Shown one piece after another: positions 1-64,000 of a stretch of 64,000 bases of DNA. Source of the stretch: Antedon mediterranea (Eukaryota; Echinodermata; Crinoidea; Comatulida; Antedonidae); assembly GCF_964355755.1 (NCBI RefSeq), contig NC_092679.1, positions 5,952,001 through 6,016,000 of the forward strand. Direction: 5' to 3'. The position numbers and the translations under genes were made by a program. Below the pieces are notes generated by a model. The model worked only from the letters and a program-made list of their open reading frames with translations. It had not been told where the DNA came from and did no database searches. How positions within the stretch are numbered: the stretch's first letter is position 1; the number at the start of each line of letters is the position of its first letter.

Positions 1-2019
1 TATGAGAGCATCAATCAAGATAAACTACGAGTCGTTGACGGAAGCTAAAAGCATTGTTTTAGGTTCTGTGTTGTTACAAATCAGCAAAATAATAAAAACA
101 AACATCTACATTACTCATCATTTCTAAAAATGTTTAAATTCGATAGTATATCTTCTTCCGTAAAAAAAAGTCTTCATTTGGTTTGTGGTTGTAATTAGTA
201 ATGATACTGCTTTTTACTTTTTACTATTAAGAGGTCTACCACCAAATTGTACCAGAAACCAGATACATGTAATTTATTATATATATTAATTATGTATGTC
301 TCAATTGCACTGACAGTACTTAGAGCTTATTAAGAATGGGGATGTCACAAAGTATTAAGAAAATATTTTAAAAATCGAAATAATCAAAAATATTTTTACT
401 GTATACAGGTAGTTATAAATATTGGTAAATAAAAGAATAAAAGATATTTATTTTACTGGATACTAATGTTTGGATTACAAAAAGAAAGTTGAGAATGTTT
501 CAACATTAATTGGTGATTAACAAACTACTAATCTTACTTAGTGTAATTGGTTCTTACCAGGGAAGAGTTAATAACTCTTCCCTGGTTCTTAGGTATGTCA
601 TACTGTAGAAACAGAACATGTGTATGACATGGCAAAGTGGCATTTATCAAAAAAAAAATCATGGTTTTTAAAAGGAATCTGTAATTTGGTAACTACAGAA
701 CTCTGTTGCATGTGATAAAAATAAAATGAATATCAAATGAATAATGTTTATTATACTGTAGTAGGAGACAATACAAATATTTATAAAGGACTTTGAACAT
801 TTAAGTAAACGTAGAAATGATAATATTGCTGTTTAAAGTTTGTTTAAGTAATGCAATGTCATACAGTATAGACAATTGTACAAATATGCATGGTACAGTA
901 GAAAGGAAATGCTAATCTTGGTGTTGAAACCGTGACGGTATCACCAATGGCCATTTTACACTATTGGTATTACTTTGATTTAACATGATGTAGCTAGAAA
1001 TAAAGTAAAAAAATATTTTTTTGGTGTACAGATCGCGAAATAAGCATAGGTACTAATGTAATGTTTTATTGTACTGTATGTTCACTGGTATTTATTTTTT
1101 ATTTGAATACAATATTTAATAATGGTGGTCCATCCAGCCAAAATTGAACATTATTGACTCTCAGTCTCAGAAATGTATTCCAATGGTTTATAATAAATGC
1201 TTTTGCACTAATATTTAAACATCAAAATACCACTAAAGGCAAGTACTATAAAATATAAAATTGATGTATATAGTAATACTACTATCAATTCTGTTTTGCC
1301 TTTCCCCTTTTTTCTAAGAATTTTACCATACCCCAATGACTTCTATCAATACATGCCAACAAATTCAATACATCTGATTTTGAACCTTTAAAAAATATAA
1401 TTGTTTTTTATTGATTTTTTTATGTATTATTGTTGTGTTAGTTTAGTTGTACATACAGTATGTACGTGATACAGTAAAAGATGATAGAGTATTTGCGGTT
1501 ATACTTTTCAAGGAACTCACAATACTCGGCAATGAATGAACCCGCAAACATTTGAATACATTTAAAAATAAAACAACATCAGCTGCTCATCTTTTTTTCA
1601 ATCTAGATACTGTGTTTGTGCCTACACGTTTGAAAAATAATTAGGGTGGAATTTCAGGAATTGGCATGATGCTTAGACATTTTTTTAAACATTTGAGGGG
1701 AGATTTAAGACAATATCATCTTCTCACCTTTCGTTGAATACAAAAATTAATCAATTATCTGGGGTGAAACTCTTACTTGGAAATGAACGGGCTACTGTGT
1801 GAAGACTCCATCAGACAATGGCTGTCAATTACACCTCAACATATATATATATATATATATATATAGAAACTTGGACAATTAAATGTCAGCATTGTGTTTT
1901 ATATTCTCTGTTATTAACCAACATCACATAGTTTCAAAGAATCCGGTTAGATATAAACGGAAATATCTCTCGATTTAAAATAAAGAGCTAATCTCTAGAA
2001 AATTTGAAGAGATTCTTAC
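1..2019. other. BPNT1 intron 3 (partial): no exon seen
   Basis: AT-rich. It holds a 14-bp-arm hairpin at 556-586 (ACCAGGGAAGAGTT and inverse, 3-base loop) and a TA run at 1842-1864. I looked for the next BPNT1 exon (DPLDGT) and did not find it. Confidence 0.6.
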
Positions 2020-5000
2020 GTCTTCCATTTTGACATCTTTCAGCGCCTCAGGGCAAACAGATTTGTCAACCTCTTCCGAGAAACCGTTTTCTATAAGATT
2101 TTCATCTATCTGTTCTTCTTTAGGTAACTCCTAAAAGATAAAAGATGACATTAGAAAGAGAGATCAATTTGCAACGGTTCCACATTGCAGACGACAGACT
2201 CTATTTCCATCTTATTATTTTTATTGTCAATAGCCAAGTTTATAAACCATTTAGTTTTTAAATTATATTGCAATTATTGAATTAACAGTTAGTAAAGTTC
2301 ACTACAGTATATTAAAACGTGTAGCTAGGGTTTAGTCCATTCAGAAAATGTTAACAGTAGTTATTATCTTTGCTTCCTTAAAATATTACATTTTCTGTTG
2401 TAGTTTTGTTTGTTAGTACAATACCACCTTTTGTACATATTCAGTACAGACACTATCAACAGGATCAAAATTATTGCTAATCACCCATGTGGATAGAAGA
2501 GGTCAAACCCATCCTTATCGTGATAATACATGACCTTTAGCCCAAATTTATTTACCGCTTTACAGCTATTGAAAACCCGAAAGAACTACCAGTATCTATA
2601 TTTACTTTTCGTGTCATCAAAATTTCTATTCAATAGCTATAAAAGCAAGTCATTATTGAGCAATATCATTAAATCATGTAAAATCTATGAGAGAAAAAAA
2701 AACAAACTGTAGTTAGCTACGAAATTGATTACAATTATCTGGTTTCACAATTAAACGTTAAAGTAGATAGTTATGATTCTAAATTTTATTCACCAATGGA
2801 ATTTTGGCAGACTACTGTAGATTATTCATATCTGGCTGCAGCGGCGTATAATCCTAGTGTAACTACAGTAATGTACAAATTATCTTTATTGGAATAGAAC
2901 AATTACTAAAGCACAAAAAATACTAGTTTAATGCACGGTTCTCAGAAACTTTGTGAAGTTTTTAAGAGACAAATTTAAACAGTTTGTCTCGCGGATACAA
3001 TTACCAACAGTCACGGCCAGTCCTATGTAAAGATCCCGAAGCAAACATAACACTATCGCCTACTTTTCTAAGACTTTGATTTTAAGCGGCAAGAAATGCT
3101 TGTAATTGGTAGGATTTAGCTTAAGACCATGAGATTGCAAGGCAATCTTTTCATCTAATTTTCCTGTCACCAGGCATTTAGGTTTTTATCAGGAAAGATT
3201 TGTTTGTGGTAAAACTCAATGACAGAATCTAACACTTGTATCAACTGAAACGTCTTTACTTTAAATGATTTAAACTTTACACTACTTTTGACACCTTTAT
3301 ACAGTAATATTATAACAGAAAAACAACCATACTATTATAACACAAAAGGCTGTGTGATTTAAAGAACAAATATAGGGCAGAGAAGTATTGCCTATACAGG
3401 GGCAAATATTTGGAACCGTTTGCCTGAAAACATAAAGTGTGAAACTAAAATTGGAAATTTAAAAAAAGAAATACAAAAACTAGTAATAAATAACTTTTGT
3501 TACTTTTCATTTCTATTTGATATTTTTACTTTTATTGTTTTATTTGCTAATTAGAACCGTTCATTATGATTTAGATTAAACTTATAGAAATATTCTTTTA
3601 AAAGAAATACTGTATAAATATATTCTGGTGATACAAAATAAATTGTACATCTAGTAGATGTACCATTTATTTTTCTAGAACCGCGAATAAGTAAAGGAAA
3701 ACTCTACTGTTCATATAGTCTGGTAAAAATGACTGGAGGTTCTTTAATGTACAGTTTCTCTATTTGTACAGTAGTATGCTAATTTTTCTTTGTTTCAGCC
3801 ATACTGTATATACTGTGTGACAATGACAATGATTCCTTTATTGACCTTTTTCAGAGTATGCAAGAACATTTTTTCAAAAAACACTTGCAGACATAAATAT
3901 TTGGTCTTTCAGCAGATCACTACCACCCTCTGCCACTAGCATCTATGTATGGCTTATTATTTATTTGCTTCATCAATATCAAATTAAAACAGAATAAATA
4001 CTCACTTCTTCTCCTATAACAATGAGGCCTGAAAATCGTCTTGTTAAAGAGGCTACAATGCAACGTTGGGCTTTTCTATCAGCTTCTGTCTGCAAGTCAT
4101 TCTTCCCAGTCTGCAAAAAAATCAAAAATAATAATAATAATAATATCCTGGATTTATATAGCGCCTAATGTTGTGAAACCTCTAAGCGATGAACATTATT
4201 ACCCCAGGATCAAACACGTATGGAAACATACTCCCATAATGCATCTAGTAATCAGTGCAAAATCTTGATCTAACCGGGTTCCCATTTATACACCTGGGTG
4301 GAGAGAGGCAAACGCAAGTATCTTGCCTGAGGATACAAGCAATGTAACGAAAGTTGGATTCGAACCTCGATCTTACAATCAGTAGTCGAACGTCCAACAC
4401 ACGCCCTTACAAAAGACAACATTTTTATATTGCCTTAACTTTTTATACACTGCAGGCAGTACTCTACATCCTGGTTACAGTAAGATATCTACACTTCAAA
4501 ATTCTCATTTACTCAACTTAACCAATTACTTTGATTTTAAATTATCATCATAAATTAGAAAATTCGTTCCATCTTCTATTTCTAAGCTGTTTGCCATCTG
4601 CCTTGTTATATGATATAAGCTTTCTGAATTAGACGCAATTAAACCATTTTCTCTTCAATAATAGCAAAATTTTAATAATATAACATCAGATTATCAGTAC
4701 TTTAGATTTCTCCAGTATCATAGGGTCTGTTTCTGCTGCATAACGCAAATTAATAGTTTATAGTAAAATAGATTAAAAATAACAAGAACGCGTTTATTAT
4801 TATTATTTAAACAATTTAATGTTTATATTGACTGCATTTCTGCTCAATTTTTGCTCCAAAATAACCGGTTACATCAGTGGGTGGTCGTTGACCAAAATCG
4901 TTAGAATTACCCAAAATGCAATTGGTCCTGGCGGTTAATTCAAACATTACTGCCGTGTAGTTGACAGCAGCTGTCAATCAATTTACAGTTTTTTCAGTTT

Positions 5001-8000
5001 CAGTTTATTTCGTGTTGCAGCTAAAAGTTTCCTAGCAAAAACCGGTTAAATGGAGTTCTAACACCGAATTGAATGGGTTTTTAACTGGTTATTCTGCGCT
5101 TTTTAAAAACAAATTTTTCCTGTATCTGCTCTGAAACTGGAGTTAATTTATTTACCTATTTTAACCGGTTATTTTTATACAGCAGAACCAGGCCCATAGG
5201 AAACTTCTGTGTTTCACATACCCCGTTGTATCATAGACCATAACAACTCTTAACCTACACTTACATGATACTCTATTATTATTTATGGAATTATCGTATT
5301 CGGAAAATATTGTTGTACTTTATTATGAAATTATTATTATACTAGGCAAATACACACTGAAAAAACAAATAATATGAAACAAAACTAAATTATTTCTCAT
5401 GTCACAAATTTAAAATAAAATCCACAAATTCAATTACAATATTTGAATTCAAAATGGAAATGTACATACATAATGACATTTTTTTTTCAAAATATTGTTT
5501 TCCAATTACTTTCTTTTTTGAATTATGGACATTATCTATCTATTCTCAAGGTAAAACATTTAACATAGACACATAGCAACATAATGATGCTGAAGTATAA
5601 TGAAAATACTATCTATTAAAAAAAATATCCATTATTTTACAGTAAAATGGCTTTATTAAAAAAACAATTGGTGTAAAAAATATAATTTCACATTTAAAAA
5701 TTTAAATAGAAAACATGTTATCTTATGTCCAGCCACTGATTAATGGTGGATACAGCAATTTGAACAAGAATCAGGGCCTAAAATTGTGAAGAGTTCCACT
5801 ACTTTATTTTTGAATTGCAAATTTTAAAATTTAGGGAAGGCCTGGGCCGCCTGAAACCGGACTACAGTACAGAAAGAAATCATTGCTTCGTATCTATGCG
5901 TAACCTTTCGCAGCCTATGCGTAGGTACCTGTAGATCGTAGGGCATTTTTCTGAACATAGGCTATGAAGTATTGTTCGAAGCCTACAAAACGAATTGTTA
6001 TAATTTACTACACATTGAAAGTTGCTTATTGAGGTTATGAAGCCAACATCGTAGAATACATTCTATCTACGAAACCAGCTCGTAGTAAAAGTTAAAGTAT
6101 TTTCTTTCTGCACTGTATGACAGTACTACTACTATTAATATATATTATTATTATACTCAGATGAGATTTAGTACAGTATACAGTACTGTATATATATACT
6201 TGCACCGATGAAAGGCTAGTGTTGCCCGAAAGCTCTGCTAACTTTTCTGGCTGTTTTACTTTATCGTTTTGATTTAACTTTTTGCTAAAGCTTGGTTCCC
6301 ACTAGAACGTAACGCAAGGACGTAAACGCAATGCAAGCGTTTTAACCAATGACAAGTGAAGTTATATAGACAGTTAGCAATCACAAGCGAATAAGCCATC
6401 GCTTGTGATTGGTCAATTCACTTGCGTTGCGTTACGTCCTTGTGTTGCGTCGCGAGTGGGAACCACGCTTTATTTTTCTCCATTGAGATCCAGTCACTGA
6501 TACCCACAGCATTGTCATTTTGTCAGTAATTTGCCTTTGGATTTATATATAATAATAAATTAATTCACAGTACAGTAATTACCACAAATCTTTACAAGTA
6601 GTAGTAGACATACGACTGTTCGCATGTTTTGTACAGTATTTATTACAATTAATTAAAACAGGGAAACCACTACATATCTAGGATTAGTATTACAGTAAAA
6701 AAAAGTGTTTATTAATGAGGTCAAAACGATGGTTATTATAATATTTAAATAAATAAACCAAAGTACCTACTAAAGTATATAAAGAACATACAGCAAATTA
6801 CTGGAAAAATGACAATGGGTATCAGTGGCTGGATCTCATAAGCATAATGATACAATATCTCAATCATAATTAGTTACAAATAATAAAAGTAACACTAGTA
6901 ATAGTAATCTATAGTATGACACATTTTAAAACTAAGTTCATTATTTGTATTGTACTAACTTGTTTTACTGCCTAGAGACCACAGTTTTTATCCAATTCTC
7001 ACCAAACTTAGCCACAATGATCAATGACTCATATAGTGTGGTTACATTTTGAAGGGTCAGGGTTAAAGGTCAAGGTCCAAAAAAAAAAAGAAATAAAAAA
7101 AATAATAAAAAAAAAAACCCCTCAGAGGGACTTGAACCAGGGATCTCAACTGTGAGAGGCTGGATACATAACCATTACACCAAACTCTTATCCACTACTT
7201 TGTAGTGTGCAGTTAGCCTATTTACACTTCTAATAAAAAAAATGTAAAAAAAAAAACATTTTCGAGGGGGAATTTTATGTAGGGGAATTTTACAGTAGGC
7301 GGAGGTTTGTACTCTCGGAGTACCCTCTAGTTTGTATTGTACTAACTTGTTGGGTTTTAAAAAATATTGGTAAAAATAATAAATTGTGAATAAAATATTA
7401 TTAAGTTATCATATGAATTATAAATGTTAAAACTATGTTTTGCTGAAAAATTAAGACAACGGAGAAATTACGTGTCAAGAAAGAAAGGCAAGTGTACAGT
7501 ACAGTACAGTATACTTTATTCAGAAAATATTTTCTTAATTCAGTATACTATTGTAGTATGAACCATTATATATTAATACATAATTATAATTCATAACTAT
7601 TTATAACTATACAAATATTATTTAAATTAGTTAGAAGGCTTGACAAATTTATTTTAGTTTGATTACATATGATGCTTACTGTTTAATGAGTTCACCATTA
7701 TGTGAGATGATGCAATGTCAAGCTGTCTAATACAAATAAAAGCTATTAACAACGTCAAACCAAAGTATGACATCATTTTCTATTTTTAGAATGCAATACA
7801 CGTGTGCTACAACTTGTAAAATATTTCATAATTATAATATTCAGCATTGGTTAAAGTTGATGAAGTTGCATAATTAAACTTGCAATATATTACTCTCGTC
7901 GTTGTCGTATCCATTTTCGCTGGAGCAGTGCTTGAATTTTCATCATTCAGGAATCTGTATGCATTTTGTAGACCTGGTAGATGAGACTCTGACATCATAG

Positions 8001-10099
8001 TAACAGCTCAGTTGCTATGACAACTGGAAGGCTGTTTGATGACGTCAATGGGAAGGCAACATGTTTGATACTACTACTGCAATGATATGAAGACTGAACC
8101 ACTCTTCAATGCCTCGTAGGCTTGCTAAATATTTATTTTTAGATCAGAATATAACGGATAATTTCTGCGATACGTTTTGTCGGGTCTTACGAGTTAATTA
8201 CTAAAAATATCTGTTATGAGTTAAGTATAACATGATATTAGTTCACCCTAATTATAGATATTTTTTGTCTTTTCTGACTGACACTCCCTTGTAAATAGGT
8301 CACTGCAATAATAATTTGATTCAGAAAGCACACATAGACGATAAAATAAAAAAAAAGAATCAAGTGTTCGTTGATGATGTCGTAACGATAATAATGAAAG
8401 GCCATTTTAAATTTATCTGTGTTTCAATTTTACGTAGAATAACATATATAGAGCATTCATAAATATTTTAAAAATCATAGAATGCTGTGACGCTGTGGTT
8501 GAACAGGCAAATGTATGAGAAAATTCAAGAAATAAGAGATTGTGCGTAGGCGGATGATTATCAGCGGCCACGTAGCAGTTCAATACAGCTTGCATATCAT
8601 TCCTCCTCTATCTTTCGACTCTAGACTAGTATTACGTATTCAATATGGCGACCGAACGAACAACGAACAGAAACAAAGAATTTAGATAAAATAAAATATC
8701 TAAAGATAATATTTATAAAAAATGTATTTATTTTTAGCAACAATTTGATTGATAAGTTAGGAGACGTTGATTTAGTTCTTCATTGATGTGGATAAACTTT
8801 AAACGCAATTTTGTTACAGAAATATATTTACAATCTTTGTGGTTGAATATAATGCATATATTTTTAGTATACAGTACAGGAGAACCTGTCCTTTGTGACA
8901 CCTCTTTTAAGGGGACACTCTTTAACACTTTTCTGTGACATTAACAAGGGGAAATATATGTTTTAACACTATGGTCAATCACTATGGTCAATCACTATGG
9001 TCAATCCATATTCAGGGGGAACACTCATTAAGGGAATACTTTGTTGGTGTTTTCTTAATAGGGGTTCTATTGTACTATAATATTTTGTCATTTTTAATAA
9101 TTTGGGATATAATTTCAGTTTAATATGTGGAAACATACCATTTTTTAAATAACTTTTATTGTCTGATTTGTTTAATGTTTTTTTTCCAATCAAAATGACT
9201 AATTTTTTGAAAATTATAATTATATTACTGTATATAATCTAATATGGTGCAGGAATAATTTCGCCAGTGTAGCATAGCAAAAAGCTATACAAAACAACCT
9301 TTTTGCTACACATTTCTACAATTGTGTAGCAAAAAATACAATACAAAACTATGTTTCTTGACTAAAAAATCAGTTTGATTAGCAATTTTGCTAAACAAAA
9401 TTTTCAAATGAAATTTTTCCCTGAGTAGTTCAGTAATGGCATATTCAACAGAGTTTTAATACTTGTAACAGTAACATAGGGATTTTATATCATGGTGGAC
9501 AATGGGATTTGATAGAAAGGACTGTACCCAAGTAAAGGGGTTTACCGTTTTAGTAGTAGGGGTGATGATGGTACCATACAGTAGGTATACATTGCCCATA
9601 CATTCAAGAGAGCTTTTAGAGTGGGTACTGTTAGAGGACATTAAAATAACCTTTAAAAAATAACACTCTACAAACAATAAAGAGGTGTGTCATATGGTGT
9701 TCACTTCAATTCCCACCATTTTTTTAGGTGACTGTTTTTTGGGGTTTTTTTTTTTTACTGGAAGATATTGTGACATCATTTTTGTTCCACATATTATTAC
9801 CTCTGCCAAGGAGGTTATGTTTTCACCCCTGTATGTTTGTGTGTGTGTGTGTCTGTGAACAGCCTGCCTCACCAAATTTGGACACAATGATCTATGCCTC
9901 AAAAGCTCGGACGAGTTCGAATTTGAGGAGAGAAGGTCATAGGTCAAGGTCACAACTAACAAAAAACTATATTACTGAATGCCTAGAGACCACAGTTTTT
10001 ATCCAATTCTCACCAAACGTAGCCACAATGATCAATGACTCATCATATAATTGTGGTTAAATTTTGAAGGGTCAGGGTCAAAGATCAAGACCCACAAAA

Positions 10100-10131
<32 letters not shown>

Positions 10132-10959
10132 CCTCAGTGGGACTTGAACCAGCGATCTCAACTGTGAGAGGCTGGATACATAACCATTACACCAAACTCT
10201 CATCCACAACTTTGTATGGTGTAGTTAGCCATTTACACTTAGAATTCATAAAAAAAAAAAATATATAATATATTTTCCTGCGACATTTTATGTAGAGGAA
10301 TTTTACAGTAGTTTGTACTCTCGGAGTACCCTCTAGTTTTACTTTTTATTGCCAAAATTAACCAATTCAATTTGATTTTTTGCAGGTACCAACCCATGAG
10401 TTAGTAACTAATACCAATCTTTTATTTGCTAACAGTAAACTAAAAAGTAATTTTTGGGTTTCTGGATTTTAACAATATTTGTATAGTTACGTTACTGTAC
10501 ACAGTGTGATTGACGGTCACAATTTATGCTGGTACTGTACTGGTACTGTAGTACCAGTACAGTATCATCTAGACAATTACTAATTCATTTTATAAACATT
10601 GATGGTATTGTAGGATCAGTAATTTAAGAATGGTATTATTTTAGGGGTTAGTTTATTCTTCATGATAATACAGTACCAATGATGGATTTGTTGATTTACT
10701 GAATTATTTGTATAACTTTAAAATTTTGTTTGTTTCAACATTATTGATGTAACTGCAGTGTATTACCAAGATTGTCTAATTTTTATTTTTATATAAATTA
10801 GACCAATAAAAAATTAATTGAATTATTCAATGTTATCTATTTCGACTGTGTAAATGGGACCAACTCATGTAAGACAAAACTCAACTCATGTACGACAAAA
10901 CTCAAACATGGTTCTGTACTAATCTGTCATCAGGAGATGATAATGATGATGACGATGAT

Positions 10960-11031
<72 letters not shown>

Positions 11032-14000
11032 AAAGATTATGATAGTGATGATGATGATGATGATGATTATGCTGATGATATCGATGATGCTGATGATAGT
11101 GATGATTATGCTGATGATAATGATAATGATAAAGATGATGATGATTATGCTTATGATGATGATAGTGATGAAGATGATGATTATGCTGATGATAGTGATG
11201 AAGATGATGATTATGCTGATGACAGTGATGAAGATGATGATGATGATTATGCTGATGATGCTGGTGATGATGATAGTGATGATTATGCTGATGATAGTGA
11301 TGAAGATGATGATTATGCTGATGACAGTGATGATGATGATGATGATTATGCTGATGATGCTGGTGATGATGATAGTGATGATTATGCTGATGATAGTGAT
11401 GAAGATGATGATTATGCTGATGACAGTGATGATGATGATGATGATTATGCTGATGATGCTGGTGATGATGATAGTGATGAAGATGATGATTATGCTGATG
11501 ATAGTGATGAAGATGATAGTGATGATGATGCTGATGATGATGCTGCTGACCGATGATGATGATGATACTGATTATGATGATTCTTATATTTTAAATAAAG
11601 TCTATATTCTGTAATAAATTCATTTTCTTGACAAAAATCATAAAATATATAAGTCTATATGTAATAAAGGGTTACTACTACTACTACTACTGTATACAGT
11701 TCTTCATCAAATTGTGCCCTCACCAAAAAATAAAGTTTATATTCTGTAATAAATTCATCTTCTTGACAAAAATCATAAAATATATAATTCTATAATGTAA
11801 TAAAGGGTTACTACTACTACTACTACTGTATACAGTTCTTCATCAAATTGTACCCTCACCAAAAAATAAAGTCTATATTCTGTAATAAATTCATCTTCTT
11901 GACAAAAATCATAAAATATATAAGTCTATATGTAATAAAGGGTTACTACTACTACTACTACTGTATACAGTTCTTCATCAAATTGTACCTTCACCAAAAA
12001 ATAAAGTTTATATTCTGTAATAAATTCATCTTCTTGACAAAAATCATAAAATATATAAGTCTATATGTAATAAAGGGTTACTACTACTACTGTATACAGT
12101 TCTTCATCAAATTGTACCCACACCAAAAAATAAAGTTTATATTCTGTAATAAATTCATCTTTTTCATGACAAAATATATTCTTTATGTTCTAAATAAAGT
12201 CTATTATGTAATAAATGTTTACTATAGTCCTTCATCAAATTGTACCCACACCAAAATAAAACAAAAGCATAAAATATAATTATATGAATATAGTTTCTTT
12301 AGTTCATTCAAATGCTGCTCCACTTTAAACAAAGAAATGATCAAGACAGTAAACTCTTACCATCATTAAAATGTACAGTATTTGAATATTTTAAACTTTT
12401 ATTAATGTACTGTACTAGTGGTACAACAACATACAGTACTGTGTAAATGGTATGTAGCATAACTCTGCAGTTTTTATAGTTAACTTATACTATAAAACAA
12501 TGGATTATGTAGAAATACACAGTTTTACGTTTACACTTATAGGTCCTGTGACAGGGTGTAGTCATGTGACAGGGTGTGGAGGGTGTAGTCATGTGACAGG
12601 GTGTAGTCATGTGACAGGGTGTGGTCTTGTGACAGGATGTCAATTTGACATTTAAACAGTTTCCTCGACAATTGTTGGTTATGTGCCATGTGTTATGTGG
12701 GTATTTTCCAGTTCATGTGGCAATGTTATCATAGTTTTCTTAATGAAACAAAATTGATATAGATAATTGTAACAATTGTAAAGAATGAAATAAAAGTGAG
12801 TGAATCTCACAAAAGACAAAAAAAAAAAGTATTCATTTGTAACGAGTTTGATGATTAATTTTGATGATCGATAAAAATATTGGAAAGAGTGTTGGTTCAA
12901 CCAACAATTATTTTTTCAGATTTTTCAGTCTTTTTACATTGAAACAATTTTATTTTGTTTTTAGATTTTATTTACTTTTGGTATCGATATATATTTTTGA
13001 ATATTATTTTATAAAACAAGGAAACAAACATCATTTCCTGAATATTGTGCTCCAGATTTGCATATCAAAACAAATTTAATAATACATTTATTAGACAGTT
13101 TTATTTAGCTCAGATATTAAAATACTATTTAAAAACAACTATTGTAATAAAACTAACTAGTAATAATAATACTAGAAATACAATTAAAGAACTAATTAAA
13201 TATATATATTATACAAAAAAAAACACCCTGTACTATAGATAGCAGATAATTCATATTCTTTTGTAATACAACAACAGGTTAAAAATTAATTAGAATATTC
13301 TAAATAATACATCTGATTCACTTTTTGAACTTACTCTTCACAATCACAAAATAGACATTACTCTAGTATATTATATATCAACAATACAGTGTAGTACTGT
13401 AGTATCATATTGGCTATTCTTACTATAGTACTAGTAGCCCAACACTGTACAGTATTAACTTTTCAGTGTTCCACAAGTAACATTTTATGAAACCTTTTTT
13501 AAATATTAACATCCATCCAGCGTATGAATTAAATTAATTTGTTGACCAGACTGAATTTTACAAAGTAATAATGCATATTGATATTATACTGTACAGGGTA
13601 CATAGGTACTGTACATAAGTTAAGTAAAACTTTATTTTATCTGCAAAATATTAAGATTCAATGCAGAAAGTTTGAAATGCTATCCAACTGCTTTCCAATG
13701 ATGGTCACAAATGAATTGATTACATAAACTTTGAACAAACTACACACACAGCGATGTAGCCACAAGATATAAAGTGGTGTGGTGGTTGCAAAAACGGGGA
13801 ATCAGTTCAAGCCACGGGTTATCAAAGGTCTCTGTGAAAAAGTGGTCAGGAAACTTACCAACCGTACTGGGGTGGTTAAAGGCCTGTACTATACCAACAT
13901 TTTTAGGTATTTTCAATAACTGTACTTTCTAAAAGTAAACTATTTTCAATGTAATTTCATGTTTATACAGTGGCCTAGTGTAATAGTACAGCATTACAAC

Positions 14001-15391
14001 TAGGCCTACAGTATATTCTAATTTTTTTGTTTCATAAAAACACTTTTTTTAACATTTTATACTATTTATAAAAATGTTAATTATTATTAAATATCAAATA
14101 TATATTATTATTATTAAAGATTAAAACACAAGTATTAATTACTAATAAATAAAAGTAGAAATATAAAAAAGTTCAAATGTTCCATTAATTTACTAATTTT
14201 ATTAATACAATAGGCCTAGTTAGTTAATTGAAAAAACGCCGTGGTTAGGATTCCGGCACCGGAACTCAACTGCCCAGCGTTAGGGAATCCGACACGCTAT
14301 TGCGCATGCTCAGAGCGAGGTAATCGGCGACTCTATCAACAACAGCGATGGATCGTTTTATAGCTGCGCCACACGGCGAACTAGCCTAGATGCCTACGGT
14401 ATCCACTAATCTAGGCTAGGGCTACCAGTTAGACGTGACCAGTGGGGCCTATTTATTTTGTAATTAAAAAGTGGTTGCTTCATTCATATATAAACTTCAT
14501 ATCATTATGAATTATATAATTACATGACTAGTTTTATGATTTTTCAGAACGCATTTTACTGTACATAACAACATGCAATCACAAGTTGATTTGTTGACAG
14601 CAGCCACCGCGTGGATATGAAAAAAAACTGTTCAGGAAGTCAGGGTCGCAACGCTAAGAACAGCATTACGATTCTTAGATAGATACTGATACTTATTAAT
14701 ATCATTATAATTATTTTAACGCGTGCTGTAGTATTACTATTATTTTAATTAATTCATTCATTCATGTATGGCATAGGCCAAGTTTCATCCATCGCTCTCT
14801 CGCTCGCGCAACGACTATATAGGCTACAGTAAATCCCTATTATAACACTCAGAGACTCTCGGCGGTGGTGTGTGTGTGTGGCACTATTTAGCGCAAGCTA
14901 TAATTCACTTCCCAGAGCTCTGGGCATGCGCAATAGCGTGTCGGATTCCCTAACGGTGGGCAGTTGAGTTCCGGTGCCGGAATCCTAACCACGACGTTGA
15001 AAAAAACAGTTTATGTATTTTTAAATTAAATTTTGTAAACTAAATTAATTAAAAATGGGTCTGTTTCAATTCCTATAATTGTTAAACAATCTCAACACAT
15101 CCAATTGCTTATTTTAAAGAACTAATTACACTTTATTTAACGTCTAATAAAAAGCAAAACCGTTTGATACGGATATTCACTAAGGCTAGGCCTAGGAAAA
15201 AACAAACCAGCCTAATGATGCTCCACCACGGTGGTATCGGCCGGCAGTAACATCTCACATGCTCGACTTACCTTCTCAACGACGCCTAGACTGCCTTTAC
15301 TTCTAATGTCTCGTACAATAGTACCTGCTTTTTTCGCAACAGAAACTGAAGCAGAAACTATTCGCATTACAAGACACGTATTACTAGCCAT
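2020..15391 (-). CDS. BPNT1: 3'(2'),5'-bisphosphate nucleotidase 1, N-terminal three exons (partial)
   Basis: BPNT1 removes phosphate from 3'-phosphoadenosine 5'-phosphate, the by-product of sulfation, and from some inositol phosphates; it is a Mg-dependent, lithium-sensitive cytosolic enzyme. Three minus-strand coding exons join in phase 0: 15272-15391 (residues 1-40, starts MASNTCLVMR), 4006-4110 (41-75) and 2020-2130 (76-112). Exon 2 holds NDLQTEAD and ends in IGEE, whose glutamates match the family's metal ligands. All donors and acceptors are GT/AG. The first in-frame ATG is at 15391; an upstream TTG was not used. The DPLDGT metal motif and the rest of the enzyme are not seen and must lie left of base 1. 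Intron 1 is about 11 kb, intron 2 about 1.9 kb. The gene is divergent from ARMT1. Family assignment rests on remembered similarity to the vertebrate protein. Confidence 0.92.
3363..3554 (+). pseudogene. LINE ORF2 C-terminal relic
   Basis: A 63-codon open frame reads RTNIGQRSIAYTGANIWNRL then PENIK, the motif seen at the 3' end of many non-LTR retrotransposon proteins (GxxIWNSLP). It ends in TAG at 3552. 5' truncated; in BPNT1 intron 2. Confidence 0.55.
4133..4405 (-). mobile_element. tRNA-derived SINE family 1, minus-strand copy
   Basis: Read on the minus strand it starts with a tRNA-like head (B box GGTTCGAATCC at about 4356-4366), runs through CACCCAGGTGTA and ends with TAAATCCAGGATATT. 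A plus-strand copy is at 33665-33950. It lies just upstream of BPNT1 exon 2, in intron 1. Confidence 0.65.
5868..6118. mobile_element. Possible small MITE
   Basis: ACAGTACAGAAAGAAAT and its inverse (TTTTCTTTCTGCACTGTA) bound 250 bases containing repeated CTATGCGTA words. Family unknown. Confidence 0.35.
6287..6474. mobile_element. Foldback MITE family 1, copy 1
   Basis: Ends GCTTGGTTCCCACTAG and CTAG-like GTGGGAACCACGC inverted; the body is palindromic around ACAAGCGA and CGTTGCGTT words. Three more copies are at 21059-21184, 24528-24687 and 29668-29854. TTAA or TA beside the ends may be the target site. It lies in BPNT1 intron 1. Confidence 0.75.
6970..7335. mobile_element. Composite SINE-like repeat family 4, shorter copy
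   Basis: Shares with 9795-10335 the block CCTAGAGACCACAGTTTTTA, a run of A, then an inverted tRNA-like part (minus strand TGGTGTAATGGTTATGTAT as A box, GGTTCAAGTCC as B box). It ends CTCTCGGAGTACCCTCTAG. In BPNT1 intron 1. Confidence 0.6.
7894..7998 (-). CDS. Possible small first coding exon next to an X-box, in BPNT1 intron 1
   Basis: An ATG-led 35-codon stretch begins MMSESHLPGL and ends at a possible donor (AGA then GTAATA at 7893) in phase 0. Fifteen bases upstream of its ATG is a perfect RFX X-box (8011-8024), and a CRE (TGACGTCA, 8040-8047) lies beyond that. RFX X-boxes are typical of ciliary gene promoters. I do not recognise the peptide and found no second exon, so this may be chance. 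If real it would be a gene nested on the same strand within BPNT1, or an alternative first exon. Confidence 0.22.
8011..8024. promoter_or_regulatory. Perfect RFX X-box match
   Basis: The 14-mer GTTGCTATGACAAC fits the X-box pattern RYYNYYATRRNRAC at every position. A CRE palindrome TGACGTCA follows at 8040-8047. Binding is inferred from the motif only. Confidence 0.45.
9795..10335. mobile_element. Composite SINE-like repeat family 4, longer copy
   Basis: Starts with ATTACCTCTGCCAAGGAGGT, a word I remember as widespread in marine animal genomes, then a GT run, GGTCATAGGTCAAGGTCA, a poly-A and an inverted tRNA-like part as in 6970-7335. Same CTCTCGGAGTACCCTCTAG end. Confidence 0.6.
10936..11580 (+). 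repeat. GAT microsatellite, about 640 bp
   Basis: Nearly uninterrupted (GAT)n with regular higher-order variants GATTATGCTGATGAT and AGTGATGAA. It opens two long frames (poly-Asp and poly-Met) that are artefacts of the repeat, without start context or splice structure. Confidence 0.9.
11594..12255. repeat. Tandem repeat, period about 135 bp, five copies
   Basis: AATAAAGT(C/T)TATATTCTG recurs at 11594, 11729, 11865, 12000 and 12129, with a decayed sixth copy near 12190. Each unit contains a CTA trinucleotide run of changing length and CTTCATCAAATTGTACCC. Confidence 0.88.
12546..12640. repeat. Minisatellite, 18-bp unit
   Basis: GTGACAGGGTGTAGTCAT repeated four to five times with small changes, in BPNT1 intron 1. 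Confidence 0.8.
12660..14227. other. BPNT1 intron 1, AT-rich stretch without features
   Basis: No exon, clear repeat or coding signal; the open frames here are short and lysine/isoleucine/phenylalanine-rich, as expected from base composition. Confidence 0.6.
14237..14996. mobile_element. Inverted-repeat transposon, 760 bp, about 80-bp TIRs
   Basis: The left arm (CG then CCGTGGTTAGGATTCCGG, on to TATTGCGCATGC) and the right arm match in inverse for about 80 bases with few differences. TTGAAAAAA flanks both sides (14228-14236, 14997-15005), a 9-bp duplication like Mutator elements; slippage in the A run could hide an 8-bp one. It lies about 275 bases downstream of BPNT1 exon 1, in intron 1. 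No transposase. Confidence 0.75.
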
Positions 15392-16226
15392 CTTCAAACT
15401 TTGGTTCCTTACAATGTGCTGTACAGAAAACGATTTAGAAATGAGGGCCCAAAACCAACATACGTTGTTTTATGTGTACATGAGCAACGGCAGACAGCCC
15501 ACGCCTCTCTTCACTTTTCTCGCGTTTGATGACCTCTACGTCGTAAACTTTAACACCATTATTTATCGATCCAGTCGTTGCAAGGGTACCTGTAATAATT
15601 AATAATTACACGTTTTTAAAAGCCTTGAAAATAACATGATTTATAACTTTATCATCATTAATATGATTTTTTTTTCGATCATGTTTGTTATAAATTCATT
15701 ATCAGTTAATTTTTAGTTATGCATTATTTATACCTCCATGGTTAGTTAATTTAGTTACTACGGTGGTTCATCGAAATACCCATGTCCGGAATCTTTAATT
15801 TGTATTTAATGTATAATATAACTTGTATTATTTTATGATACAAATTTCTGCATTTTTGTTGCAAATGGTAAAACTTAATTTGGTCACACAAAGACAATCA
15901 ATCCTGGGCCTTATATAACCCCTAAACAAATTAGACAATTTTAATTTTTTTTATTTTCGGCTTAGATCTTTATTAATATTATTTTACTCTGCTAGCATAG
16001 AATTGTTTTGAATATGAATTCAATAATTTTACTTTTAAGGTAAAAACTGAAACCTGTGTTTAAACTTTCATAATTAAATTTGGAATTTAAAAGAAATTAC
16101 TTTATTTTTGTTGGTAAATATTTTGTATTTTTTGTCCCGAGAGTATCCGCGTACGGGAACCAGAATACCTAATCCAGGGTCCTCCGTGTGCAATGACCCG
16201 TGACTTATCAGCAGAGACTTTTAAAC
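15392..16226. promoter_or_regulatory. Divergent BPNT1-ARMT1 intergenic region, probable bidirectional promoter
   Basis: The two start codons face away from each other 835 bases apart, so this spacer must hold both 5' UTRs and promoters. It is richer in GC and CpG close to each gene (about 15400-15590 and 16135-16260) than in its AT-rich middle. No TATA box or other core element was clear enough to call. Confidence 0.5.
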
Positions 16227-19200
16227 ATGGAGAAGTTGCCGGTTGTGGGTGGTGGTGTCCAACCTACCAGCAAACATAAGCTACCTTTAAGTTTATCAGC
16301 TCAATACGTTGGGTAATTAAGGTTTACGATGTATAGTAAGATTATACATATGATTTTACAAAATAGTTAGCTAGTGCTAACTGTTTATTAGCTACCAAAG
16401 CTAGGCCATACTAGGCCTAGGCCTACTACCTTTTTTAGTAAAAAAGCAAAACGTGCTGCTCCACCAACAGCCGAGACGGTTCATTCTAAACCTCTACTAA
16501 TACTAGGCTTAGGCTGACATGCAAACGCAAAGTATTAATGCTGAATTAATGATATCCATGTTGGCTATCGTTTTACATTAACAATATAACATGTCATGTT
16601 TAATAATATAATATGATTTAAAAAATAAATGTATTTTAGTACAATGAAATGAACAAAAGGGGAAATAGCCTACCCTATTTAGGAAAACCCTTTTTGAGGA
16701 GACACTTTGTTGGTTCTCGAAAGTGCCCCTCAAAAGTGGTTTTACTTTATGTATGATTATGTAATATGTGACCAGAATTTTGGAAACATAAATCTATTTT
16801 CTTTGTGTTTATTTTCAGAACTTTCGCTTACAAAACAGTTAAAGACCGTTTACCAATAATTTTAACAAAAGTTATTGATACTGTCTATCAGCATAGAATT
16901 GCTGCTACAGAACAGCATGGAAAGGTTGGTACATATCTAGCCAGGAATAAGTATTTAATCAGAGTGACTAGTGCATTGGTATTCTTCTATTGATAGACAT
17001 GGAACATTAAACTTGGTTGAATGCTTGAGATATCTTAATTCATTACATCATACATGAATATCAACTCAACGAGTTTTCTCGAATAAGGACTATAAACCGT
17101 AGGTCTATTGTACACATCTGGCTCATGTGCACTTTAAAGAACCTAGTAATCTTTCAATAGAAGTAAGGGGTCTTTGACTGAAGAGATCGCCCAGTATAAA
17201 TAAATACAGAAATTACTATTAGAATTACTTTTATTTAAGTATATAAAAGAATAATCTATAATTTACAATGTTTTATATATTGTTAATCCATCATATATTA
17301 TCTATTGAACTGATATAGTTTTGTTTATTACAGTACAGTACATACAGCACTTTATGTTATGTTATGTTATTTATTTATTATTCAACATTTTTTGTTTTGT
17401 TTTTGACGTTATCAAATTTTTATTTTCCTTTAATTTCTGTTATTTATTTGTTAATTTCGTAGCTTAAGTTAGTTAAGATGTTTTTAAAAGGTACCAAGCT
17501 TGATTAGCCCTGAGGACTATATCTTGACTACCTTTTGTATTGATTGTTTGATACAATAAAGAAGAAGTAACTAACAAACAAACAAACAAACAATGTTAGG
17601 CGTCTACTCTATACAATTTTTTTTATAAATATTGGACCTTGTGGCTTGATAGTTGAGTGCAATTTGCAATTACGGTATGAGCGAGTAGAGCGGGTGGCAT
17701 TATCTTTTACTCTTTCTTCTGAACTCAACCTAAATTGAGAGTGGGATTATATTTTAGTATGGGACTATACTCGGTCAAATACAGTACACACAATTACTGA
17801 CATTATTTTTTAATTTATTTCATATTTTATCCTTTAACTAGTAAAAATTCATAATAAATTATAATTTATTTAATATCATTATGTAATATTCTTTTGTAAT
17901 TACAGGAAGGTGGTAGTGACTGTATAGAGATAGTGAGTCATCTCTCCAAGCTCAAACATGAGCTACAGACAAACAAAGAGTTGTTAGATATAGAGAATGA
18001 TGGGAATGACGATGTTAGAATGTGGAATCAAGTTCTCCAGCAGGAGATGGATGATGATGGCAACACTCCAAGATTTTTTAAAAGTGCTTGGCTATATGTT
18101 GAATGTTACATGTACCGCAAGATAGTGGAGTCAATTTCTCTCAGGTGATTTTAGAGATCATGTTTCTATTGTTACCAGAATAAGGGCTTTATAATTATAT
18201 CATTCATCTAATCGGAAAGCTAATGACAATGCTTTTTCTGTTATCACTCCGCGGATCTGGAAAACGCTACCTTTTGATTTGAGAGGAGCGAATTTGGCAT
18301 CTCTATTTAAATGTCAACTTAAAACTTTCTTTTTATTAATTAATAGTATTGTTAGGCGCTCTGTTCTTTGTAGGGCGCCATTTAAAAACCTGTAAAGAAT
18401 AGAATTAAATTAAACACTATGCTGATTTAGACATTTGGTCGATCATCCTTGGATCAAACTTACAAAGATATTTTTTTTGGAAATGTATGCTGAATTAGTT
18501 TCATTCATAATATATTAAACCTGCAAGTCCGCTGTAAATCCTAGAAGTGACCCTCAGCGGAGAAAGTTGTTGTCTTACATCTAGTCAGCACTTTGAGACG
18601 GTTTCACTTTAGAAATGAAAATACAAAACCTGTTATCCAATGTGTCACAATTTTTTAAATAGAGGGCAGTAGACCGATTTGTTTAAGTATCTTCCTATAC
18701 AATCGAGTAGAATCATACTTTACTAAGTTTAATAGTTAAAGCCCCATTCCCTACGTTTTTTAGATCTAATTTAAGATCACAAACTATATTTAATGTAAAA
18801 ATAATACTATAATACCAAAATGCATTGCACGCGGGTTGATATTTTTGTTTTTCACCTGTAATTCGCCCACTTTTCGATCGATCGTGAGGCCAAAACAAAT
18901 GGAAGACTCAGCGAAAATACCGGGTTTTCCCCAATTTGTATCAACGGAGTCTGGCAAAAATAGAAAGACAATTAATGCAGCAACTATACAACGTCAGGCT
19001 AGGTATATAGCTCGCGTACGATGTTCGTACGTTACCGATGTTTACCAGCTAGGCCTACAAAATTAAGCCTAGCTAGGCTAGGCCTAAGACCGTCCACGAG
19101 AGGTCGATCGCCGCGAGCTACTTAGGTAGTGCATTGTTTCCCACTTTTTATCATAATTTACCATAAAACGTACATTTAAGACAAGGAATGACATGGTTTA

Positions 19201-20522
19201 ATGTTTTTAAAGTGATATATATGTATTATTTTCCAAAAAACGTCCAAAATTGCAGGGAAGGGGTCTTTAAGCATCACTTTCTTTTGCAGTCAACATTTAA
19301 AGACATTTGATCCGTTTGGAGAACAGAAGAAAACTGCCCTCTACGATTGCCTCAAACCCGCAACTACTTTAATCCAATATTGTAATGAGAGTATTGAAGA
19401 AAAGAAAAGTCCAGATGGAATCATTGCTGAATTTTTACAGGTATATAATTTAGTCATTTATAATTGAGTACAAGCTATTTTGAGCAAGGAATTAATTATT
19501 CTCAGTTTGTTCTCTTAAGAACCCCCAATGCACTAATTTAAGACTAGAACAACTCTCCCAATACCAGACTTTTCTTAAGGTCTACATTCAAAACATGATT
19601 CAATTGTGTGTCCAGTGTCTGGTATTGGGAGAGTTGACCATAGATCCTGAACTGGTGTCTATTTGAGAGGCCAAAAGAAAATCAGTTTACCATTACATTA
19701 CAGCCAAGAGAAGAACTTGATGAACAAGAACTTATTTATGCTTATTATTTATTCTTGCAGATGTCATTGTGGGGAAATAAATGTGATCTTTCAATATCAG
19801 CTGGCATTAAAAATAGTCAGAAAGTGAGCCCTCTATCTCAACTGCACGAACTTGGATCGAAAATTCTCGTCAACAAATCTAATCAAATCTGGGACACATT
19901 GAACAAAGCAAACTTAAACAAACCTGTACGAATAGATTTCATTTTAGATAATGCAGGATACGAATTCATGTCAGATCTTTGTTTAGCCGATTGTTTAACA
20001 CGTTTAAATCTGGTAGATAAGGTCTATTTTCATTGCAAAGCAATGCCCTGGTTCGTGTCCGACGTTACTCCCGTTGACTTTTCCTGGACGCTTGATATTC
20101 TTGGTCAAAATGAAAGTGTAATTTTACGAGAGTTTAGTAGGTCTGTTAAACAGAGGTTGGATGATAAGGTATGGAACGTTTCGACACACCCTTTTTGGAC
20201 CACACCTCATAGTTTCTATAGCATGGAGAAGATTTCACCTGATTTACACAGTGACCTTGCACAATCGTCTTTGCTTATATTCAAAGGCGATTTAAATTAT
20301 CGTAAATTAGTACTTGATAGAAATTGGGAGCATACAGTGTCATTTAGCGAAGCGATAAACGGTTTTCGACCTACAGCGTTGTGTTCATTGCGGACATTGA
20401 AGGCAAACGTGGTTGTAGGCCTACAAGACGGACTTGCAGAAGAACTTGGCAAGGCAAATCCAAACTGGATGGTATCAGGTGAATATGCGGTTATTGAATT
20501 TGCTGCAAAAAGTTTTATATGA
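16227..20522 (+). CDS. ARMT1: ARMT1 / DUF89 metal-dependent phosphatase (damage-control phosphatase), complete
   Basis: Exons 16227-16312, 16819-16924, 17906-18144, 19290-19440 and 19761-20522 give 447 aa (human about 441), phases consistent and GT/AG at every junction. The N-terminal helical region has AYKTVKDRLP and ECYMYRK. The last exon (from residue 195) holds the DUF89 core: LWGNKCDLS, LDNAGYE (Asp257, Asn258), PWFVSD (Asp295), FKGDLNYRKL and RTLKA (Lys408). These sit four residues beyond the human ligand and catalytic positions Asp253, Asn254, Asp291 and Lys404. The family was first described as a PCNA carboxyl methyltransferase, but the fold is a metal phosphatase acting on sugar phosphates such as fructose 1-phosphate; which role holds here cannot be told. 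A possible AATAAA polyadenylation signal is at 20854-20859. A TTAA-flanked transposon lies just before exon 4. Confidence 0.95.
17075..17210 (+). mobile_element. tRNA-derived SINE family 2, short truncated copy
   Basis: Same words (GGACTATAAACCGTAGGTC, GTGCACTTTAAAGAACCTAG, GCCCAGTATAAATA), with an internal deletion. In ARMT1 intron 2. Confidence 0.6.
18150..18395 (+). pseudogene. LINE ORF2 C-terminal relic in ARMT1 intron 3
   Basis: An open frame from 18204 reads NAFSVITPRIWKTLPFDLRG, the same IWxxLP end motif, and stops at 18393. The upstream piece (DHVSIVTRIRAL) is in frame but broken by a stop. It begins just after the exon 3 donor. Confidence 0.55.
18740..19266. mobile_element. TTAA-flanked MITE (piggyBac-like), 527 bp
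   Basis: Ends AG(C/A)CCC(C)ATTCCCT-type, inverted, flanked by TTAA at 18736-18739 and 19267-19270. It sits in ARMT1 intron 3, ending 19 bases before the exon 4 acceptor AG. Inside is an open stretch 18899-19066 starting MEDSAKIPGF, possibly a trace of a transposase first exon. A diverged relative is at about 48205-48430. Confidence 0.65.
19550..19636. ncRNA. Perfect 20-bp stem, 87-base hairpin in ARMT1 intron 4
   Basis: CAACTCTCCCAATACCAGAC and its exact inverse are 47 bases apart. The total length fits an animal pre-microRNA, but a foldback MITE is as likely. Confidence 0.3.
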
Positions 20523-21058
20523 TTTTGAGACAAATCATTAGATTTGTCAATGATTAGATGTTTTTATATATGGAGTGGAGTTGTGGCTTGGCAGGATTTT
20601 TTCTAATGACCATTTACAACTCCACTCCCAAAGACGTTTTTTATCCTTTAAAAAGGATAATGAATTAATTCGCTTATGGTTATCCTTGGCAATTTGCCTA
20701 AATATATAATTTAAAAAAAATATGCGTTCTCGTCGGAACAAATGAGCACAGTTCCAAGTAAAAAAAATGATGAAATTAAAATTAATTTATTCTAAAAATA
20801 CTGGGCCAATGGTTTTTTTAAATTCGCTGATTGTATTATAAAATTTGATTTTAAATAAATAGTCGAGGATAGATTGGAAGGTTGAAAATTTTATTGACAA
20901 ATCACAGAAGTTGTGTACCCCAAAATAATATACACCTCCATAGCAAAGTTATTCCTAAAATCTATACATTGTATATTAATATAATAATAATAATAATAAT
21001 TACACGTGTTTGGTTTACTGGTAGTTATGAGTAGATCTCTTAGTATCATTACTATCAA

Positions 21059-21184
21059 GTGGTTCCCACTAGGACGCAACATGACCAATGACAAGCGACA
21101 GTTTGGATAATACATCGTTTGTGATTGGTCAAATTACTTGTGTAGAACTTGCATCCTTGTTTTGCGTCTAAGAGGGAACCAAGG
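21059..21184. mobile_element. Foldback MITE family 1, copy 2 (shortened)
   Basis: Same terminal GGTTCCCACTAG and GAGGGAACC ends, internally shorter; in the ARMT1-SPTLC2 spacer. Confidence 0.65.
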
Positions 21185-21770
21185 TTAACGTCAGACTTAC
21201 TTCAGAAGAAATGAATACAAATATACAAAAGAAATTGATTAATACTATTTTTTTTATATAAAACAAAAACCAATTTGTTAAAAACAGTCATAAGATAAGG
21301 TATAAATACACAACATACACTTTGTAATATTATATACTGAGTACTATCTTCATGATTTACAATTTGATTTACAAGAAAGTATATAAGATGGTTACCTATA
21401 TTATCAATAAATGTTCAATTTCATATACTACTAATGTATCAATAAGTTGCTATAAATATAACTATATATTTTGCGCTACTAAAAGGAGAAAACACTTGGA
21501 ATAAATAGACTTAATATTTATATTAGTTAAACAATTGTTTTTAAATAAACTGAAACAACCTATTTATAACCTTTTAGTCTAGTAGGTAGAAATAAGCCCT
21601 ATATAATAGTATCCTTATATACAATGTATTATGTTGTGTTTTTTCGTCTAAAACTTTCAACTCATCTTAATAACAACTTTGGTATCATTAGTAATTTGAT
21701 TCTTGGAAACCTGTATTAACATATACATCAATAAAAGCAATGTTAAATGTAAAATACATAGCAGAACAGT

Positions 21771-22033
21771 TATATTTAGGGAAGGGGTGAGGAAGAGTTC
21801 AAGTTCAAAAAACATTTATTTATTCAACAATGGCATTATACAGTATAATATAATTATAGGTGTGTACATAAATGAAAACATAGTAATAAGCCATCATTTG
21901 GGGTCTTCTCTAGAAGAAAACAAGTTTCTTGTCTCGAGAAAGACCCCAGAAGAGGTGCAATTGACCTGGTTTCCAAGGTGAAAATGATAACGGTCCAGAA
22001 CAACATAATATATTTAGAGAAGGGGTGATGAAG
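21771..22033. mobile_element. Probable retroposed insertion between 25-bp direct repeats
   Basis: TATATTTAG(G/A)GAAGGGGTGA(G/T)GAAG occurs at 21771-21795 and 22009-22033. The 213 bases between begin with a T-rich region and contain GGGGTCTTCTCTAGAAG and its near-inverse. This fits a minus-strand SINE with a long target duplication. Confidence 0.45.
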
Positions 22034-22214
22034 CTGTGTAATTTTCCTGATTTCAAATGTTAAAAATAATAATATTAATGTATACTATATATAGTACAAA
22101 TATATAAAAAATTTCTTTATAACAAAATTATAAAATTTAGATTAGCGATACACACACATTTTACAAATAATTATGCCATTTTTGTAATGCCTATAGTTTG
22201 TGTGAATACTATAC

Positions 22215-22375
22215 ACACAGTAGAACTGCTATTAAGGGGACACCTTCAGGACCTAAGAAAGTATCCCTTAATGGGGATGTCCCTTAATGGGGATGTCCCC
22301 ATGGGATTGACCATATTGCCACTTGTTCACATGGTATGAAAGTGTCCCCCTAATAGGGGTGAAAAGGAGGGGCCC
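22215..22375. repeat. Dispersed TTAAGGGGACA repeat
   Basis: Block with GTAGAACTGCTATTAAGGGG, TCAGGACC and TGTCCCC. Relatives are at about 8885-9070, 16660-16750, 26800-26945, 39385-39620 and 59735-59850. It is semi-palindromic, so probably an old MITE family. Confidence 0.55.
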
Positions 22376-22778
22376 TTCTGTGTGGTTGCCTATTATAATT
22401 TAAATACACAGTGGAAGTTTTATGTGAAGGTTTAAAAAAAAAAAGAAACAATTAGTTTTATACTTTAGAAATTGAATACACAGAATCAAAGTCAATAGAC
22501 TTGTCATTTAGGTTTTTCTATCGATTTCATTGGACATAGAATTTGACAGTTTTAACGAACGTTTTTTTTAATACCGTGGACATTACATCATTTGCATATC
22601 TTGCTTGCGTTTGGCCTAACCAAATCTGAGGATATGTTTTATCAGTAATTTATTTTTGTTTATGCCACTGATGCCTAGCTAAGAAAACAAAATAATGTAA
22701 ACACTAAAAACTCAGGGGCAGATCCAGGATTTTCCGCCTGGAATCACCTCTAAAACTGCCCCACGACAAGGATAATAA

Positions 22779-23018
22779 TAGTATCTGTATACAATCCTTT
22801 ACGTTAAACCAGTAAATAAATACGTACATGGGCGACGTTTTGACTTGTTATCAACAAGTCTTCATCTGAAAAGCCAAATAATTTTGGCAAATCACAAAGT
22901 TTTCCAATAGGAGGTGCTTCTCTACAGCAAATCTACACCCACCAACCACTAACATCCAGTCAGTGCCAGGTGAAGTCAAAACATTATTTATTTAACGTAA
23001 AATTGTATACAGATACTG
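22779..23018. mobile_element. Short inverted-repeat element with hammerhead-like hairpin
   Basis: AGTATCTGTATACAAT and TTACGTTAAA occur inverted at the two ends. On the minus strand at 22820-22870 the order is CAGATGA, a long GACTTGTTGATAACAAGTC stem, AAAAC, GTC. This resembles a decayed hammerhead core (expected CTGATGA and GAAA). Intergenic, between ARMT1 and SPTLC2. Confidence 0.4.
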
Positions 23019-23530
23019 TATTACTAAAAATTTACTAAGGAGATGATAATAATGACAACATTACATATAGGAAAACCTGCTAGAGTAAACAAAATAGGCA
23101 AGTATGTATAATAGAGATAGATTCATGGCTTTTTTGTCAAAGAACTTAACTAAGCTTTACCGGTTCTAATTAAAAAGATGTTAATAAACCAGGCAAGTAT
23201 CAAGGTACAGTAGTTAGTATACATTTTGATTGGCAAATGTTAGCTCAATATACGGATAAAAAACGTGTAAATATACCCAAAATATGATATAATATACTAT
23301 ATAAAACCAATTACTTCAAAACATCTACCCTAACGTAGCTTAGTGCTTTGTTTAAAACTTGCTAGTATTTCAGCAGACTGTGATTGTTGCCATATATGGC
23401 ATGTTACAATACAAGGCTTCATATTCTGAGAAAAATTACAGAAAAACATGTTTAAAGGAAAGAAATATGTACCAGTATAATAGATACTGTATACATTAAG
23501 CACTCAAACCTTTTAAAAAAAAAATGTGTA

Positions 23531-23705
23531 CAGGCCTTGTATTTTCAAAATTGTAGGTGTGCAACAAATTGCAGGGGTGCTGTTTGTACTTTGGTGTGTA
23601 GAAGTTTACCAAATTTAGGCGTGTTGTAAATCGCACTCCTCAAGGGCAGTTTAGGAGTGTGTTAGGTGAGTGATCACTCTCGCTCGCCTTAAAAGACAAG
23701 GCCTG
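23531..23705. mobile_element. CAGGCCTTG MITE, copy 1
   Basis: Ends CAGGCCTTGT and AAGACAAGGCCTG inverted, 175 bp. The flanks ATGTGTA and ATGTATA may be a decayed duplication. Intergenic. Confidence 0.65.
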
Positions 23706-24527
23706 CATGTATACCACATTTTTTAACAAAACCTGCAACAGTACTGACAGTGGTGTAACGTAGAGACCCAAGGCCCCTGGTTTAGGAACCCGAAGTGGCC
23801 CTCCAACGCTGGAGGCCTTGGGCATTTTTAGTCTTTTTTGACATATTTTAATGCCTGTTTTATCCTATGGGCATTGCTCAATGGCACTCATAAGCTCTGG
23901 GGCTCCTGGGTTTAATTTGTCAACATCATAATGAGTGGCAATACATTCCAAATAGGATTTATGTAGTACAAAAATAATGGATACACATAAAGATATATTG
24001 CAAAGGTTTTAACTTGTGGATCAAATAATAATAATGATGATGAAAAAATGTATTTGCTTACAACACATTCTTGTATAAGCTCATCGCTCCATGTCAACAT
24101 AACATTTAGTAGACAAGAACGAATAGGTAGTATGGATGTATTAAACAGTGAATGGAATAAATCAAAATTCAGGATGGGCTTATTTTACAAGGTGGGCTTA
24201 AAACTGAGTCTGTATGGAAATACAGTAAATAATTGAGTGAACAGACTTGGATACAAAAATGGCCGTCTGTCATGTGCAGCATTTAAAGTAGAGAAACCAT
24301 TCAATTTTGGCTGGTGTGTAAAGCTCAACTTTGAGCACTAGTATTGCAAGGTTTTCAAAAAATGAATAAAGTTATGTTGAGACCAAATTAAATGTTGTCG
24401 TCTTCTGGAGTTATAAAATGTGTCATATGGTGTGCAGTACCTTGCTATAGTGTTAAATACTGTATTCACCATGCAAACCGCCATAAACAATCTTAATTTA
24501 AACATTAAATTAATTAGAGGGAAGGTT

Positions 24528-24687
24528 AAGCGTGGTTCCCACTGGCAACACAAGGACGTAACGCAACGCAAGTGAATTGACCAATCACAAGCGATGGCTT
24601 ATTCGCTTGTGAATGCTAACTGTCTATAACTTCGCTTGTCATTGGTTAAAACGCTTGCGTTACGTTCTAGTGGGAACCAAGCTTTAG
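24528..24687. mobile_element. Foldback MITE family 1, copy 3
   Basis: Begins TTAAGCGTGGTTCCCACT and ends AGTGGGAACCAAGCTTTA; palindromic body as in copy 1. Lies downstream of the SPTLC2 stop. Confidence 0.75.
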
Positions 24688-25457
24688 TTTTGAAGTCTAA
24701 GAAGTGATATTTAAAGGCCTGACGAAATAATTTCAAGCATTGATATTTCCATCAAATGTTGCATTGTTAATAGAGGTACATGATGGGATTGAAATAAATA
24801 ATAATAATAATAAATACTTAGTCAAGCAAAATACATACATTTTTTGCTAAATTTACAAAATTGATATTTTTAAATATGATTCTCTAAAACAAGGAATAAC
24901 TAAAAATTTTAAAAACCAATATTATAAAAAAATTATACTTTTTACATTGAAATTCTGAATGAATATTTAAAAAATGAATAACATACAGTGAAGGTTTACT
25001 TTCCTAGAAAATTATCGTTTTGGGAGAGTTTCCAGTTTTCATAAAATCTGTATTGCAAATAATACTTGAAGATCAAAGGTAAAATAAAAATGCAAATTAA
25101 AAAAATTATATTACACAGTGCATTTTACATACATTATTTGTGTGCATTCAAGTCAAGTCGTAAGTCAGAAACCTCAGAAAAAAATAAATCTGCATAATAT
25201 ATGAGAGTTAGTTATTAGTTATGGCACACACAAACCACACATTACAGTATATAAACTTATTTCATCCAATATACACTACATGCCTAGCTTTTTTGAAATT
25301 CACCCTTATACTACAGGCCCTATTTTCAGAATTGGAACCCTCACCAAAACGGTTTTTACCAGCGAATTCCCCCACCTTGAATTAGCGGCCTATAGCTTTC
25401 CCCTTGATATGGCTTGCTAAAGGCTTTAATTCACACTTGTATGTTTTCAATTCTTCA

Positions 25458-28400
25458 CTAGTGATGTTTAATTTTTCCATTGGTAATTTGCTGTTTTGTC
25501 CCATTAATCACCGTGCTATGATTGCCATTCTTCACATGTCCGTTCCCCACATGGTGGTTACCATTCATATGTGTTTTGACTCCGTTTGTTGGCTGTTCTT
25601 CAGTGTCAGGTGTGAGGTAAGGAGATATTCGTTCTTCTAGAGGTAGACGTGAATACTTCAGAGATATTTGGTCGCCAATGTCGCTTAAAATGCTAAGGGC
25701 CTAAAACAAAAAAAAGAATATATTGATATTATAAACCATAAGTCTAGCGTAAACAATTTATTTGCCTGTACATTAAATGCAGTATAATTTTAGAAATAAG
25801 AGCAGTGGTTTTGATATACAGTATAAACAAAATTTATTTACAAAAATGGAAATTCATTTATTCATTCATATTGGTATATTTATTAAAATCATCTTCACAG
25901 AAAATTTTTTACATTATTACAAGGTACTTAAAATATTTAAAATGTTTAAAAAAGATAGCATAAAATAACATAAAAAATTGAAAAACACACAATACATCAT
26001 ATAAAAACATTAAAATAAACGAATATAAATAACATAAATAATGTACTAATAAGTAATAGTTATGACTTACTTTATCCAACTGTTCTTTGGTGTGTGAAGA
26101 CGACAAACAGATTCGGCATCTTGCTTCGATAAGTGGCGTTGCTGGGAAACCAACTACAACAACAGCTAAGCCTCGTGCTCTACACTCACGGGCTATTACA
26201 CTAAAATCATAAAAAACTTTATAACACACGGAATAATTATAAAACAGAAACACAGAAATTAAGTTTTTTTTTAAATGTGTCATATGGCTCCATGGAAGAG
26301 GGCTACCCTAGGGCCAAAGGAAGAGCAGTGTTATAACTGAGAGGGCTACTCTAGGTTATAATGAATAGTAGTGTTATAACGGAGATGGCTAACCTAGGGC
26401 CTAATGAAAAGCAGTATGATAAAGGGCTACTCTAGGGTCTAAGAGCAGTGTGATAAACTGAGAGGGCTACCCTACTCAAATATATATATTTTAACATTTT
26501 AAATATTTTAACCTTTAATGGCCAACAGAAGCTTTTTATCTTTAAAAGATAAGATTATAAAAGTGTTAGGTAGGTTACCACTAAAAGGGAAAAAACCGGT
26601 GTGAAATCTAAATAATAAAAGTAATAAGTTACTTATTGATAACATTGTACTACAATTGACATCGAACAAACCAAACAAACAGACTTAATTTTGTTTACAA
26701 TTTCCTGTTTTTTTGGTATTCTTATTCTGTTTCCCCTTTTGACCTTTTCATCTACAGTCTTTAAATATTCTCAATTCTGACAAGTTTATCTATAAACTAC
26801 AGTAGAACCTCTGTTAAGGGTACACATTCAGGACCAAAGTGTACCTTTCAGGAGTGTACACTGGGGTTGGCCATAGTGTTACTTGTTCATTTCATAAGAA
26901 AGTGTCCACTTAAAAGGGTGTCTCTCAAATAAGTGTGTCCCAAAGGACTATTACTACTATTGTAATGCTCACAATTAAATTGTGTTTTTTTTATCGTTAT
27001 ATAATGGTTATTTAAGTTTACTGGGCCCAACATTTTGTTAAATTCTAATTGTAAATGTGTTTAGGACATTGTCTTGAATGAAATGTTCAGCATAAAAGAT
27101 AGGTGACAAACAGTGGAGTGGAGTTGTGGCTTGGTGGTTATGATGCTTGGCTACAACTCCAAGGGTCCTGGGTTCAACTCCCTAAGGCTTGTAATAAGAC
27201 TTTGTTTATGTAGAGTATCTTATGTATATGATTGTCTTGTGAACCTCTGAGTAGTTGCTGGATGGATCACCCTCATTAAATATGGTAAAAAAAAACACAA
27301 AAAAACACTTACGCTAGCTTGCCTGGCATGTACACCAACAATGGAATAACTGGCGAGTCTTTGTTTCCGTAAATTACAAAACCTAACTCATTCATCCTCC
27401 GACGAAAATATCGTGTGTTCTCGGCCAGCTTTGTGATTCTGTTCAGTTCTGTTAACATAAGAATATTAACTATAGTAATGATTACTAAAATTTTAAATGT
27501 AAAGATGTATATGTTTGTATAATGTAATGTTTAAGCAGATATTAGCCCTTGATGGCATTAGCAGCAATAAAGAAATTTAATTGAATATTATATATTTTTG
27601 TTTAAATTGCATAACACAAGGAAATTATTATTTAAAAAAATTTAAAAACAAAAAAAATACGTTATTGATCTTGACTACATACCTGAGTGGCAGTTCCTTC
27701 CCATGATGCATGACATACTGGAGATGATTTGTTGAACTACAGGGGGCGGCATGGATGTTGCATAAGTTGTGCTATGGGAACATGTCCTCAAGTGGTCTAC
27801 TAATTTCTATTTTTAAGAGGATAAAAAAAGTAAGATTACTTAGTGTGTGTAATAAAAGACCCCAAGCTATATCGAAGTTCACCTCATTTCTAAATTATTT
27901 CCATTGTAATATCTGCAGGTAAGGGGAAATAAAAAGTACCTTAGTACCCCCGATGTATCCGCCTGATGCGCCGAAACTCTTTGTAAATGTTCCCATCATT
28001 ACATCTACATCTTTAGGATCAAGACCGAAATAATCAACCACTCCACGCCCATGAGGTCCAATAGCTCCTATGCTATGGGCTTCATCAAGGTAAACGTATG
28101 CTTTGTATTTTTTTTTTAATGCAATCAGTTCTGGTAGCCTCACAATAGACCCTTCCATACTGAAAAACATTAACAGTTTAGTTTAAAACATTTTATAATA
28201 ACGAAACTAAAATAGTCATGATTTTTATCTGGATTGGCATAATTTTAAATATTTGTTGTTATCAAGTTTTCCTTTTAGTCATAAATGTTATAAAGTAGTA
28301 GAAGAATCTCAACTGCATAATTATTGTATCATACAAAACTATGTAAGATTATAAAATGTATGCGTGAACAATTAGGCCTAAAGAAGCCATACACAACTTA

Positions 28401-31400
28401 GACACAAGGTGAATGTACTCAGGGAAAAACTTGGGTTTTTCCCGAGTACATTCAACATTTGTTGGCTTTTGATAATGAATTCATAGTAGAAAGCTTTTTG
28501 ATGAAATACATCTTTCTTAATCCTAAGCATTTACTATGAGATCTGAATACGTTCATACCACAGGCAAATACCCAATTGTGTCAGGGGGGCAACGCACTTT
28601 GGGTTTCTATTGTTAGTTTTACAGTATTGAATACCTTTTGTCAAATACAAGTTTTGATTACACTATTGTAATGTGTAGCAAAGAATAGCTGGTGGTGTAC
28701 TACTAAAACTACCATACTGTAGGCTGTGTTAGCTTCTGTGACAAAACCAAATTCAATAATCATGGTTGAATCATAAGTGTGCCCATCAATGTGTTATACG
28801 CTATTGACTTATTCTTTGGTGTATGATGAAACAAAAACATGTAATGGTCGCATTTTTATTGCGCAAAATGTGGAAGACAAACATTGTTAGGATAGGAGTA
28901 GTTAGGCCTACCTGTAGATTCCCTCAACAACAATGAGTATTTTCTTCCATGGACGGAAGTGCTTAGGCTGACCCTTAATGACAGCCTGACGCAGTTTCTT
29001 TTCAAGGTCCTTCATATCTAAAATGATATTGATTAAGATTGAAAAACATTTTATTTCGACAGGAATTGATTTTAATAAATTTGAATCCGACAGATCGATT
29101 ATTGATATTTTTTTTCCATATATTTTATTAATTTTTAATAGCCTATAGCTAAGATTTGTACAGCGAAGTTCGTTTTTCCACAAAGGTTTTGTGGGGACGT
29201 CCAACCTTCTGACGACCATGTCTTGGATGCCATAGAAGTGTATTGCTATTCAAGTTCTTTTTCTCTCAAACAATGTCCAGCAAGGCGAAGACGCCGTTGT
29301 ATGATTGTGGAAGAGATTCGAGGCATATTTCCATATAACTGTGGTTTGGTTGGATGATCTCTCCAAGATATGTCCAAAACTGTGTATGTACCATCAAGTT
29401 TCGCTTCTAAAGCTTTTGTTAGTTATCAATAAATCCACAATATAAACAGAAGACAACAGGTAATGTATTCATACACAAAAGAAAGCGAATGTATAGAATA
29501 ATAGAGAGGTAGAGAACATACACGCAATAAGTACATTGGAACAATTATTGTCTCTGGGGATGTAGGTCTATTACTCCAGTGGGTTGAGTGACCTATAAAG
29601 CTGCTTTAGTTCACACAATTAACAAAAGGCTTCATTATCTGTATTACATAACACACACATCACACCTTAAGCGTGGTTCCCACTAGCGACGCAACTCAAG
29701 GACGTAACGCAACGCAAGTGAATTGACCAATCACAAGCGATGGCTTATTCGCTTGTGATTGCTAACTGTCTTCTATAACTTCGCTTGTCATTGGTTAAAA
29801 CGCTTGCGTTGCGTTTACGTCCTTGCGTTATGTTCTAGTGGGAACCAAGCTTTAGTGATCACTTTCAATATAATTGACAATTGTACAGCACAATCAATAT
29901 TTTGGGGTTTTTTTCATTCTTGCTGACTGTATCTTGTACCTCTAGTTATTTTAAATCCAAAGGCAAAATACTGAAAAAATGCTGTAGTTATCAGTGGCTG
30001 GATCTCAATGAAGATACAAAAAAAAAAGGGAAAAGCTATTACCGTAGTTCCTCGGGTATAATCCCACCCCCGACTTTACGATTACCTTCGCACGCAAGCA
30101 TATCCCCGGGCAAAGTCCCAGTGTATAATTTATCATTAGGACAGAGGTAGGCCTAGCTAACTAGGCCGACGTCGATTTTTTTAAAGAAATTCTCACCAAA
30201 AAATAGAGTAATTTCTCTGAATTCGGCTGTCTTAAAACTCATCAAACATTGGCCATGGTAAGTTGAATACAACTGTCGTGATGTATGTGCTTGATACTGT
30301 GACAACAACCTTAATATCATCGCCCCGATCTTCGCGTTCTGCACATCATGCATTCGCCGCACACTCGCTCGCCGTGTACATTCTGCATGCCTTGTTTACT
30401 GCATGCTTGATTACCATAAAAAAAACACCGCCCTTTATACCGACCGGAGCAGTACTGTAGTTCGTGTCACATGCAACAACATGCGATTTGCACAGAGCTC
30501 GAGCGTGGGGAATCGGGAGAGACGGAGAACTCATGAGTTATGTCGATATTATTTAGGAAGCCAGGCCCAGATCACATTTTAGGGTATTTTTTAAGTATAA
30601 ATCTGGGAGAAAATCTATACAGTAGGCATAGACCAATTAGGCCGCCTAGGCCTAGATGACCTGGCAGTCTAATGTGTAGGCCTACATCGGAATATAGCTT
30701 TAGATAGCCTAAATCGTAGCCAGAAGAAATATTGTCATTTTCAGTTCCTGCATGATGCACCGGGAAATCCGCTGGTATAGTCCCACCTCCAAAATTCGGG
30801 CAAATTTCACGTACAAGGGGGGTGGGATTATACCCGGGGAACTACGGTAATCAAGACGATAAAGTAAAACAGCCAGAAACGTTAGCAGAGCTTTCAGGCA
30901 ACACTAGCCCTTCATCAGTGCAAGTGAAGGTACTCGGACAAAGATAGATAGATTAGTTACTTTATTACTACTATTTATGTTTAGCTCTTGTTTATTTTGG
31001 TTTGTTCTTTTAATGTGTTGTTTGTATACTTTTGGTAGTTGTTATGGTTTTAGGATTCAGCACCTATTATTTGTGCCGTTATTACAAATCCAATTTGGTG
31101 GCGATAAAGGAATAATGAACATTGTTAAGTCCCACGAACATGTCAGAAAAATTTAACGACCGGTTTGATTCTGTTAAGACACAAAATCCATGTAGTCAAT
31201 GTCATCTTTTGTTGTTGTCCTTGTATGTCATTTATTATCTATTTTATTGTTATTATATTATTATTTTAATACTTAATTCCCTCCAGTATTGTCTCCATGA
31301 AAAAATCATTTTAAAAATGTTTTGTTGTTGAATATGCCATTTTGATGTTCCATAATAGTAGTCATCTTGAAAAAAAGTGTAATTTAAAGTAAAACATGGT

Positions 31401-34400
31401 CTCAGCTCAGCTCAACTGCCAGCCAATGGGTTTTGGTTGAATTTAACCTTTTTCTTTGTCTTTTTATAAGTGAAAACATTATTTTTCAGATTATTTTTCT
31501 GCGGAAGTTATTAACTTGAATAAAACTGCAAATGGCTTATTCAAAATCTGATTTTAATAATTTTAATTTTTCATGTTTTTGGGGGACAGTACATCTTTAA
31601 TTTCCTCAAACTTGATTGCCCTCCAGTCACATATCAATTCCTTTTAGTTAATTAAAGTTTATTTTGGTACTGTTAATGTTACTCTTTGTGGAAATTCAAC
31701 AACAAAAAAAGAAGAGAACTTACTGTTATGTTGGAACACTCTCACAGTAGCTCCAGACAACCGAATTCCAAGAACTAAAGAGGCATGGTTCATTTGATCA
31801 CTCAATACTAGACAATTCTGAAATAAAAAAAAATATATTATAATAATTTCATCTCCTTTTTTCAGTATTTTTCATCCTAATGATTATACTTTGGAAAGAT
31901 AAATTGTGCCAGAGAAGGTTTCCAATATAGTTTAAAAACCTTCCCAGTACAATTCTGGCCATTTCAATATCTCATGGATGTGAGGTGAGCAAACTTTTTT
32001 ACTAGAAACGCTCTCCTAGATTTTCAGCTCCATATTATTCAATATTAGCTGAGCTACATATCTGTACCCCATGCATGGCATTGTATTATTATGTAAGCCA
32101 CCTTATCTATATTTATCTTTATTTATTATATATTCTTATGAATTAGATTATCTATCTTTCTCTTTGATACTATATAAAGTCATAATTACATAAACGCCAT
32201 AAGGTACAGCTTCTATATGCCAAATTCCCACATATAGTATAGGATTTGTAAAAGTATTCAATATGTATGTTAAATGTATATAAATAAATGTCATATTAAT
32301 AAAATAGCATGCTACAGTATACCTGTAAATAGCAATAACTAGCATATAGCTCTGTATATAGAAATCTAATATTATATAGCGGTGGCTATGTTAACCAAGG
32401 ATGCTGAACTCCAGAGATCAAAGAGTTTATCTGTGGCTACGACACGGTCAGTTCCACACCCTTAAACTTTGATTGGCCAAGTGGCTTCCTCAAATGCTTT
32501 TTTTGGTATTTGTCATAGGCAGACATAGGATCAAAGGACTGTTACGAGCTCTTATATTGGCTAAAAATACTGTATGTAACTATATCTATAACTAACTTCA
32601 CTATTCAGTGATTTTGCATTGAGATAGTGTCTGATCTTGTCAGTTTCTGATGTTTAATATATATACCTACTTTACAAAATAAATTAACTTTTAATTAAAC
32701 ACATAATGAAATAATACATTCTTCTTGCCTCAATTACAGTATATAATTAAGATACATCAAAAGCAAAGCACATAGTCAATCCATTGCTAGTTTGGTATTG
32801 TACTTTACACACAATGCTGCTAGTAACGTCTTAATTAAAAAACAGCTGAATGTGATGTGCTCCTATGGTCTATTTGTCTATCAAGCAGAAACACACAGTA
32901 GTGACTATGTGTGTTTCTGCTTGATAGGCTTCATGATAGTTTGGGATGAAAATCAACAAAATACAATGTAAGGTATCATTGTAGCAGCAATGTTCAGAAC
33001 CAAAATATTATTTACAAGTCATTTTCTGAAATCATTATTAGGCAAAATTGAATTGTATGTGCATTTCGGAGAGATTAACTTAATGAAAGAAAAATGTAAA
33101 AAAAGATTAACTTAACATGTAAGAATGAGAAGCATGTTTAAATTAAGGAATAACATGACCTAATTCTTGACTCCAAATCAATTCTAATCCTTACAATTGG
33201 CTGAGGTAAGGTGAAGATTTGCATACAAATGCATTGGAATTCACTATAACCCTGGGAATACAATAACAAGGCACCTGAGGGCTTTATCAAAATAATGCTA
33301 GTCTGTTTTCAAAGTATTTCGATATAAAAGCAGTCCAGTAAATATACAAAACCTCCAAAGAACAATATATAGTACTTTGTAACTGGTTATTGTTTACAAA
33401 CAAATATCACATTTCAGGCTGATTTTTACTCAGAATAATTTCTCAGTTTGTTGGATACACTGAGTGAGACTAGTCAAAGGTGACCATTTAGTTGACTTTC
33501 TAAAGTGAGCCAGTCAACACCCACATCTAATGTTCGGTCTACTAGATATATAGATAGAAATCTATCTTTATTCTGGATATTCATTCAATATTTGTACATT
33601 GTTCTTCCTTGAAGTCCAGTTAACACTTTCAAATATAAACAATAAAAATGGAAAATTATGAAAACGTTTTTCATAATCATCGTAAGATCGTGGGTTTGAT
33701 TCCAATGCTCGTCGCATTGCTTGTATCCTTGTGCAAGATACTTTACTTACGTTTTCCTCTCTCCACCCAGGTGTACAAATGGGTATCTGGTAAGGTCAAG
33801 ACACAACTTTGCGCTGATTACTACAGTAGCTGCATTATGTTTCCATATGTGTTTGATCCAAAATGACCAGAGTTATAATATGTACAGCGCTTAGAGGTTT
33901 TACAACATTAAAAGCTTTATAAATCTAGTATATTATTCCAGTATAATTAAAATATTAATAGCAAAAGCATAAATTTTCAAATAATCCACATTTTCCTCTT
34001 GACCAGTCATGCGACTATCGCTGTAAGCGCAAGTCATGTGACAGCTATCCAATTAATTCACATTAATATTTTAAAACTTACTTGTCCCACTAAAGCAGGG
34101 ATGTTGAGAGAATTAGTAGCGAAGCCCATGCCAAACGTAATGGCCGACTCCACTCCAAGAAACTCCGCAGTTAATTTTTCTAGTTTGTTGTGTAGATCAT
34201 AATTCCCTAAAAAAAATAATATAAACAAAATTATTATTATGAATAATATGCAACATGAACATGAATAACAATAATTATTATCAAATATGAATCATAAAGC
34301 TCTATCTACAGTATCAAACTAATTTGATAAAAAAAAAGTATGATGTGTCCAAATACGGTAGTGATATGTGCAAATATGGTATTGATATGACATCATCATT

Positions 34401-37400
34401 TACATATATGGGCACATCACATTTATTTGTCACATAAAGTTTGATAGTGTAGACAGAGCTTTAGCCTTGACAAATAAATAGTGTTTTCGAAAGCTTGGAA
34501 CTTTCTTTCTGGCCGTTTTAATTTACCATTTTGATTCAGCTTATTTTATTTGTATGTCCATTGAGATCTAGCCACAGCATTGTCATTTTTTCATTAATTT
34601 GCTGATGGATTCATAAATAATTTACAATAACATAATTGTGTTGTCTTTGTGTGGCCATGAATACAGGTAGCTATGCTGTATTAAGTGAGGTTTAAAACAG
34701 GTTCTTGCACATCCAGTTTATTACCTAGCTTAACTTTCCCCTAGTGCTTTTATGAGGTTATTTCCGATGATAACCTCATTCCTGTTAATGTATAAGGTCT
34801 TTCCACCAACATTAACATTTGGACTTTATATAGGTTCGAATATCATTGGGGAAATATCATAAAAATATGTTTGTCGCTCCTAAAGAGGTACTATAAAGAG
34901 TAGTTCATACATAAAGGTTCATTTAAATATGCAACAGGCACATTATGCAAAATAAGAATAAGGTGCTGGTAGTGTTATTATAGTCAAAATTAAAAAAACT
35001 TTATAATTATATTCATAGAAACTGTTTTTACCGCAATATCATGATAATAAAAACCAATACATATTTTTAATTCCTTTAATAGATCATCATAATTTTCCTA
35101 TACTGTGTAGATCCTCATTTGAGTATAGAGATATTTTCTTTTACAGTAATATCATAATAGAATAATAATAATAATAAAGATTGATATTTTCATAGAAATT
35201 TTTGTTACAATATATATTGTATATATATATACTTCTGTCGTAAAACAACAATGTCAATTAGTCTTACATTCATCTGAATGATGACTAAGCCAGGACTGTT
35301 CTCAGATAAGGACTATAAACCATAGGTCCAGTGTACACATCTAGCTCGTGTGCACTTTAAAGAACCTAGTACATCTTTCGAGACGAGTAGGGGTTACCCC
35401 GGTTTATTAGTACATCACAGCCATTGATCACCAACTGGGCCCTTTGACTGAAGAGGTTACCCAGTATAAATATAAATTTCAATCAATATCATAAATATTT
35501 ATTTATATTTAAATTTGTAAGCTATATTGAATTTAAAATCCAAAAGAAATAAATATTGATTTGATTTGGTCCCTCACAACATGGAGGTATAACATGCTCA
35601 TAACATGCTGAGTAGAAATAGTTATAGGTAAACCCATAAGGTGGTGTGCTATATGATTCATATATTATTATCAATAAGTAAATATTGATTGTATTTACAA
35701 ATTGTATCCTTATCATGTGCTTAAAAGCAGTCACCTGCCTTTGTCTCACAAGTTATACAGCAATAGAGACTGCACTGTTAGGTCCTGTCTACACTATCAA
35801 ACTTTATGTGAAAAAAATGTGAGGTGCCCATATATGGACATGATGATGTCATATCACTAGCGTATTTGGGCATAAATATCACTAGCATATTTCGGCATAT
35901 CACTAGCATATTTGGGTATATCACTAGCATATTTGGGCATATCACTAGCATATTTGGGCATATCACTAGCATATTTGGGTATATCACTAGCATATTTGGG
36001 CATATCACTAGCATATTTGGGCATATCACTACTATATTTGGTTATATTACTACCATATTTGGGCATAATCACTACCATATTTAGGAACATCACAATTTTT
36101 GTCAAACTAGTTTGATAGTGTAGACCAAGCTTTAATAGTATGGTTTGTATCCTATTAGTAATTATTATAGCTTTACCAGGACACTATTTGAAAACATAGC
36201 ACCCTAAATACAAGTAGTAAATTTATAAAGCCGGGTTATTAAGGTGGAAATAATTTTCCATTAGTGCCTGTTGAAACAAATAACAAGAACGAATAACATT
36301 AATACCGTACCTAATTCTTGGCGAACACTGCATATCCCAACGCCGTATTCTTCAAGGCTTTCATTTACTTGATCATGGCAATAACCTTCCGTTTCGGAAA
36401 ATCCTAAATAATTATACGAGCCAAAATTGATGGCCTCTATAGATTTACCCGTATACCTGAAAAATAAAACCATGGCAAAAATGATTTGCAAAAATTTGCA
36501 TGGGCATAGTGTAATTGAACCTACACTGCTCTGAATCTGACAACAGCAAGATTGAGTGTAATTGAACCTACACTGCTCTGACAACAGCAACATTGTGTTT
36601 TGGAATGGTAGACAAAGGTATAATGTTTTAAAGAGATTGTGATGAAATTGAAAATTGATTGATTGAAATATATTTATACTGGGCGACCTCTTCAGTCAAA
36701 GACTGGTCTCCCAGAGGGCCCAGTTGGTGATCAGTGGCTGTGATGTACTAATACACCGGGGTAACCCCCTACTTGTCTCGAAAGATGTACTAGGTTCTTT
36801 AAAGTGCACACGAGCTAGATGTGTACACTGGACCTACGGTTTATAGTCCTTATCCGAAAAGACTCGTTCTACCACCAGAACCATGGAGTGAGTGAGCCTC
36901 GAACCCCTGCCGATGTTATGGCTACGTAATTACGGTTTCACTGTCTTAACCGCTCGGCCACTCACTTTATATTATCTAAGGAAAATTTGTAGTGAACAGT
37001 TATCAGTCAAAAGAGAAAAATATTATATCTGTATACAGTTAGTATGATGATTAACCAGGGAAGAAATTGTTTACTTCACTCTTCCCAGGATTAACCAAGC
37101 ATTGTGATGCTAACAATTGCTACGTTTCAGGGGCCACACACATTAATTAAAACTCTTTTTATAATGGGTCTTAGTTACACAATAGGTCAATAATTTTAAT
37201 ATGTAAACATACATATGTTACTACACTGTTTTGAAAATGCACTATTGAAATGAAATGATCCTGAAGGAATTAAATGAAGAATGTCACGCTTCAATGCCCA
37301 ATTCTAAGCGTGTGTATTGTTTGAGCACCAAGCTAGGTCAGGTGTATTGAAGGTACGACGTATTGACAACACACAATGTTCCAAGCTTTATTTACTGACA

Positions 37401-40400
37401 ATCCAAGGGGTTGTTTCTTACAATATAGTATTATTATTTTGTAGTGAAAGCCTTAGGTTAAATGAATTTTCATTCATTCAATGTTCAAAGCGAAAGGAAA
37501 TATTTCTATAGAACAAGAATCTTGATTAATTATTATTATAATCTATAAGGTAGAGATTTAGGACTCGCTCCATGTACTGTAAATAATTGGTAACTTAACT
37601 TTCACGTCATGATCAGGTTATTTCTTGGTTTATGTGAGTCAAAGGTCATTCGTTGGTACTTACGTGAACGTCCAGTTATCGTCTGTTGAGTAACGTTCCA
37701 TAATTCTAATAACTGAACCGGCACCGCTGCAAAGTGGCACGTTAAAATTATCTCTTATTCTACGGTAGACATTGCGAGTGTAAAAACTATCAAAGTCTTG
37801 ATATAATGGAACAAAATCCTGAAATAACAAGAAAATTATACTTTTCCACTTTTGTAGATTTTCTATTATGTACCCTGATTAATATTACTCTTATGATGCC
37901 ATTCAAATTAATTTCAGTCTAGTTGCACTTGCAATCAGGTCTATGTACTGTACCGATCTGGGCTACTCTGAAAATAAACCTCACAAAATCTCTCCGTTGC
38001 CGGTTAGCATTTCAAGTTTAGTTACAGATTGTTGACAGAATTTTATTTATCATATGTATCATGATAATAAAATCTATTTTACAATTTGAGTTGATGGTAG
38101 GTCACAGTTTAACAATTACAATAAATACATTCAAGGCTGAACTGAAATTTGCATAATCAAGAGAAACAATCAACATTTAGATCTCGGTCAGGATGATTTT
38201 ATTCTTTTCTCATATTTATTGCCCTCATATTTTTAGGAAATATGATTGCATTTAGTTAAGCTCCGTCTACACTATCAAACTAGTTTGACAACAAAAGTGT
38301 GATGTGCCCAAATATGGCACTGATATGCCCAAATATGGTAGTGTTATGACATCATCATAGCCATATATGGGCACATCATTTTTTGTTACATAAAGTTTGA
38401 TAGTGTAGACAGGGCTTTAGAGTTTAAATTTTAAACACTTACTAGTAATTCCGGCGACTCATTCGCACCATGCACTTGTTCAAAATTATTCCGTCTCATA
38501 AAATCTCGTATATAACCAAATAACGTTAAAATAAAATAACATAGATAGGTTGCAACTGCATTAATTAGACTCACAGGTTCAAACGACTCATAAAACGCTC
38601 TTTTGTATGCCTCCTACAAAACAAAACAATTAAATAAATTTGTCACATAAAAAAAATATGTACAACTACAAGTTATTATTAAAATTTCAGTATATCACCG
38701 GGTGGTTTAGAATTCATGTTCTGTGCCTGTTATGTTTATGTTTTAAATCATGATCACATTTTGCATTTAAATCTTTCACAGGAGTAAGGACCGCAATATG
38801 GGGTCCAGTTTTATTAAATCTACATAATAATTTAAGGTAGTAAAGGCAAACTAGTTTTGCATTAGGCGAGATGTTTTTCCCCCACCCAAAAAAGAATTTT
38901 ATAATCAATTAATTTTTCTCAAGCATATTTACGTCAGAGTAGGGCAAATCCTCTGACCAATCAAAATACTGCATGGCAAGTAATCATTTTTAGTAACGTA
39001 TCTACAAATAATCAAAAACATAATTCTTATTTAATTTTAATAAATGGCAATTTTTTGTGACGGTTTTAAAACACTGATTGTTGTTTAATTACAGACAATT
39101 GGACAGCTAAGCATCTTATAAACTGTTGCTAGGTACCACAACTGTAGCAGAATATAAACAATTAAGATCCGTTAATCTGCAGCATTAGCAACATACTGTA
39201 GGTTAGGTTTTATTCCCTGCTAGGAATATCATGAATATTAAACATAAATAGAATCAATACTAATCATATCTACAGTACTTGTTTACAAACCTGTACATTT
39301 CATCAAATTAAATAATAATTATTCAGTATTGCATTAAATTATTGAAATTCAAAAATTTAATATTCAAAAAGAGCAAGTACAGTACAATCTCTCCTTTGGG
39401 AAATAAGGAGACACATTCATGTGAAATGAAGAGGAGAAATGTATTTTAACACTATGGGGAGAATCCCTAGTAAGGAGACATACCCTAGGAGACATCCTTA
39501 CTGTAGGGGACATCCCAATTAAGAGGACATCCCTATTAAAAGGACATCCCTATTCAGAATGTACAGTACCACTATTAAGGGAAAAAATTTACTCAGGAGA
39601 TATCCCTACAGCCTTAATAGTTGTTCCACAGTACTAATTTAGTGGATTTTTTTGTATTTTTCGTAATAAAGCGTCCCTATTGTGTGAGCGGGATTAAATT
39701 AAAGTAATTAACTTGTTTGTATCACAAAAACAAAATCAATACACCTGCGGATATTAGATGCTCTGAAAAAATAAGAATGAATGCATTTTCTAGTTAATAT
39801 CCCAATTGTAATTAATTCATATTATTACTACTAGTTATTGTACAATGATACAGAACTTATTATTAAAGCACGGATACAGCAATTGATTGTTTATTGTTGT
39901 TGCTATTAGTAACAATTGAAGCTTTTAATAACTCTCTTTAAATAATTTTTTCATACAATTATTTTAACAATTTTTTTATTTAATATGCTATTTCAATGTC
40001 ACATAATAGTTATCACTTTGACCAAAAATTTGACCAAAAAAAATTGTGTGCCTGAAAAAACTATCCCATTTTCTGTCAGTGTCAGACAACATGTTTTTAG
40101 TTAAATTCAACCATTAATTTTGTCTTTTCATAGGTGAATTTTATTTTATTTTTTATTTTTTTTAATTCAATTTTATTAACCTACAAAATGGTCCAGGTAT
40201 AAGCTAGGCACAGAATAGATTTGACTTTTCAGTTTATTATTTATTTTTATTTTAAGAGTGTAACCCTTCCAGTTTAGCCTAGTGGTTAAATGATATTCAT
40301 GGATATTTGATTTAATTCATCTTTATTTTTTATGCTTTGGTGTCAATGTCAATGCTTTGGTGTCAATACATCTTTAAAGCATAATACATTATATTTTTTT

Positions 40401-42849
40401 TCAGTATTATACAGACTTACTAAAAATCATTAATTTATTTAAAGTTCATTTCCCACAATCTTTAATTGAAAAACAAGCGAGTAAACATTTACATAAAAAT
40501 TGATTAGTTCTGAATATTAAAACCTCATTTCTTTCCATATGACCTAAACCAAACTCTTAGTTTGATTGCTTTTGGTTATACATCTAATGTAAACAATAAA
40601 CTCTTTTAACAGATTGCATTATGAATAAATAAATAAGTCATTCATTTGTAGATCTACTGCTAGATATTGTAATCTTTAATTCATTCAATATATTGGTGTC
40701 TAATCAATAATTGACCCATTCCCGCCACACTGCAATTTCATAAGTTACTTAGTGTGTGCTTTGAATTGAGGTGCAAACATGTTACTAAAGCATCATCCCT
40801 TCTAACGCCAAATGTTCTGGAGGACTTTTACATACAAGCCAGAGTGTTGATCTACAATCAAAAGGATCATTTTGATGACCATGGGATTACACAGTATGAC
40901 AGTATAGGCTTTAATTTGAACCAATTCTGATCATCATATAATGGTAATAAATCAACTAAATTCTTTAATAACAAAAAATATAATTTTAAGAAATGAAATT
41001 CAAAACAATTTTATATGAATAGAGTACTGTACAATGATGAGTCTCTTGGATTGTCCCCTGAATGGGGGTTCAAGGTTTTTAGGGGTGGGTCCAGCATTGT
41101 TTGTGTACTGTTTTGATTGCCATAATATACATATTGTGAACGTTTCACAATTATTTTTAATTTGTATTATAAATTACCAACAACTTCTTCATAACAACAC
41201 AAATATTTACACAACTGAACATAAGAATAATTTGAACCAGTTTACAAACATTGACTTTGGATGTTTGTGAATGAATCTATGCAATTTCATAGAGCAACAA
41301 GAAAACAAACAAAAACCACTAACACCCTTTTACACTGATTACTCAAAGTCTAAAATAAATATTGGCACAGTTCCAACTAGACTCTACAGAACAAATTAAT
41401 TTGAACATGTTGATTGGTTTCTATGGTAAAATATTAATCATATTTTATACTAAATCAAAATTAATCTTTTGATGGATTTGAGAAAATTTGTTATTTTGCA
41501 CTTAATTTTCATTCAAAATACAGTAAATTTTATTTTCAAATACGGGTGCAATTGCCAGTTTGAATATGTAGCTAATGTCACTGAAACTAACATTGAAGTT
41601 ATTTATTAACTAACCTAATTTTCTTTTTAGTTCTCATCAGTTCTCATTTGAATATTCAATATTTTATGTGTTTTTTTGTATGTATGTTTTATTGAGGGCC
41701 CTAAATGATCAGTTCCATTAGGAACGGGATAGGCTACCCTCAGTAAAGATGGTAATAAATAAATAAATAAAAAATCAGTATATTCAGAATCATTGTGTAT
41801 ACTTATTGTACCTGTACAGTAGGCCTAGATCAGAGCATTTAGATGAATGAAATAATGAATTCATTTAATATTATACAGTACCTCTCATTGTACACAAATA
41901 TTTAATCTGCTAAACATATATTTCACATGATTCTAAATTACAAAAAAATGTTGTGATAAAATCAATGTGATTACATTTGTCAAAACAAGATTTTAAATGC
42001 ATTTGATGAGGCCATAGTCAATTTACTTTATACTGACTATGATGAGGCCTTACTTCATCCACGTGATTATGTAACAAATAAATTTAAAAAGACCTTCCCA
42101 CACAACACAACAGAACAGAGAGAGGCACCAATTTATGTATTAGGCTATTACATTATTATTATTATTCACTTTTATTTCAAATATCAAAAAATTGACCAAA
42201 ATTACAACTCGTGGCTAAGAGCCAAATTGCGTGTAAAATACATGTCATATCAAAAAAATAAATATAGGCCCTATATAAAAAATATGAAAAAAAAAAAAAA
42301 CAACAAAGAAGGGGAGAGCAGTCGCAAACTAGCAGGGGAGAAAATTAAGAATTCAGTAATTTGATGAAGTAGGGTATAGGGCTATTGGTAAATCTGGATG
42401 TTTTAGACGCTAGCTGGGTAATTTTGTTAATTACATAATCAGGACCATGTTACAACGTAGCCTAGCTACCGCGAGTCCTACCTGTATGTTTATGGAAAAA
42501 CATTTATAATAGTAATAGTCTACTTTTTAGTATATAAATGTATCCTTCAAATAAGGCTAGGCCTATGACTAGCCTATAACAAGATACCACAAACAGAGTA
42601 AGAATAATACGGGCGGTTGCCACGGGGGCACACCCACTGTATCAGCTATCTCTCTCTGCTGTTCTGGCTCATGATGAGTATCCAACAAATACGAGGCAAG
42701 CCGAACAGAAAGCTAAAACACGCATAACATACCTCTGGTCTTTTGGCTGTTGATTCATTAATTCTATCATATTTGTTTTGATGCACTTGATTTTCTGTAA
42801 GCCTTATATTATTAGAAGCAAGGCTCCCGGTTCTTCGATGCAACGCCAT
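25458..42849 (-). CDS. SPTLC2: Serine palmitoyltransferase long-chain base subunit 2, complete, 12 exons
   Basis: Catalytic, PLP-binding subunit of serine palmitoyltransferase, the ER-membrane enzyme that condenses L-serine with palmitoyl-CoA at the first step of sphingolipid synthesis. Coding exons in order of translation: 42733-42849, 38443-38613, 37664-37818, 36311-36456, 34082-34206, 31724-31817, 28912-29017, 27940-28159, 27683-27806, 27313-27448, 26071-26200, 25458-25700. Phases agree throughout and give 588 aa (human SPTLC2 562). Visible parts: a hydrophobic segment at about 54-76, [28 protein letters not shown]-type LDEAHSIGA (Asp330) and [12 protein letters not shown] with the PLP lysine at 365. 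The C-terminal domain has [10 protein letters not shown]. The first in-frame ATG is at 42849; an upstream TTG was ignored. The C-terminus is unusual: from about residue 547 there are six Asn-Gly pairs among His and Lys. It could be labelled SPTLC3-like in some databases. Confidence 0.95.
26294..26475. repeat. Tandem repeat, about 54-bp unit, three to four copies
   Basis: GAGGGCTACCCTAGGGCC-like units with AGCAGTGTTATAACTGA recur in SPTLC2 intron 10, just upstream of exon 11. Confidence 0.7.
27113..27295 (+). mobile_element. tRNA-derived SINE family 3, plus copy
   Basis: Head TGGCTTGGTGGTTATGATGC (A box) and GGGTTCAACTCC (B box); tail CACCCTCATTAAATATGGT plus A run. Minus copy at 44925-45165; a head fragment at 20568-20640; tail-only pieces near 41690-41770 and 47965-48040. 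In SPTLC2 intron 10. Confidence 0.7.
28410..28454. ncRNA. 19-bp hairpin with one bulge in SPTLC2 intron 7
   Basis: TGAATGTACTC-A-GGGAAAAA pairs with TTTTTCCCGAGTACATTCA around a 6-base loop. Same alternatives as the other hairpins. Confidence 0.3.
29668..29854. mobile_element. Foldback MITE family 1, copy 4
   Basis: Begins TTAAGCGTGGTTCCCACTAG and ends CTAGTGGGAACCAAGCTTTA; it lies in SPTLC2 intron 6, close to the 814-bp transposon. Confidence 0.75.
30038..30851. mobile_element. TIR transposon, 814 bp, GGTATAATCCCAC family
   Basis: Ends ATTACCGTAGTTCC(T/C)CGGG followed by TATAATCCCACC, inverted. The plan resembles the 45426-46096 element (CCGTA start, then CGGGTATAA-CCCAC), and both have a GC-rich, CpG-rich interior. 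It lies in SPTLC2 intron 6. Confidence 0.7.
31273..31596. mobile_element. TTAA MITE family 3, copy in SPTLC2 intron 6
   Basis: Shares GAATATGCCATTTTGATG, CAATGGGTTTTGGTTGAATT and the GGGGGACAGTACATCTTTAA end with copy 1. The left end is diverged. Confidence 0.55.
32878..32927. ncRNA. Perfect 20-bp hairpin in SPTLC2 intron 5
   Basis: CTATCAAGCAGAAACACACA pairs exactly with TGTGTGTTTCTGCTTGATAG across a 10-base loop that can add three more pairs. It could be a microRNA-like hairpin, a tiny foldback element or a recent palindromic duplication; no star/mature evidence is available. Confidence 0.35.
33665..33950 (+). mobile_element. tRNA-derived SINE family 1, plus-strand copy
   Basis: Contains B box GGGTTTGATTCC, CTCCACCCAGGTGTAC, ACAGCGCTTAGAGGTTT and a tail ending TATAAATCTAGTATATTAT; it matches the copy at 4133-4405. 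In SPTLC2 intron 5. Confidence 0.65.
34296..34464. mobile_element. MITE family 2, copy 1
   Basis: Ends AAAGCTCTATCTACA and TGTAGACAGAGCTTTA inverted, next to ATCAAACT words; body with CAAATATGG and CCATATATG-like words. In SPTLC2 intron 4. Confidence 0.7.
35290..35480 (+). mobile_element. tRNA-derived SINE family 2, 5'-truncated copy
   Basis: Matches the body and tail of the 36660 copy (GGACTATAAACCATAGGTCC, GTGCACTTTAAAGAACCTAG, ACCCAGTATAAATA) without the tRNA head. In SPTLC2 intron 4. Confidence 0.65.
35780..36133. mobile_element. MITE family 2, copy 2, expanded by an internal minisatellite
   Basis: Ends GTCTACACTATCAAAC and GATAGTGTAGAC as in the other copies, but the middle (about 35850-36085) is about ten tandem copies of a 21-bp unit containing ATCACTAGCATATTTGGGC. 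This doubles the element's length. The repeat opens several frames (seven-residue repeats such as ITSIFGH), which are not genes. SPTLC2 intron 4. Confidence 0.75.
36660..36965 (-). mobile_element. tRNA-derived SINE family 2, full-length
   Basis: On the minus strand the head reads GAGTGGCCGAGCGGTTAAGA (A box of Ser/Leu tRNA type) and then GGGGTTCGAGGCT (B box). The body contains AAGTGCACACGAGC inverse and ACTGAAGAGG-type words. Truncated copies are at 35290-35480 and 17075-17210. In SPTLC2 intron 3. Confidence 0.75.
38256..38420. mobile_element. MITE family 2, copy 3
   Basis: Ends TTAAGCTCCGTCTACACT and GTGTAGACAGGGCTTTA; one copy and a half of the AAATATGG unit inside, which shows the unexpanded state. 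In SPTLC2 intron 2, 22 bases from the exon 2 donor. Confidence 0.72.
38614..42732. other. SPTLC2 intron 1
   Basis: 4.1 kb. It has a decayed TTAAGGGGACA repeat (39385-39620), a decayed TTAA MITE (39970-40380) and a SINE tail (41690-41770). Nothing else is recognisable. Confidence 0.6.
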
Positions 42850-44709
42850 GGTGGTGGTATGTCCTGCTCTCACGGCAAAAACCGCCAGGGTCAATCAGGG
42901 TATGTACCGTAGTAAACGGTGTAGTAAACATGTAATCTCCATCGATGAGATATGGCGTGATCGATAAGGCCAGAGAGAAATAGAGGTCGCTCTAACCATT
43001 AAAATAAAAACTGTGTCATGTATATGAGGCGTGATATAAAATTGATGATGCAATTCATTTACTAAATATCATATCAATTTTACTATATTTTGTGTTGTAT
43101 TCATTTGTGTAAAGTAATGATCTGCTGTATGTATCGATTTAAATTGGGGGTGGGGGTAGGATAGGGGTTGATAGTTGTTTTTGCCTTTATATTTTTCTGT
43201 GTGTAATTGTAATTCATTAATTCATTGTTATAATATATTGTTATTGTGAAGGATGCACCTTTGTGCTAAGTGTGCCACCAATCTAAAGGTGTAATTCCAA
43301 ATAAATAAATAATAAATCAATACTTGGTTTGTCATAATCATCGATTAAAGTGCGGTATCCCCTTTTTTCCACATGATAAACCACCCATGAGTGATCTAGA
43401 TAATCTTTAGTTGACCACATCCTGGTCAGATTCTTTGATCTGCTAAAACTAATCAAGTAGCCACATTATTATAGTATCTAAATTCTTTCAATTTCTAACA
43501 TAACATAAATATAAGTAAAATAGTTTGATTATGAAATATATCACCACAAAATGAAGAGAACAGTAGTAATAATCATCTGACTAAGAATGCCATTCATTGT
43601 TAATACCACGAATTAGGTACTTTCTAAAAGCTAATGTGCAGATTATATGAAATGATCTGATTTATATTTATATTATTATATATTAAAAGATATGTATTAA
43701 AACACATAAATAACATTTTTGACATTTGATGTCTTCAATATATTTATTTTACTAACACCGTTTTTAAGTATAGGCTTAATCACTTATATATCCCACAAAA
43801 ATATGTAAATATTTTGTTGCATGTCCTTTAGAAACAATTTTGAAATTTATAGAAATTATGGTTTCTAAACATATAAATCAAAATTAATTTGTTTTCCACT
43901 TTCATTAATAAATTAAAATAAAATGATTACAATAAAAATCACCTTTCCCACAAAAATATATAAATATTTTTGTTGATGTCCTTTAAAAAAATAAGTAGTG
44001 TATTGTAATTAAGTTTTAGAAACTATGAACATACATCATAAAATAAAAATTAAGTTGTTTGTTCACTTTCAATAATAAAATCATTAGAATAAAAATATTA
44101 ACAAATTATTAGACAAATTCAACATTTTTCAATTATTTCAAATTAGATAGTCTGTTTAATTAATCATAATATAGAACTATACTTGTCAAAATTAAATTTC
44201 TACTTAATAATATAATATTATTAATTTAAATTACTTTTTTTTGTAATTTTTTGTTTAAATTGTAATGTTGCAAAATTATTTTCAGCCCCAGACCACTAGC
44301 ATAGGGAGGGAAACATGCATCTACGGTTCACTTCTTCGCACTCAACACGCCAACCAAATTTCTCATTTTTAATTTGTTTTATCATATTCATTGTACAGTA
44401 ATTTACATTTCCTCTTCAAATTTAAATAAAAATTATATAATCTTATATTTTCTCTTATATATATCAAAATAAAATATATTGCTATATATATATATATATA
44501 TATCGAAAAAATCTGAGCATTATCATAATTAAAAAGTAATTTACCAATAATAATACTGATAATTCTTAAACAATTTAAATATAGTACTGTGTGAATTACA
44601 CAAACCAGGTATTTGTAAATAGAGATCTTCATAGACACTACAAATGCCATTATTATATGGAATATGGACCACCCCTGTAAAGGAATATGGAACAGCCCTG
44701 TGATGTCCT
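42850..44709. other. Spacer between SPTLC2 start and the Cys-type BAAT stop
   Basis: Must contain the SPTLC2 promoter (CpG-richer up to about 43010). The rest is AT-rich with a 156-bp duplication and a TA run at 44484-44503. No gene seen. Confidence 0.55.
43792..44100. repeat. Direct duplication, about 156-bp unit, two copies
   Basis: CCCACAAAAATATGTAAATA and its near copy at about 43948 start two similar AT-rich blocks containing GATGTCCTTTA-like and GTTTTCCACTTTC-like words. Intergenic. Confidence 0.6.
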
Positions 44710-47700
44710 TTAAAGATTACTTTTTAAGGCCAGTGGCAAGATATTAGTACGTGTACTTCTCTTTATTTCACATATTACACTTTTGCTAACGTGTTTGTTT
44801 AGAAATTCTAGTATTTTACGCCAAGAATCTTCTTGAGCTTTGGCGTGGCCATCGTGTTGCCCTCCATACAAACTGAGATCATCTGAAAAATAAATTATTT
44901 TGTTGTTTTATGTTTTTTAATTACCATATTTAATGAGGGTGATCCATCCCGCAATTGCTGATCATTAGGGTCCCTCAGAGGTTCACAAGACAAACATATA
45001 CACAAGATGCTCTATATAAACAAAGCCTTATTACAAGTCTTTGGGAGTGGAGTTGTAATTTTGTCCTTAGAAAAATCCTGACATGTGACGGGACTTGAAC
45101 CCAGGACCCTTGGAGTGGTAGCCAAGCATCATAATCACCAACCAACAACTCCACTCCAAAGTGTTTTACAGTATAACTAGTATTTTTGGTTGATTTTTAC
45201 AGTAACTATTAAATTACAGTTTAAGGTATAGAATTTTTTTCAAAACAGGGACTGCAATGTAAATGTAATGTAAAACACAACAATTACTAACTTTTTAGGA
45301 TATACATAGATAAATACAAAATTAAAAATATTTATAGACAAGAAGGGGTTTTAACTTTAACAAATGAATAGTGGTCTAATGGAATGGTGTTTGCATATTT
45401 TTAAGTGAAAGATTTTTTTCGAAACAGTACCGTACTGACGCGGGTATAAGCCCACCGCCCTCGAACATGAAATCACGTCAAGTTTGGGGGGTGGGCTTAT
45501 ACCCGAGGATCCAAAAATGCAGATCGTCAAAAACAGCACATGTACACCGTGTACGTATTCCACCATGCGAGCGAGCGCCCTCACGTGTACGACGTTGCCT
45601 CTAAATACACGAGGTGTAGAGTGTCGGAAAATTAAGCTTATAGTTCGTGTAATTTATCGTAGAATATCTTATTTTAAACATCAATTTAACAAGAATTTAT
45701 CAAGCAGAAAAGCAAGTATACAATGTTCGTTAAATAGAAATGTACCAAAGAAATTTAATAAGCTTGTTTATGGCAGCCGATACCAAATAGTAGTTTTCCG
45801 TTTTGGCGACTTGTAGCGTCATGTGTGAAGCGATCTTCGACCGCGATGGAATGTAAACAAAACAGGACGGCTAGGCCTCATATGGCCTAGCGTATATTAG
45901 CCTAGCTTGGTTATGATCAAAGGTAAGTGTATTCGGTGTATGGACGTCGCCAAATACAAAATAATGTATTACGACATACACTGTAGATTAATGGGTGGGC
46001 TTATACCCGAGTGCCTCATTTTTCATGAAAATTAGTCAAAAGTCGGGGGTGGGCTTATACCCGAGTATGGGCTTATACCCGCGTCAGTACGGTACTAATA
46101 ATGGTGGTATAAAAATGTTGAAAAAAAAACACACAAAAACTTACCAATATAGTCCATGTATACCAATGAACACATAGGAGAGTACGGTGGCTCAATTAAG
46201 TGTCCAGCTCCAGGGTAGCTAGCAACTGTCCAGTTGTTCTTGTCCTTTGATCTTAAGTAGTCAGCAGTTTGTTTTGCATACGCACTCCCTGACCAACATT
46301 TATCCTCGTCACCCGAGATGAGAAGATATTCACATTCTGCATTCTCTAGCTAATAAATGAAGTTTAGGGTGAGTGTCAAGGAGTTTAGGGTGAGTGTCCA
46401 GGAGTTTAAGTTGAGTGTCCAGGAGTTTAGGATGAGCGTTCAATAGTTTAGTATGAGCCTCCAATAGTTAAATAGAGTGTCCAGGAGTTTCGGGTGAGTG
46501 TCAAGGAGGGTACAGTGAGTGTTCAAGACTTTAGGGATAGTGTCCAGGAGTTTAGGGATAGTGTCCAGGAGTTTAGGGATAGTGTCCAGAAGTTTACGGC
46601 GAGTGTGAAGCAGTTTTGGGTGAGTATTCAGGAGTTTAGGGCGAGTGTCAAAAGGTTAGGGTGAGTGCCGATTTAAAAGTTTAGGGTGAGTAGAACTACA
46701 GTAACACAGAATTTTATAGTATGGATCCTAACGCTTTCTACATTCTAGATCTGGCTCTACTCTAACATAATGTCTACTCACCTTCATCATTGCATCTTTG
46801 CATTCCTCTGGCAAGGAAGTTGGAAAATAATTAAGAAAAATGGCTGCATCATCAACATATTCTAGCTTTTTAGGATACACACTGAGAAATAGAAAACAAA
46901 ATATTTATAGACAATGATTGAAGTGGGGAATCTTCTACTCAATCAAATTTTAACATGTGAATAGTGGTCTAACCGTATGGTGCCTGTATATTATCAAATG
47001 GAAGCATCTGAGTTCAATCATTTTTTAATTGTATCGATTTCAGAATTTTGGACAGTTGAGGTTTTCTCTTCTTTAAAATAAAAAAGATCTGATCTACACA
47101 TGCCTACAACACCAACTGTGTTGTGATAGATTGCTGATTTAAGACTTCATAATTCAATTTAGTTATGGAGGCAATTGTGATAAATAGTATGGTTTACAAT
47201 GTTTTCTAGGTATGAACTGTTTAAACTGTACTACATACGGTACGGTTGGACCTTCTTGCTCTTTATACTTGTTGGTCGGATGAGAAGGTATATGATAAGG
47301 ACATCCATTAATACTAACACAAGCTTTTATCTGTTAAATAAAATAAAACAATATGGCATATATGAATATATGTGGCTATAGCTAAGGTTGAAACGACATA
47401 TAAAAGTCCATTTTAGGGCACTATATTTCAACAGTATTTATATTTCATGAATTATTAGTGTCAATGATTGTGTACCTTTCCTGACTGTCGACTATTCACA
47501 CTGACTATCGCGCAGTCTGCACAACACTCCCAACAGTCTCTGGTGTACAGAAGTATAGGTGCTCCCGACAGCGCTTTTGTTAATGTGATACATTTAAATA
47601 ACATGTGTGAATTTCTCGAAAATTTATAATCCATTTCAGGTCCATTTTAACAAAAAGATGGGTTTTATTCCCTAGAGAGAGTTGATTCAGAGAAAGTGAA

Positions 47701-50700
47701 TGTTATGCAGACAGTCAGGCAGCCAGACAGAAAGTGAAACCTACCTTTTGTCCAAATAATGTCGACATCTTAAGAACAATCTCGCCTCCTGTACAGACAC
47801 CAACTAAACCGATACCAGCACTGATAACAAATCTCTGTTCATGCAACCAATCCACAGCTTCCTGCATTTAAAAACAATAGTAATATTTTTATATTTTTTT
47901 ATTGGTCTCTTTTTTTATCTTTTTTCTCGTCTTTTCGTATTTGTATCGTTCCCGTTTTTTAAATTGTTGAGGGCCTCATGCATGTCAGCTTCGGCTGTTT
48001 TGAGTCACCCTCATTAAACAAAGTTTAATAAAAACTAAAAATAATATTAATCTTTATGTAAATATAAATTGTCATAAAATAAAATTTAGACCTGTAGAAA
48101 TATTTGTCACTAAGGTGCTGGCCGAGTACACTTTGTTAATGAAAACCAGCACTGTGTCATTGTGGGACAAAAACCCACAATAAATTTAAAAAAAAAAAAA
48201 AATTTAATAAATAAATTAAAGATACTATACCTAGGCTTTTTCTTAAATTTAAGGTCACACACTACATTTTATATAAAAATAAATACTATATGGACCTATT
48301 GCAATAATTGTTTTCGTCTAAACGGTTAAAAGTGTGAAAAAAAAAATCCCAACATGCATCATGCGCGGATTGATATTTTCATATTGTGATGTAATGCATC
48401 CACTTTGATCGATCGCGTGAAAGGGTAATCAAATAAAATAACTGTTTAACTCCTTAAGAGAAGCAGTAATTCAAGTTTTTTATAGATATAGTGCAGGCCT
48501 TGTCTTTTTAAAATTATAGGTGTCCTACAAATTGCACTCCTCAATATGTAAAGGGGGTGCTGTAGAAGTTTACAAAATTTATGTGTGTTGTAAATCGCAC
48601 TCCTCAAGGGCAGTTTATGAGTGTGTTAGGCGAGGGATCGCACTCGCTCACCTCAAAAGAAAAGGCCTGTAGTGCATTGCTTACCTCAAAATAATCCATA
48701 GTAACTTTAGATATTGATAACGGTAAATCTTTATAAACAAAATATTGTAATGCCAGTGAAGCAAAGCCATGAGAGGCTAGAAGTGCTGAGCGGAATTCTA
48801 CCGGCCTAGCTATACCACCAAACAAATCAATGATCCCCGGAAATGGTCCTGGTCCTGTAGTAAAAGATACCAATTCAACTTGTGACTCCATTAACATTCG
48901 TTATCATCAAATAAAATAAAATAAAATAAAATAAACTGTATATTAGTTAATTACTAATTACTATACTGAGACGATTTAAAGATATATTGTCCTCCTGAAA
49001 AAATAATTCTTAACATTTTTGTTGAATATGTCATTTTAATGCAACATAATAGTTATCCACTTATGACTAAAAATTGCATTAAAAAAAAAATGTATTTACC
49101 TGATAAAACTGTAATTTAAAGCAAATAATGGCCAAATCGGCGGCCAGCCAGTGGGTTTTTGGTTGAATTTAACCATTTATTTTGTCATTTTATAAGTAAA
49201 AACATTAATTTTTTTTCTATTAACTTTATTAAAACTACAAATTTAACATATTCAAAGTCTGATTTAATTAATCTTCATTTTTCATGTTTTTGGGGGACAA
49301 TACATCTTTAACCGTTTTTTAAAGAAATAAATGTATTTTTTATTGAACTGACTAATATTTAAAAATATACCAAATTAAAACAAAAAATATATTTAAACTT
49401 TGAAAAGATATTCATTGAAAACGTCCATTTGACTGCAGGTTGTCTTTTTACAAAATGATAATCCAGAATTTATTTTTAAAAATCAGCATGGTCATGCATT
49501 AGTTAATAATTACAATTCCATATATTCCGGATCAACTTTGTGTTGTTACTGCCAGTGTAAATGGGGTAGATGTAAAATAAAATATGGTTTGTGCATATGC
49601 TACACTATATTATGTCAAAACATAACAAATTAATTAAATCAGACTTTGAATAGGTCATTTTCTAGTTTTCATAACGTTAATAATAGTTTCACTTATAAAA
49701 TGACATAATAAATGGTTCAATTCAACCAAAATTCCATTGGCTGGCAGCCAATTTGACTATTGTTTGCATAAAATTACAGTTTTTTCAGGTAAATATTTGT
49801 TTATACCCAATTTTAGTGTATAACGTGTGCGTGTAATTATTTGACATCAAAATGGCATATTCAACACAAAAAGTTTTTGCAGGGGGACATCTTTAACAAA
49901 CCTTTTGGCTTGAACAAAATCCCTCTGATGTTACCCCTTTCCACGGGTATCCTCTCCACATCTTCATTCATATACCATCGATCTACGCTAGTTGTTGCTA
50001 AAACTTTCAGAGACGATTTGTAAAAGTCTTTGATTGTATGAAACCCGTTGTAGACTCTTAAAACAGTAATTAAAGGTGTTGTGACATCTTTTTTAAGTAA
50101 CCGAGTTCCACGCTTCTCTTTGGGTGCTGGCTGCATGCTTGTGAACAGGCCCATGCTTTGTACACCTATATAAAGAAGAACGTTCATGTTTTTGCTTCCA
50201 ATAAATAAATATTATATTGATACTAATTACAAATATATATTAATGAAAAACCTCAAAAATATTAAAAAGGAATATTAATTATAATTTAATAATTGTACTG
50301 TACTTCATTGACATTCCATATCTTTATTACAGGTTGTATGGAGTTACCTAATAATTTTTCTATTGACCAATTAATTGTGTTCATTCTGCCTGAACAATAC
50401 ACGAACGCTATTATAAGTAAGAAAAAAGAAAGGTGCAACCCCAAACCCATCAATCCCCATTCCAACCCCCTCCCCCTTTCCCCAAAAAAGTCCAAAAAAC
50501 TAGTAGGTAGTAGTATCTATAAAAATTATCTATAAATAGTTACCAACCTGAGTAGGTTCCACCAAGAGATGAGTTGATATTAGTATGAACATACCCACTG
50601 CCATCGTCTTGAAAATGAGCACAAGAATCGTACGTCTTCCCACACTCTGTTGCCGATGCTCGTAGCGTAATCAAACTGTTCGGTTGAAGGCCTACAACCT

Positions 50701-50758
50701 CTATGGAGATTTTCTCATCAACCAAGGTAGACTTTGGATAAACAGTCAGGGTTACCAT
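44710..50758 (-). CDS. BAAT / acyl-CoA thioesterase family protein, cysteine-nucleophile paralogue, complete
   Basis: Alpha/beta-hydrolase of the bile acid-CoA:amino acid N-acyltransferase and acyl-CoA thioesterase family. Exons in order: 50548-50758, 49902-50165, 48685-48854, 47745-47861, 47239-47330, 46782-46881, 46145-46349, 44710-44882; phases agree and give 443 aa (human BAAT 418). The N-terminal domain (1 to about 150) ends in [12 protein letters not shown]; the hydrolase domain follows with [11 protein letters not shown], a nucleophile elbow GVCTGG with Cys238, then Asp334 (ISGDEDK) and His368 ([10 protein letters not shown]). Cysteine at this place is what human BAAT (Cys235) uses for amide formation, whereas thioesterases carry serine. 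The protein ends KSNL, resembling weak peroxisomal PTS1 signals such as the SQL of human BAAT. The start is the first ATG before the conserved VTLTVYPKS. The substrate (bile salt, fatty acyl-CoA, other) cannot be told. It is a tandem paralogue of the gene at 57157-60923. Confidence 0.93.
44925..45165 (-). mobile_element. tRNA-derived SINE family 3, minus copy
   Basis: Inverse of the 27113 copy: the right end holds the head (GGAGTGGAGTTG inverse, B box at GGGACTTGAACCC inverse) and the left end the ATTAAATATGGT tail. In intron 7 of the Cys-type BAAT gene. Confidence 0.65.
45426..46096. mobile_element. TIR transposon, 671 bp, GGTATAAGCCCAC family
   Basis: Both ends read AGTACCGTACTGACGCGGG followed by TATAAGCCCA in inverted orientation; extra copies of GGGCTTATACCCG lie near the right end. 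It occupies intron 7 of the Cys-type BAAT gene, 48 bases from the donor of exon 7. No coding region is convincing. Confidence 0.7.
46360..46690. repeat. Minisatellite, about 20-bp unit, some 16 copies
   Basis: Units built on GAGTGTCCAGGAGTTTAGGG, diverged, fill most of intron 6 of the Cys-type BAAT gene. Confidence 0.8.
48205..48430. mobile_element. Partial relative of the 18740-19266 MITE
   Basis: Shares the words GCGGGTTGATATTTT (here GCGGATTGATATTTT) and CGATCGATCG plus the TTAAGATCACA-like left end. It lies in intron 3 of the Cys-type BAAT gene. The ends are not clear. Confidence 0.4.
48494..48669. mobile_element. CAGGCCTTG MITE, copy 2
   Basis: 176 bp, about the same length and layout as the copy at 23531; TAGTG flanks it on both sides. 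It ends 15 bases from the exon 3 donor of the Cys-type BAAT gene. Confidence 0.7.
48980..49307. mobile_element. TTAA MITE family 3, copy 1
   Basis: TTAA flanks it at 48976-48979 and 49308-49311; ends AGATATATTGTCC and GGGGGACAATACATCT inverted. In intron 2 of the Cys-type BAAT gene. Relatives lie at 49629-49892 (opposite orientation), about 31273-31596 and about 39970-40380 (decayed). Confidence 0.65.
49629..49892. mobile_element. TTAA MITE family 3, truncated copy abutting an exon
   Basis: Inverted relative of copy 1, lacking its left end. The right end (GGGGGACATCT then TTAA at 49893-49896) is five bases from the donor of BAAT exon 2 (GTTTG at 49897-49901 on the minus strand). Confidence 0.6.
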
Positions 50759-51166
50759 ATTTTCACTAACGAATAGTAACACACCCGGTACAACTCACAA
50801 TGATTGCCGTTGTTACGTGCTCCATTTCCGTTCTGGTACACGCCTCCTCACACCCTCACGTGTTTTTGATTAAGGTTTCACAACAACAAGTTCTTTGTTT
50901 CACACTCGTCACGAGTGAAAAAAGGTTACCGGCGGCGGTGTGATGATGTAATCATTGACCCTTGCATGCTGCACGTACGGCTGGGACGACGTGAAGTGAT
51001 AGGGGAATTCCCTCATTATATCATACAGTACATGACTGCTGTATAATGTGTTTCTCATAATAGAGTCTCTGATATAGAGGTATAATCATGGAGGTATAAA
51101 ACTTCCATGGTATAATATAGGTAAGGCCGTAAAATCAGTACGTAAGTGTATCAACTGGGTGCAGGT
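50759..51166. promoter_or_regulatory. Upstream region of the Cys-type BAAT gene
   Basis: GC- and CpG-richer than its surroundings between 50800 and 51010, with CACGTG at about 50858-50863 (an E-box). It ends at transposon A. The promoter role is inferred from position. Confidence 0.4.
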
Positions 51167-52298
51167 CAACTCGGCCCTAAACCGTCTCGGCCAAAGTCAA
51201 GTCGGCCCCACGTCAAGTCGGCCCCAAGTCAAGTCGGCCTCAAGTCAACTCGGCCTCAAGTCAATTCGGCCTCACGTCAACTCGGCCTCAAGTCAACTCG
51301 GCCTAAAGTCAACTCGGCCAAAAACTAATCCGTCAACTCGGCCTTTAAAAAGTATGGAACGCAAAAAGTGCTAATATAGTAGTTCATTTATTACAATGGC
51401 AGGATATTACGGTCAGGCCTACATAATAGACGAAATAAAACGGAAATTTCAATGTAAATTATAACACACTGGCTGATCGTTTTTCGTTTGATAGGTAATT
51501 TTTATTTATATTGTTGGTTGGTTTGTCTCAGTAAGAACCCTCAGTAATGTGTTTGTTAGATCTATTTTGAGGATGTTCCCAGAAATAATCGCAAATATTC
51601 TTAGAAGGCCTATATATTATATAGATATTATTAGATTAATACAGTAAAATAAAAATGGTTTTTTTTTTGTATATTATTCTCTCTCAAATTATTAGCAATA
51701 TGTCACGGTCAAAGTGAATAACTATATGTGACATTAATTAAAATGGTATATTACAGTAACAAAATCTTTTCACACATTTATTGACGATGTCAATCAAACT
51801 ACCGAAGAGATTATGGAAACAAATTCGGAATGTTCTGTCATGTTAAATTTCTATTGCAATTGTGCGCTATTCAAATTGTTTTTATTACTTTTGTGATTTG
51901 ATTATAATGGAGAATCCAATGAATACATTTATGGGAAATTAATCTAGAACACACTGAAGAAATCATCATGAATAAATGGTGTATTTTTATTTTGTCAAGC
52001 ATATAAACTAATCTAAAACACATTGAAGAAATCATGAAAAAATGGCGTATTTTTATTTTGTCAAGCAAAAACTAAAACATATTGTTTGAGTCCAAAACAA
52101 CGGAATTCCTAAACAACATAATATTGCCTTTGCATTCTCATCTGTTTTTTAACACCCACCGCGCCCTGTATTGTTCAATAAAATTGATCACCTAAAGGGG
52201 CATTCCCACCGTCCGTACCTGTTCCGTTTCGCGGACGGCGCCGTTTTTTCAACGTGACGCGCGCCCGTTCACCGTTCCGTTTTAAACATTCACACCTG

Positions 52299-52828
52299 GG
52301 GCGGATTGCTATAAGGGGTCTATAACCGGTCTTAGCGCTTAGCCGGCTATAATTCGTGACGTAGCAAGTAGTCTAACATTATAGACCATTGCTATACCGC
52401 GGTCTAACCTGTAAACGGTCTTTAAAATTAAAGCCTACTCGAAGGAGTCTTAAAACAGTCTTAAACCTCTCTTTTTGTTGCTTTTACGTATTATTTATCG
52501 TCAAAGACAACCAATAGAACGAGTTTTAAGTGTTAAATCAAATAAAAACGGTGATTTTATTCTTATATAGCCCTAGAATAGATTTTCTTGCGTAGAAATG
52601 TACGTACTGTTATGATTGTGAATTGAACAAGCGTGACGAACATTACCTTATTTGGTATTTTACGCGCAAAGTACGCCCTCAATTTGTTACTTTACGCGGT
52701 CTTATCTAAGACTGTTTTATAGCAATGGTCTAACAGGGGTGGCTTTAGTAAGACCGTCTATCGGATAAAGCCGGCTTTAATCGGGGAGTTAAGACCATTA
52801 GTTAAGACTGTTTTATAGCAATCCGCCC
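52299..52828. mobile_element. Inner transposon C, 530-bp MITE
   Basis: Terminal inverted repeats GGGCGGATTGCTATAA are flanked by CTG on both sides (52296-52298, 52829-52831). The interior repeats the words TAAGACC and GCCGGCT in both orientations. The flanking sequence (52190-52295, 52832-52870), rich in CGTTCCG, resumes on both sides and may be a further, older repeat. Confidence 0.65.
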
Positions 52829-53512
52829 CTGTTCCGTTTTGTGACGTGACGTTCGTTTCTGGATGATCATCGGATGATAGTGAGGAAGAAAATTATTCTT
52901 TTTAGTTTAATTAAAGATGATATTACAAAACGGGACACAAGATTCCCGATGATAGTATAACAACACACACCATGACAAATTCCATGAATCCATAATTAAA
53001 TACAATAAAATCACAATCACATCCCTATGGACTGTTATGGAAGCAAATTTCTCTCTTCCCATGCTGTACTGTATTAATTATGAATATGAAGTACTAAACG
53101 AAATGAAAATAAAAATGTCATACAAAAAAAACCGTAAGGCCTATTTGAAAATAATGCACATTCATGTCTGGGTGTGTGTGCATGTAACCTATACCCATAA
53201 TGCTTATGCAATTTGTTTTCTTGCCTTTTGATTTGTTTTGATTTTAATGTCATTATTCTTTTTATATTGATGTATATACAGTTGTAGACCGAAGTATATT
53301 GTTTAAATATTATTTTTTTTAATGTCTTCTTCGACAGTTATTCCTGTATACAAAATGTGAAAAAATATTTGTTTATTTCAAACAATATAAATAAATACTA
53401 CCTATCAATTAATATTATATAATCATTTATATTGAATTTTCCGTTGTATTTCGTCTATTATGTAGGCATAACCGTACTATATCCTGCCATTATAATATTA
53501 ACTACTATATTA

Positions 53513-55308
53513 GGCCATGTAAAAAAAAACAACAGTTGATCGTCCTGGTTTTCTAAAAAAAGGAAGTAAGAGGCTCTTTTTATTTTTTATTTTTTATTTT
53601 TCCAAGATGGCGATTCACTACCGTATTTTCTTGAATAAACATGCCGCTATGAATAAAAATCACTCCCACCCCTCGCATACAACCTTCCTGACAATTCAAA
53701 TAAATATGGTAAGTACTGTAAGATGTCTAAACAAACATAAGTATACAGAACAGCAAATATTATAATACACCTTTTTTTTTATTTTATCAGGGGGTCACAA
53801 TAAAAGTCCTTTTTGTACACTTTGACTTTATATCAAACTTCTGGATATTATTAGCCTACTGTGGCACAAATGCTCTAGTGTTTTTCCTTTTGGGTGTTTT
53901 GCCTGATTCCTTGCATTCACTACAAAGTGGATAATTCATGTTCTCAATTGATAAATTGTGCTCAGTTCCACAATAAAAGCACAGGGGGTCTGTGAATGTT
54001 ATGTAATAAGCTGCTTCGATAGGCAGGGCACATGTCATTTTGTCATTGACAAAAACAATAGAATCGTCCTCTCCCAGGATGTCTTGAAAACAAGTTCCAC
54101 ATGAATACGACAGTGTGTCCAGTTCTCGTTCCAAGAGCTGCCCTTGGTCACGCTTCAGAACATGTGCTGCATAACATACTCGCCACTTGAGGCATTCTTC
54201 ACACTAGAATAAAGAATGAAAAAGAGTAGGGGTAAATATATGGTAAATTCAGTTGTGTTGAAAGAATTCTGAACATGACAATAATATGATAATATGACAT
54301 CCAAAGAGGGAGGGAATATCAATGCATACACACATATTTTAAACAGGACGTGGGTCATGTACCCGAACACGTCCGTAAACATCTAGCCTATATATATGGG
54401 ACAGTTTCAACCCAGCCGGGTTGATTCGCCCCTCTATATGGATAGGCAAACTCTACACTCTCTCGCGACAATATGCTAGCCTACAGTTTTGTTACTTCTA
54501 TATGAACATTTTTACCGAACAATTACTCACCTCCGTAGTTTGGTATTGGTCTCCTATCGGTCCACCTTGATCGAATTCGCCGCCTGCAAAATCAGAGAAA
54601 ATGTCTGCGAGAGTACGTCGGCCGTCCACTACACCGTTCTCGCATACCAAGCAAGGGCCGGCTTCACGATTTTTGTTGCAGTCCGAATTGAAACACAAAT
54701 AAAAACCATGTTGTTTATCTACTATCTAGTCTAGCAGTATCCTACTATCCTAGATCAAATTATTATGTAACAGTTGATAAAAGGACTAAAAAGTAGGCCT
54801 ACCAAGGAACCAATAATTATAAATATTAATAGTGTATACTGTAACTCAAATGTATAGAATATAGCGATAGAAACAAGGTAGAACCAAAAACATGTGTTCT
54901 CCAAATCCAGTCGTTTTTTGCTTCACGGCAACATTTTTAGGGAGTAGCGAGCATATAGCGGCTGTGAAAATTCTAATTAGATCCAGACGTTTATGTAAAA
55001 TATTATACCCATGATGAGTGTAATTCAAAATATTCATACATTCAACGGCAGTGATACCTCTATCATCGCTGACCTATAATCAAAGAATATGACCTCAAAT
55101 TTATCGCAGTCGACGATGTGTATCGATGGCTCCCGACGGCTGTGGATCACGAAAAAAGAAAGAGCTAGGCCTAGCTTTCGACAAAGGTACAACATAAATC
55201 AATGTTTTATATACAAAATATCGAAATAAAAAATAAAATAAAAATTGAAGCGGCCTGAAAAAAGCATGCGGGCGGGGACGATCAACTGTTGTTTTTTTTT
55301 ATATGGCC
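53513..55308. mobile_element. Inner transposon B, 1.8 kb, TTA target duplication (PIF/Harbinger-like size)
   Basis: Both ends read GGCCAT(G/A)TAAAAAAAAA followed by CAACAGTTGATCGTCC in inverted orientation. TTA flanks it at 53510-53512 and 55309-55311; removing the element and one TTA restores the right arm of element A. A 3-bp TTA duplication suits PIF/Harbinger, but no transposase was seen. It carries the Cys-rich gene remnant. Confidence 0.75.
53856..55073 (-). pseudogene. Cysteine-rich zinc-ribbon-like gene remnant carried by a transposon
   Basis: Minus-strand exons lie within the transposon at 53513-55308. Exon a: about 54850-55073 (frame with RGITAVECMNIL and KRLDLIRIFTAAICSLLPK; its donor is uncertain). 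Exon b: 54531-54725 (65 codons, phase 0 at both ends; FYLCFNSDC, GPCLVC). Exon c: 53856-54203 (CEECLKWRVCY, SYSCGTC, LCFYCG, LCSEC; stop at 53856). Paired cysteines suggest zinc binding. No initiating ATG or upstream exons are visible and no transposase catalytic motif was found, so it looks like the 3' half of a gene. Similar Cys-rich proteins are, from memory, common beside transposons in marine invertebrates; I cannot name the family. Splicing of b to c is well supported; a to b is weaker. Confidence 0.6.
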
Positions 55309-55501
55309 TTAGCACTTTTTGCGTTTCATAGTTTTTAGAGGCCGAGTTGACGGATTAGTTTTTGGCCGAGTTGACGTGAGGCCGAGTTGACTTGAGGCCG
55401 AGTTGACGTGGGGCCGAGTTGATGTGGGGCCGAGGTGACTTGGGGCCGACTTGACGTGGGGCCGACTTGACGTGGGGCCAAGACAGTTTAGGGCCGAGTT
55501 G

Positions 55502-56275
55502 GATCGAAACCAAATCAAGCATAAGTGACAATCATAATATATAGTAGGCCTACTGTACATTCATTTTTTTTAAATGGATGTCTCTCTCTTGAACAACTTG
55601 TTCATGCTTTTGTTACGTCACGTCTTCGTCTTTACATTGGAAATTCTTTCCCTTTTAATCAAATTCAAATAAAGTGACTCAGCCGTTTGCCAAATAATGC
55701 TGACGGCAAATTTACGGACTCTGAGAACACATAACAACCGGAATTTTAAATAGATCAGCATTCCGGGCTCCCAATTACTGACAGGATCGTTTTTAAAATA
55801 CTTGTCTTTGTCTATACCGTTCTTCAACATACCACATACCACATTTATTTTTGTGTCTGCAAATTCATTGATTCCTTATTTTAAAGCTTAAGACCTTTAT
55901 CATCAGCTCGGACTTTTGATTTCATTCATTCACTGCATGCATTGTGTCAATGCATTATTACCATCTAATTTGTGATGGAAACCGGCGCAAGATTTCCTTA
56001 TTATTATCTCTGGATGAATACTTCATAAAAAATAATTCATAATATACAGTAGTAATATTTGTTATTGCATTTTTATTTTATAAATTCATGGTTATTATAA
56101 AAACAATTTTATTTTACAATATTTATGGTATATACAGTATTTACAAAAAGACATTTATATAATTTTGCTATTTCTACTAAAAATCCTTACATTTTTGTTT
56201 TTGTTTCAGTCTATCTTACCACTAGGTGTGACCATGGATTCTTTAATCCATGGTGTGACATGTAAGGGTAATCAA
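55502..56275. other. Spacer between transposon A and the next element
   Basis: A minus-strand open frame at 55618-55842 is unrecognised and has no splice or start context that convinces; nothing else is seen. Confidence 0.4.
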
Positions 56276-57135
56276 AGAATATAATATATCACAAGAATGA
56301 GTATCCCGCGATTTTTGCATGAGAAATTTGTAACAGAGAGCTCCAGAGAGTGATGCCCGCCCTCATAAGGGCGGATGTATACATACTAAATAAGACTTGA
56401 TTTAATAGATATTATACAATATACATGTCACAGAATGTCATAGAATTATGATAATAGTTTTTGCAATTGTGAACTATTTTATAATACATATTTATTAACA
56501 AACTAGTGTACATTCACTTTGAGAGACAATTATTTACTAACATGCTAAGTTAGTTCACAAAAAAGGCCTAACACAGCAACACCAAAAATCAACGAATCGT
56601 TACTCAGCATGGCCTATTCTTTACCATTGCCGTGTACTACTCTACGCCCGGTAAATTAAGTATTGTTTTTATGATATAAATTAGTATAAAATACATGTTA
56701 TTAATAGGACAAAATGTTAAATGTCATTAACATTTATTTGTTTTACCAGAAACAAGTTAAATATAGGAATATTATTAAACTATCCTTCGTGAAAACGCGT
56801 AAACACCAACACGCCCGGTCACGCTATCGTAGCGCCCGGTTGATAAAGCAAACTGTTTATACGGCAGTTTTTACTAAATAAATTGCATAAAACGAACAAT
56901 TAAATATCCAAATATTATTTAACATGATGTTGGCATGTAGTTATTAACATTTTTTATCATGAAAATACTACCGGTGGTCCAGCCTTTGATTAGTGAAACC
57001 GTCACAAAAAGTTGTATACATATCCCATCCCAGATACATCCACACTTATGACGGCGCCCTACCACATGGACAATATTACTGTTACAGGGAAAATCGCGGA
57101 ATACTCATTCTTGTGATATATATTCTTTGGGGTAA
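56276..57135. mobile_element. TIR transposon of about 860 bp abutting the 3' end of the Ser-type BAAT gene
   Basis: AAAGAATATA(AT) and TCACAAGAATGAGTAT(C/T) followed by CCGCGATTTT occur inverted at the two ends; the similarity decays inward over about 120 bases. The right end is about 20 bases beyond the BAAT stop codon at 57157. AATAAA signals on the gene's strand occur inside the element at 56491-56496 and 56733-56738. Confidence 0.6.
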
Positions 57136-57156
57136 TATATTACTGACATATTTACA

Positions 57157-60100
57157 CTATAATTTGCTTTGTTGCGTTATTATCACTCCTATCCCACCGA
57201 AAGAGGGCACACTTCGTACATGGTCACTTTCTCCGACATGCTCCTTGAAAAATGCTAAAGTTTTTTCCCATGAGTCTTCTTGAGCAACTGAATGTTCGTC
57301 TGGGTAACCACCATATTTAACAGCTACACCTGTAACAATAGAATAGTTCTGTTAAACATTTGCATCAAAATAAAATAGAAAAAGAATAACAGACTCTTAC
57401 AATTCAGACAATTTGTTCTAACAATAGGCTATGTGATAGACAAAACAGGGAAGTGAACTTGTATTATTTATGCCTAGTTTATACAGCTAAAATGTGTATT
57501 CTGTATTAGTATGGAAAAGTCTTAAACGTTATGGCTAAAGATACGGTACCGTAACCATACTTCTAAAAACTAAAGGAACGGTAATTATAATAATAGGCCT
57601 AAAGGGTGCTATGTAAGATAGATGTTAATCCAATAGGTTATGGCAATGTTTTTCACCACGCCAGCTGTGTGGCTCAGTGGGTTTGTGATGAGGCTTGGCA
57701 TAAGGGGTTGGAGGTTCGATTCTTTACTTTAGGTTTTTAATATTTAGGAACGAGTTTTAATATTTAGGAACGAGTTTTATATTTAGGAATGAGTTTAATA
57801 TTTAGGTAACAAGTTTTAGGAATGCCATTTTACCGCCTTTAGCAAACGGAAGCGACCTCTATAATTACAGTACCTTTAGTTTATACGGTATCTTTAGCCA
57901 CGGCGATTTTTAAAACAGGGAAATACTCACTGTAAGACTTGTGATAACAAACAGAACAAAGAGGAGCATACGGTGGCTCAATGAGATGGCCAGCTCCAGG
58001 GTAGCTTAATATCTTCCAGTTGTCTTTGCCATGTTCTTTAAGATATTCACATGCTAACTTGGAGTGTACTTCGCTGGTGCTTTTATCATCAAGACCAGCG
58101 ATAAAAAGAAATTGACATGCAGCATCTTCAAGCTGTGAAATAAAACCTTATACTTATTTTGATGCTAAAAGATCATTACTGTGTTGTATAGCCACTTGTG
58201 ATTGGCTATTCACTCAATAATATTTTCATAAATGTATACAGTATTTGGAAATTACTGAAATTCGATGTGGGCACACAACAACTCACCTCCTTTATGACAA
58301 CAATTGTTACACCGACGATCTTTTAAATTAATTTCTGGGGCTTCCGTATATCCTAGAAACACCAGTAAAACTCTTCTTGATTGAGGCCTGTTACAATTAA
58401 CTGCTAATGTAGAAAACGCCAGCTAATGTCGAAACAACTGCTAATGTAGAACAATCTACCGCTAATGTAGTAATCTCAAGCTAATGTAGCGGTTGTTTCG
58501 AAGCTTGCGTTTTTTAGTTGTAACAAGGCGCCAGATAGTTTCTCCGCAAACGAAAAACGCGCTGAACTGACGCAGAGATAATTATTTGGACATAACAAGA
58601 AACGATAAAACAAAGACTTATGGCAAGTATAATAAAACGTGACCTTCTATGATGAAGAACTTACATTAATAATTGTTGAGTGGTCAATATCTTCACGTTT
58701 ACAAGGCAAGTAACGAGTAATGTCAACAATGTCATCTTCTTTAACAACTCTATCAAGATAAACGCTAAACAAAAAACATACATGATATTAGAATTCAAAA
58801 TTGTATATTTTAATCATGTAGGTATTCACATCCTGAATTGTACACATGTTATGTGTTGACATTTACATCCAGATTTGAGCTATACCAGTCATGCCAACAT
58901 CCAAACATCCGAAACATGGTAGTGCTACTGACAAAAAATGAGTCACTGGTGTCTATAACTTAAATTCTCATATACTGTACATATATAATAAATTCTCATA
59001 TACTGTACATATATAATTTAAGTATGTGTCTCCTTCAGAAAGGAGGGTCAGGAGGACGTATATTTGAGTGATTACTTTTTACCAATCACTAAGTAATTAA
59101 TCAGTATTTTCTTACTTTAAACAGTTGGATTCCTTTCCTTTGTATAATCTTGCAGGCTCACCTGGGGTATAGAATGGAGTTCCATTTATGCACACACACG
59201 CTTTGACCTAACAAGGGTCAGAAAAACACCAATTACCTTAATATTTTTTTAATAGTTTTAGTTTGTTAATTATAGTTTGACACAATATTATAGTGACAAA
59301 GTTTATGAAATCATGGAGGAATCTCTGTGATTAAACAAAGTGAATGCTTGTTAACCTTTGGTCCACAAATGGTCGACAGCCTCAGAACAGCTTGAGCTCC
59401 TGCAGACACTCCGATGATGCCTATCCCAGAATCCATCACACATGGGTTGTTTAACATCCAATCAACTGCCTCCTGCAAACATAGTATAAAGATATATTGC
59501 CTTCCTGCCTTAGACAAAATTATTGTTTAAATAGTTAACTATGGATTAACTACGGTAGGGTAACTATAGTTTAACTAGATTAACTATGGATTAACTATTG
59601 TTGTAATCTTTGGATTTTTTGTATATCAATTAACTCGTTGATGAGAGTGACTCATTTTGGATAGTGGAATTATATATATATATCTTGTTTAAATATTGAT
59701 ATACATGCATATCTTTAGCAACCAGTGTACTATGGTTCACCTCTATTAAGGGATACAATTTTAAAATAAACATATAGGCCTAGGCCTATGTTTCAACAAA
59801 CCCGCTTCAAAAAAGGGACATTTTGTTGGATCCCAAATGTGTCACTTTTACAGCTTGTACTAAGAAACTGTGGAAATTATATTTCAAGTACATGTAATAG
59901 GACCAGCAGCTTTATGCCCATCTGAAGAATGAGGGATTAGTCGACTAAAGCCGTATAGGCACACACGCTTGTCAGAATTCCATTAACCATTTTTGCGCCA
60001 CCCCCAGCCCAACTTGATTAATAAAGAGATCAATTAAATGTACTGTACCTCAAAATATACCATATCAACTTTTTTTATGTCTGTTACCAAATCTTCATAA

Positions 60101-60923
60101 GCAAAATATGCCAACGCAAGGGAAGCAAAACCATGGGTGGCAAACAAGGAAGAACGAAATTCTGTGACTCCTCCAGAAGCACCAAATAAATCAATAATAC
60201 CTGGAAATGGACCCTTACCTGTAACATAAATTAAACAAAGCATAATTCGGCATTGTAGGCGAGGTGATTAATTAATTAACAAAGTTGTTTCTTTAACAAG
60301 ACATTTGTCAATACCTTTTGGTTTAAACAATGTTCCTCTAATATTTCCACTTCTAACCTCTATCCTATCAACATCTTTTCCCATATACCACCTTTCAACT
60401 GTCGTCTTGCCCAGAACAGATTGTGTTAGTGATTCAATATTATTTGAGTAAAAATTTGCAGTTGACAAAAATCCTTTATACACTGTTATATGGAATAGGA
60501 GCGGCGTTGTAACATCTTTCTTGACTAATCGTGTACCTGCTTTTTGTCCAGGTGAAGGTTGCATGTGTGTGAATAAACCCATCGGCCTAATTCCTGAAAA
60601 AAATTATATTCTGTTCTGTGAGACTGTAGTTAACCATTTATACTTTTTAAATTAATTAATATGTGTCCAATTAATGACAGATTCATTTTGATATTTGTTA
60701 GTAGCTACTCACCCTTGTAACTACCGCCAATTGACGGGTGCGAATCGACTTTCACTGCCCCGTTTACGTCAGGAATAAAATGTGCATACGCTTCAAAAGT
60801 CCTTCCCCTTTCCTCCACAAATGCCCGAATTGTTACATTTGGGAATTCATGTACGCCGTACACACATACCGAAATAGTTTCATCAATAAATGCTGCTGCT
60901 GGAGTAACTATAAATTGTGTCAT
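57157..60923 (-). CDS. BAAT / acyl-CoA thioesterase family protein, serine-nucleophile paralogue, complete
   Basis: Second family member, same strand. Exons in order: 60713-60923, 60315-60593, 60049-60218, 59356-59472, 59116-59207, 58665-58764, 57931-58132, 57157-57329, giving 447 aa. Exons 1, 3, 4, 5, 6 and 8 have exactly the same lengths as in the upstream-numbered paralogue (211, 170, 117, 92, 100, 173 bases) and all intron phases match, so the pair arose by duplication. The hydrolase domain has [11 protein letters not shown], a nucleophile elbow GVSAGA with Ser243, Asp339 (LDDK) and His372 ([10 protein letters not shown]). Serine is the thioesterase-type residue, so acyl-CoA hydrolysis is the more likely activity, by analogy. 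The chain ends QQSKL: a canonical SKL peroxisomal targeting signal. Introns are short, 96 bases at the least. The stop lies about 20 bases from an inverted-repeat transposon. Confidence 0.94.
57664..57810 (+). mobile_element. tRNA-like SINE head followed by a small tandem repeat
   Basis: TGTGGCTCAGTGGGTTTGTG (A box-like) and GGTTCGATTC (B box) lie about 40 bases apart; four copies of TATTTAGGAACGAGTTTTAA-like sequence follow (57739-57810). In intron 7 of the Ser-type BAAT gene. Too irregular to be a working tRNA. Confidence 0.5.
58400..58490. repeat. Short tandem repeat of CTGCTAATGTAGAA type
   Basis: GCTAATGTAG occurs five times in 90 bases, spaced by short A-rich words, in intron 6 of the Ser-type BAAT gene. 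Confidence 0.65.
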
Positions 60924-61343
60924 TTTTTCCCACGAACGGATATTTCAGATCGACTTAATAGCATAGGAGATTATTATTTATTTAGTCAAGTAACTTTGAC
61001 TATGACCAAAGATAATCGCCAGATAATCTTTGCTATGACTCACACACACACTATAAACATGATGGTTTTGTACACATGAAAGTACCAATGAGAAAGGAGC
61101 GCTTCGGCGCGGTGTGGAAATAAATGAAGTAAATACTTATCAACGAAACAATCGCATATCGTAAACTTTTGATTTTATTTACACTAATAATTCTTTTTTA
61201 CAAAAGAAGCTCGCGGAGAAAATAAAACGTCAACACATGAAACAACAGTGAAAGGCCAGGTTTACGGGTTTTTTTTCAACACGTGGCAGCACAATTTTAA
61301 AAAATAAGTTCGTGCTTTAAATAATTGGTGGCGCTATGCCAGT
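60924..61343. promoter_or_regulatory. Upstream region of the Ser-type BAAT gene
   Basis: Lies between the start codon and the hAT MITE. No clear core promoter element; the role is inferred from position. Confidence 0.35.
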
Positions 61344-61351
61344 CTATTTCA

Positions 61352-62087
61352 CAGAGCCATATATATATGTAATGCGCGATTTGAACGATTTGCGCAATTT
61401 GAAATTGCGCAAGGATTTTCTTGCGCAATTTCAAATTGCGCAAAAAATTCCTTGCGCAATTTGAATTGAAACATGTGTTTCAAATTGCGCAAGCAACGTA
61501 TTAAATTGCGCAAGTAATCTGCAAATTGCGCAAGGTTTTTCGACAGATTGTGAAATCATGCACACCCATATTTTTTTAGTAATTTCTAAGAATGATTCAA
61601 AATTAAAGATAATGTCGCATTTCCTTACCCTCCCGGGAGCCTCCACTCCCGATTTTTTTTTCCGAATAAAAAAAATCTCGAATTCCCAATGGTTCTATAA
61701 AATACCATATTCAAACATAATATGAGGAGAAGGCATAGGCCTAAATAAATACCAATAGTAATATAATAATTTCAATTCAAATATCAGTACTAATGACGAT
61801 TAATAATACCTAAGACAACAATCAATAACAAACAGTTCGTTTTCAAATTGCGCAAAGGTGTCATATTGCGCAAGAACTATCTTGCGCAATTTACAAATTG
61901 TGCAGCGCAATTTGAAATTGCGCAAGGATTTTCTTGCGCAATTTCAAATTGCGCAAGTTGATTGCACAATTTAATATTGCGCAAGAAAATCCTTGCGCAA
62001 TTTTAAATTGCGCAAACATTCTTTGCGCAATTTTAAATTGCGCAAATCGTTCAAATCGCGCATAACATATACATATATATGGCTCTG
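61352..62087. mobile_element. hAT-type non-autonomous element (MITE) with 8-bp target duplication
   Basis: Ends CAGAGCCATATATAT in inverted orientation, flanked by perfect CTATTTCA at 61344-61351 and 62088-62095. An 8-bp duplication and a CAG start are hallmarks of hAT. The inside is made of many TTGCGCAA palindromes spaced by AATTTCAAA words, so each arm can fold on itself. No coding capacity. Confidence 0.85.
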
Positions 62088-62398
62088 CTATTTCACAGTC
62101 AAATCTGGCGCCATGTTTGTTTATGTTCACCGACTTTGATTTAATTTACATTTTTCAAAATATTAAAAATGTTTCCTTGATGGTCCCGAAATGTCAGTCT
62201 TTTTGTCATTAAATCTTTTTTTTAAATAAATTGTATTTAAATGAAATTCTTCTAGCCGATCACAAATTCAATTGATAGTTCTTTATTTTATACACATTCT
62301 TGTACAAATATTTTACTGTATATATTATATGCATATATAGGCCTATATAAAAAAATCAAGATCAAATAAGTTAAAACTGCCTCAATATAGATTTATTT

Positions 62399-62431
62399 TT
62401 ACAACATGTTTCGGGCATAGCCCATCATCAG
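62399..62431 (-). ncRNA. Hammerhead-ribozyme-like core in Penelope-like element end
   Basis: Minus strand: CTGATGA (62425-62431), a hairpin with GGGC/GCCC arms, GAAA (62409-62412), a 3-bp helix ACA/TGT, then GTA as possible cleavage triplet near 62400. Hammerheads are known in Penelope-like elements. The junction pair of stem II is mismatched and I could not find a convincing stem I, so activity is doubtful. Confidence 0.4.
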
Positions 62432-62639
62432 GTGAAGAGAATTGTAACAAAGGATAACATATATAAGTCACAAAATTACATAATAAAACAAATCAGCCAA
62501 TCAAAGATGTTAACAAACAAAAGGCATATTTATAATGGCACGCCTCCAAAAGCTATGGGGTACAAAGCAGGAATGGTTGCTTATAAAGCAGCAAATTTAA
62601 GACAAAGACAAAAGCTTCAAGTGTAAATAATTGTTAATA

Positions 62640-63245
62640 TGTGAATGTCTCTGGCAAAATTAATGTTTAAAAGATCTAAATTGTACATTTATGCCGGTAG
62701 GGCAAGAGTGCCAAGCTTTACAATTATTCTTTCTTCTATAATTCTACGAGATGTCTCAGAACCATTACATACCTTAACACCAGAAATTTTAATATCCGAA
62801 ATAAAAGGGAATGCTCATTATTACAAAAATGGGTGGCTACAGGTAATCCGGGAGTCTTTAGTTTAATAGACCTAACCTGCGTTTAGTTTCACCAATATAA
62901 AGCATATTACATTTAGTACACCGTTACACGAAATACAATAAACTAGATTTCTAGTGGTGCACGTAATACGATCTGTGATAACATAATTACCAGAAGGTCC
63001 TACTATTTGGTTTGAACATGAAACGTAATTACATGTCGAACATCTATTTCTATTACATTTGAATGTTCCAGTTGATTCATTACCTTTGTTTTGTAATTTA
63101 GATTTAACTAAAGTGTCTTTAATGCTTTGATCACGTCTGTAAGCTATCATGGGTGGTTCTTGAAAAATATCTTTTGTAGCGGATTTAGCTTCAGTCAAAA
63201 TTGAAAAGTTATCGCGGACAATAACCTTCTTATTCATAGGATGAT
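62640..63245 (-). pseudogene. Penelope-like element, GIY-YIG endonuclease portion, frameshifted
   Basis: On the minus strand: DRIPLVLTYHP, an IAYRRD-x-SIKDTLV block, FKCNRNRCSTC and TCTTRNLVYCISC, the linker typical of Penelope-like elements. After a one-base frameshift the frame continues CTKCNMLYIGETKRRLG, the GIY-YIG core, and KTPGLPVATHF; another frameshift leads to ETSRRIIEERIIVKLGTL. It is broken, so inactive. The non-coding 3' part (62330-62640) carries a hammerhead-like motif. Confidence 0.75.
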
Positions 63246-63314
63246 ACGTGAGGACTAGAGGTATGCGGTCACAAGCATTTGTATTAGGTGTAGGTTGCAT
63301 ATTTTGTCCTCGTG

Positions 63315-63785
63315 CGTATTTTGAGCAGAATGTGTTACGAGATTTTAAGGGAAAGAAACCAGATTTATTCAAACGGTATATTGATGATTGTGTTGGTGTT
63401 ATGTCGGGAACTTTAGATGAACTTAATGAGTTCATTAACTTCGTGAACAATTTTCATCCTGCTATAAAGTTTACTCATGAAATTTCTGACAAGTGTGTGC
63501 CTTTCCTTGATATTAGTTTATCTATTGATAAACCTGGTCTTTCTATCCGTTCACTACAAAGATACTGACGCGCACACTTATCTAAATTACAACTCTTCGC
63601 ATCCTCCAGCTTTTAAGAATGCTATACCGTATTCGCAACTTGTTAGACTTCGACGTTTATGTAGCGATGATGATGACTTTAACATCAAAGCATCTGAGAT
63701 GATCGATTTTTTCAATGCACGCGAATATCCTATGGAGCGACAAAACTCGCAAAGACAAAGAAAACCACTGGGAATTACAACTTAA
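63315..63785 (+). pseudogene. Penelope-like element, reverse transcriptase portion, frameshifted, opposite strand
   Basis: On the plus strand: FEQNVLRDFKGKKPDLFKRY followed by the catalytic IDD, then VPFLDISLS. After a frameshift near 63545 come SVHYKDTDAHTYL, NAIPYSQLVRLRRLCSDD and MIDFFNARE. The order fits palm-to-thumb of a Penelope-type RT. It faces the endonuclease piece head to head, so the locus is rearranged. The rest runs to or past the window end without an open frame. Confidence 0.7.
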
Positions 63786-64000
63786 AACCACAAAACCTTT
63801 TGGACTTAACATTAGGAACATACTCCCAGATCGGTAAAATTATTCCATTGACTACCAAAATTGAAGTTTCAATATTAACCACCATTTAAGCTGTTTTTAG
63901 TTTCATTCCAAAATTGTTTATATCTCTACCAAGCTACCTTCTTTGTTTTCTACTCTTATTCAGACTCCACCCTGTCACCTTTTGTTGTATTTCTTTTATT

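Follow-up and report, generated by a model that had tools for sequence, protein, structure and literature searches.

A candidate Cys-type N-acyltransferase gene beside Ser-type paralogues in a BAAT/ACOT gene cluster of Antedon mediterranea

Two BAAT/ACOT family genes in the window

We analysed a window of 64,000 nucleotides from Antedon mediterranea contig NC_092679.1 (C10, positions 5952001-6016000) and rebuilt the models of two genes therein, G1 and G2, by a custom splice-aware protein-to-genome alignment. Both genes lie on the minus strand, all of their introns are of the GT-AG type and there are zero frameshifts. Their features are given below in window coordinates and, unless another source is named, stem from the spliced models.

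44710..50758, minus strand: G1, Cys-type BAAT/ACOT family gene, 443 aa, 8 coding exons (spliced model; PF04775 and PF08840)
50548..50758, minus strand: G1 exon 1, start codon at 50758
49902..50165, minus strand: G1 exon 2
48685..48854, minus strand: G1 exon 3
47745..47861, minus strand: G1 exon 4, carries the nucleophile elbow GVCTGG
47793..47795, minus strand: G1 nucleophile codon TGT, Cys238 (alignment column shared with the Ser of ACOT2/4 and Cys235 of BAAT)
47239..47330, minus strand: G1 exon 5
46782..46881, minus strand: G1 exon 6
46145..46349, minus strand: G1 exon 7, carries Asp334 (46304-46302) and His368 (46202-46200) (alignment and spliced model)
44710..44882, minus strand: G1 exon 8 with stop codon
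44713..44721, minus strand: G1 C-terminal Ser-Asn-Leu, putative non-canonical peroxisomal targeting signal (sequence)
57157..60923, minus strand: G2, Ser-type paralogue, 447 aa, 8 coding exons
60713..60923, minus strand: G2 exon 1, start codon at 60923
60315..60593, minus strand: G2 exon 2
60049..60218, minus strand: G2 exon 3
59356..59472, minus strand: G2 exon 4, carries the nucleophile elbow GVSAGA
59404..59406, minus strand: G2 nucleophile codon TCT, Ser243
59116..59207, minus strand: G2 exon 5
58665..58764, minus strand: G2 exon 6
57931..58132, minus strand: G2 exon 7, carries Asp339 (58087-58085) and His372 (57988-57986)
57157..57329, minus strand: G2 exon 8 with stop codon
57160..57168, minus strand: G2 C-terminal Ser-Lys-Leu, canonical peroxisomal targeting signal (sequence)

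G1 gave full-length matches to PF04775 (E=2.6e-32) and PF08840 (E=3.5e-56) and could be aligned nearly end to end with human ACOT2 (239 bits) and human ACOT4 (238 bits). The family resemblance is therefore not a chance one, and the BAAT/ACOT identity proposed in the first-pass annotation is borne out by both Pfam domains and the ACOT2/ACOT4 alignment. Alignment with ACOT2/4, BAAT and 15 bacterial homologues identified the triad of G1 as Cys238-Asp334-His368; that of G2 is Ser243-Asp339-His372. Spliced models and alignment together confirmed what had been read from the sequence at first pass, namely two linked, intact eight-exon genes that differ in Cys238 versus Ser243 and keep Asp and His. 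The accompanying claim of shared exon lengths and phases held for the intron phases, which are 1,1,0,0,2,0,1 in both genes, but only in part for the lengths, which are equal in six of the eight exons (exon 2, 264 nt in G1 vs 279 nt in G2; exon 7, 205 vs 202 nt). The two proteins are 47% identical. Of the 23 family positions that hardly vary, G1 has altered three, including the nucleophile, and G2-G7 only 0-1 each, so that some relaxed constraint on G1 is possible. Human ACOT4, a solved enzyme, likewise deviates at three near-invariant family positions.

The interval between the two genes contains a 4.3-kb stretch (51191-55501) resembling a terminal-inverted-repeat element. Its inverted arms (51204-51374 and 55309-55479) are 171 nt long, 92% complementary and contain short 'caactcggcc' repeats. 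Just upstream of G2, at 61360-62080, many inverted 'ttgcgcaatttcaaattgcgcaag' copies were noted by eye as a foldback-like repeat.

Nine family members in the genome

The whole genome (354 Mb, 18 contigs) was searched with both Pfam domains and spliced models were then made, which yielded nine full-length BAAT/ACOT members, five on C10 and four on contig C2, a different chromosome; the search ran exon by exon, and the count of nine may miss a diverged tenth gene. The assembly contains no mitochondrial contig, and two tektin exons from it have the sea-urchin sperm tektins (PDB 8snb) as clearly the best match among solved structures (175 versus 136 bits and 211 versus 135 bits), in keeping with an echinoderm. 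Every one of the nine proteins matches both PF04775 (N-terminal) and PF08840 (C-terminal), and a Cys/Ser-Asp-His triad occupies the aligned columns, in the form Ser-Asp-His in G2-G9. Thus, the tandem pair described at first pass does consist of two real genes, but it is part of a five-gene cluster, whose three further Ser genes, like the four genes on C2, had escaped the first reading. G3-G5 are situated past the window edge, where the cluster reaches about 17 kb further. G2-G4 have the same strand as G1 and G5 the opposite one; after G5, self-comparison detected a tandem array whose unit recurs about every 85 bp (C10, about 6033284-6035016). On C2, G6 is solitary (C2:3146250) and G7-G9 are arranged in tandem (C2:14468293-14479229). 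The exon architecture of G1 and G2 is a trait of all nine genes and not specific to the pair.

A Cys nucleophile is present in one of the nine genes, G1, and Ser in all others, that is in G2-G5 of the cluster and in the four C2 members. In G1 the nucleophile codon is TGT, and the remaining genes for which it was read out have TCT or TCA; comparing TGT with TCT, Cys and Ser are therefore one base apart. G2-G5 are 85-98% identical to each other and hence recent copies, whereas G1 is older, with 47% identity to the remaining members of the C10 cluster. G3 and G4 represent a recent tandem duplication with a spacing of 8.36 kb (C10:6017295-6029488). The G3 gene is a mosaic, its 5' part having about 97% DNA identity to G2 and the rest about 98% to G4, which suggests conversion or unequal exchange. 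G2-G5 are a lineage-specific expansion and have no one-to-one orthology to ACOT2/ACOT4.

G2-G5 terminate with -SKL and G1 with -SNL, while the C2 genes G6-G9 are devoid of such a signal. Zebrafish Hacl1 is listed with SNL as its predicted PTS1. For a human variant that turns SNP into SNL, the gain of a PTS1 was predicted and then tested, and the readout of Pex5 binding increased from 0.065 to 1.808. The C-terminus of G1 thus matches a tripeptide that is usable as PTS1 in other proteins, and a peroxisomal location of G1 is predicted from sequence. The G7-G9 cluster on C2 and the solitary G6 are possibly the cytosolic counterpart.

Origin of the Cys nucleophile

A scan for bacterial outgroups that used the nine proteins alone yielded zero matches; a scan with a mixed alignment yielded 80 loci. 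One row of this mixed alignment, a consensus-like bacterial fragment, served only to bias the search patterns and is present in no tree. The tree was calculated from the nine genome members, human BAAT, ACOT2 and ACOT4, with 15 bacterial homologues as the root and with the nucleophile column excluded; the sampling is thin, comprising one Cys reference (human BAAT), two ACOTs and this genome as the sole invertebrate. The human BAAT sequence was checked by length and triad positions only: its length of 418 and the positions of Cys235, Asp328 and His362 agree with those published.

The bacteria branched first, followed by G6-G9 and then by a clade of human BAAT and ACOT2/4 (96/92) that is sister to a clade of G1 and G2-G5 (100/99), the supports of this branching order being 96-100. 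The tree, a step put forward in the first-pass annotation, placed G1 next to its Ser neighbours and not next to BAAT. A clade uniting G1 with BAAT was rejected (48 log units worse, p-AU 5e-5 and 3.6e-6), so by this tree G1 is not a BAAT orthologue, and under a second model all four alternative topologies were rejected. The signal for G1+(G2-G5) was spread across 12 of 14 protein segments, and the nucleophile was the single site most strongly contrary to it. We also considered an older orthology of G1 and BAAT masked by gene conversion and disfavour it because the signal is spread along the protein.

The aligned nucleophile is Ser in 15/15 bacterial homologues. Because these outgroups and the C2 genes all have Ser, the Cys of G1 was most likely gained independently of vertebrate BAAT via one base change. 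The possibility raised at first pass that the trait arose on its own here is supported by the position of the Cys gene among Ser neighbours, the rejected BAAT clade and the favoured independent Cys. The statement 'BAAT only in vertebrates' is true of orthologues within the present tree and false for Cys-type family members, of which G1 is one. An identity of G2-G5 as ACNATs by descent from BAATP1 was discarded, as G2-G5 group with G1 and outside the human clade in this tree, in which BAAT and ACOT2/4 of human represent the mammals.

Proposed activity and alternatives

In enzymes of this family, the nucleophile accepts the acyl group from CoA; attack by water then leads to hydrolysis, and attack by taurine or glycine to an amide. 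Replacement of Ser by Cys generally slows hydrolysis of the acyl-enzyme. The first-pass annotation had linked Cys in mammals with conjugation and Ser with hydrolysis, a rule that is too strong. The N-acyl taurine synthase of mammalian liver peroxisomes is BAAT, which has an active-site Cys and is sensitive to NEM, but the mouse and rat enzymes ACNAT1/2, with an active-site Ser and resistance to NEM, synthesize N-acyl taurines as well (PMC10470208). Our literature search for BAAT C235S found no paper; human BAAT with Ser235 is described as retaining taurine conjugation and mostly losing glycine conjugation (PMC6934887). Switching between Cys and Ser at the BAAT nucleophile does happen in mammals: among 118 species, Cys changed to Ser ten times and Ser to Cys twice, every intact gene of the BAAT branch has Cys or Ser, the enzymes conjugate and the residue is a poor predictor of the conjugate (PMC6934887). 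Ser enzymes also conjugate taurine, and Cys is therefore neither required for nor proof of conjugation. As the rule is unpredictive, the linked pair by itself cannot reveal how the two activities split, contrary to what had been hoped. Nevertheless, the Cys raises the chance that G1 catalyzes acyl transfer, which we put near one half.

G1 resembles BAAT (EC 2.3.1.65) in its two-domain architecture, in its Cys-Asp-His triad with a Cys nucleophile (Ser in G2) and in a predicted non-canonical peroxisomal C-terminus (SNL in G1, SQL in the human BAAT sequence used), with an identity of about 41% to human BAAT. It differs from BAAT in that it is sister to G2-G5 and not orthologous, has 8 coding exons and has the elbow GVCTG in place of SVCQG. 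With ACOT2/ACOT4 (PDB 3hlk, 3k2i) the family shares the fold, by homology across about 410 residues, and G2-G9 also the Ser-Asp-His triad, in contrast to the Cys nucleophile of G1. Rodent ACNAT1/ACNAT2 are, like the genes of the cluster, tandem BAAT-family genes with a peroxisomal signal (PMC10470208, PMC6934887). They originated from mammalian BAATP1 by a Cys-to-Ser change (PMC6934887), whereas the change proposed for the cluster is Ser to Cys.

The gene models, the triads, the copy number, the tree and the sequence-based targeting signals were computed here; all of the chemistry, including which acceptor and which acyl substrate are used, is inferred. With a probability of roughly 0.5, G1 is a peroxisomal Cys-type N-acyltransferase whose Cys was gained independently, and G2-G5 are Ser thioesterases or ACNAT-like enzymes. 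G1 would belong to the type-I ACOT/BAAT family and be a peroxisomal enzyme with an alpha/beta-hydrolase fold that acts on acyl-CoA, in which a single base change converted Ser to Cys after the split from the ancestor of G2-G5 and independently of BAAT. Cys238, activated by His368-Asp334, would attack acyl-CoA to give an acyl-thioester enzyme, and an amine would then be preferred over water as the recipient of the acyl group, with taurine as the likeliest acceptor and glycine as a less certain one, giving N-acyl amino acids. G2-G5, having kept Ser, would act as peroxisomal acyl-CoA thioesterases or as ACNAT-like taurine transferases. The Cys could also be a neutral or a hydrolytic variant.

One alternative, which we consider somewhat unlikely, is that all nine proteins are plain acyl-CoA thioesterases and that the Cys of G1 is a tolerated swap leaving the reaction unchanged. 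It agrees with the presence of Ser in eight of nine genes, in ACOT2, ACOT4 and all bacterial rows, and with the frequent and poorly predictive swaps in mammals; however, the mammalian BAAT-branch enzymes conjugate with Cys or Ser when intact, and the slowed acyl-enzyme hydrolysis would make a Cys enzyme a poor thioesterase. The Ser genes might instead hold both activities, with G2-G5 as taurine conjugators and G1 as a divergent copy that has another substrate or is losing its function. Ser-type ACNAT1/2 set a precedent in synthesizing N-acyl taurines (PMC10470208), G2-G5 are recently amplified and have the canonical -SKL, and near-invariant sites are altered thrice in G1 as opposed to 0-1 times in G2-G7. 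Decay of G1 is at odds with eight fully open exons, intact splice sites and triad and a potentially usable targeting signal, and the same number of deviations occurs in human ACOT4, so that we regard this reading as decidedly unlikely.

Cys might also be ancestral to the deuterostome clade of BAAT, ACOTs and the cluster, Ser having been regained separately in the ACOTs and in G2-G5. Such a history would make amidation by a Cys enzyme older than vertebrates, and it draws on the excess of Cys-to-Ser over Ser-to-Cys changes in mammals (ten to two) and on the unique residues in common with BAAT (27 in G1 vs 14 in G2) and with ACOT2 (22 in G2 vs 14 in G1). It requires three changes instead of two, and in a two-state likelihood analysis the probability of Cys in the common ancestor was 0.02 with equal rates and 0.26 with Cys-to-Ser 5-10 times faster, a rate modelled because of the mammalian record. 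Moreover, orthology of G1 and BAAT was rejected, and BAAT is reportedly missing from fish (PMC8919083), which argues against common descent of the Cys. We therefore judge an ancestral Cys unlikely. A sequencing or assembly error, TGT for TCT, is highly improbable: one base does decide the residue and the call rests on the assembly, but adjacent codons differ as well between G1 and G2, the locus has diverged to 47% protein identity and the assembly is otherwise clean across 16 exons.

Under our preferred reading of G1 as a Cys-type N-acyltransferase, the gene is a named candidate for an invertebrate enzyme joining fatty acids to taurine or glycine. It matters because N-acyl taurines are on record from sea urchin, as also from crustaceans and a sponge, and because a 2026 paper (PMC13050040), which states that BAAT and FATP5 are confined to vertebrates, concludes that invertebrates must conjugate fatty acids with amino acids by other enzymes. 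That an echinoderm Cys-type N-acyltransferase, which evolved separately from BAAT out of a thioesterase-like enzyme with Ser, makes the echinoderm N-acyl taurines or amidated steroid acids is a tenable possibility that we put forward tentatively; literature searches found no confirming paper for taurine-amidated starfish steroids and none on echinoderm BAAT genes. Should conjugation prove to be a property of G1 but not of its Ser neighbours, G1 would be a second independent Ser-to-Cys case beside mammals, separating the role of the nucleophile from the rest of the BAAT scaffold. In the well-studied mammalian case the residue alone failed to predict the product; here, the locus pairs a Cys candidate with adjacent Ser paralogues as internal controls, and NEM sensitivity should separate the two types.

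Further from the two genes, a minus-strand open frame at 36261-36593 resembles serine palmitoyltransferase by eye and may mark a sphingolipid gene that lies upstream of the cluster. At 62872-63600, each strand has open frames that resemble, by eye, retroelement remnants of RT or endonuclease-like type.
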